Below are positions 1 through 38,150 of a DNA stretch of 38,150 bases, piece after piece (the first letter of the stretch is position 1; the number at the start of each line of letters is the position of its first letter). Under the pieces are notes generated by a model that saw only the letters and a list, made by a program, of their open reading frames with translations, was not told where the DNA came from and did no database searches. The stretch spans positions 1 to 38,150 of the forward strand of contig SLIZ01000009.1 of assembly GCA_007135395.1 (NCBI GenBank), written 5' to 3'. Both the position numbers and the translations under genes were made by a program. The DNA comes from Wenzhouxiangellaceae bacterium. Lineage in GTDB: Bacteria > Pseudomonadota > Gammaproteobacteria > Xanthomonadales > Wenzhouxiangellaceae.

Positions 1-432
1 CCGGCCACCAGCTGCGTTCCGCTCGCTTGAAATAGTCCCGCTATGTCTGCGCTCGCGCGCCTTGCTGGAGGCCGGCTCTGAAGCGCTGAATGTCTGCTGA
101 TTAGTGATCTCGTTAGTAAACCTTTCCATAAATTCCGGCAGCTTCGCCCGGGCCATTTCATGGAAGTCATCGGTGAGGTATTTCTCGAACTTTTCTTCGT
201 TAAGGTAGATTCTGGTCAGTCCGGCCTTTGCCTGGGTTTCCACCAGCAATCGGGCGTCGTCATGCTGCGCCGTGTCCATTCTTTCAAGGGTTTGCAGGGC
301 AACCGTTGACTTGCCCCAGATACGGTAGGTGAGCGATCGATCCAGATCGGCATACAACAGCCAAAAGACAGCCAGCCCGCCAATCGCCGCAGCCAGCAGC
401 GCGATCCATACAATCCGTTCCATCATCGCCAT
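1..432 (-). CDS. Membrane-anchored hypothetical protein, C-terminus cut by window edge
   Basis: Reading the minus strand from an ATG at 432 gives 144 codons without a stop up to the window edge, so the gene continues to the left. An AAGGTG sequence lies a few bases upstream of the ATG and could be a ribosome site; ATGs two and three codons further in are alternatives. The protein starts MAMMERIVWIAL, has one hydrophobic segment at about residues 6-27, and then a polar, charged region that looks soluble and partly helical. This suggests an inner-membrane anchor with an extracytoplasmic or cytoplasmic domain. I do not recognise a family. It lies downstream of mltF on the same strand, separated by about 120 bases that contain a stem-loop. 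Confidence 0.55.
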   Translation of the reverse strand, partial: MAMMERIVWIALLAAAIGGLAVFWLLYADLDRSLTYRIWGKSTVALQTLERMDTAQHDDARLLVETQAKAGLTRIYLNEEKFEKYLTDDFHEMARAKLPEFMERFTNEITNQQTFSASEPASSKARERRHSGTISSERNAAGGR

Positions 433-450
433 ATTGCCAACACCTTTCGG

Positions 451-481
451 TTTGCCAAGGGTGCGGTTGGACCCTGGCAAA
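451..481. other. Inverted repeat between mltF and the left-edge gene
   Basis: TTTGCCA (451-457) pairs with TGGCAAA (475-481), and inside it GGGT (459-462) pairs with ACCC (471-474), with one bulged base and an 8-base loop. Neither strand has a T-run after the stem, so it is not a typical intrinsic terminator. It could be an mRNA processing stem or an operator between two minus-strand genes. Confidence 0.4.
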
Positions 482-553
482 AACAAAATCCGTTTTCAAA
501 GCGCGGTTATGCCATCGTGTTTGAGAGGGGCCGGATCACTGAAAGCACTGGGA

Positions 554-1999
554 TCAATCGGCTTGTGAAGCGTGGACAATCAGGGGATGCTCCCTTCCTT
601 CCATCCATACCAGGATTTCGTAGAAGGTCCGGATGCTCTCGACGAAGTGGAGTGCCTGGTAGCCGGGTGCGTAGCCAAACCGGGTGTTGCGGAAATGCTG
701 TTCCTGGGTCAGCAGGGGCAGGCTTTCCCGGACATCGATCCAGCGGTCCGGGTCGCCGCCCCTGGCCTGGGTCAGGCGCCGGGCATCCTCCAGGTGACCG
801 TAGCCCATGTTGTAGGCGGCCAGGGCCAGCCACAGGCGGTCCGGGTCCTCCACCCGCTCGGGTACACGGTCGATCATGGCCCGGATATACCGGGCGCCCC
901 CGTCGATGCTTTCTTCCGGGTCCCGCCGGTTGTCCACACCCAGTTGCTCGGCGGTTCGCCGGGTAAGCATCATCACTCCGCGCACCCCCGTGGAGGAAAC
1001 CGCATCCGGATCCCAGTGGGATTCCTGGTAGCCGACGGCGGCCAGCAGGCGCCAGTCCAGGTCGTACAGCTCGGCGGCATCCTCGAACCACGGGCGCAGA
1101 TCCGGCAGCCGGGTGCTCATCAATTGCATGAAATGAAACGTGCCCACCGCCTCGTAGAGTTCCACGTGGTCGTAGTGACGCGCCTTGAGCATGGCCAGGC
1201 GGTCGTCCATTTCGATATGGGTGAAAAACGTACGCATGGCCTGGACCAGGGTGTCGTCATCCCGATTTCGGCCAGCCCAGGCCAGGGACTGGGCCTGGTC
1301 AACCTCAAAGGCCCGGCGCACGGCGGGAAAAAAACGCTGGTTGAGGGCCAGGATATTGGAGTCGATGATCGTGTAGTCGACTTCTCCCGAGGAGATCTTC
1401 TCGAAAACATCCTCGATGCTGGAATTGTCGAAGGGCCGATACTCCAGCTCCAGGCCATTGTTACGGGCTTCGAGCAGGATGTCTTCGTAAGTGGATCCGG
1501 CAATGATGGCCAACTCGCCGTCAACCAGGTCGTCCAGTTGAGCAGGCCGTGGATTGCCCCGGCGGTAGACCACAACCGGCTTGACCTCGTCGTAGCGCGG
1601 CCCGAATCGAAGCTCGGCCTGGCGTTCGGCGCTGCTGGTCAGGTTGGCGGCAATGAAATCCCCCTGTCCGTTTTCAAGGGCGGGGAAAAGGTCGACCAGG
1701 TTGGGCTTGAGTACGACTTCCAGGGTAACTCCAAGATTGCGGGCAAATTTCCGGGCCAGCTCGAATTCGAACCCGGTTTCACCTTCCGGGCCCCAGTAAT
1801 AAGTGGTTGCACCGTTGATGGTCAGCATCAGCAGCTTGCCCCGGGCCTGGATCTGTTCCAGGTGGGTCAGCGAATGGGTCCCGGAAGTACCGATCACCAG
1901 CGCCAACAGGCCAAGGCCCAGCCTTCCGCGCCAGTGTTTCCACCAGCCCGACAGCACGGATTTCAGGGGTCTTGCTGTCTGGGAATCGCCGTTCTGCAA
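554..1999 (-). CDS. mltF: Membrane-bound lytic murein transglycosylase F
   Basis: Probable lytic transglycosylase that cleaves the MurNAc-GlcNAc bond of peptidoglycan to give 1,6-anhydro ends, acting from the periplasmic face. The 481-residue protein has an N-terminal hydrophobic stretch (about 28-40), a family-3 solute-binding-like domain (about 50-285) and a C-terminal SLT domain (about 300-460). The catalytic glutamate is E326 in QESHWDP, the same motif as in E. coli MltF. The later motif AAYNMGYGH also fits the SLT fold. E. coli MltF is slightly longer (518 residues). The start is a TTG at 1999 with a poor ribosome site; the nearby ATG at 2022 is out of frame, so a later GTG or TTG start is possible. 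The gene is divergent from gltX. Confidence 0.93.
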   Translation of the reverse strand: MQNGDSQTARPLKSVLSGWWKHWRGRLGLGLLALVIGTSGTHSLTHLEQIQARGKLLMLTINGATTYYWGPEGETGFEFELARKFARNLGVTLEVVLKPNLVDLFPALENGQGDFIAANLTSSAERQAELRFGPRYDEVKPVVVYRRGNPRPAQLDDLVDGELAIIAGSTYEDILLEARNNGLELEYRPFDNSSIEDVFEKISSGEVDYTIIDSNILALNQRFFPAVRRAFEVDQAQSLAWAGRNRDDDTLVQAMRTFFTHIEMDDRLAMLKARHYDHVELYEAVGTFHFMQLMSTRLPDLRPWFEDAAELYDLDWRLLAAVGYQESHWDPDAVSSTGVRGVMMLTRRTAEQLGVDNRRDPEESIDGGARYIRAMIDRVPERVEDPDRLWLALAAYNMGYGHLEDARRLTQARGGDPDRWIDVRESLPLLTQEQHFRNTRFGYAPGYQALHFVESIRTFYEILVWMEGREHPLIVHASQAD

Positions 2000-2114
2000 A
2001 GTTCCAGGTCGCCTTGGGCCATGGGGGAGTCAGGGCTGTTATACCGCAATTCGACTCAAACGGCAGTGAGCAGTTCTCTGGTAAAATTACGGGTTTGGCC
2101 CAGCAGGTAGTTCC

Positions 2115-3545
2115 ATGAACGCCTCCGTTCGCACCCGATTTGCGCCCAGCCCCACCGGATTCCTGCATGTGGGCGGGGCTCGTACGGCCCTGTTCTGCTG
2201 GCTTGAGGCGCGGGCGAGGGAGGGTGCATTCGTGCTCCGGATCGAGGACACCGACCGGGAGCGGTCCACCGGGGAATCCGTCCAGGCCATTATCGACGGA
2301 ATGACCTGGCTGGGACTGGACTGGGACGAAGGCCCGGTTTACCAGAGCGACCGGCAGCAGCGTTACCGGGAGATCGCCGACCAGCTCATCGAAAAGGGGC
2401 TGGCCTATCCCTGTTATTGCTCCCGGGAGCGTATCGAAAAGCTCCGGGAGGACCAGATGGCCCAGGGTATCAAGCCCCGCTACGATGGCCATTGCCGGGA
2501 TCTGCAGCAGGCTCCCGAGGGCATCGAGCCGGTCATCCGGTTTCGCAATCCCGATTCAGGCTTCGTGGAATTCGACGACCGGGTCCGCGGCCGTATCCGG
2601 GTCGAAAACAGTGAGATGGACGACCTGGTCATCCTGCGCACCGACCAGACCCCGACCTACAATTTTGCCGTGGTGGTCGACGACCTGGACATGGAAATCT
2701 CCCTTGTCATCCGGGGGGACGACCATATCAACAACACCCCCCGACAGATCAATATCTACCGGGCGCTGGATACGGCACCGCCGGAATTTGCGCATGTGCC
2801 GATGATCCTGGGTCCTGACGGGGCCCGGTTGTCCAAGCGCCACGGAGCGATCAGCGTAATGGCCTGGCGCGAGCAGGGGTATCTGCCCCAGGCCCTGGTC
2901 AACTACCTGGTCCGGCTTGGATGGTCCCATGGCGATCAGGAGGTATTCTCTCGCGAGGAAATGATCCGGCTGTTTTCCCTGGAAGAGGTCAATCGAAAGC
3001 CCAGTGCTTTCAATATCGAAAAGCTCAACTGGCTCAACCAGCACTACCTGAGAAACCTGCCCATGGACGCCCTGGAGCCGGAGATCGAGTGGCATTTCAA
3101 GGCCCAGGGGCTGGATGTGCAGGCCGGTCCTTCCCTGGATGACTTGCGGGCCGTCCAGGGCGATCGGGTCGAGAACCTGGTGGAACTGGTCCGCCAGAGC
3201 CGGCCCTTTTATGCCGACCTTGAAGGCTACGACGAAAAGGCCGCGAAGAAGCATCTCCGCCCGGTAGCAGGTCCGGTGCTTGTCGATCTTGCCCGCCGGC
3301 TGGAACAGCTCAGCCAGTGGCAGCCGGAGGCCCTGGAAGGAGCCGTGGCCGAGTGCATGGAAGCCTGCCAGGTGGGCATGGGCAAGGTGGGCGGGCCCTT
3401 GCGGGTGGCCCTGATGGGCCAGGCCAATTCCCCTTCCATTGATCGAACGCTTTGGCTGATGGGCAGGGAAAAGACCCTGGCACGCCTGGAACAAGCGCTG
3501 GCCTTCATCGCCGAGCGCGAAGCGCTTGCCCAGTCGGGATCGTGA
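2115..3545 (+). CDS. gltX: Glutamyl-tRNA synthetase
   Basis: Class I aminoacyl-tRNA synthetase that charges tRNA-Glu (or both tRNA-Glu and tRNA-Gln if non-discriminating) with glutamate in the cytoplasm. The length of 476 residues fits bacterial GluRS. The HIGH-type motif is HVGG at residues 18-21 after FAPSPTGFL, and the KMSKS-type motif is RLSKR at 238-242. Cysteines C100, C102 and C127 in a CYC...YDGHC arrangement match the zinc site of the E. coli-type enzyme. It starts at an ATG at 2115. The Fur-family gene begins 19 bases after its stop. I cannot tell from sequence alone whether the enzyme is discriminating. Confidence 0.96.
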   Translation: MNASVRTRFAPSPTGFLHVGGARTALFCWLEARAREGAFVLRIEDTDRERSTGESVQAIIDGMTWLGLDWDEGPVYQSDRQQRYREIADQLIEKGLAYPCYCSRERIEKLREDQMAQGIKPRYDGHCRDLQQAPEGIEPVIRFRNPDSGFVEFDDRVRGRIRVENSEMDDLVILRTDQTPTYNFAVVVDDLDMEISLVIRGDDHINNTPRQINIYRALDTAPPEFAHVPMILGPDGARLSKRHGAISVMAWREQGYLPQALVNYLVRLGWSHGDQEVFSREEMIRLFSLEEVNRKPSAFNIEKLNWLNQHYLRNLPMDALEPEIEWHFKAQGLDVQAGPSLDDLRAVQGDRVENLVELVRQSRPFYADLEGYDEKAAKKHLRPVAGPVLVDLARRLEQLSQWQPEALEGAVAECMEACQVGMGKVGGPLRVALMGQANSPSIDRTLWLMGREKTLARLEQALAFIAEREALAQSGS

Positions 3546-3564
3546 AGCAGGCTACAATAGGCCC

Positions 3565-4011
3565 ATGAATCAACAACAGATGATTCAAACCGTGGAGGAA
3601 CGGTGTCGCAGCAAGGGGCTGCGCCTGACCCCGGTCCGTCGCCGGGTCCTGGAACTCATCGCCTCGGCCAGGGGGCCGGTCAAGGCCTATGACCTGCTCG
3701 ACCAGCTCAAGGCCACCAACCCCGGTGCGGCGCCACCGACGGTCTATCGGGCGCTGGAATTTCTGCTCGAGCACCACTTCATACACCGGCTGGAAACCAT
3801 CAATGCCTTTGTCAGTTGCTACCACCCGGAGCATCGCCACCACAGCCAGTTCCTGATCTGCGAGGAATGCGAAAGGGTCACGGAACTGCCCGATTCGGAG
3901 CTTTTCGAGGCCCTGGACCAGGACGCTCGGGCCCATGATTTCCAGCCCCGGCGGCAGGTGGTTGAAATCTATGGAGTCTGCAACCGGTGTGCCGGAGATG
4001 TGCCGGAATAG
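3565..4011 (+). CDS. zur: Fur-family metal regulator, Zur-like
   Basis: DNA-binding repressor of the Fur superfamily, 148 residues from the ATG at 3565; an earlier in-frame start would lie inside gltX. The N-terminal winged helix contains the typical TPVRRRVLELI segment (22-32) and a PPTVYRALEFL recognition region (57-67). The C-terminal domain has a His-rich stretch (H87, H90, H92, H93) and two CxxC pairs (C99/C102 and C139/C142) that would hold a structural zinc. The CEEC context resembles Zur more than Fur, hence the assignment to zinc homeostasis, but this rests on motif resemblance. No zinc transporter gene lies in this window. A WYL regulator follows after 33 bases with a hairpin between them. 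Confidence 0.72.
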   Translation: MNQQQMIQTVEERCRSKGLRLTPVRRRVLELIASARGPVKAYDLLDQLKATNPGAAPPTVYRALEFLLEHHFIHRLETINAFVSCYHPEHRHHSQFLICEECERVTELPDSELFEALDQDARAHDFQPRRQVVEIYGVCNRCAGDVPE

Positions 4012-4030
4012 CCCGGACTCTTTCCGGGCT
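4010..4030 (+). other. Stem-loop at the stop codon of the Zur-like gene
   Basis: AGCCCGGA (4010-4017) and TCCGGGCT (4023-4030) form a perfect 8-bp stem with loop CTCTT. It overlaps the TAG stop of the upstream gene and precedes the WYL gene by 14 bases. There is no T-run after it, so it is a weak or partial terminator at best, or an mRNA stability element. Confidence 0.5.
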
Positions 4031-4044
4031 TCCCAGGGGCCGCC

Positions 4045-5016
4045 ATGAGCAAGCTCGAGCGCCTGTACCACCTCCACGATATTCTCAAGCAGCGGCGTAC
4101 CCCGGCTTCCCGGCAGGAACTGCTCGACGAGCTTGGCTGTTCCCAGGCCACTCTTTACCGACTAATCCAGGATCTCCGGGATCGCTTCGGCGCACCTGTC
4201 GAGCAGGATCCGGACAACCGGGGCTACTACTACGATCGCAGCCTGGCCGGAGGCTTTGAACTGCCGGGCCTGTGGATCAGCCCGGAAGAACTCCAGGCCC
4301 TGCTGACCGCCCGCCAGGTGCTTTCCGATGTCCAGCCGGGTTTGCTCGAAGACGAACTGGAGGGGCTGCAGCAGCGGATCACAAGCCTTCTTGATACCCG
4401 GGGCCTGGGCCTTGGCGGTCAACCGGAGCGTATCCATATACGCCACGATGCCGGGCGCCCGGTACCGGCCCGGATGTTCGAGGATGTGCTCAAGGCATTA
4501 ATGCAGCGCCAGCGCCTGAAGATGACCTATCACGGCCGGGTCCGGGACGAAAAAAGCCATCGGGTGGTATCTCCCCAGCGGTTGACCGCCTACCGGGACC
4601 GGTGGTACCTGGACGCCTGGTGTCACAAGGTCGATGGATTGCGTTCCTTTGCCCTGGAGCGAGTGGTCGACCAGGAAATTCTTGACCAGGCTGCAAGGGA
4701 AGTTGAAAGCGAGGAGATTGACGGCCATTTCGGCCAGGCCTATGGGATCTTTTCAGGCCCGGCCCGGCACACCGCGGTCCTGGTGTTCAATGCGGAAGCT
4801 GCACGCTGGGCGGCCGAGGAGGTCTGGCATGCCGAACAGAAGGTTGTATGGCTGACTGATGGGGCTTGCCGGTTGACCGTTCCCTTTGGAGCTGCGCGGG
4901 AGTTGATAATGGACATCCTGCGCTATGGTCCGGACGTGGTGGTCGAGTCACCGGACTTTCTGGTTCAGCGGGTGGCTGAGCAGGCCCGGGCAACCGCACT
5001 GCAATATTCCGGGTGA
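4045..5016 (+). CDS. WYL-domain transcriptional regulator
   Basis: Probable DNA-binding regulator of 323 residues. The N-terminal HTH_11-type winged helix (about 1-60) contains an SQATLYRLIQDLRD recognition segment. A WYL domain (about 140-225) carries the diagnostic RWYLDAW motif and the basic residues that in this family bind nucleic acid or small ligands. The C-terminal part (about 240-320) resembles the WCX dimerisation extension. WYL regulators are known in DNA-damage responses, phage defence and metabolism; the context here gives no clear target. An AGGGG sequence upstream could be the ribosome site for the ATG at 4045. It is co-directional with the Zur-like gene and with phoB, but phoB has its own Pho-box promoter. 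Confidence 0.85.
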   Translation: MSKLERLYHLHDILKQRRTPASRQELLDELGCSQATLYRLIQDLRDRFGAPVEQDPDNRGYYYDRSLAGGFELPGLWISPEELQALLTARQVLSDVQPGLLEDELEGLQQRITSLLDTRGLGLGGQPERIHIRHDAGRPVPARMFEDVLKALMQRQRLKMTYHGRVRDEKSHRVVSPQRLTAYRDRWYLDAWCHKVDGLRSFALERVVDQEILDQAAREVESEEIDGHFGQAYGIFSGPARHTAVLVFNAEAARWAAEEVWHAEQKVVWLTDGACRLTVPFGAARELIMDILRYGPDVVVESPDFLVQRVAEQARATALQYSG

Positions 5017-5065
5017 ATGCATGAATCGAAACCCCCGCAGCCCCTTTCGTACCAGCGCTTGCCAA

Positions 5066-5099
5066 ATGTCACGGGATTGTCATGTACGGCTGTTTGAAT
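5066..5099 (+). promoter_or_regulatory. Pho box and -10 element upstream of phoB
   Basis: ATGTCAC (5066-5072), GGGA, TTGTCAT (5077-5083) form two 7-base repeats at the 11-base spacing of PhoB sites; GGCTGTT (5088) may be a third, weaker unit. TTGAAT at 5094-5099 starts after a gap of exactly 10 bases and fits a -10 element, with the box replacing the -35. This implies autoregulation of phoBR. Confidence 0.75.
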
Positions 5100-5133
5100 A
5101 GCGCCGAGATCCAGGGCAGGAAAATGGTGGTGC

Positions 5134-5826
5134 ATGACCAAGAAATGCATTCTTGTCGTCGAGGATGAACAGGCCATTCGCGAGATGATCGCGTTCGGCC
5201 TGCATCGGGCAGGCTTTGAAGTGGTTCAGGCAGAGAGCAGCCAGCAGGCCCGGGAGCGCATTGCCGACCGCCTGCCGGACCTGATCGTGCTCGACTGGAT
5301 GCTGCCGGACCTCAGCGGCCTGGAATTTGCCAGGTCCCTGCGGCGAGAGGAAATGGCCGGCAGAGTGCCAATCATCATGCTCACGGCCCGCAGCCAGGAA
5401 GACGACCGGGTCGGAGCGCTGGATAGTGGCGTGGATGACTACATGACCAAGCCATTTTCGGCCCGTGAGCTGGTTGCCAGAATCAAGGCGGTGCTGCGTC
5501 GAACGGCACCGGAAGGGGACTCCGACGAGGTATCGGCCAATGGCCTGGTCATGAACCTGGCCAGTCATCGGGTCACTGCCAACGATAAGCTCGTGGAGCT
5601 TGGCCCCACAGAGTTCCGGATGCTCCGTTTTTTCATGACCCACCCGGATCGGGTATATTCACGGGGACAGTTGCTCGATCATGTCTGGGGCGGCAATGTA
5701 TTCGTGGAAGAGCGCACCGTGGATGTCCATGTACTCAGGTTGCGAAAGGCGCTGGCCCGCACCGGCCATGACCGCTTCGTCCAGACCGTACGCGGGGCCG
5801 GCTACCGTTTTTCAATTGCCGAATAA
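5134..5826 (+). CDS. phoB: Phosphate response regulator PhoB
   Basis: OmpR-family response regulator, 230 residues, that would activate phosphate-starvation genes by binding Pho boxes. The receiver domain (1-120) has acidic residues E10 and D11, phospho-acceptor D54 in LDWMLPD, T84 and K106. The C-terminal winged-helix domain (about 130-228) has the expected ERTVDVHVLRLRKAL recognition helix. Start is the ATG at 5134. The identity rests on fit to PhoB, the adjacent phoR, and the Pst genes downstream. It is preceded by its own Pho box, and phoR begins 6 bases after its stop, so the two form an operon. Confidence 0.95.
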   Translation: MTKKCILVVEDEQAIREMIAFGLHRAGFEVVQAESSQQARERIADRLPDLIVLDWMLPDLSGLEFARSLRREEMAGRVPIIMLTARSQEDDRVGALDSGVDDYMTKPFSARELVARIKAVLRRTAPEGDSDEVSANGLVMNLASHRVTANDKLVELGPTEFRMLRFFMTHPDRVYSRGQLLDHVWGGNVFVEERTVDVHVLRLRKALARTGHDRFVQTVRGAGYRFSIAE

Positions 5827-5832
5827 ACCCGG

Positions 5833-7164
5833 ATGAAATCCTCCTGGCCGGCTGAAATCCTCGGGCTGATACTTCTGTTTTCCGGCGCCGTGGTGGCCGG
5901 GCTGGCTCTTGGGGGATTGGCCTGGTTTCTGTTATTGGCCGCAAGTCTTTACCTTGCCCGCCATCTCTGGCACTTGTGGCGCCTTGAACGCTGGTTGCGA
6001 AACGGGCGTCGCCGAATCCCGCCGGAAGGCTCCGGAATCTGGAGCGATGTCTTCGAACACTACTACAGGTTGCAAAAACGCTATTACAAGCGCAAGAAGC
6101 GCCTGTCACGAGTCATCCGGGAGTTCCGCGAATCCACTTCGGCCATGCCCGACGGCTCGGTCGTGCTGGACCCGGAATGGAGAATCGTCTGGTTCAATGC
6201 CGCTGCCGAGCAATTGCTCCGGCTCAATGGCAACCAGGACCGGGGCCAGATCATCATGAACCTGATTCGCAGCCCGCGATTTTCAGATCATGTCCGCGCC
6301 GGGGATTTTTCCCGACCGTGTGAGATTACCTCGCCGGCCAGTCCCGACCGGTATCTGTCCCTGCTGGTGGTGCCTTATGGTGAAAACCAGCGACTGCTGC
6401 TGATTCGCGATATCACCCGGGTAAAACGCCTGGAAGCCATGCGTCGGGATTTTGTCGCCAATGCCTCCCACGAACTGCGCTCACCCCTGACGGTGCTGGC
6501 CGGCTACGTGGAATCCCTGCAGGACGACCCGGTTGTGGCCCGGGAATGGACCGGCCCGCTGACGGAAATGCAGCGCCAGGCCCGGCGCATGACCTCGCTG
6601 ATCAATGACCTGCTCGAACTTTCCCGACTGGAGACCGAGGAGCAGGAGGCGCCTCGGGAGCAGAGTCTGGAGGTGGACAGGCTGGCTGGTCGGGTGGTGG
6701 AAGAAGCCAGGATGCTGTCACAAGGGCCAAGGGAGATCGAGGTTCTTTCCCAAGCCCCGGAGCGGCTACTTGGTGTGGAAAGGGAGCTTTACAGCGCCTT
6801 GTCCAACCTGGTATTCAACGCCCTGCGACATACACAGGAAGGGGGTCGGATATCGATCACATGGCGGTGTGATGACAAGGGAAGGCGGGTACTGGAGGTT
6901 GAAGATGACGGGGAAGGGATCGAGGCCAGGCATATTCCCTTCCTGACACAGCGATTCTATCGCGCTGACCCGGCCAGGAATCGACACACCGGGGGAACCG
7001 GGCTGGGACTGGCAATCGTCAAGCACGTGCTCCAGCGTCATGGAGGCCGTCTCGAGATTGAAAGCGTTTTGGGTCAGGGCAGTATTTTCCGGTGCGTGTT
7101 TCCAGACGATCGTGTGGAAATGCCGCAGGACCGGTTGATTCCCGGGTCGAATCCGGTCAACTGA
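5833..7164 (+). CDS. phoR: Phosphate regulon sensor histidine kinase PhoR
   Basis: Membrane histidine kinase of 443 residues that phosphorylates and dephosphorylates PhoB. It has two closely spaced N-terminal hydrophobic segments (about 8-25 and 28-45) with almost no periplasmic loop, as usual for PhoR, which senses through the Pst/PhoU complex rather than phosphate directly. A charged linker (50-100) is followed by a PAS domain (about 103-195), a HisKA domain with phospho-acceptor H213 in ASHELRSPLT, and a HATPase domain (about 300-425) with the N box SNLVFNALRH, the DDGEGI box and the GGTGLGL box. It lies 6 bases after phoB. Confidence 0.95.
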   Translation: MKSSWPAEILGLILLFSGAVVAGLALGGLAWFLLLAASLYLARHLWHLWRLERWLRNGRRRIPPEGSGIWSDVFEHYYRLQKRYYKRKKRLSRVIREFRESTSAMPDGSVVLDPEWRIVWFNAAAEQLLRLNGNQDRGQIIMNLIRSPRFSDHVRAGDFSRPCEITSPASPDRYLSLLVVPYGENQRLLLIRDITRVKRLEAMRRDFVANASHELRSPLTVLAGYVESLQDDPVVAREWTGPLTEMQRQARRMTSLINDLLELSRLETEEQEAPREQSLEVDRLAGRVVEEARMLSQGPREIEVLSQAPERLLGVERELYSALSNLVFNALRHTQEGGRISITWRCDDKGRRVLEVEDDGEGIEARHIPFLTQRFYRADPARNRHTGGTGLGLAIVKHVLQRHGGRLEIESVLGQGSIFRCVFPDDRVEMPQDRLIPGSNPVN

Positions 7165-7244
7165 TCGGCAACTCCACATCCCTCGCCATTGTCGTCTCGA
7201 CGCTTGCCGGACAAAGCTCGGGGATCTTTGTTTCAGTGCAAATC

Positions 7245-7300
7245 GTGTCACGGTATGGACACACAGGTGTCATGTTTGTGAAATCTCCTGCTCGTACTCT
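7245..7300 (+). promoter_or_regulatory. Pho box array and -10 element upstream of the porin gene
   Basis: GTGTCAC (7245-7251) and GTGTCAT (7267-7273) lie 22 bases (two 11-base units) apart, with a weaker TGGACAC unit between them and GTGAAAT at 7278-7284 as the next unit. TACTCT at 7295-7300 starts exactly 10 bases after the last unit, matching the spacing seen at the other boxes in this cluster. It predicts a 5' leader of about 60 bases before the porin ATG at 7367. Confidence 0.7.
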
Positions 7301-7366
7301 GCAGCCTGATCCATGAGATGGGCTCATGGTAATCCAACCAATTTACAATGCAGGAGTCATGAACGG

Positions 7367-8503
7367 ATGAACAAGAAAAAGCCTCTGGCTTACGCAATTG
7401 CCGCGGCGCTGGCCATGGTGGCTGTCGATGCCACCGCCTTCGAGATCAATCCCCGGGGCCGGTTCCATCTGGATTACGCCTTCCACGACTCCGATGCCAC
7501 GGATCTGGATGATACCTTCCGTAACCGGCGCTCCCGCCTGGGTCTTAGCGGTACCATTGAGGACGACTGGGCCTACCAGATCGAGTACGACTTTGCCGAA
7601 AACGACGTTGCAGCCCGGGATATCTACCTGCGGTATACAGGATGGGATGCGGGCAATCTGACCATCGGTCAGTTCAAGGTCCCGTTCAGCCTGGAAGAGC
7701 TGACTTCGTCGAACAACATCACCTTTATCGAGCGGGCTCTTCCTGTTGGCATGTACGCCCAGTCCCGGCGCACCGGGGTCGGTTTTGCCGGTTCCGGTGA
7801 GAGTTTCACTTACTCCGTAATGGGTTTCGGCCAGGGCATCGGTTCAAGTGTACGATCAACCGCCGGTTCCAGTAACAGTGGGGACGAAGGCATCGGGCTG
7901 GGCGGTCGCATGACCTTCACACCGGTCAACCGGGACGGAAATCTCCTGCACCTGGGAATCGCGGTCACCACCGAAGAGCCGGAGAACAAGGCCGACAACC
8001 AGGTTCGATTCCGCAACCGGCCCGAATCCCGGCCCACGGGCATTCGCCTGATCGACACGGGCACCATCAGCGATGTTGACCGGATCAACCAGGTCGGTCT
8101 TGAGGCCGGCTGGCAAACTGGTCCGTTCTCGATCCAGGGTGAATGGATGCGCTCGGATGTGAACCGCAATGGGGGTAACCCGGATTACAGTCTCGACGGT
8201 TATTACATCAATGCAAGCTATGTGCTTACCGGAGAATCCCGGGGCTACCGGGGGGGTGTCTTCCGCGGTATTTCACCGGAGCGGTCCAGCGGTGCCTGGG
8301 AAGTCGCGGCCCGTTACAGCCATGCCAGCCTGGACGACGGGGACCTGGCCGGTGGAAAGGAGTCGAACGTGACCCTGGGCGTGAACTGGTATGCCAATTC
8401 CCGCATTCGCTTGATGGCCAACTACATCATGGTCGACAGCGAGCGCGGTGGAGTGTCCGATGATCCGAATATCTTTCTGGTGCGTGCCCAGGTGGCGTTT
8501 TGA
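7367..8503 (+). CDS. OprO/OprP-like phosphate-selective outer-membrane porin
   Basis: Outer-membrane beta-barrel porin of 378 residues, probably for phosphate or polyphosphate given its place and its Pho box. A signal peptide covers about residues 1-24 (MNKKKPL, hydrophobic core, cleavage near DATA-F). The mature part has the porin O/P pattern: RSRLGLSGTI near the start, TIGQFKVPFSLEELTS in the middle, alternating aromatic and polar strands, and a C-terminal phenylalanine (VRAQVAF) as needed for barrel assembly. The ATG at 7367 is chosen because AGGAG (7352-7356) precedes it and the signal peptide begins there; an upstream in-frame start gives no signal peptide. It lies between phoR and pstS. 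Ion selectivity cannot be read from sequence. Confidence 0.88.
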   Translation: MNKKKPLAYAIAAALAMVAVDATAFEINPRGRFHLDYAFHDSDATDLDDTFRNRRSRLGLSGTIEDDWAYQIEYDFAENDVAARDIYLRYTGWDAGNLTIGQFKVPFSLEELTSSNNITFIERALPVGMYAQSRRTGVGFAGSGESFTYSVMGFGQGIGSSVRSTAGSSNSGDEGIGLGGRMTFTPVNRDGNLLHLGIAVTTEEPENKADNQVRFRNRPESRPTGIRLIDTGTISDVDRINQVGLEAGWQTGPFSIQGEWMRSDVNRNGGNPDYSLDGYYINASYVLTGESRGYRGGVFRGISPERSSGAWEVAARYSHASLDDGDLAGGKESNVTLGVNWYANSRIRLMANYIMVDSERGGVSDDPNIFLVRAQVAF

Positions 8504-8513
8504 TCCGGGGTCA

Positions 8514-8547
8514 ACGTAATCACAGTTTCATATTCAAAAGCTAGTCT
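8514..8547 (+). promoter_or_regulatory. Degenerate Pho box and -10 element upstream of pstS
   Basis: ACGTAAT (8514-8520), CACA, GTTTCAT (8525-8531) each match the Pho half-site at 5 of 7 positions with the right 11-base spacing. TAGTCT (8542-8547) follows after exactly 10 bases, the same geometry as upstream of pstC. The half-sites are weak alone; the shared geometry makes the call credible. Confidence 0.5.
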
Positions 8548-8560
8548 TGAAAAGGAAAAT

Positions 8561-8584
8561 CCGGCCGGCGTACACGCTGGCCGG
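8561..8584 (+). other. Stem-loop in the pstS mRNA leader
   Basis: CCGGCCGGCG (8561-8570) and CGCTGGCCGG (8575-8584) form a 10-bp stem with one G-T pair and loop TACA. If transcription starts about 7 bases after the predicted -10 (near 8554), this hairpin sits at the very 5' end of the pstS message, where such stems often protect against decay. It could also weakly end porin transcripts, but there is no T-run. Confidence 0.55.
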
Positions 8585-8622
8585 GTCGTGAATGAAAACT
8601 CAATCCGAGGAGCAAGAGCAAG

Positions 8623-9594
8623 ATGATCAAGAAACTGCTAGTAACCGGCCTTCTGGCTGCAGGCATGACCACCGGCGCGATGGCCCAGACCGTGGAAGTC
8701 GATCCGGACCTGCCCGAGTACGAGCCGGTTTCCGGGATTTCCGGCAACCTGTCTTCCATCGGGTCCGACACCCTCAACAACCTCATGACCCTGTGGGCCG
8801 AGGAGTTCCAGCGAATCTACCCGAACGTCAACGTCCAGATCCAGGGCGCCGGCACCTCCACGGCGCCGCCGGCCATGGCCGAGGGCACGGCCAATTTCGG
8901 ACCCATGAGCCGCATGCCACGGGACAGCGAACAGGCGGCCTTCGAGGAGCGCCACGGCTTCCCCATGACCGTTGTGGGAGTGGGAATCGACACCATCGCC
9001 GTATTCGTCAATCGGGATAACCCCATCGAAGGCCTGTCGATCGAGCAGGTGGATGCGATCTTTACCGAAACCCGGCGCTGTGGCCATGGTGAAGACATCA
9101 CCCGCTGGGGCCAGGTCGGCCTGGATGGATCCTGGGCAAACCGGGACTTTACCCTGTACAGCCGCAATGCCGTATCCGGAACCTATGGCTACTTTCGCCA
9201 GCACGCCCTTTGTGACGGAGACTTCCGGAATGCCATCAACGAACAGCCCGGTTCGGCTTCCGTGGTCCAGGGAGTGAGCGAGTCCATCAACGGTATTGGC
9301 TACTCCGGTATTGGCTATCAGACTTCCGGTGTGCGGGCCATCCCCCTGGCCGCCGATCACGGCGGGGAGTATGTAGAGCCCAATGCCGAGACGGCCGCTG
9401 ATGGAAGCTATCCGCTGGCAAGGTTCTTGTACGTGGCCGTGAACAAGCACCCGAACCGGGAGCTGGATCCGCTCGAGCGGGAGTTCATGCGCCTGGTTCT
9501 TTCCCAGCAGGGACAAGAGGTTGTAGTTCGGGACGGGTACATTCCGCTGCCGGCTTCGGCGGCCGAACGCTTCCGGTCTGAACTCGGTCTGTAG
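8623..9594 (+). CDS. pstS: Periplasmic phosphate-binding protein PstS
   Basis: Substrate-binding protein of the high-affinity phosphate ABC importer, 323 residues. A signal peptide (1-22) ends at AMA-QT. The mature protein has the PstS-type phosphate-binding segments: GSDTLNN (about 48-54), GAGTSTAPP (about 76-84), GPMSRMPRDSE and SRNAVSGTYGYF. The N-terminal GSDT motif places it in the PstS group that goes with long PstC/PstA subunits rather than close to E. coli PstS; this grouping is by eye. The ATG at 8623 follows a GAGGAGC ribosome site. An intrinsic terminator downstream separates it from pstC, so pstS can be made in excess. Confidence 0.93.
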   Translation: MIKKLLVTGLLAAGMTTGAMAQTVEVDPDLPEYEPVSGISGNLSSIGSDTLNNLMTLWAEEFQRIYPNVNVQIQGAGTSTAPPAMAEGTANFGPMSRMPRDSEQAAFEERHGFPMTVVGVGIDTIAVFVNRDNPIEGLSIEQVDAIFTETRRCGHGEDITRWGQVGLDGSWANRDFTLYSRNAVSGTYGYFRQHALCDGDFRNAINEQPGSASVVQGVSESINGIGYSGIGYQTSGVRAIPLAADHGGEYVEPNAETAADGSYPLARFLYVAVNKHPNRELDPLEREFMRLVLSQQGQEVVVRDGYIPLPASAAERFRSELGL

Positions 9595-9631
9595 GCAGGG
9601 ATTGACCCGGCCGGGGGCTCTCCCGAGACCG

Positions 9632-9649
9632 GTGTAACAAACCTGTAAC
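9632..9649 (+). promoter_or_regulatory. Pho-box-like repeat before the pstS terminator
   Basis: GTGTAAC (9632-9638), AAAC, CTGTAAC (9643-9649) give two good half-sites at 11-base spacing. At the -10 position (9660-9665) lies terminator sequence with no promoter match, so this box probably does not drive a promoter by itself. Confidence 0.5.
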
Positions 9650-9652
9650 AGA

Positions 9653-9676
9653 GGCCCGCTCCGGCGGGCCTTTTTT
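9653..9676 (+). terminator. Intrinsic terminator after pstS
   Basis: GGCCCGC (9653-9659) pairs with GCGGGCC (9664-9670), loop TCCG, followed by TTTTTT (9671-9676). It is a textbook rho-independent terminator 58 bases after the pstS stop. Partial readthrough would give a pstS-heavy ratio over pstCAB. Confidence 0.92.
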
Positions 9677-9710
9677 ACGCCTGCGGCCTTGCGGGATATG
9701 CCTTTCCTGT

Positions 9711-9744
9711 CTGTAACGAGTCTGTAATACATGCCGCCTAGACT
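9711..9744 (+). promoter_or_regulatory. Pho box and -10 element upstream of pstC
   Basis: CTGTAAC (9711-9717), GAGT, CTGTAAT (9722-9728) form a clear Pho box. TAGACT (9739-9744) starts exactly 10 bases later. The predicted transcript begins near 9751, about 40 bases before the pstC ATG, so pstCAB-phoU has its own PhoB-dependent promoter besides readthrough from pstS. Confidence 0.78.
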
Positions 9745-9789
9745 ATCCGCGTTCGCTGGTCTGACCGGCCTTGAAGGAGCACCTGATCC

Positions 9790-12087
9790 ATGGAGTCCAC
9801 CGACACACCCGGCGCCAAGTCTTCCAGGGTGAATTCCGGGGCCGTTCTTCCCGGACGGGAAGCTCGCCGTCGATTGCGCAAGGTCCGGATGGGCAAGGAC
9901 GTTCTCACGCGCCTGCTGGTCAGCATTGCCGGCTATGGAGTGGTCATTTCCCTGGCCCTGATCTTCATATTCCTGTTTGCCGAGGTGCTACCCATCCTGC
10001 GGGGCGCCAACCTGGAGTCGCCTACGTCCTACAGTAATCCCGGGCCGGCGGTGGAGACCCGCTACATTGCCACCGAGCGCTACCAGGAATCGGCTGTTCG
10101 ATTCAGTGCCGACGGCCAGGTGAACTTCTTTGATCCCCGGTCCGGGGAGGCACAGCTGGAAGAACAGGTCGGGATTCCGGAAACAGCAACGGTTCGTAGT
10201 TTTGCCTTTGCCGAGCCACGAACCCGGCTGGTGGCCTATGGGCTGTCGGATGGCACGGTTGCCGTAGCCCGGCACGAATACGCACTGACCTATCCCGATG
10301 ACGTTCGGCTGGTAACCCCGAAGCTGGAAAAGCCTCTTGGCGAGGATCCGGTGGTCCTGGACGATGAAGGGCAGCCCATCGAGGTGCTGGCCGTGCAGGA
10401 AAGTGCCCGTGGAACGACCGTTGCCGGGTATACCGCCGATGGCAGAATGCTCATGGCCCGCTACGAGGCCCGGCGGTCCATGATGACCGGGGAAACCGAG
10501 CTGACACGCACGGTTCATGAGCTGCCAGCCCCGCCGTCAGTGCCTACCCGGATTCTGGTGGACACCACCATGCGCAACCTGCTGGTGGGTGACGCCCAGG
10601 GATTCCTGCACTACTACGACATCAGTCAGCCCGACCAGGCGGTGATCCGGGACAGCAAGCGGGTCATCGAGGGAGATATGGTCAGCGTGACCGCCATGGA
10701 GTTTCTCCTCGGGTCGGTGTCGGTAATCGTGGGCGGCTCCGAGGGCAGTGTGAGTCAGTATTTTCTGGTTCGTGGCGATGACAATATCGGGCGAATCACA
10801 AGAATCCGGGAGTTCGAGCGTCATCCGGATTCGATCACCACCATCTTTCCCGAGTATTCCCGAAAGGGTTTTGTTGCAGGTGATGCTGGCGGAAACGTGG
10901 GAATTCACTATGGCACTTCGGCGCGCACCCTGAAGATCGAAAACGTCAGCGAAAATCCGATCGCCAATCTGACCGTCAGTCCGAGAAACAACGGGATTCT
11001 ATATACCGACGGGACCGGGCAGATGCACCATGCAGAACTGTGGAACCGCCATCCCGAGGTCTCGATGAAAGCCCTTTGGAACAAGGTCTGGTACGAGGGC
11101 CGTTCCCAGCCGGACTACGTGTGGCAGTCGTCCTCGGCAACTGACGAGTTCGAACCCAAGTTTTCCCTGGTTCCGCTGACCGTGGGCACCCTGAAGGCGG
11201 CTTTCTACGCCATGCTGTTCGCGATGCCACTTGCCATATTCGGCGCCATTTACACCGCCTACTTCATGAGCCCGAAAATGCGGGGCATGGTCAAGCCCAC
11301 CATTGAGGTCATGGAGGCTTTGCCAACCGTAATCCTCGGGTTCCTTGCGGGTTTGTGGATGGCACCGTTCCTGGAAAATCACCTGCCATCGGTGTTTACG
11401 GTATTGATCATGATGCCCCTTGCCATGCTGGCCATGGCCTGGTTATGGCGTTTTCGCCCGGCATGGATAAAGCATCACATTCCGCCCGGGTGGGAGGCTG
11501 CCATCCTGATACCGGTAGTGCTGGTCGTGGGATGGTTTGCAGTATGGTCTTCGCCCTTGATCGAGGTAGCATTTTTCGACGGCAACATGCGCCAGTGGCT
11601 GACCGATGTAGGTATTACCTACGACCAGCGCAACGCCCTTGTTGTGGGGGTGGCCATGGGTTTTGCAGTCATTCCGACGATCTTCTCCATCGCAGAGGAC
11701 GCGGTCTTCAACGTGCCGAAGCACTTGACCCAGGGATCTCTTGCCCTGGGCGCCACGCCCTGGCAGACGGTTATCGGTGTCGTGTTGCTGACCGCCAGCC
11801 CGGGAATCTTCTCGGCGGTAATGATCGGCTTTGGCAGGGCCGTGGGGGAAACCATGATCGTGCTTATGGCAACCGGAAACTCACCGGTGGTCAACTTCAA
11901 TATCTTCGAGGGTATGCGGACCCTGTCGGCCAACATCGCCGTGGAAATGCCGGAGGCCGCCGTGGGGGGCAGTCATTACCGGCTGCTTTTCCTGGCTGCG
12001 CTGGTGCTTTTCGGCTTCACATTCATCCTGAACACGCTGGCTGAAGTGGTGCGCCAGCGGTTGCGCGCCAAGTACAGCTCGCTGTGA
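9790..12087 (+). CDS. pstC: Phosphate ABC transporter permease PstC, long form
   Basis: Inner-membrane permease subunit of the phosphate importer. At 765 residues it is more than twice the E. coli protein (about 320). After a basic N-terminus there is one membrane segment (about 43-67), then a periplasmic region of about 370 residues (about 75-445) made of short repeated beta-rich units that look like a beta-propeller, and finally the permease core (about 465-760) with several membrane segments. The core holds the EAA-type ATPase-contact loop LTQGSLALGATPWQTV. Long PstC proteins occur in other gammaproteobacteria (family knowledge). Start is the ATG at 9790; pstA overlaps its stop by 4 bases. 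Confidence 0.92.
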   Translation: MESTDTPGAKSSRVNSGAVLPGREARRRLRKVRMGKDVLTRLLVSIAGYGVVISLALIFIFLFAEVLPILRGANLESPTSYSNPGPAVETRYIATERYQESAVRFSADGQVNFFDPRSGEAQLEEQVGIPETATVRSFAFAEPRTRLVAYGLSDGTVAVARHEYALTYPDDVRLVTPKLEKPLGEDPVVLDDEGQPIEVLAVQESARGTTVAGYTADGRMLMARYEARRSMMTGETELTRTVHELPAPPSVPTRILVDTTMRNLLVGDAQGFLHYYDISQPDQAVIRDSKRVIEGDMVSVTAMEFLLGSVSVIVGGSEGSVSQYFLVRGDDNIGRITRIREFERHPDSITTIFPEYSRKGFVAGDAGGNVGIHYGTSARTLKIENVSENPIANLTVSPRNNGILYTDGTGQMHHAELWNRHPEVSMKALWNKVWYEGRSQPDYVWQSSSATDEFEPKFSLVPLTVGTLKAAFYAMLFAMPLAIFGAIYTAYFMSPKMRGMVKPTIEVMEALPTVILGFLAGLWMAPFLENHLPSVFTVLIMMPLAMLAMAWLWRFRPAWIKHHIPPGWEAAILIPVVLVVGWFAVWSSPLIEVAFFDGNMRQWLTDVGITYDQRNALVVGVAMGFAVIPTIFSIAEDAVFNVPKHLTQGSLALGATPWQTVIGVVLLTASPGIFSAVMIGFGRAVGETMIVLMATGNSPVVNFNIFEGMRTLSANIAVEMPEAAVGGSHYRLLFLAALVLFGFTFILNTLAEVVRQRLRAKYSSL

Positions 12088-13784
12088 GTGCAAAAATGAG
12101 CAAGGATAAGGCAACAGGAAATATACGAACCTGGTTCAAGGGCGGGGATCCGTGGATCTGGCTGATCGGTGGTGCCGTCAGCATCAGCGTCGTCATGGTA
12201 CTGGGGTTGCTGTTACTCATCGCTGCAAGGGGGTTGGGGCACTTCTGGCAGCCTCCCATTGTGGAGACCTACAACACCCAGGGTGCCCAGGTGGAGCGGG
12301 TGCTCGGAACCATCCGGCAATCCGAGACGGTCACTGCCCAGTCAGTACGCGAGGCGGGTTACGAGGTGCCCCTCGAACAGGAACTGGTGACCCGCTATCT
12401 GTTCAAGCTGGGCAACCGGGATATCACCGGCAGTGATTTCCAGTGGTATATCGCCGATAACCTGCAGGAGTTCCGCTATCCGGAAACCGCCGTTCAGCTC
12501 GAGCGACGGGAATGGGGAGATTTCTTCGGCTACCTGTTGCGGGTCAAGGAAGCGGGGGAAACGGTCGCCGAAGGCGACCAGGCCTTTGAGGTCCTCCAGG
12601 AAAGGCTGGACCGGAGCAATGATCTGGCTCGCCAGGCTATCCACCTGGAACGCTATGATATCGGCGCGCTCAATCGGAGTATCGAGCAGGCCAGGCTGGA
12701 ACGGCGTCGGATCGAAATGATCGATGCCCTGGATGGGGCGGAAAGGCAGACGCAATTCGATGAAATCGAGGCCCGGGTAGCCGGGTACAACGCCGAGTAC
12801 GAGGTGTTGCGCCAGGAACTGGAGGAATTGCGACGATCGGCCCGGCGCGACAGCCTGGTTGCCGAAACCTCCGGTGGTCGGGAAGTCGAGATCGTTCTGG
12901 CCGATGTGGTGCGTGCATCGGCTGCCAACCAGATGTCGACCGGTGACAAGATCGTGGAGTATGGCCATCGATTCTGGGACTTCATGAGCGGCTATCCCCG
13001 GGAAGCCAACACCGAAGGCGGTATCTTCCCTGCAATCTTCGGCACAGTGATCATGGTGCTGATCATGTCGGTGGTGGTCACGCCCTTCGGGGTTCTGGCA
13101 GCCATCTACCTGCGCGAGTATGCCAAGCAAGGCCCCATTACCCGAATCGTGCGAATCTCGGTCAATAACCTGGCCGGGGTCCCTTCCATCGTGTTCGGTG
13201 TTTTCGGGCTTGGTTTCTTTGTCTATTTTCTGGGGGGCAATATCGACCAGTTGTTCTATCCCGAAGCCCTGCCTGCGCCAACCTTCGGCTCACCGGCACT
13301 TATCTGGGCCTCGCTGACCCTTGCCTTGCTGACCCTGCCGGTGGTCATCGTGTCCACCGAGGAAGGGCTGACCCGGATTCCCAGGAGCCTGCGGGAAGGT
13401 TCCCTGGCACTCGGTGCCACCAAATCCGAAACCCTGTGGAAAGTCATTGTTCCGTTGAGCACTCCGGCCATGATGACCGGCCTGATCCTGGCCGTTGCCC
13501 GGGCAGCCGGTGAAGTGGCCCCGCTGATGCTGGTCGGTGTGGTAAAGCTGGCGCCCAATCTTCCGGTGAGTACAGAGCCACCATTTATCCACCTGGATCA
13601 GCGCATCATGCACCTGGGTTTTCATATCTATGACGTGGGCTTCCAGAGCCCGAACGTGGAAGCAGCCCGTCCTCTGGTCTACGCTACAGCCCTTGTGCTG
13701 GTGATGCTGATTCTTGTGCTCAACCTGACAGCGATTGCCATTCGCAACAGGCTCAGGGAAAAATACAAGAGCGCGGGGGAGTGA
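12084..13784 (+). CDS. pstA: Phosphate ABC transporter permease PstA, long form
   Basis: Second permease subunit of the phosphate importer, 566 residues against about 296 in E. coli. An N-terminal membrane segment (about 25-47) is followed by an extra region of about 240 residues with a strongly charged, Glu/Arg-rich helical stretch (about 170-265) likely to form a coiled coil. The permease core (about 310-555) has multiple membrane segments and the loop LREGSLALGATKSETLW that contacts PstB. The GTG at 12084 overlaps the pstC stop (GTGA); an ATG at 12096, four codons later, is an alternative start. Translational coupling to pstC is likely. Confidence 0.92.
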   Translation: MSAKMSKDKATGNIRTWFKGGDPWIWLIGGAVSISVVMVLGLLLLIAARGLGHFWQPPIVETYNTQGAQVERVLGTIRQSETVTAQSVREAGYEVPLEQELVTRYLFKLGNRDITGSDFQWYIADNLQEFRYPETAVQLERREWGDFFGYLLRVKEAGETVAEGDQAFEVLQERLDRSNDLARQAIHLERYDIGALNRSIEQARLERRRIEMIDALDGAERQTQFDEIEARVAGYNAEYEVLRQELEELRRSARRDSLVAETSGGREVEIVLADVVRASAANQMSTGDKIVEYGHRFWDFMSGYPREANTEGGIFPAIFGTVIMVLIMSVVVTPFGVLAAIYLREYAKQGPITRIVRISVNNLAGVPSIVFGVFGLGFFVYFLGGNIDQLFYPEALPAPTFGSPALIWASLTLALLTLPVVIVSTEEGLTRIPRSLREGSLALGATKSETLWKVIVPLSTPAMMTGLILAVARAAGEVAPLMLVGVVKLAPNLPVSTEPPFIHLDQRIMHLGFHIYDVGFQSPNVEAARPLVYATALVLVMLILVLNLTAIAIRNRLREKYKSAGE

Positions 13785-13788
13785 TTTG

Positions 13789-13878
13789 ATGGAACTGATC
13801 GATTTTGTAATCCGAAATGAAACATTGTCCCGGCATGCATCCCTCGGGACGTGCCGCCGGGCTGGAGAAAACGTATGA
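13789..13878 (+). CDS. 29-codon ORF linking pstA and pstB
   Basis: An ATG at 13789, five bases after the pstA stop, is preceded by GGGGGAG at good ribosome-site distance. It opens a 29-residue frame ([10 protein letters not shown]...) whose TGA overlaps the pstB ATG in an ATGA arrangement (13875-13878). There is no signal peptide or clear membrane segment. The arrangement fits a coupling or leader peptide that hands ribosomes on to pstB, but pstB also has its own GGAG at 13864-13867. It could be chance; conservation would decide. Confidence 0.4.
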
Positions 13879-14714
13879 ACGAGCAGCAGCAGTCACTTAC
13901 TCATGGAATGGGTGCGGGAATGTTCGAGGGGCGCAAATCAACCCTCAGCCTCAGCCGTGAGGACATCACGATCCAGGTCAAGGATCTGAACCTGTTCTAT
14001 GGAAAGGATCAGGCACTGAAGAATGTCAACCTCCAGATCCCCTCCAAGCGGGTCACGGCCTTCATTGGCCCAAGTGGTTGCGGCAAGTCGACGCTGCTCA
14101 GGTGTTTCAACCGGATGAACGACCTGATCGACATCTGCCGGATTGAAGGCGCGATCGAACTCGAAGGCCGGGAAATTTACGATGCTTCGGTGGATGTTCC
14201 CGAGCTTCGGCGCCGGGTGGGTATGGTGTTCCAGAAGCCGAATCCGTTTCCCAAGTCCATCTATGAGAACATCGCCTACGGGCTTCGCCTGCAAGGCGTC
14301 AAGAGCCGCCGCAAGCTTGATCAGGTGGTTGAGCAGGCACTTCGCCGGGCTGCCTTGTGGGATGAGGTCAAGGACCGGCTGGGGGATAATGCCCTCGGAT
14401 TGTCCGGCGGCCAGCAACAGCGCCTTGTGATAGCCCGTGCCATTGCCATCGAGCCGGAAGTGCTGCTGCTCGACGAACCGGCCAGCGCCCTGGATCCGAT
14501 CTCGACGGCGAAGATCGAGGAACTGATCTACGAACTCAAGGAGGAGTACACCATCATGATCGTGACTCACAACATGCAGCAGGCTGCCCGGGTTTCGGAC
14601 TACACGGCCTACATGTACATGGGCGAAATGATTGAATTCGGTGATACGGTCAAGGTGTTTACCAATCCGAGCCAGAAGGCCACCGAGGATTACATTACCG
14701 GCCGCTACGGCTGA
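13875..14714 (+). CDS. pstB: Phosphate ABC transporter ATP-binding protein PstB
   Basis: Cytoplasmic ATPase that powers the PstCA permease. From the ATG at 13875 the protein has 279 residues, with an N-terminal extension of some 25 residues compared with E. coli PstB (257). Walker A is GPSGCGKST (65-73), the Q-loop lies in VFQKPNPFP, the signature is LSGGQQQR, Walker B is [12 protein letters not shown] and the switch histidine is in IVTHNM. The [18 protein letters not shown] stretch and the [12 protein letters not shown] stretch are typical of PstB. The start is chosen for the GGAG at 13864-13867; a GTG at 13851 is possible but has no ribosome site. phoU follows after 24 bases. Confidence 0.95.
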
Positions 14715-14738
14715 TCTGCAAGACAGAGGAGCAGGGCA

Positions 14739-15467
14739 ATGGACAAGCTTTATCTTGATCGGCATATTTCCGGGCAGTTCAACAAGGAACTGGAAGAGCT
14801 GCGTAACAAGGTCATGACCATGGGGGGTATGGTCGAGGAGATGGTTGGCAACGCACTGAAGGCCCTGGAGGACTATGACAGCGAGCTTGCAGCAGCGGTG
14901 GTGGAAGCTGATCAGCAGGTCAACGAGCTGGAAAAGGACATCGACGAGCATGCCAATCTGATCATTGCCCGTCGCCAGCCGGCAGCCAGTGACCTTCGCC
15001 TGGTGATTTCAATCATCAAGACCATCACCGATCTCGAGCGGGTCGGCGACGAAGCCGAGCATATTGGCCGTCTGGTCATTCGCCTGACCGAGGCCGACCG
15101 GCCATCGAGTCATTACCGGGAGCTTATCGGGCTCGGATCCCATGTTCGGACCATGCTTCAGAACGCCCTGGACGGCTTTGCCCGGCTGGTGCCGGAAACA
15201 GCAGTGTACCTGGTCCGTGAAGACAAGAAGGTCGACCAGGAATACGAGTCCATTCTGCGCCAGTACTACAGCTACATGGTCGAGGACCCCAGAAACATCC
15301 GGCGGGTACTCGATGCCATCTGGATCGCCCGGTCCCTGGAGCGAATCGGAGACCACGCAAAGAACATCGGCGAATACACCATCTACCTGGTCGAAGGCAA
15401 GGACATGCGCCATGCCTCCCCTGAGGAGATGGAAAGCCAGTTGAGCGAGGATTCCGACGGCTCGTGA
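14739..15467 (+). CDS. phoU: Phosphate transport accessory and PhoR-modulating protein PhoU
   Basis: Cytoplasmic protein of 242 residues that represses PhoB-PhoR signalling when phosphate is plentiful, through contact with PstB and PhoR. It consists of two three-helix PhoU repeats (about 15-110 and 120-220), each with the E/DxxxD metal-cluster pattern; visible motifs are ARRQPAASDLRLV and IKTITDLERVGDEAEHI in the first and WIARSLERIGDHAKNI in the second. The length matches the family. It is the last canonical gene of the pst operon; a small membrane protein gene follows after 110 bases containing two stem-loops. Confidence 0.95.
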   Translation: MDKLYLDRHISGQFNKELEELRNKVMTMGGMVEEMVGNALKALEDYDSELAAAVVEADQQVNELEKDIDEHANLIIARRQPAASDLRLVISIIKTITDLERVGDEAEHIGRLVIRLTEADRPSSHYRELIGLGSHVRTMLQNALDGFARLVPETAVYLVREDKKVDQEYESILRQYYSYMVEDPRNIRRVLDAIWIARSLERIGDHAKNIGEYTIYLVEGKDMRHASPEEMESQLSEDSDGS

Positions 15468-15510
15468 CCGGGTTTACCGGTCGGCTTTGGGGCGGTCCGA
15501 TAGAGAATTC

Positions 15511-15537
15511 GGGGCTTCTCAGGTTTTGAGAAGGCCT
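15511..15537 (+). other. First stem-loop between phoU and the 51-residue protein
   Basis: CTTCTCA (15515-15521) pairs with TGAGAAG (15527-15533) around loop GGTTT, with extra G-C pairs beyond a mismatch. It is followed by CCTTGTGC, not a T-run, so termination would be weak. Confidence 0.5.
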
Positions 15538-15540
15538 TGT

Positions 15541-15566
15541 GCTTGAATGATTTTCGTCATTCAAGC
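15541..15566 (+). other. Perfect 10-bp inverted repeat abutting the ribosome site of the 51-residue protein
   Basis: GCTTGAATGA (15541-15550) and TCATTCAAGC (15557-15566) are perfect complements around TTTTCG. The AGGAG ribosome site begins at 15567, directly after the stem. It can act as an RNA hairpin that affects ribosome access, or as a dimeric regulator's operator on DNA. Confidence 0.65.
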
Positions 15567-15577
15567 AGGAGACACCC

Positions 15578-15733
15578 ATGCAGGCAACGAATCGCTCCAC
15601 TCAATGGCAGGCCCGCTGGATCAGCGGCCTGCGCTACGCACTTGCAGTTACGGGAAACCTGGCGGGGCTGGCCGCCTGGCTTTTCCTGGGGCTTTGCTGG
15701 CTGTTGGTACTGGCCACCACCCCGATACCCTGA
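15578..15733 (+). CDS. 51-residue single-pass membrane protein downstream of phoU
   Basis: Unrecognised small protein. An ATG at 15578 is preceded by AGGAG (15567-15571) at ideal distance and opens a 51-codon frame ending in TGA at 15731-15733. The first 20 residues are polar and basic (MQATNRSTQWQAR), and about residues 20-47 form one hydrophobic segment rich in Leu, Ala and Trp; the end is TTPIP. This predicts an inner-membrane protein with a cytoplasmic N-terminus by the positive-inside rule. Two hairpins precede it and a good terminator follows, so it is a compact transcription unit or the tail of the pst operon. A role in phosphate transport or sensing is only a guess from position. Confidence 0.6.
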   Translation: MQATNRSTQWQARWISGLRYALAVTGNLAGLAAWLFLGLCWLLVLATTPIP

Positions 15734-15737
15734 GATG

Positions 15738-15776
15738 GCCCCGGGGGTGAAATCTTCGGCCCCGGAGGCTTTTCTC
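15738..15776 (+). terminator. Intrinsic terminator closing the pst-phoU unit
   Basis: GCC plus CCGGGG (15738-15746) pairs with CCCCGG (15760-15765) plus GGC (15767-15769) with one bulged base, followed by TTTTCTC. It lies just after the stop of the 51-residue protein and before the end of the convergent aminotransferase gene. Confidence 0.75.
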
Positions 15777-15791
15777 AATACAAACGGGATA

Positions 15792-17294
15792 TCAGGCGGC
15801 TTCCGATTCCTTCTTGACCGGCCCCTTGAGCAGGGCATCCCGGGTGGCCTCGACGATCAGGTCCACTTCCTGGCTGGTGATGTTGAACGGCGGGGTAAAG
15901 CGCAATGAGTTCTCGCCGCCGTGGATCACGTTGATTCCGTTTTCGCGCATGTACTCTTCCGTGGAATTGGCCCCGTAAGCCTTGTAGCGGTTCCCGTCGA
16001 GCTCGCAGGAAAAAAGCAGCCCGGTGCCCTGGACCCGGGTGATACGGCCGTCCATTTCCGCTTGCAGCCGGCCGAGCTTGTCGAGAAATTCCTCACCCCG
16101 TTCAACGATGTTGCGGCGGACATCTTCGTCCACCATACCCAGCACCGCGGTACCCACGTCCAGTGCCCGGGGATTGGCGGTCATGGTATTGCCGTACACG
16201 CCCTTCTTGTACAGCCGCGCTGCCCGCTGGTTCAGGCCCAGCACCGACAGTGGATACTGTCCGGCATTGAGTGCCTTGGACCAGGTTTCCATGTCCGGTC
16301 CTTCCAGGGATTCAAAACCGGAATAGTCCACGATGGACAAGGCACCCTGGGCCCGAAATCCGGCCTGGATGCTGTCCATCAGCAGCAGGGTTCCGTGGTC
16401 CCGGGTCAGTGTCCGGGCCAGGGCGTAGAAGTCCGGTTCCAGGGATGCCCCCGGGTTGCCTTCGCCCATGACCGGTTCCATGAACATGGCCTCGAAAAAC
16501 ACGTTGTTGGAATCGGCCCACTGGAATATTTCCCGCAGTTCGTCGCAATCATTGGGCGTGACGGTGACCAGGGATTCATCGCTGCGAAAGGAGGCAAGAT
16601 GCCGGGCATAGGTCTTGCGGGATGAATCGGAATAACGGGCAGGCTGGTCGGTTCGACCGTGAAAGCCGCCGGCGAGGGACAGCCGCATGATGGTCTTGCC
16701 CTCGGCCGGGCCGCCCGGGTCGGTCATGTTCTTGGCATTGATGTCGGCAATCCGGCCGGCCACGGTGACCGCCTCGGATCCGGAGTTCATGCAGATGAAA
16801 CGGTCGAAGGGGCAACCGTTTTCCCTGCGATGGCCCACTTCCTGGCGCAGTGCCTGGGCAAATCGCAGGTGACTGAAATTCGGGGTCATGATATTGGCCA
16901 TCACCTGGGGCTGGCTCATGGCCTGGAGGACCTCCGGGGGAGAATGGCCGAAGCCGAGCATCCCGTAGCCACCGGAATCGTGCAGTACCGCACCCTTGGT
17001 GGTTACGATCCACGGGCCGCGGGCAGCCAGTGCCACATAGGGATTGACCGCGTCATCAGCGTAGAAATTCACGTAGCTGGCCTGGAGCGCCTGGCGCTGG
17101 TCCTCTTCACTGGCCAGGGCCAGTTCCGGGTAGGCTTTCTGCCAGCATTCGAAAACACCCCGGGCGGTATCGATCGCCTCTTCAAGCCTGGAGTCGGAAG
17201 CCGCGAAGCGTTCAAGGATTTCGTCGGAAAGCCCGCGGGTGCGGATGGTTCCGCCGGACTTGCGAAGTGGTTTGAGTTTGGAAATCACGCCCAT
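15792..17294 (-). CDS. Class III PLP-dependent aminotransferase, substrate unknown
   Basis: Cytoplasmic fold-type I transaminase of 500 residues, longer than the usual 420-460 of class III enzymes because of an N-terminal extension of about 80 residues. The cofactor residues are present: GSE (172-174), FHGRT (211-215), D307 in LLLMDSIQAGF and the Schiff-base lysine K340 in ETWSKALNAGQYPLS. The segment after D307 reads SIQAGFRAQG where ornithine, GABA and similar aminotransferases have EVQTGxGRTG, so it belongs to a divergent subgroup and I do not assign a substrate; lysine 6-aminotransferase or other omega-amine enzymes are possible. The ATG at 17294 has GGAG upstream, and an extended -10 promoter lies between it and queG. 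Confidence 0.8.
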   Translation of the reverse strand: MGVISKLKPLRKSGGTIRTRGLSDEILERFAASDSRLEEAIDTARGVFECWQKAYPELALASEEDQRQALQASYVNFYADDAVNPYVALAARGPWIVTTKGAVLHDSGGYGMLGFGHSPPEVLQAMSQPQVMANIMTPNFSHLRFAQALRQEVGHRRENGCPFDRFICMNSGSEAVTVAGRIADINAKNMTDPGGPAEGKTIMRLSLAGGFHGRTDQPARYSDSSRKTYARHLASFRSDESLVTVTPNDCDELREIFQWADSNNVFFEAMFMEPVMGEGNPGASLEPDFYALARTLTRDHGTLLLMDSIQAGFRAQGALSIVDYSGFESLEGPDMETWSKALNAGQYPLSVLGLNQRAARLYKKGVYGNTMTANPRALDVGTAVLGMVDEDVRRNIVERGEEFLDKLGRLQAEMDGRITRVQGTGLLFSCELDGNRYKAYGANSTEEYMRENGINVIHGGENSLRFTPPFNITSQEVDLIVEATRDALLKGPVKKESEAA

Positions 17295-17332
17295 GACATT
17301 CTCCAGGTTAAGGGTGGCGCGGGAAACCAGAC

Positions 17333-17341
17333 ATTATATCA
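17333..17341 (-). promoter_or_regulatory. Extended -10 promoter of the aminotransferase gene
   Basis: On the minus strand TGATATAAT gives a perfect TATAAT hexamer with the TGn extension. There is no good -35, which extended -10 promoters can lack. Transcription would start near 17326, about 32 bases before the ATG at 17294. Confidence 0.55.
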
Positions 17342-17366
17342 GTCGCCGGTTTCCGGGGGCACCCCC

Positions 17367-18428
17367 TCAAGCGTTATTGTGCCGGCCCAGAGCCCACTCC
17401 ACGTGCTCCCGGACCAGGGGGGATTCATGGTCTCTGCGGGCCTCCAGAGCCTCGATAACCTTTCGGGTCGATGGCGCGTTGCCCAGGCCCACCGCCAGGT
17501 TTCTCAGCCACCGCTCGTGTCCGATGCGTCGAATGGCCGTGCCTTCGGTCTTTTCCAGGAAGGTTTTCTCGTCCCAGAGAAACAGATCAGCCAGCTCGCC
17601 GCCATCCAGGTCTTCCCGGGGGGTGAAGTCGGTCTCCCCGGTGAAGTCGGCATAACGATTCCACGGACAGACAGCCTGACAGTCGTCGCATCCGTAGACC
17701 CGGTTGCCCATGGGGGCGCGGAACTCCTCGGGAATGGCGCCCTTGTGCTCGATGGTCAGGTAGGAAATGCAGCGCCGGGCATCAAGCTGGTACGGGGCGG
17801 TAATGGCCCGGGTGGGGCACACATCGATGCACCGGCGGCAGGAACCACAATGATCCCGGACCGGCTCGTCTGTGGGCAGCTCCAGGTCGGTGTAGATCTC
17901 GCCGAGGAAAAACCAGCTCCCGGCATGGCGGTTGAGCAGGTTGGTGTGCTTGCCGATCCAGCCCAGGCCCGCCTTTTCGGCCAGGGGCTTTTCCATTACC
18001 GGGGCCGAATCGGTAAACACCCGGTAACCCCCGGGACCGGCTCTGGACTCGATGAACCCGGCCAGTTCCTTGAGCCGCTTGCGCAGGACCTTGTGGTAGT
18101 CCCGGCCCAGGGCATACCGGGAAATGCAGGCCTTCTCGGGCTGCTCGGCCAGCTCCAGGGCCGGAGTGGCTGATTCCGGCAGGTAGTCCATGCGGGCGAT
18201 GATAACCCGGCAGGTTCCGGGCACCAGTTCCCCGGGCCGGGTGCGTTTGGTGCCGTGGCGGGCCATCCACTCCATGTCCCCCTGCCGGCCCTCGCTCAAC
18301 CAGGCGTTAAGCCTTTGCTCGTGGTCGCCGAGGTCCGTATCGGCAATGCCGATCTGCTGGAAACCCAGGCGCCGGCCTTCGGCACGGATTTCCCTGACGA
18401 GAGTGGGGAGGTCGGGAGTGTTGGCCAT
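17367..18428 (-). CDS. queG: Epoxyqueuosine reductase
   Basis: Cobalamin- and iron-sulfur-dependent enzyme that reduces epoxyqueuosine to queuosine in tRNA, the last step of queuosine synthesis. From the ATG at 18428 it has 353 residues. Two [4Fe-4S] clusters are held by CGSCRRCIDVCP and by CDDCQAVCP. The C-terminal HEAT-like region (about 280-350, RRIGHERWLRNLAVGLGN) binds tRNA in the family. The chosen start is the first ATG; a TTG eight codons earlier would overlap nnr. The gene is head-to-head with nnr with only 3 bases between start codons, and the queG/nnr/tsaE arrangement resembles that of E. coli. Confidence 0.94.
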   Translation of the reverse strand: MANTPDLPTLVREIRAEGRRLGFQQIGIADTDLGDHEQRLNAWLSEGRQGDMEWMARHGTKRTRPGELVPGTCRVIIARMDYLPESATPALELAEQPEKACISRYALGRDYHKVLRKRLKELAGFIESRAGPGGYRVFTDSAPVMEKPLAEKAGLGWIGKHTNLLNRHAGSWFFLGEIYTDLELPTDEPVRDHCGSCRRCIDVCPTRAITAPYQLDARRCISYLTIEHKGAIPEEFRAPMGNRVYGCDDCQAVCPWNRYADFTGETDFTPREDLDGGELADLFLWDEKTFLEKTEGTAIRRIGHERWLRNLAVGLGNAPSTRKVIEALEARRDHESPLVREHVEWALGRHNNA

Positions 18429-18431
18429 ATA

Positions 18432-19907
18432 ATGGCGACCATGGAGATCCAATGCCGATTATATCGGGCCGAACAGGTACGCGAGCTTGATCGTCGGGCC
18501 ATCGAGGTTCACCGGATTCCCGGTCGAGAGTTGATGCAGCGGGCCGGGTCGGCTGCCTGGAGTGCCTTGCGTGCGTTGTGGCCCCAGGCTCGCTCGCTGA
18601 CCGTGTGCTGCGGTGGCGGCAACAATGCCGGCGATGGTTACGTGATCGCCGCCCTCGCACGGGATGCGGGGTTGAACGTGCAGGTGATCGCGCTCAAAGA
18701 CCCGGCCGATCTCGCCGGAGACGCCGGCCTGGCCGCATCGGACTTCCTGGCCGCCGGGGGAAAGGTCTCGGGTCCGGATGCAAGACGCATCGGTGATGTG
18801 ATCGTCGATGCACTTCTGGGAACCGGGCTGGATCGCCCGGTCCGGGATGATCATGCCCGGCTGATCGAGCGGATGAACGGCTCCGGCCAGCCAATCCTGG
18901 CCGTGGATATACCATCCGGCCTTAATGCGGATACCGGCATGCCCATGGGAGCCTGTGTCCGGGCCGATGCCACGGTGAGTTTCATCGGAAACAAGCGGGG
19001 GCTTTATACGGGAAGGGCTGGCGATTTCGTCGGCCAGCGAATTTTTGAAGAACTCCAGGTACCCCGGGAAGCCCACCGGGACCTGGTCCCGGATGCCCGC
19101 CTGATGGGTCGCCCGGATATCGGGGAATTGCCGTCCCGGCCGGCCTCGACCCACAAGGGCAGTTGCGGCCGTTTGCTCCTCGCCGGAGGCAATGAGGGAA
19201 TGGCCGGAGCGGTGCTGCTTGCTGCCCGGGCTGGTCTCCGGGCCGGGGCGGGTCTGGTTTACGTGGCAACCCGGAAGTCCCATGCCAAGGCCCTTGTTGC
19301 CGCCTTGCCGGAGGCCATGTGGCACAGCGTTGAAGACCCGGCAGAGCTCACCGAACTGGCCGACTCCTGCGATGTCATTGCCCTGGGTCCGGGGCTGGGG
19401 CGTGGGGAATGGTCGCGGCAGATATTCGATGGGCTGGTCATGCAATCCCCCGGTCTGGTTCTCGATGCCGATGGACTGGGCCTGCTGGCCGAGTCCCGGC
19501 TGGTGCGGGACAACTGGGTAATCACACCCCATCCCGGCGAAGCCGCCCGATTGCTGGATACGGACGTTTCCGGGGTCCAGTCTGACCGCTTCGAAGCCGC
19601 CCGGACCCTGGCTGAAAGATTCAATGCCGTCTGTGTTCTCAAGGGTCACGGCAGCCTGGTGGCCGCTCCGTCCGGGAAGGTCCAGGTCTGCCCCTTTGGT
19701 AATCCGGCCATGGCAACGGCAGGCATGGGAGACGGGTTGACGGGCATCATCGCTGCCCTGATGGGCCAGGGTCTGGATGTCTACCCGGCAGCATGCCTGG
19801 GGGTTTTGATCCATGGACTGGCCGGCGACCAGGCTGCCGTCAACCGGCGACAGATCCTGGCCACCGACCTGATCGAGATGCTGCCGGAGGTCATGGCCGG
19901 CCCATGA
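18432..19907 (+). CDS. nnr: Bifunctional NAD(P)H-hydrate epimerase and ADP-dependent NAD(P)HX dehydratase
   Basis: Repairs hydrated NADH and NADPH. The protein has 491 residues from the ATG at 18432; an ATG at 18441 is an alternative. The N-terminal epimerase domain (about 1-215, YjeF_N) has RAEQVRELDRRAI, GRELMQRAGSAAW and CGGGNNAGDGYVIA. The C-terminal ribokinase-like dehydratase (about 230-485) has HKGSCGRLLLAGGN, ALGPGLGR, VITPHPGEAARLL, CVLKGHGS and the anion-hole/catalytic stretch NPAMATAGMGDGLTG. Its order with divergent queG and downstream tsaE is like E. coli. tsaE begins 10 bases after its stop. Confidence 0.94.
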   Translation: MATMEIQCRLYRAEQVRELDRRAIEVHRIPGRELMQRAGSAAWSALRALWPQARSLTVCCGGGNNAGDGYVIAALARDAGLNVQVIALKDPADLAGDAGLAASDFLAAGGKVSGPDARRIGDVIVDALLGTGLDRPVRDDHARLIERMNGSGQPILAVDIPSGLNADTGMPMGACVRADATVSFIGNKRGLYTGRAGDFVGQRIFEELQVPREAHRDLVPDARLMGRPDIGELPSRPASTHKGSCGRLLLAGGNEGMAGAVLLAARAGLRAGAGLVYVATRKSHAKALVAALPEAMWHSVEDPAELTELADSCDVIALGPGLGRGEWSRQIFDGLVMQSPGLVLDADGLGLLAESRLVRDNWVITPHPGEAARLLDTDVSGVQSDRFEAARTLAERFNAVCVLKGHGSLVAAPSGKVQVCPFGNPAMATAGMGDGLTGIIAALMGQGLDVYPAACLGVLIHGLAGDQAAVNRRQILATDLIEMLPEVMAGP

Positions 19908-19917
19908 AATCAGGCCC

Positions 19918-20400
19918 GTGAAAAGCCCGACTTTCATCGCCGATGAACAGGCCATGCTGGACCTGGGCGGGCAGCTTGCCCGCCCCTGGGGTTCCGGCGG
20001 AATTGTCTACCTTGATGGCCCGCTGGGTGCGGGCAAGACTACCCTGGTCCGGGGCGTTCTCAAGGGGCTGGGTTTCGACGGGCGGGTCAAGTCTCCAAGC
20101 TACGGGCTTGTCGAAACCTATGAACTTGCCGGCCTGACGGTCCACCACCTGGACCTCTATCGCCTCGGACACCCGGAGGAACTGGCCTACCTCGGCCTGG
20201 AGGACCTCCTCGACGAGCCGTTCCTGTTGCTAGTGGAGTGGCCGGAAAGGGGCAGGGGATGGCTGCCGGCAGCCGACTGGAAAGTCCGGATCGACCACCG
20301 GGACACCGCCCGCCTTGTCACCCTCACCCAGCCTTCGGCTTCAGCCGACAACCAGCTCGAAGCCCCTCCTGATACAAGCGCAAGCGCCACCCGCCGTTAA
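19918..20400 (+). CDS. tsaE: tRNA N6-threonylcarbamoyladenosine synthesis ATPase TsaE
   Basis: Small P-loop ATPase that works with TsaB and TsaD to make t6A37 in tRNAs reading ANN codons. The protein has 160 residues. Walker A is GPLGAGKTT (34-42), followed by SPSYGLVETYE, HHLDLYRLGHPEELAYLGLEDLL and LLVEWPERG, all typical of TsaE. The last 15-20 residues (Ser/Ala/Pro-rich, ending SATRR) extend beyond the conserved fold. The start is a GTG at 19918; the ATG at 19904 overlapping the nnr stop is out of frame and closes after five codons. E. coli has amiB and mutL downstream; here a short repeat array and convergent phaB follow. Confidence 0.92.
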   Translation: MKSPTFIADEQAMLDLGGQLARPWGSGGIVYLDGPLGAGKTTLVRGVLKGLGFDGRVKSPSYGLVETYELAGLTVHHLDLYRLGHPEELAYLGLEDLLDEPFLLLVEWPERGRGWLPAADWKVRIDHRDTARLVTLTQPSASADNQLEAPPDTSASATRR

Positions 20401-20404
20401 CCAA

Positions 20405-20436
20405 ACGACGAAGCGACAAAACGACAAAACGACGAT
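20405..20436. repeat. Four tandem 8-bp units filling the tsaE-phaB gap
   Basis: Four imperfect octamers run in a row: ACGACGAA, GCGACAAA, ACGACAAA, ACGACGAT. They fill nearly all of the 35 bases between the two convergent stop codons. On the minus strand the array is T-rich (repeated GTCGTTTT), but no stem is present. Its function is unknown. Confidence 0.6.
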
Positions 20437-21158
20437 CAATACATATGCTGCCCGCCGTTGATCGAAAGTGTCGAGCCGGTAACGAAGCCGGCCTCCCGGT
20501 CGACCAGAAAGGAAACACCCCGGGCAATTTCGCTGGCCTTGCCCAGCCGCCCCACGGGAATACCGGCGATGATTTTTTCCAGTACCCGGTCGGGCACTGC
20601 TGCAACCATGTCCGTGTCGATATAGCCCGGGGCAATGGCGTTGACCGTGATTCCGGCCGCGGCGCCTTCCTGGGCCAGGGCCTTGGTAAATCCGTGAATC
20701 CCGGACTTGGCGGCCGCGTAGTTGACCTGGCCGTACTGGCCGGCCTGGCCGTTGATGGAACCGATATTGACGATTCGTCCGTACTTGCGTTCCCGCATGC
20801 CCTCGATCACTGCCCGGCACATGTTGAAGCACGAGCTAAGGTTGGTCTGGATCACGGCCTGCCACTGCTCCGGGGTCATCTTGTGCAGGGTCCCGTCCCG
20901 GGTAATCCCGGCATTGTTGACCAGCACGCTGACCGGACCCAGGTCCGATTCCACCTGCGCCACCCCGTCGTGGCAGGCCTGGAAATCGGATACATCCCAT
21001 TGATAGGTGCTTGCGCCGGTGGACTTGGAAAAGCGCTCGGCAGCTTCCGTATTGCCGCCAAAGACGGCTGCAACCTGAAAGCCGCGCTCGATGAGATCGG
21101 TTGAAATGGCAGCACCAATGCCGCGGGTGCCGCCAGTCACGATGGCTGTCTGGTTCAT
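20436..21158 (-). CDS. phaB: Acetoacetyl-CoA reductase, NADPH-dependent
   Basis: Short-chain dehydrogenase of 240 residues that would reduce acetoacetyl-CoA to (R)-3-hydroxybutyryl-CoA for polyhydroxybutyrate synthesis. The cofactor motif is TGGTRGIG (8-15), then NNAG (81-84), catalytic S134, Y147 and K151 (YAAAK). The stretch SINGQAGQYGQVNY and the C-terminus SINGGQHMY are characteristic of PhaB rather than FabG. The start at 21158 is chosen because GGAG lies 8 bases upstream; an ATG two codons earlier is too close to it. No phaA or phaC is in the window, so the gene is isolated from the rest of the pathway. Confidence 0.88.
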   Translation of the reverse strand: MNQTAIVTGGTRGIGAAISTDLIERGFQVAAVFGGNTEAAERFSKSTGASTYQWDVSDFQACHDGVAQVESDLGPVSVLVNNAGITRDGTLHKMTPEQWQAVIQTNLSSCFNMCRAVIEGMRERKYGRIVNIGSINGQAGQYGQVNYAAAKSGIHGFTKALAQEGAAAGITVNAIAPGYIDTDMVAAVPDRVLEKIIAGIPVGRLGKASEIARGVSFLVDREAGFVTGSTLSINGGQHMY

Positions 21159-21310
21159 GGTCATGTCTCCGGTGGTTGGAATATCCCGACCATTCTGCCC
21201 ACTTGAGTGCAAAAAGTAACTGTGCACTGCGAAGGGGAAACGGGCACTGAGGACGTCGTGTTCGGTTAAACTCGCCCCCGGGTATTGGCGAAACCAACTG
21301 AAACTGGTTC

Positions 21311-22351
21311 ATGACTGATTTTCGTATACAACTGACGCGGCCCGACGACTGGCATTTGCACGTAAGAGACGGACAAATGCTGGAGTCGGTAGTGCCCGAT
21401 TCGGCCCGGCAATTTGCCCGGGCGATCATCATGCCCAACCTGAAACCGCCGGTCGCAACGGTGGTCCAGGCACTTGAATATCGAAAGCGGATTCTGATGG
21501 CATTGCCGGAAGGGTCGGAATTCCAGCCCCTGATGACCCTTTACCTGACGGAGCAGACCACCCCCGAGGAGATCCGGGCAGCGGCAGACAGCGGCCATAT
21601 CCATGCGGTCAAGTATTACCCGGCCGGTGCCACGACCAATGCGGCCAGCGGGGTAGGGGATATCCGAAGGGTTTTCCCGGTACTCGAACAGATGCAGCAG
21701 CATGGCCTTCCGCTATTGATGCACGGGGAGGTCACCGACCCGGAGGTCGATGTATTCGATCGGGAAGCGGTATTCATCGAACGGGAACTGGACATGCTGG
21801 TGCAAGAATTCCCCGGGCTGCCCATGGTGCTCGAACACATCACCACCCGTGCGGCGGTGGAGTATGTCCAGGACGGCCCCGACAAACTTGCCGCCACCGT
21901 GACCGCCCATCATCTGCTGCTCAACCGCAATGCCATCTTCCAGGGTGGGTTGAGGCCCCATCATTACTGCCTGCCCCTGCTCAAGCGGGAGCAGCATCGC
22001 CAGGCACTCGTTGGTGCAGTAACCTCGGGCAATGCGCGTTTTTTCCTCGGAACCGACAGCGCACCCCATCCCCGGGGTGCCAAGGAATCCGATTGTGGCT
22101 GTGCCGGCATTTATACCGCGCGCAATGCCCTGGAGCTTTACGCGGAGGTCTTTGACGAAGCCGGCGCCCTGGATCGACTGGAAGCCTTTGCCGCCTTTCA
22201 CGGCCCGGACTTCTATGGCATGCCCCGGAATTCCGGAACGATCGAACTGGAACGTACCGAAGCCGAAATTCCGGAAACGGTGGATTTCGGTGGCCAGGTC
22301 GGTGTCCCGTTTCGTGCCGGCGGCCGGACCCGCTGGAGACTGGTCGGGTGA
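21311..22351 (+). CDS. pyrC: Dihydroorotase, homodimeric type
   Basis: Zinc amidohydrolase of pyrimidine synthesis that interconverts carbamoyl-aspartate and dihydroorotate. The 346 residues match the E. coli-type enzyme (348). The metal residues H15 and H17 lie in DDWHLHVRDG, the carbamylated lysine is K101 in VKYYPAGATTN, a histidine lies in LEHITTR, and the catalytic aspartate in GTDSAPHPR. The ATG at 21311 has no clear ribosome site; a small stem (AACCA 21292-21296 with TGGTT 21305-21309) abuts the start. It is divergent from phaB and followed after 15 bases by the transporter gene. Confidence 0.95.
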   Translation: MTDFRIQLTRPDDWHLHVRDGQMLESVVPDSARQFARAIIMPNLKPPVATVVQALEYRKRILMALPEGSEFQPLMTLYLTEQTTPEEIRAAADSGHIHAVKYYPAGATTNAASGVGDIRRVFPVLEQMQQHGLPLLMHGEVTDPEVDVFDREAVFIERELDMLVQEFPGLPMVLEHITTRAAVEYVQDGPDKLAATVTAHHLLLNRNAIFQGGLRPHHYCLPLLKREQHRQALVGAVTSGNARFFLGTDSAPHPRGAKESDCGCAGIYTARNALELYAEVFDEAGALDRLEAFAAFHGPDFYGMPRNSGTIELERTEAEIPETVDFGGQVGVPFRAGGRTRWRLVG

Positions 22352-22366
22352 CAGGTCGGGTGCCCC

Positions 22367-23482
22367 ATGGACGCTGAACAACCGCTGCGGTTTCCGGACC
22401 TGACCCGTGCCCAGGTTGCCTGGATACTGGGCTCGCTGATCGTTGCAGGCTGGCTGGTCTGGTTGCTAGGGCCGGTTTTGACACCTTTTTTCATCAGTTT
22501 TCTGATCGCCTACATGGGTAATCCCGTTGTGACCCGGCTGGAGGGCTGGCGGGTACGCAGGGACGTGGGTGTCGTCCTGGTCTTCCTGCTGGTCCTCGTC
22601 GGGCTCGGCGTGCTTGCCCTTGTAGGCATTCCCATCCTGGTCCGGGAGGCGGCGGAATTGTTCGGTCGACTGCCGGAATACATCGAGACGATCCAGGCCC
22701 GGGTGCTGCCCTGGGTGGAGCAGCACCTGGATCTGCAGGTGAGCCTGGAGACCTTCGATGCAGCCAGTGCCCGGGAACTGATCCAGGAGTATTTCCATTC
22801 CATTGCCGGCTTTGCCGGTGATGCGTTTGCCGCCATCACCCAGTCCGGTGGCCGTTTTCTGGTCTGGATTACCGGCATGCTGCTGGTCCCGCTGGTGAGC
22901 TTCTACCTGTTGCGGGACTGGAATCTGCTGCTGGCCCACTTGCGGGAAATGCTGCCGCGCAGCATCGAACCAACCGTGTCACGCCTTGCCAGGGATTGTG
23001 ACGAGGCCCTGGGCGGCTTTCTCCGCGGGCAACTGCTTGTCATGATCAGCCTGGGTCTGATCTACAGCCTGGGGCTTTGGCTGGTCGGTTTGAACAACGC
23101 CTTTGCCATCGGCATGACCGCGGGACTGCTCAGTTTCGTGCCCTACCTGGGAGCCATTATCGGCATACTCCTGGCTGGCATAACGGCCGTGATCCAGAGT
23201 ACGGAATGGTGGTTCCTGCTTTCGGTCGCCCTTGTGTTCGTGGTTGGCCAGTTGCTCGAAAGTTTCTTGCTCACGCCGCGAATGGTGGGTGACCGGATCG
23301 GCCTTCACCCGGTACTGGTGATTTTTGCAGTAATGGCCGGGGGGCACCTGTTCGGATTCACCGGGATTCTCCTGGCCCTGCCCGTGGCCGCGGCGGCAAC
23401 CGTGCTGATCCGGTTCTTTTATGCCTCCTACCGCTCCAGCCGGGTCTACGATGAAGGCAATGTCCATTCCCCCGGCGGTTGA
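22367..23482 (+). CDS. PerM/AI-2E-family transporter
   Basis: Inner-membrane protein of 371 residues with about eight hydrophobic segments: two near the N-terminus (about 20-50), one or two at 65-90, a large soluble part (about 95-150) and a cluster at 165-365. The family motifs are visible: PVVTRLEGWRVRRDVGVVL, LVPLVSFYLLRDW, LGGFLRGQLLVM, FVPYLGAIIG and LESFLLTPRMVGDRIGLHP. Family members have been linked to autoinducer-2 export, sodium/proton exchange or simply unknown transport, so substrate is open. The upstream gap to pyrC is 15 bases and the gene is likely co-transcribed with it. Confidence 0.88.
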   Translation: MDAEQPLRFPDLTRAQVAWILGSLIVAGWLVWLLGPVLTPFFISFLIAYMGNPVVTRLEGWRVRRDVGVVLVFLLVLVGLGVLALVGIPILVREAAELFGRLPEYIETIQARVLPWVEQHLDLQVSLETFDAASARELIQEYFHSIAGFAGDAFAAITQSGGRFLVWITGMLLVPLVSFYLLRDWNLLLAHLREMLPRSIEPTVSRLARDCDEALGGFLRGQLLVMISLGLIYSLGLWLVGLNNAFAIGMTAGLLSFVPYLGAIIGILLAGITAVIQSTEWWFLLSVALVFVVGQLLESFLLTPRMVGDRIGLHPVLVIFAVMAGGHLFGFTGILLALPVAAAATVLIRFFYASYRSSRVYDEGNVHSPGG

Positions 23483-23531
23483 TCCCGATGGTGTAGCATT
23501 GACCGGGGTGGACGGGACTGGAGGGAGAACT

Positions 23532-25265
23532 ATGATGGTCAACAAGAACCATCCGCCAAAGTGCTGGCCACCGGCAGCATCCCGTGTCGAATCTTTTTGC
23601 GGCCGGTTTTTCCTGCCCCTTCGTCGCTCCATCCTGATTGTGGCCGGATTCATCTGGTCCTCGCAGGCCCTCGGAAATTCCACCAGTCTGCTTGTCGCCG
23701 ACAGTGGCGGATTGGATCTGACAATCCTTTTCTGGATAATGGCAGGGGTCGTGGCCTTGCTGGTCTTGATGCTGATCCCGCTCAAGCGGCTCAACGGCCG
23801 GCTGAGCCATCTGGCCGAAGCCCGGGAGCAGGCACGGCAGGCATTGGCCGAATCGGAAAGCCGGTATCGGTTGCTGGCTGAAAACGCTACCGACGTGATC
23901 TGGACGGCAACCTGGCCGGATCTTCGTGTCACCTATGCCAGCCCTTCCGTCCGGCGCCTTCTGGGTCTTTCGCCGGAGGAGCTGAAGGGAACCTGCCTTT
24001 ACGACCGGATTGCACCGACAGATCATGACCGCCTTGCGCGAGCGGTGGCTTCCGGCACAACGCAACCGGCCGGCCCGGGCCTGGTCGAGATGCGGTTGCT
24101 GGATGTCAAGGGCGCCCCGGTCATTGTCGAGACCGTTTTCAATTGGACCAGCGATGAGAATGGGCAGATCGATTCGGTCCAGGGAAGTTCCCGGGATATC
24201 ACCCGGAGAAATCGGATCGAGAACGACCGAAAGGCCCGGGAGGCGATCCTTTCAGGACTTTCCAGTGCCGCCAGAAACTTGCTTGAACCCGGTGACCGGG
24301 TCGATTCCATGGGTCAGGCCCTGGCAGCCCTGGGTCAGGCCGTTGAAGTCGACCGGGTTTACGTATTCGAAAACCATGTGGACGAGGAAACCGGCAAGTT
24401 GCTGGCAAGCCAGCGATTCGAATGGGTGGGTGAAGGAATTGAGCCCCAGATCGACAATCCGGACATGCAGTCGATGAGTTACGAGGATGTCATCCCCAAC
24501 TGGTATCCGGTACTCGCCGGAGGAAAAGTTGTGCATGGGCTGGTCCGGGAAATGGGCCAGGCCGAGCGCAGGCTGCTTGAGTCCCAGGGCATTCTTTCCA
24601 TCGTGGTGGTCCCCATCATGCTTGAAGGGAAGTTCTGGGGACAGATCGGGTTCGATGACTGTAGCCGTCAACGGCGATGGGGCCAGGCCGAGATCGACGC
24701 CCTGCGAATCGCTGCCGGGACCATTGGCGGCGGGATTCGCAGCATGTATGCCGAGCAGGAACTGCAGTATCTGGCCGACACCGACACCCTCACCGGGGTT
24801 CGAAGTCGACGGGCATTCCTGGAGCGCGCCGAGGAAGCGTTCAAACTGGCCCGGCAGACCGGCAGGGCCGTGTCCCTTCTCATCATGGATATTGACCGGT
24901 TCAAATGGGTCAACGACACTTATGGCCATCCGGTCGGCGATGAAGCGCTCAAGGAATTCACCCTTGCCTGCGCCGAGGAGCTTCGCAGCTCCGATATCAT
25001 GGGCCGCATGGGGGGGGAGGAGTTTGCCATCGTCCTGGTCGGCGTTGGAAGCGAGGGGGCACGGGCTCTCGCGGAGCGGCTGAGGAAACGTGTGGCGGAA
25101 ACGCCGGTCTCAGTACAATCGGAGTGCTTCTTTCTCACCGTCAGCATCGGCGTGGCAATCCTGGAGGATTCCGACGCCGAATTTCTAAGCCTCCTCAAGC
25201 GTGCCGACAAGGCACTTTACCAGGCCAAGAATCAGGGCCGTGACCGGGTGGAGATTCTCAACTGA
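23532..25265 (+). CDS. Membrane-bound PAS-GAF-GGDEF diguanylate cyclase
   Basis: Likely makes cyclic di-GMP from two GTP. From the ATG at 23532 (GGAGGGAG just upstream) it has 577 residues; earlier in-frame starts lie inside the transporter gene. Two hydrophobic segments (about 27-48 and 62-84) frame a short periplasmic loop. A coiled linker leads to a PAS domain (about 108-226), a GAF domain (about 240-400) and a GGDEF domain (about 412-577). The active-site loop is GGEEF (494-498), D453 in MDIDRFKWVND is a metal ligand, and RSSD (485-488) five residues before the loop is an intact product-inhibition I-site. No EAL domain is present. The signal sensed is not evident. Confidence 0.92.
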   Translation: MMVNKNHPPKCWPPAASRVESFCGRFFLPLRRSILIVAGFIWSSQALGNSTSLLVADSGGLDLTILFWIMAGVVALLVLMLIPLKRLNGRLSHLAEAREQARQALAESESRYRLLAENATDVIWTATWPDLRVTYASPSVRRLLGLSPEELKGTCLYDRIAPTDHDRLARAVASGTTQPAGPGLVEMRLLDVKGAPVIVETVFNWTSDENGQIDSVQGSSRDITRRNRIENDRKAREAILSGLSSAARNLLEPGDRVDSMGQALAALGQAVEVDRVYVFENHVDEETGKLLASQRFEWVGEGIEPQIDNPDMQSMSYEDVIPNWYPVLAGGKVVHGLVREMGQAERRLLESQGILSIVVVPIMLEGKFWGQIGFDDCSRQRRWGQAEIDALRIAAGTIGGGIRSMYAEQELQYLADTDTLTGVRSRRAFLERAEEAFKLARQTGRAVSLLIMDIDRFKWVNDTYGHPVGDEALKEFTLACAEELRSSDIMGRMGGEEFAIVLVGVGSEGARALAERLRKRVAETPVSVQSECFFLTVSIGVAILEDSDAEFLSLLKRADKALYQAKNQGRDRVEILN

Positions 25266-25300
25266 TCACTTCAATATCGTTTGGCAAAATCCTGTTTTCG

Positions 25301-26668
25301 TTGGATCATTTTATTCCTGGCGGGAGGCTGTGGGGGCGGAATTTCGCTGGCACTCTGGTCGTGCTTGCGACCATGGGGGCAAGCTGCCCCGCGCTCGCCG
25401 ACGACTGGAGCTCCGACAAGGCGCTGGAGACTTTTGACCAGGTCTGGGAGAAGGTTCGGGACACCCATTTCGACTACGGTGAAATCGAGCAGCGCTGGGG
25501 CGAGGCCCGGGAGGAGCTTCGGCCAGGGGCCGCCGAAGCTGCTGACAATCAGGCATTGCGCAAGCTTCTGACAGAACTTCTCGGTCGGGTAGGCAGTTCC
25601 CACTATGCCATCGTGGAAGCATCGGTCATGGAGCATGGCCTGGACCGGGCCGACCCACCCCGAAAGGGCGGGCGTGGGCCCGGTGCAACGGGCATGACGG
25701 TGCGCGTGGTGGAAGGCCGGGTCCGGATCGTGCGGGTCGACCCTGACTCGCCCGCCGCCCGGGCCGGGCTTGAACCGGGGCAGGTCATCCGCTCCGTCGA
25801 TGAGGTGGAGCTGGATGAACGAATCGAGCGGGTCGAGGGAATGGAGCCGGGCCTGTCCAGGCGCTGGTCGGAAAGTTTTCTCGAGGCCGGGTTGAACGAT
25901 TGGCTGGGCCGCCCGTCGGCCGGCAGCACCATAGCCGTCGTGCTGGAAGAGCAGGACGGATCAACCCGGGACTTGGAGCTGACCGCCGATTCGGTGGACA
26001 GCACACCGGTGCGCCTGGGGAACCTGCCTCCGCTGAATTTCAATTTCCAGTCCGACACGCTCAACCGGAACGGTTCGTGTGTTGGCTATCTGCGTTTTTC
26101 CACCTGGGTGCCGGCACTGACCGCACGGGTTGCCGATGTGATGCCGGGTTTTGGTGAATGCGCCGGAATTGTTGTGGACCTTCGGGGAAACCCGGGCGGC
26201 GTGGCCGGCATGATAATGCCCGTGGCCGCCTACTTCGTGGATGAGCCAACCCTGCTTGGAACCATGATCAGCCCTGAAGGCAAGCTGGAGTTCCGGGCCC
26301 TTCCCAGGCGGGTTGAAATGGACGGGACACGGGTCAAGCCGTTCTCCGGCCCCCTGGCGGTCATCGTGGACGGCCTGACCGCCAGTACCTCGGAAATGTT
26401 CGCTGCCGGCATCCAGGCCACGGGCAGGGGGCGGGTTTTCGGCTCCCCCACGCCCGGGATGGCGCTGCCGGCCATGCTGGAAACACTGCCCAGCGGCGAC
26501 CGGCTGATGTATGCTTTTGCCGATTACGTGGACCCGGACGGAAACCGGGTCGAAGGGGCTGGCGTGCAGCCGGATGAGCCGATTGCTCTGACGGCTTCGA
26601 CCCTTCGTGCCGGTCAAGACGGGCCACTCGAGGCTGCAATCGAGTGGATTCAAGAAAGTGAACAGTAG
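25301..26668 (+). CDS. Secreted S41-type (C-terminal processing) peptidase homologue lacking the catalytic lysine
   Basis: Periplasmic or secreted protein of 455 residues with a signal peptide (about 1-33, ending ALA-DD), a PDZ-like domain (about 130-232, with DPDSPAARAGLEPGQVI) and an S41 core (about 255-430) with GIVVDLRGNPGG and LTASTSEMFAAG. S362 aligns with the nucleophile of E. coli Prc; the lysine expected 25 residues later is replaced by M387 (GSPTPGMALP). The protein may be inactive, or use another residue. Start is a TTG at 25301 without a strong ribosome site; later starts would shorten the signal peptide. It is followed after 34 bases by another secreted protein gene, likely in one operon. 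Confidence 0.8.
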   Translation: MDHFIPGGRLWGRNFAGTLVVLATMGASCPALADDWSSDKALETFDQVWEKVRDTHFDYGEIEQRWGEAREELRPGAAEAADNQALRKLLTELLGRVGSSHYAIVEASVMEHGLDRADPPRKGGRGPGATGMTVRVVEGRVRIVRVDPDSPAARAGLEPGQVIRSVDEVELDERIERVEGMEPGLSRRWSESFLEAGLNDWLGRPSAGSTIAVVLEEQDGSTRDLELTADSVDSTPVRLGNLPPLNFNFQSDTLNRNGSCVGYLRFSTWVPALTARVADVMPGFGECAGIVVDLRGNPGGVAGMIMPVAAYFVDEPTLLGTMISPEGKLEFRALPRRVEMDGTRVKPFSGPLAVIVDGLTASTSEMFAAGIQATGRGRVFGSPTPGMALPAMLETLPSGDRLMYAFADYVDPDGNRVEGAGVQPDEPIALTASTLRAGQDGPLEAAIEWIQESEQ

Positions 26669-26702
26669 CTGGCTCGCCCAACTAAGCGAAAGGTTTTCAA
26701 CA

Positions 26703-27497
26703 ATGTATAGCCTGAATTTAAAGTCAAATATCGTCACTGCTTCGGTGATGGTTTCCGCCCTTCTGCTCTCTGGTGCGGCTCTTGCCTCGGCAGAAAACGG
26801 GGACGAGGATCTGCCCGAAGCCCGTGAACTGCTGGATCGCCACTTCGAGGCCATGGGGGGGCGGGAGGCAGTAGAGAAGCAGGAGAATTCGACCATGAAG
26901 GGGCGTTTCGAGATGCCGGCCTCCGGGCTTGTCGGATCGATTGTCGTCGCCAGTCGGCCGACGAATGATCGGGTAAGCATCATCGAGCTGGAAGGGTTTG
27001 GAGAGATCCGGTCCGGCTACTCTTCCGAGCTGGCCTGGTCGGTGGATCCGTTTACCGGGCCCAGGCTGCTGGAAGGGGAGGAACTTCAGGCCCAGGCCGA
27101 GCAGAATGAGACCGGTGCCATGTTGCGGGAAGATTCCCACGTTGACAGCATGGAGACTGTCGAGCGAACCGAGATGGATGGTCAGGAATGCTACCGGGTT
27201 CGGGTCGAATGGAAATCCGGGCGTGAATCATTCGACTGTTATGCAACCGATTCAGGCCTGATGCTGGCAATCGAAATGACCCAGCCTTCCCCGATGGGCG
27301 AGATGAGCTCGGTCAGTCTGTTCCAGGATTACCAGGAATTCGATGGCATACAGGTTCCCACCCGGACCCTGATCCGTTCCATGGGGCAGGAGCAGGTACT
27401 GATTATCGAAAGCATTGATCTCGGCGAACCCGACGAAGCACTGTTCGAGTTGCCGGCCTCCATCCAGGCCCTGGCCGCCGATAACGCTTCGGAGTGA
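26703..27497 (+). CDS. Secreted protein of unknown function, LolA/outer-membrane-sorting-like
   Basis: A 264-residue protein with a signal peptide (about 1-30: SVMVSALLLSGAALASA). The mature part starts with a helix (ARELLDRHFEAMGGREAV) followed by alternating beta strands, a pattern seen in LolA/LolB-like and related unknown periplasmic proteins where a helix precedes an open beta sheet. A pair of cysteines (in QECYRV and DCYATD) could form a disulfide. ATG at 26703 has AAAGG ten bases upstream; a longer reading starts inside the S41 gene and lacks a signal peptide. The short spacing from the S41 gene suggests the two act together in the envelope. No enzymatic motif is seen. Confidence 0.65.
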   Translation: MYSLNLKSNIVTASVMVSALLLSGAALASAENGDEDLPEARELLDRHFEAMGGREAVEKQENSTMKGRFEMPASGLVGSIVVASRPTNDRVSIIELEGFGEIRSGYSSELAWSVDPFTGPRLLEGEELQAQAEQNETGAMLREDSHVDSMETVERTEMDGQECYRVRVEWKSGRESFDCYATDSGLMLAIEMTQPSPMGEMSSVSLFQDYQEFDGIQVPTRTLIRSMGQEQVLIIESIDLGEPDEALFELPASIQALAADNASE

Positions 27498-27552
27498 ACT
27501 CCGGCTCAAGGCTGGCCGATATGCACTCCGGCGATTGTGCCTGGCAGCGGGC

Positions 27553-27843
27553 TCAGCGCTGGTCCCGGTCGCGTTTCCTGCGCAGGGTAAAGCGCATGAT
27601 CAACAGGACCAGGAAGAAACCGAACAGGCCGATGACTATCGGGCCGAGCCAGGCTTCCCAGGAAGCCTCCTCCGGGTCGAACTCGTCCATCGGGCTCTCA
27701 TCGTCCCGGGTCATGCCCTCGGCCTCTTCATTCTGGGCCGCGGCGATGAGCGGTTCGCCCGAAATTGCCGGATTATCGGCAGCCACGGTGGTCATGCCGA
27801 AACCCAAGGTCACCAGGAGAATCAGGAAAGTTGGGGTTTTCAT
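27553..27843 (-). CDS. Small exported single-pass membrane protein
   Basis: Unrecognised 96-residue protein. An ATG at 27843 follows AAGGAG ten bases upstream. Residues 1-24 form a signal peptide (MKTPTFLILLVTLGFG..., cleavage near VAA-DN). The middle (25-63) is very acidic (NEEAEGMTRDDESPMDEFDPEE), residues about 67-86 form a membrane segment (GPIVIGLFGFFLVLLIMRF), and the tail is basic (TLRRKRDRDQR). This predicts an acidic periplasmic domain with a C-terminal membrane anchor and cytoplasmic tail. It is convergent with the preceding secreted-protein gene and divergent from dusB. Confidence 0.7.
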   Translation of the reverse strand: MKTPTFLILLVTLGFGMTTVAADNPAISGEPLIAAAQNEEAEGMTRDDESPMDEFDPEEASWEAWLGPIVIGLFGFFLVLLIMRFTLRRKRDRDQR

Positions 27844-27908
27844 CGACAATCAACTCCTTGCAAGGGATTTTGGATCGATGAAAACCATACTACAGGCAGC
27901 ATGAAGAC

Positions 27909-28901
27909 ATGAAGATCGGAAATTTCGTGATTGATCCTCCTGTCGGCCTTGCGCCGATGGCCGGGGTTACCGACAAGCCCTTCCGGCTGCTTTGCAAGCG
28001 GCTGGGGGCGGGCATGGCGGTATCGGAAATGACCACCTCGGACCCGAAACTCTGGCACACGTCAAAGTCCCGGTTTCGCATGGACCACGAGGGCGAGCCG
28101 GATCCGGTGATCGTCCAGATTGCCGGTACCCAACCCCGGCGCATGGCCGATGCGGCACGTTTCAATGTGGACCATGGTGCCCGGATCATCGATATCAACA
28201 TGGGCTGCCCGGCAAAGAAAGTCTGCAAGGCCTGGGCAGGTTCGGCCCTGATGCGTGATGAAGCGCTTGTTGGCCGGATCCTGGATGCCGTGGTGGCCGC
28301 CGTGGAAGTGCCGGTCACCCTGAAAATTCGAACCGGCTGGGCAGCCGATCAGAAAAACGCCCGGGTCATTGCCACAATCGCCGAGCAGGCGGGAATCCAG
28401 GCACTTGCCATCCACGGCCGTACCCGGGACCAGAAGTACCAGGGTCAGGCCGAGTACGACACCATCGCAGAGGTCAAGCAGCAGGTCGCGATCCCGGTGC
28501 TGGCCAATGGCGATGTGGACAGTCCCCAGGCGGCTCGAAAGGTCCTCGACTATACCGGCGCCGACGGCCTGCTGATCGGGCGGGCGGCCCAGGGGCGTCC
28601 CTGGATATTCCGGGAGATTGCCGGGTATCTTGAAACCGGGATGCAGCCCGAGCCACCGGATCTGGCCGGAATCCGGGATATCCTTTTGTCCCACCTTGCG
28701 GCTTTGTACGAGTTCTACGGAGAAGACCGGGGGGTTCGGATTGCCCGCAAGCACCTGGGCTGGTATGCCCGGGACCGCAGGGAGAATGCCGCATTCCGGG
28801 CCGTGGTCAATCGTGCCGATACCGCGGATTTACAGGTTCGACTGACCCGGGATTACTTTGATCATCTGGCGGACGGATTGGACTGGCCGGCGGCGGCCTG
28901 A
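27909..28901 (+). CDS. dusB: tRNA-dihydrouridine synthase B
   Basis: FMN enzyme of 330 residues that reduces specific uridines in tRNA to dihydrouridine using NADPH. It has a TIM-barrel with LAPMAGVTDKPFR (14-26), catalytic C100 in DINMGCPAKKV, LKIRTGW, IHGRTRDQ, ANGDVDS and LIGRAAQGRPW, all typical of Dus; the GxGSAL/KAWAGSALM pattern and length favour DusB over DusA and DusC. The ATG at 27909 starts the conserved N-terminus. In many gammaproteobacteria fis follows dusB directly; here a gene of unknown function follows. Confidence 0.92.
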   Translation: MKIGNFVIDPPVGLAPMAGVTDKPFRLLCKRLGAGMAVSEMTTSDPKLWHTSKSRFRMDHEGEPDPVIVQIAGTQPRRMADAARFNVDHGARIIDINMGCPAKKVCKAWAGSALMRDEALVGRILDAVVAAVEVPVTLKIRTGWAADQKNARVIATIAEQAGIQALAIHGRTRDQKYQGQAEYDTIAEVKQQVAIPVLANGDVDSPQAARKVLDYTGADGLLIGRAAQGRPWIFREIAGYLETGMQPEPPDLAGIRDILLSHLAALYEFYGEDRGVRIARKHLGWYARDRRENAAFRAVVNRADTADLQVRLTRDYFDHLADGLDWPAAA

Positions 28902-28955
28902 ACGGCTGTCTTCACTGGAAAATCCAGCCGGGATGCGTTGGGCTGATGTGGCAGA

Positions 28956-29804
28956 ATGAACCCGACTTGGACGAAGCGAAGCCGGATCTTGGGAAGAAAG
29001 CGCGCAATAAGGAAGGAGCCGGACAAAAGCTGGTGGACACCCAGGGAGATCGAGGAGGGTAGTACCCTGGCCGGTCGGATCGGGACGCTTGAGCTGGAGG
29101 TTTACCATGCCCCCGACGAATGGTGCGTTTCGCATGCCTGGTTTGACGAGGCCGAGGCGACACCTGAAGCACCTTTGGAGATTCGGCGTGGTGGTCTCCA
29201 GTCCGAGGAATTCGAACGTTATCTGTGCGAGGGAAAGGGGACAAGACTCCGGTTCAGTCCCGTCCTTGCCGACCGTCCGGTGGTCATTCGGCCGCGCCAG
29301 CCGGTGTTTCTCCCCAGCGGCCATGAGGCCACCATGTATATATCAACCCCGGTGGGGCTGCGTCTGGAAGTGGGGGACCCTTCCGTGTTGCTTCGGGAAA
29401 TGTCGACAATCCGACTTTCGGACACCTGGTTCGGCCCCTCGACCCGGGAAGGGGAGATCTGCTATTCCGATCGAACTCATGCCCGGCATTGTCTTGATGA
29501 CGTGCCCCGGCGCGCATACCGGGCCATTACCCCGCTTGCGATTCGCAACGATGCAGCGTCTCCCTTGCCCCTTGAGAAGATCAGCCTGCCCGTCCCTTTG
29601 CTGTCCCTGTATGGCGCCGAAGACGGAGGCCTCTGGACCCAGGCGGTTTCCCTGGTCCGGGGCAGCAATTCGGACATGGCCAATCTGACGATTGCCAGGG
29701 AAGTCCCCCATTACGGCGGCGCCGCCGAGATGATATGCGGCCCCCGCCTGGAGCATTCCCGCAGCGGCCTGGTACGGGCGTTCAGCCTGTTGTTCGGGGA
29801 CTAA
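28956..29804 (+). CDS. Unknown protein next to a MscS channel, possibly DUF432
   Basis: A 282-residue protein without signal peptide or membrane segment. The N-terminal 25 residues are very basic (KRSRILGRKRAIRKEPDK); the rest is beta-rich with acidic patches, for example RIGTLELEVYHA, RPRQPVFLPSGHEATMYIS and EICYSDRTHARH. I do not firmly recognise it. The overall look and the position 6 bases before a MscS-type gene remind me of DUF432 proteins, but this is from memory. If right, it may be a cytoplasmic partner of the channel. The ATG at 28956 lacks a strong ribosome site; a later in-frame start is possible. Confidence 0.6.
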   Translation: MNPTWTKRSRILGRKRAIRKEPDKSWWTPREIEEGSTLAGRIGTLELEVYHAPDEWCVSHAWFDEAEATPEAPLEIRRGGLQSEEFERYLCEGKGTRLRFSPVLADRPVVIRPRQPVFLPSGHEATMYISTPVGLRLEVGDPSVLLREMSTIRLSDTWFGPSTREGEICYSDRTHARHCLDDVPRRAYRAITPLAIRNDAASPLPLEKISLPVPLLSLYGAEDGGLWTQAVSLVRGSNSDMANLTIAREVPHYGGAAEMICGPRLEHSRSGLVRAFSLLFGD

Positions 29805-29810
29805 AGGCCC

Positions 29811-30701
29811 ATGACGCCCCAGGAATTCTACGAGCTTTTCGCACAAGATACGGTGCTGGCCTTGATCCGGGCAGTGCTCATGGTAATTGCCGGGCTGGCC
29901 ATAGCCACCGTTTCCGGGCGAGTGTTCAAGCGCTTTGCAGAAAATCGCCTGTCGACCCACCAGATTTTCTTTTCCCGGCGGCTTGTCTTCTACGGAATTC
30001 TCGGGCTCTTCGTGGCATCGGCCCTGAATGAGCTGGGCTTCAGTCTGGCCATACTCATGGGGGCTGCCGGAGTACTGACCGTGGCTCTCGGTTTTGCTTC
30101 CCAGACTTCGGCATCCAACCTGATCAGTGGGTTGTTCCTTATTGGTGAGAAGCCCTTCGAGGTCGGAGATATCATCCGGGTCGGACAGACTACCGGCGAA
30201 GTCCTGTCCATCGATGCCCTGTCGGTCAAGCTAAGAACCTTCGACAACCTGTTTGTACGAATCCCCAATGAAACCCTGATCAAGGGTGAGGTCACAACTC
30301 TTACTCGCTTTCCCATCCGGCGCCTGGATTTGATGGTCGGTGTTGCATACAAGGAGGATATTGGCGAGGTCCGGAGGGTTCTTTTTTCGGTCGCCGAAGG
30401 CAATCTGTTTTGCCTGGACGACCCCGCACCCCTTTTCATATTCACCGGTTTTGGCGATTCATCCCTGGACATCCAGTTTTCCGTGTGGGCGCGGCGGCAG
30501 AATTTTGTTGCCCTGCGCAATTCCATTACCGAAGACATCAAGAACGCATTCGACGATGCGGGCATCGAGATTCCCTTCCCGCACCGTTCCCTGTATGCCG
30601 GTGAAGCCACCGGCCCCTTCCCGGTTACCCTGGTCAATCCCGCCGGTTCGGACACCGACAGCCCGGAAACCGGCGTTGATCCAAAGCAGGAAGATCCATG
30701 A
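29811..30701 (+). CDS. MscS-family mechanosensitive channel
   Basis: Small-conductance mechanosensitive channel, 296 residues, that would open when membrane tension rises to release solutes. Three hydrophobic segments (about 15-38, 55-75, 78-112), the last being the pore helix GAAGVLTVALGFASQTSASNLISGLFL-type with alternating small residues. It is followed by the beta domain (about 118-175: KPFEVGDIIRVGQTTGEV, IPNETLI) and the C-terminal alpha/beta domain ending in AGIEIPFPHR (about 260). A 35-residue polar tail follows. The stop overlaps the ubiB-like ATG by 4 bases, and the gene starts 6 bases after the unknown gene upstream. Confidence 0.92.
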   Translation: MTPQEFYELFAQDTVLALIRAVLMVIAGLAIATVSGRVFKRFAENRLSTHQIFFSRRLVFYGILGLFVASALNELGFSLAILMGAAGVLTVALGFASQTSASNLISGLFLIGEKPFEVGDIIRVGQTTGEVLSIDALSVKLRTFDNLFVRIPNETLIKGEVTTLTRFPIRRLDLMVGVAYKEDIGEVRRVLFSVAEGNLFCLDDPAPLFIFTGFGDSSLDIQFSVWARRQNFVALRNSITEDIKNAFDDAGIEIPFPHRSLYAGEATGPFPVTLVNPAGSDTDSPETGVDPKQEDP

Positions 30702-32386
30702 ACCTTGAATCGGCCCCCTTTGTCGGGCGACGAATCCAGAACCTCAAGCGCTATCGGGAAATCGTCGGCGTCTTTTCCCGGCACGGTTTCGGCGAAATTA
30801 TCTACTCGCTCAACCTCAATCGCTTTCTCGATCCGGTATTCAAGAAGCGCGGGGCCACCCGGGAGCTCAGCGAGCAATCCCGCCCGGTCCGGTTTCGTCT
30901 TGCGCTGGAGGAACTGGGCAGTTCCTTCATCAAGTTCGGCCAGATCCTGGCCACCCGGCCCGACCTGTTGCCCCTGGAGTATGTGGAAGAGTTGCACAAG
31001 CTCGAAGACGAGGTTCCGGCACTGCCCTTTGAAGAAGTCCGGAAAATTGTCGAGGCCGAACTGGGTCGCAGCCTGGAAGAGGCTTTTTCCATTTTCTACG
31101 AAAAGCCGCTTGCGGCAGCCTCCATTGCCCAGATTCACGAGGGCGTGCTGCCGGAGGGGCAGGAAGTCGTCATCAAGGTTCAGCGCCCCAACCTGCGCCG
31201 GCAGATGAGGGTTGATCTTGAGATCATCCAGAACCTTGCCGAAATGGCCGAAACCCACATGGGCAGCTGGGAGATCCACAAGCCCAGCGAGATGGTGGAG
31301 CAAATCAGCATCCGCTTGATGCGGGAACTGGACTTCGGTATCGAAATGGCCCATATCGACCGATTCCGGCATCACCTGGGCGATGAAGCCAGCCTGTTCA
31401 TTCCCGAAACCGTCGACTCTCATTCCACTTCCCGGGTCCTGACCATGGACAAGGTCTCCGGGATCAAGCCTTCCCTGCGCCAGGAGCTGGAAGCCGCCGG
31501 ACATGACCCGGTGGAAATCGCCCACAATTCAGCCGACCTGATGCTCAAACAGATTTTCAGACACGGTTTTTTCCATGCCGACCCTCATGCGGGCAACCTG
31601 TTCGTGCTCGAAGACGGCCGGATCTCGTTTATCGACTTCGGCATGATGGGAACCATGACGAATTCGTTGCGCGAGAACTTTGCCGATCTGCTCTACGGCA
31701 TCGCCTCCCGGGACGAGCGCTTTACGGCAAAGGCCCTGATAGCCCTGACTGATCCCGAGGAGCGTCCGGATCAACTGGCCCTGGAGTCCGATGTTTCGAA
31801 CTTCATGACCCAGCACTTCTACCGGCCACTCAAGAAAATGCGGGTCGGCATGCTGCTCAACGATCTGATCCACCAGACCGCTCGACATGGTCTGCGGATT
31901 CCGATGGACCTGTTCATTCTCATCAAGGCCGTTTCCACCATGGAAAGCCTTGTGCGATCACTGAATCCGGATTTCGACCTGATCTCCGAGACCGAACCCC
32001 ATGTCCGGCGTATCCGCCTTGCCCGGGCGAGCCCTGGCCGGTTGGCCGAGGCCCTGTCGGAAACCGGGGCCGGTCTGTTCACGCTGTTCCGGTACCTGCC
32101 CGCCGAACTGCACAACTTCATGCGGGCCCTTGGCAATCGCAAGGCCCGCTTCGGCCTGGAACACCATGGATTACAGCCCCTGATCCGCACTCTGGATCAG
32201 GTCAGCAACCGTATTTCGTTTGCCATCGTGCTTGCCGCGTTGATCGTCGGCTCCTCCCTGATCATCCACGCCGGTATTCCACCCCACTGGAACGAGATTC
32301 CGATCATTGGCCTGATCGGCTACTGCCTGGCCGGCGTGATGGGACTGTGGTTGCTTTACTCAATCATCCGACACGGAAAAATGTAG
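30698..32386 (+). CDS. ubiB: UbiB/ABC1-family atypical kinase
   Basis: Membrane-anchored protein-kinase-like ATPase of 562 residues, required in bacteria for ubiquinone synthesis or its lipid handling. The KxGQ motif is KFGQ (79-82) in SSFIKFGQILATRPDLLP, the alanine-rich nucleotide loop is AAAS (139-142), the catalytic lysine is K160, and the metal-binding segments are FFHADPHAGNLF and ISFIDFGMMG. Two C-terminal membrane segments (about 508-530 and 537-556) anchor it. E. coli UbiB is of similar size (546). Here it is translationally coupled to a MscS channel gene (ATGA overlap) and is not near ubiE or ubiJ, so it may be a UbiB paralogue rather than the ubiquinone-specific protein. Confidence 0.82.
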   Translation: MNLESAPFVGRRIQNLKRYREIVGVFSRHGFGEIIYSLNLNRFLDPVFKKRGATRELSEQSRPVRFRLALEELGSSFIKFGQILATRPDLLPLEYVEELHKLEDEVPALPFEEVRKIVEAELGRSLEEAFSIFYEKPLAAASIAQIHEGVLPEGQEVVIKVQRPNLRRQMRVDLEIIQNLAEMAETHMGSWEIHKPSEMVEQISIRLMRELDFGIEMAHIDRFRHHLGDEASLFIPETVDSHSTSRVLTMDKVSGIKPSLRQELEAAGHDPVEIAHNSADLMLKQIFRHGFFHADPHAGNLFVLEDGRISFIDFGMMGTMTNSLRENFADLLYGIASRDERFTAKALIALTDPEERPDQLALESDVSNFMTQHFYRPLKKMRVGMLLNDLIHQTARHGLRIPMDLFILIKAVSTMESLVRSLNPDFDLISETEPHVRRIRLARASPGRLAEALSETGAGLFTLFRYLPAELHNFMRALGNRKARFGLEHHGLQPLIRTLDQVSNRISFAIVLAALIVGSSLIIHAGIPPHWNEIPIIGLIGYCLAGVMGLWLLYSIIRHGKM

Positions 32387-32394
32387 CGACGGGT

Positions 32395-33960
32395 TCAGGG
32401 ACCCATTGGTCGGTCCCGGTCGCGGTCGACCAGGCAGTAGAAACCGAAAGGCTCGTCGGACTCGTTTTTGAGCTGGTGGACGGCGAGGGGTTCGATGTAG
32501 GCCAGGTCGTGCTCTCCGAGGGGCTTGTGGGTGTCGTCCAGAACCAGGGTGCCGGTGCCTCGGGCACCGATAATGACGTGGGTATGGAGATGCTTTTCCA
32601 GGCTGGTGTAACCGCCGGGGGCCAGTTCGAAGTAGCGCAGGTCGAAGTTCATCTGTTCGCCGTTGTTGCCCATTAACTCCACTCGGCGTACTCCCTTGAA
32701 GGGCAGGGTGTCATCGTCCTTGTAGAGCTGGCTTTCCCGGCCGTCCCATTCAAAGTCCGGATTCTTTTTCAGGTAGTGCTTCAAGGCGCTGATCTGCATG
32801 CCCGGCAGTTCACAGGAGCTCATCCGCCACTCTGCCGGTGCATGCTGTTGCTCACCGTACAACCCGGCGAGCTTGCCGATGGATTGCCCGGTCACCTCGG
32901 CCAGTCGGTCCCCGGACTTGAGCAGATCACCGCCAATGAGAATGGCGCAATCCGGACCGTATTCGCGGCCCATATCTTCGAGCATGTCCAGGGTCTTTCC
33001 GCCGGCCGGGCAGGGCATGGTGGCGTGCAGGCCGTTGAACGGGCAGGTAAGCAGATCCACCACGTCCCGGCACTCGGAAAGCGCAGCGGAAATTCGCCCG
33101 CCCTTGCCCGGGAAAATGCTTATATCGGCCCCGGACACACGGGCCAGGGTACCCAGCAGAACGCCACTGGCTATGCCGTGGTCCTCCGGTTCGGTCAGGG
33201 CACCGGCCATGGCCGGGTGGGCCATGTACATCAGATCGAAATCGGCAGCCATACGGCCGGCGGTTTCCAGGCCCATCACCAGCGGGCAAAGCAGCACACC
33301 GGGCAGGTTGCGCCGGTGGACGAACTCGAGCTGGCGCAGCAGCCGGGAACCGGAGCCAGCCACGTGGGGCAGGTAGAGGCAGCGCCGGCCGGTCTGGTCA
33401 TTGGCCCGCTCGACCGCGGTTGCACAGGCATCGACCCGGTGTTTGAAGGATTCGAAATCCTCGTGGACCAGGTTCTGGTCATCCTTGAGCAGGTCGCCAC
33501 CACCGCGGGCAAACTCGCCAGCCAGCCGGGCCAGGTGTTCGACGGAGCTGCCCCGGGGCTTCAGCGCGGTGCACAGAAGGGGGCGCTGGCCGATGCCGGT
33601 GGCGAGGCGGATTCCGTCGATTCCGTAACGGGGGCCATGAAGTTGCCCGGTGACCGCCGGGGGCAGGGTCACGTCGACCAGTTTCAGCCGCGGGTAAAAG
33701 GAGATATTTCCGAACAGCAGGTGGAAGAGCTGCCCGACCTGACCGGCGGCGACTTCCGGGGCGTAGCTGACGGTGATGCGGTATTTCTCATCACCCCGGG
33801 CCTCGACGGACTCCACGCGGCCCACCAGTGACTCCCGGATTTCCGGAGTGACAAGTTCTTCGATGACCTCCACGCTTTGTTCAAGAGCGATGGCCCGGCC
33901 AAGGGTTTCCGGGTCCCGGTCGGGCCGGGTAGCGATATAAGTTGCCTGGATTCTGTCCAT
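32395..33960 (-). CDS. RuBisCO-like protein fused to a C-terminal cupin domain
   Basis: A 521-residue protein from the ATG at 33960; a longer reading from 34062 would run into trpS. Residues about 1-370 are a form IV RuBisCO-like domain: KPRGSS (134-139), GGDLLKDDQN (154-163) with K159 and D161 at the carbamate-lysine and metal positions, H248 in AHPAMAGA, loop-6-like FPGKGG (283-288) and GG at 343-344. Residues about 385-521 are a cupin: H457, H459, H461 in the first motif and H495 with N499 in the second. In Rhodospirillum rubrum a RuBisCO-like isomerase turns methylthioribulose-1-phosphate into methylthioxylulose-5-phosphate and a separate cupin splits this to DXP and methanethiol; the fusion may do both. 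No mtn gene is nearby. It is convergent with ubiB (8 bases) and divergent from trpS. Confidence 0.85.
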   Translation of the reverse strand: MDRIQATYIATRPDRDPETLGRAIALEQSVEVIEELVTPEIRESLVGRVESVEARGDEKYRITVSYAPEVAAGQVGQLFHLLFGNISFYPRLKLVDVTLPPAVTGQLHGPRYGIDGIRLATGIGQRPLLCTALKPRGSSVEHLARLAGEFARGGGDLLKDDQNLVHEDFESFKHRVDACATAVERANDQTGRRCLYLPHVAGSGSRLLRQLEFVHRRNLPGVLLCPLVMGLETAGRMAADFDLMYMAHPAMAGALTEPEDHGIASGVLLGTLARVSGADISIFPGKGGRISAALSECRDVVDLLTCPFNGLHATMPCPAGGKTLDMLEDMGREYGPDCAILIGGDLLKSGDRLAEVTGQSIGKLAGLYGEQQHAPAEWRMSSCELPGMQISALKHYLKKNPDFEWDGRESQLYKDDDTLPFKGVRRVELMGNNGEQMNFDLRYFELAPGGYTSLEKHLHTHVIIGARGTGTLVLDDTHKPLGEHDLAYIEPLAVHQLKNESDEPFGFYCLVDRDRDRPMGP

Positions 33961-33975
33961 TGAGCAGGAATTCCG

Positions 33976-34001
33976 TACAATAACCCGCTTTTCAGGCGGG
34001 T
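33976..34001 (+). promoter_or_regulatory. -10-like element and leader stem upstream of trpS
   Basis: TACAAT (33976-33981) is a good -10 match; no convincing -35 is visible. Immediately after it ACCCGC (33983-33988) pairs with GCGGGT (33996-34001), loop TTTTCAG, ending 10 bases before the trpS ATG. All of this fits in the 51-base space shared with the divergent RuBisCO-like gene. No tryptophan-codon leader peptide is present. Confidence 0.4.
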
Positions 34002-34011
34002 CTTTCGATTC

Positions 34012-35019
34012 ATGGAAAAACAGCGGGTTCTTACCGGCATTACCACTTCGGGCACGCCCCACCTGGGCAACTACGTGGGGGCGATCAAGCCGGCCATCGA
34101 GTCCAGCCGTCTGGATTCAATGGAGACATTTTACTTTCTCGCCGACTATCATGCCCTGGTCAAGTGCCACGAGCCCGAACGGGTCAACCGTTCGACCCTG
34201 GAGATCGCCGCCACCTGGCTCGCCCTGGGACTGGATACGGAGCGTTCCCTGTTCTATCGCCAGTCGGATCTGCCGGAAATCCCGGAGTTGACCTGGCTTC
34301 TGACCTGCGCCTGCGCCAAGGGCCTGATGAACCGGGCTCATGCCTACAAGGCCGCCGTGGCCGAAAACGAGGCGGCCGGCGAGGATGCTGACCTGGGCAT
34401 TTCCATGGGCCTTTTCTGCTACCCGGTCCTCATGGCCGCCGATATTCTCATGTTCAACGCTCACAAGGTACCCGTGGGCCGCGACCAGGTCCAGCACCTG
34501 GAAATGGCCCGGGATATTGCCGCGCGCTTCAATCATCGCTACGGAGAGCACTTCGTTCTGCCCGAAGCGGTGATCGACGAACATGTAGCGACCTTGCCGG
34601 GCACCGACGGGCGCAAGATGTCGAAAAGCTACGACAACACCATCGGCCTGTGGCTGCCGGAGAAAAAACTGCGCAAGGCCATCATGCGCATCAAGACCAA
34701 TTCCCAGGAGCCGGGGGAGCCCAAGGATCCCGACAGCGCGCCGGTCTATTCCGTCTACGCCGCCTTCGCCACCCGGCAACAGCGCGCGGACATGCGCAAG
34801 GCTTTCGCCGACGGCATTGCCTGGGGCGAGGTCAAGCAGCAACTGTTCGAACTCATCAATGCCGAACTGGCAGAACCCCGTCAGCGATACGAGGCACTCA
34901 TGGCCAACCCGGCGGAAATCCAGCGGGAACTGGAGGCCGGAGCCGAGCGGGCCCGGGGGATTGCCGGACCGTTCATTGAAAGACTGCGCCAGGCCGTGGG
35001 CATCCGTCGACTGGGATGA
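34012..35019 (+). CDS. trpS: Tryptophanyl-tRNA synthetase
   Basis: Class I synthetase that charges tRNA-Trp in the cytoplasm, 335 residues, matching the bacterial size. The HIGH-type motif is HLGN (17-20) in [13 protein letters not shown], the KMSKS motif is exact (202-206) in [13 protein letters not shown], and the tryptophan pocket segment [18 protein letters not shown] is present. ATG at 34012. Its TGA overlaps the next ATG (ATGA, 35016-35019), so it heads an apparent operon with a fumarylacetoacetase-family gene and two fluoride channel genes. Confidence 0.96.
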
Positions 35020-35708
35020 GGCAGCCGGCCTTTCCGCCGCCCGAGCCATGCTGGCTGCCCATGGACGATGGCCGGGCCTTCCCCGCCGGCCGGGTCTGGT
35101 GTGTGGGCCGAAACTACGCCGACCATGCCCGGGAAATGGGGGGCGATCCGACCGCGGAAGCACCGTTTTTCTTTTCCAAGCCCGTTACCAGCCTGTCGCT
35201 GGAAGACACCGTCGCCTATCCGCCGGCAACCGGCGAGTTGCACCATGAAGTCGAACTGGTCGTGGCCCTGGGCCGGGGCGGTCGCAACCTGGACGAGATG
35301 GCTGCCCGGGCGTGCATTCTGGCCGCAGGAGTCGGCGTGGACCTGACCCGCCGGGACGTTCAGGCCGTCGCCCGGGCCGCGGGCCGGCCCTGGGATCTGG
35401 CCAAGGGCTTCGACGCTTCCGCCCCGATAGGCATGCTGAAGGCTGTGGGGGATGCGGGTTTGCCGACCAGGGGGCCGATCGAGCTGGAAGTCAATGGCCG
35501 GGTCCGGCAACAGGGCGATCTCGGGCAGATGATTCTCTCCCCGGTCCGGCTGCTGTGCCGGCTATCGGAAGAAGTGGCGTTGAAACCCGGTGACCTGCTC
35601 ATGACCGGGACTCCGGCCGGGGTCGGGCCGCTCGTCCCGGGGGACCGGGTCGGTGCCCGGATCGTTGGCCTGGCCGGACTCGAATTCCGGATCGTTCCGG
35701 AATCGTGA
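35016..35708 (+). CDS. Fumarylacetoacetate hydrolase-family protein
   Basis: Cytoplasmic FAH-fold enzyme of 230 residues, close in size to E. coli YcgM. The family segments are [12 protein letters not shown] (about 29-40), PFFFSKP, the metal ligands in [11 protein letters not shown] (two glutamates), [22 protein letters not shown] and [12 protein letters not shown]. Relatives include acylpyruvases, oxaloacetate decarboxylases and 2-hydroxyhepta-diene-dioate isomerases; sequence alone does not choose. Its start overlaps the trpS stop and its stop overlaps the first fluC start by 4 bases. Confidence 0.9.
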
Positions 35709-36100
35709 TTTCCCTGGGCACGGGGCTTGCGGTGTTTTTCGGTGGCATGCTCGGTGGAATTGCCCGGTTTGCCCTGGCCCGCTGGATTGACACCCGGCTG
35801 GGTCCGGATTTTCCCTGGGGAACCCTGGCGGTAAACTTGAGCGGCGCACTGGCCGCCGGACTGCTGGCCGGATACCTGGTCGGGTTGCCTGGGCCTGAAG
35901 ACGAGCCTGGCTGGCTCTGGTTCCTGGGCCTGGTTGGCTTCCTGGGCAGCTACACCACCGTTTCAGCCTTCAGCCTCCAGGCCCTTGAGCTGGCCCGTGA
36001 AGGCCGCATGGGGGCCGTGGCGAAGTATGTTTCGGCTTCCCTGGCAGGCTGTCTCTTCGCCGCCGGAGCCGGCCTTCTTGCCGGCGGGGCGTTCCAATGA
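35705..36100 (+). CDS. crcB: Fluoride channel subunit FluC/CrcB, first of a tandem pair
   Basis: Four-helix fluoride channel protein of 131 residues that would export toxic fluoride as part of a dual-topology or heteromeric dimer. It contains GGMLGGIARFALARW, PWGTLAVNLSG (N44) and GFLGSYTTVSAFSLQ (about 78-92). In family members the last motif is GGFTTFSTFSLE; here the first phenylalanine is V86, while F89 remains. The start is a GTG at 35705 that overlaps the upstream stop. The partner gene overlaps its stop by 4 bases, which suggests a heterodimer made in equal amounts. No fluoride riboswitch is visible upstream. Confidence 0.88.
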   Translation: MISLGTGLAVFFGGMLGGIARFALARWIDTRLGPDFPWGTLAVNLSGALAAGLLAGYLVGLPGPEDEPGWLWFLGLVGFLGSYTTVSAFSLQALELAREGRMGAVAKYVSASLAGCLFAAGAGLLAGGAFQ

Positions 36101-36504
36101 GGCGGGTTGCCGGAATCCATTTGCTTGTTGGACTCGGGGCGGGCCTGGGAAGCGTGTTTCGGGTCATCCTGTCCGAGGGGTTCAATCTGGCCGTTGGATT
36201 GCCCTGGGGTACCCTGGCGGCCAATGGGGGCGGATCGTTGCTGATCGGTTGTTACGCCGCCGGCTTTGTTTTCGGTCAGGGCCTCCTGGCCACCGCGCCC
36301 ATGCGGCACTTCGTCATGGCCGGTTTTTGCGGTGGTTTCACCACCTTTTCCATATTCAGCCTCGAGACCCTGGCCCTGGCCGGAAGCGGGCTGATTTCTT
36401 TGGCTGCAATCAACATCGTTATGTCCCTGTCGGTATGGCTGGTTTGTGCCTGGCTGGGCTTCAGATTGGGCCAGTCCTTCAAAGTATCCGGACTGAATAG
36501 ATAG
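36097..36504 (+). CDS. crcB: Fluoride channel subunit FluC/CrcB, second of a tandem pair
   Basis: Second FluC protein, 135 residues, four hydrophobic segments. The pore motifs are complete: PWGTLAANGGGSLLIG (N43) and GFCGGFTTFSIFSLET with F84 and F87. The N-terminal GAGLGSVFRVILSEG segment diverges slightly from the usual GGxLGAxxRY. The ATG at 36097 overlaps the first subunit's stop. Two different FluC subunits in tandem usually form an antiparallel heterodimer with opposite topologies. A small membrane protein gene starts directly after its stop. Confidence 0.88.
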   Translation: MRRVAGIHLLVGLGAGLGSVFRVILSEGFNLAVGLPWGTLAANGGGSLLIGCYAAGFVFGQGLLATAPMRHFVMAGFCGGFTTFSIFSLETLALAGSGLISLAAINIVMSLSVWLVCAWLGFRLGQSFKVSGLNR

Positions 36505-36843
36505 ATGATGTGGGTTGATTTCATCATCCTGACGCCGGTGCTTGTGTTTCTTCTGTGGCTTTACTGGTTTTCCCGCCCGGCTGCGCGCCTGGGTCCGGTG
36601 GATCGACTGGTCCTTGGTCTCACCCCCTTGCTGGTCACGGGCACCCTGTGGGCTGTTCATGCCAGCCTGGATGTGGAAGGCATGGGGTTGAACGTGATTG
36701 CGGTGGCTGCCGGTTACCTGGTGGGCTGCATGCTACTGGGTGCAGGCTGGGGGTTTCGGGTTAAGGCAGCAAGAAAAGGGCAGGGCATGCGATCAAGAGG
36801 CGGCCAGTTCCCCCCTGGCCGAACCCCTGGGTCAGCTCGATGA
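36505..36843 (+). CDS. Small membrane protein of unknown function
   Basis: A 112-residue protein with three hydrophobic segments (about 3-24, 36-52, 60-82) and a basic tail. The ATG at 36505 (or 36508) directly abuts the fluC stop, so translation is likely coupled. The last 25 residues (RKGQGMRSRGGQFPPGRTPGSAR) look non-native, while another frame remains open from there to 36961 with more protein-like content; a frameshift or sequencing error near 36760 is possible. I do not recognise a family. Confidence 0.6.
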   Translation: MMWVDFIILTPVLVFLLWLYWFSRPAARLGPVDRLVLGLTPLLVTGTLWAVHASLDVEGMGLNVIAVAAGYLVGCMLLGAGWGFRVKAARKGQGMRSRGGQFPPGRTPGSAR

Positions 36844-36960
36844 TCAAAGCCTGCAGTCTCTCCTGTCTGAACTCGAAGATGGCCTGGCCCCCATCCGCGA
36901 CGGCAGGGGTATCCTCTTTCCGATGGAAACCCGTTTTGTTCAGGGCCGCAGGTTGCAGTA

Positions 36961-36999
36961 GACAAACGGAAAATGGGCGACCTGCAGCAGGTCACCCAT
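36961..36999 (-). terminator. Intrinsic terminator of the M56-TonB gene
   Basis: On the minus strand ATGGG and GACCTG pair with CAGGTC and CCCAT (36973-36999), then TTTTCCGTTTG follows. The stem is 11 pairs with one mismatch. It lies about 40 bases after the stop of the minus-strand gene. Confidence 0.65.
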
Positions 37000-37038
37000 G
37001 GACTGGTCGGGTCAACCCGGTGGCCGGGTCGGGAAATA

Positions 37039-38150
37039 TCAGTATCCGGAGGCTTCCGGTACCTGGATTGACACGACCGGATCGGTTTCGTATTCAAGGG
37101 TCTGGATAACGCGCACGGGAACCGGGGTGCCATCTTCGGTTGCCGGCCGGAAGTGCCATTGCGAAACGGCGTCGATGGCCGACTGCTCAAACACGCCTTC
37201 CGGCTCGACCTCGAGAAAGACGATGTCCTCGGTGGCACCATCCTCGGTGATGGTGAATTCGACTTTTACATGACCCTCTATTTCTTCCTCGGCAGCCGGC
37301 CCGGGATAAGCCGGCTGGATTCTCACAATGGGCTCGGGGTCAGTGAGTGCTCGCCCGGATCGGGAATTGCTTCCGGCGGCTCCGCCTGAAACGGCGACCG
37401 CAAGGACTTCCACCATGGACTCCGGTCCGGAATTGGAATAACTGGTTGCAGAAACGTTGCTTCCGGCAGTTCCGGCGGAAACGGTGACGGCAAGCCCGGT
37501 GGCAAGGACTACGAGAAGTGTGCCAGCGGCACGGCGAAAGGAACTTTGACGATGCTTTCCAAGCATAACTATTCTCCTCTGGATGGTTTGAGTCTGGCCC
37601 CACGGGGTGGCAAATGCTGCCAGGTTGCGGGGGCCGGAAAGGTTCAGCAGGGCATGGCCGTAACGGGCCCGGTCAGCGGAGCGGAGGCCGGCAAGAACCG
37701 ATGCATCGCAACTGAGCTCCTGGTCGGAGCGAAAGGCCCGGTAGGCGGCCCAGGCCAGGGGATTGAACCAGAACAGTGACAGCAGCAGGCCGGCGCACAG
37801 GTTCGCAAGGTTGTCATGCCGTTTTGCATGCCGAAGCTCATGGGCGATGACCAGTTGCATGGTCGAGGCCGGGAGAGATTCCACGATCTTCGGCGGCAAC
37901 AGGATGAACGGGCGGAGAAGGCCGGCGACCAGCGGGGTTTCGGTATTCCGTGAAACGCAAATGCGTTCGGAAGAAAACCGACCGGTGCCGGGTGGCATGG
38001 TTATCTTCCCGCGCAGGGGCCGGCTGCCGGCAACAAGATTCCGCGCGGCGAGGATCCTTGCTGCCAGGTGACCCAGCATGAGTGTACTGCCGGCAAGCCA
38101 GGCGATCAGCAACCAATTCAGTGCATTGCCCCCGGTGGCCAAAGCCTCAG
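37039..38150 (-). CDS. M56-family (BlaR1-like) metallopeptidase fused to a TonB C-terminal domain, N-terminus beyond the window
   Basis: The reading frame is open to the right edge, so the start and probably the first membrane segments lie outside. The visible part has a membrane segment, then the gluzincin motif HELRH (codons 37828-37842) with ELSCDASV further on, typical of M56 peptidases related to BlaR1/MecR1. After another membrane segment comes a Gly/Ser/Ala-rich linker and a C-terminal TonB-like domain (PIVRIQPAYP, GHVKVEFTITEDG, AIDAVSQWHFRPA). Such fusions occur in proteobacteria and are often next to a BlaI-like repressor. The function may be sensing and signalling at the membrane; antibiotic resistance cannot be inferred. 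Confidence 0.88.
   Translation of the reverse strand, partial: EALATGGNALNWLLIAWLAGSTLMLGHLAARILAARNLVAGSRPLRGKITMPPGTGRFSSERICVSRNTETPLVAGLLRPFILLPPKIVESLPASTMQLVIAHELRHAKRHDNLANLCAGLLLSLFWFNPLAWAAYRAFRSDQELSCDASVLAGLRSADRARYGHALLNLSGPRNLAAFATPWGQTQTIQRRIVMLGKHRQSSFRRAAGTLLVVLATGLAVTVSAGTAGSNVSATSYSNSGPESMVEVLAVAVSGGAAGSNSRSGRALTDPEPIVRIQPAYPGPAAEEEIEGHVKVEFTITEDGATEDIVFLEVEPEGVFEQSAIDAVSQWHFRPATEDGTPVPVRVIQTLEYETDPVVSIQVPEASGY
37366..37510 (-). repeat. Imperfect internal duplication in the linker of the M56-TonB gene
   Basis: Segments at about 37366-37408 and 37456-37510 are similar (both contain TTGCTTCCGGC...TTCCGCC-like and ...CAAGGAC blocks) and encode related peptides, AVTVSAGTAGSN and AVAVSGGAAGSN. 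They are separated by about 48 bases. Confidence 0.5.

Follow-up and report, generated by a model that had tools for sequence, protein, structure and literature searches.

In the window, by which we mean the whole stretch of 38,150 nucleotides that was analysed, a RuBisCO-like protein (RLP) and a cupin are fused in one reading frame of 521 residues. What is new is the fused form of a known enzyme pair, a form which is conserved and probably functional. We consider the fusion likely to be a bifunctional enzyme, combining a methylthioribulose-1-phosphate (MTRu-1P) isomerase with a methylthioxylulose-5-phosphate (MTXu-5P) methylsulfurylase, which would make DXP and methanethiol.

One reading frame encodes an RLP and a cupin

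The fused gene is located on the minus strand (32395..33960), with an ATG start at 33960, a stop codon at 32397-32395 and no internal stops, confirming the single frame of the original prediction. Pfam models matched RuBisCO_large (residues 125-279, 9e-18) and Cupin_2 (residues 443-510, 3.9e-9) in the same chain, and an AlphaFold model of the 521-residue protein, built from 27 sequences, has a mean pLDDT of 87 and two folded domains separated by a low-confidence linker (378-411), with 3qfw as the best PDB match (TM 0.91 by target length). The domain borders were found at residues 1-372 and 399-521, close to those first proposed (RLP about 1-370, cupin about 385-521). Neither a frameshift nor an error of assembly can be its source, since ten other genomes have the same fusion, with 42-49% identity.

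The gene had been described as standing between ubiB and trpS without a pathway neighbour, and this was borne out. It is flanked by a convergent ABC1/UbiB-like gene (30698..32386, plus strand) at a distance of 8 bases, and by a divergent trpS-like gene (34012..35019, plus strand) which adjoins the RLP gene in many genomes of the family, while no pathway partners were recognised among the neighbouring genes of the fusion loci looked at. Between the start of the fusion gene and trpS lie 51 bases (33961-34011), which contain a short hairpin (ACCCGC/GCGGGT, 33983-34001), and near the end of the window a single minus-strand gene (37039-38142) combines a BlaR1-type M56 peptidase domain with a TonB C-terminal domain.

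The RuBisCO-like half

The RuBisCO-like domain (residues 1-372; 32845..33960, minus strand) is a predicted MTRu-1P 1,3-isomerase. The closest solved structure by sequence to residues 3-372 is 3qfw, the R. palustris RLP1 (3.9e-66, 37.5% identity), and in the RLP tree the fused RLPs group with RLP1, set apart by a 100/100 branch from the remaining RLPs that served as outgroup. MtnW, the 2,3-diketo-5-methylthiopentyl-1-P enolase of Bacillus methionine salvage, has the RLP fold in common with the fusion (E-value of 1.7e-50 against the NCBIfam model), but the fusion protein scores 171.8 against a cut-off of 409 and lacks the MtnW-type loop motifs.

In an alignment of 27 RLPs, Lys134 in the LKP motif, the equivalent of the general base K175 of RuBisCO (33559..33561, minus strand), is invariant, as are Lys159, Asp160 and Asp161 of the carbamylated-Lys and metal-ligand motif KDDQN (33478..33486, minus strand), while H248 and the phosphate-site motifs GGR and GG are invariant or nearly so. 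The position of RuBisCO E204 is occupied by Gln162 here (KDDQN), whereas RLP1 has His (KDDHG). The His version is shared by those separate RLPs whose gene adjoins a cupin gene and by the fused RLP of genome G103, and the Gln version by our protein, nine other fusions, their cupin-less sisters (see below) and G374. We know of no published rule that makes the His after KDD defining for MTRu-1P 1,3-isomerase RLPs.

RLPs of other kinds were also seen. Genome G034 has a second, divergent RLP (L050, G034:C120), which is 34% identical and cut by the end of a 9.8 kb contig that also contains a second mtnA copy. The cupin-less RLPs of G219 and G274 directly adjoin split transketolase genes (L093:7030-9146 and L096:9035-12197), of which both genomes have the C-terminal half and G274 the N-terminal half as well. 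Against the DXS model the C-terminal halves reach 164-179 bits, and this arrangement suggests a different RLP pathway.

With some family members adjoining split transketolases, function within the RLP family probably varies, and the RLP half of the fusion could itself have drifted to a related reaction, for example one giving more of the MTRu-5P epimer or involving a different deoxy- or methylthio-sugar phosphate, whose product the cupin would then use. The KDDQN motif common to fused RLPs and cupin-less sisters, as opposed to KDDHG in RLP1, would fit such a drift, as would the 3:1 product mixture already given by the R. rubrum RLP (PMC4958253). Still, the Cys and metal ligands of the methylsulfurylase are kept in the cupin, and retention of the fusion across at least five families fits two consecutive steps, so that we regard the drift as unlikely and favour the MTRu-1P isomerase for this half.

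The cupin half and the linker

The cupin domain (residues 399-521; 32398..32766, minus strand) is a predicted MTXu-5P methylsulfurylase, and the suspected relation to the R. rubrum methylsulfurylase Rru_A2000 holds, with 34% identity and with the Cys and metal ligands kept. Among solved structures, this C-terminal part matched 3ibm (2.7e-30) and 3jzv, which is Rru_A2000 (6.8e-20). The predicted catalytic Cys509 (GFYCLVDRDRDRP; 32434..32436, minus strand) is situated in the motif GF[YFL]C, is invariant in all 23 aligned cupins and corresponds to a Cys of Rru_A2000 that is the sole one within the aligned region. The metal-site residues E-x-H-x-H-x-H and a later His-Gln are also kept, with the metal-site His and Glu invariant in 23/23 cupins. 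Warlick et al. in 2012 are said to have found that the active-site Cys of Rru_A2000 forms a methyl disulfide. Separate cupins have a C-terminal extension of some 25 residues, and this is missing from the fused ones.

The linker between the domains (residues 373-398; 32767..32844, minus strand) is mostly predicted to be disordered (pLDDT <50 over 378-411), and in a comparison of the 11 fusions it was weakly conserved with one exception, the motif SSCELPG (residues 381-387; 32800..32820, minus strand) with the conserved Cys383, which recurs as S-[SA]-C-[ED] in the linkers of seven of the 11 fusions, from four families. It is absent from the linkers of G009, G010 and G103, and G011 has SSCELP at the C-terminus of the protein (Cys543) instead. 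Among the separate cupins and RLPs inspected, none showed an SSCELP-like pattern, which had one further match in the DNA examined, in an unrelated frame, and was not the subject of any paper found in the open literature. The channelling of an intermediate, first suggested on the basis of the fusion, found no support here, given a linker that is predicted to be disordered. Our hypothesis is that Cys383 may act as a resolving thiol for a methyl disulfide on Cys509, although four of the 11 fusions have no Cys motif in the linker, which is a point against this role. The conserved linker Cys thus offers a specific and testable mechanistic prediction, which is independent of the DXS question discussed below.

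Distribution and history of the fusion

The fusion is not the lone oddity that it had first appeared to be, as 11 fusions were found in at least five gammaproteobacterial families. In the 43 genomes of its own family, 30 have an RLP and only four a cupin, always in fused form (G009, G010, G011 and G000, the genome that contains the window), and outside this family fusions were found in G190, G302, G086, G227, G103, G440 and G452. Separate RLP and cupin genes are adjacent in G114, G244, G304, G192, G255, G133 and G356, and unlinked in G374 and G056, while 399 genomes drawn from the phylum yielded no additional fusion.

Trees of both halves had been proposed together with such a survey. In the cupin tree, the 11 fused cupins constitute a clade of their own (100/100) beside the clade holding Rru_A2000, and judged by this tree the cupin of the fusion has a single origin. 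Among the RLPs, the sister group of G000 consists of 14 cupin-less proteins (100/99), and the fused G009-G011 are in turn sister to all of these together (100/99), within a larger and otherwise fused group. The fused RLPs are not one clade because the cupin-less sisters nest inside, and both a single clade of fused genes (p-AU 8.5e-46) and a grouping of the four f1 fusions (p-AU 0.0005) were rejected. In many of the genomes examined the RLP gene adjoins trpS in both the fused and the cupin-less state, which supports orthology. The simplest reading, of a tree that alone is no proof of gain versus loss, would be one fusion event, after which the g6/g7 lineage lost its cupin.

At least 14 cupin-less RLPs of the genera g6/g7 (L036-L049) are 46-56% identical to the RLP half of the fusion and keep the active-site motifs, and their host genomes lack DXS and DXR where tested, but have pdxJ.

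The survival of the RLP in a sister lineage that lost the cupin domain would fit a cupin half that is a sensor or structural add-on and no enzyme. Cupins are often regulatory, and the missing C-terminal extension could be taken in the same sense. Against this, none of the 11 fusions departs from the catalytic Cys or the metal-binding residues, and the closest relatives of the fused cupins include a characterised methylsulfurylase, which makes a non-enzymatic role very improbable in our view and leaves methylsulfurylase as the preferred function.

A possible source of DXP

The substrate of the proposed enzyme would come from methylthioadenosine (MTA), and a search for mtnA, mtnP or mtnK had been suggested. 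In G000, which is 92% complete, mtnA was found at 394 bits, above its cut-off, and an MTAP-like phosphorylase at 236 bits, below the curated cut-off. With these two genes a route to MTRu-1P probably exists, its phosphorylase step being likely rather than certain. The idea of a two-step enzyme like the R. rubrum pair therefore stands as far as homology of both halves, retained catalytic residues and upstream genes are concerned, while its two activities are deduced from sequence. An RLP half in a clade of other function, an unrelated cupin and the lack of a route to MTRu-1P had been named as findings that would speak against the idea, and none of the three was encountered.

In the proposed mechanism, the MTAP-like phosphorylase would convert MTA to MTR-1P and MtnA would convert MTR-1P to MTRu-1P, from which the RLP half would form 1-methylthioxylulose-5P. 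Transfer of the methylthio group to Cys509 of the cupin half would then give a Cys-S-S-CH3 intermediate and release DXP, and a thiol, for which the linker Cys383 is a candidate, would free methanethiol from this intermediate, while the DXP would go to DXR (MEP isoprenoids) and to PdxJ. Long conservation of the fusion adds to the case for a two-step enzyme made by the homology to a characterised pair and the retained catalytic residues; Gln162 in place of the His of RLP1, the MTAP match below its cut-off and the 92% completeness of G000 are points against the main reading.

Both consumers of DXP are present in G000, with pdxJ at 309 bits and dxr at 461 bits in the canonical rpsB-tsf-dxr-rseP-bamA locus, in which rpsB, tsf, rseP and bamA were named by eye from the sequence. 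Bin contamination was rejected as an origin of dxr, with GC and tetranucleotide profile of its contig fitting G000 and the locus being canonical. DXS was not found in G000, where the best match reached 50 bits and the cut-off is 466, although 13 of the 29 genomes in the same search do have DXS, with scores of 768-928 bits. Another contig, L129 (G000:C260), is unlike the rest of the genome sampled in its composition (GC 0.547, tetranucleotide r 0.43), and is a possible contaminant or mobile element.

As G000 has DXR and PdxJ and no recognisable DXS, the fusion is plausibly its main DXP source, a proposal to which we give slightly less than even odds, and with these genes around it in the genome it is a good candidate to have replaced DXS in nature. 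DXR without DXS was also seen in G440, G452, G086 and G114, all of which have RLP and cupin, either fused or adjacent. G086 is a complete chromosome in a single contig, and DXS as well as the fusion is found in its congener G227, giving a natural before-and-after pair. DXS is likewise kept in the fused G103, G190 and G302, and the fusion is therefore not tied to DXS loss; the genomes in the DXS search were picked for carrying an RLP, and thus the association of fusion and DXS loss is not an unbiased test.

Neither DXS nor DXR was found in the fused G009-G011 or in those g6/g7 genomes that were tested, all of which have pdxJ and presumably use mevalonate for isoprenoids. We had expected pdxJ only alongside a visible DXP source, and this expectation failed, as pdxJ was found in 40/40 genomes examined, including the RLP-free relatives G001-G008, in which DXR was absent where tested. 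With pdxJ present in g7 without DXS, DXR or cupin, and in the RLP-free relatives, there may be another DXP source in the family.

This leads to an alternative in which the fusion has the same two activities and serves solely to salvage methionine sulfur and detoxify MTA, while most of the DXP comes from a different source that was not recognised and the absence of DXS is coincidental. It contests only the role as main DXP source, and fits the retention of DXS in several fusion genomes, the presence of PdxJ in relatives without this RLP, and the use of the shunt mainly for sulfur in R. rubrum and R. palustris (PMC4958253, PMC5893883). Other bypasses must also exist, since 181 species with the MEP pathway lack only Dxs, and just five of these have both shunt enzymes, for which the shunt was proposed as a possible Dxs replacement (PMC10663253). 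On the other side, no alternative DXP source was seen in G000 among the few looked for, and the four other genomes with DXR and without DXS all carry RLP and cupin. We consider salvage alone a serious possibility, if somewhat on the doubtful side.

Returning to the fusion as a DXP source, its most far-reaching version would be a single-polypeptide route from a polyamine by-product that is the sole source of DXP, replacing DXS in some gammaproteobacteria, with a linker Cys arm that resolves the methyl disulfide within the same chain; taken as a whole this is speculative and rather unlikely. If true, it would make the supply of isoprenoids and PLP dependent on the synthesis of polyamines, through a compact DXP-making enzyme, and it bears on the question of how MEP-pathway bacteria without DXS obtain their DXP (PMC10663253).

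Comparison with known systems

No description of an RLP-cupin fusion was found in the open literature; subscription papers and domain-architecture databases were outside the scope of this search, and an earlier mention is possible. Fused MTA-metabolism enzymes are known from Tetrahymena, where MtnBD and MtnAK are likewise fusions, but of other enzymes, which belong to the canonical oxygen-dependent pathway of a eukaryote (PMC3698126, PMC6302742). The solved cupin closest to the fused one is 3ibm, with 48% identity and the same Cys and metal-binding motif, but it is a separate protein outside the fused-cupin clade. We take 3ibm to be a cupin from H. halophila.

The systems most similar to the fusion are the R. 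rubrum MTRu-1P isomerase Rru_A1998 with the MTXu-5P methylsulfurylase Rru_A2000, and the R. palustris RLP1 (RPA2169, 3qfw) with the cupin RPA2170. Their activities have been characterised, and as separate pairs they constitute the MTA-isoprenoid shunt (PMC5893883, PMC4958253). The same two enzyme types, with the catalytic residues kept, are predicted here, whereas the system described in this study differs from both pairs in being one polypeptide, in having Gln rather than His at the E204 position, a linker with a conserved Cys and a cupin without the C-terminal extension, and in being encoded in a genome without a recognisable DXS.
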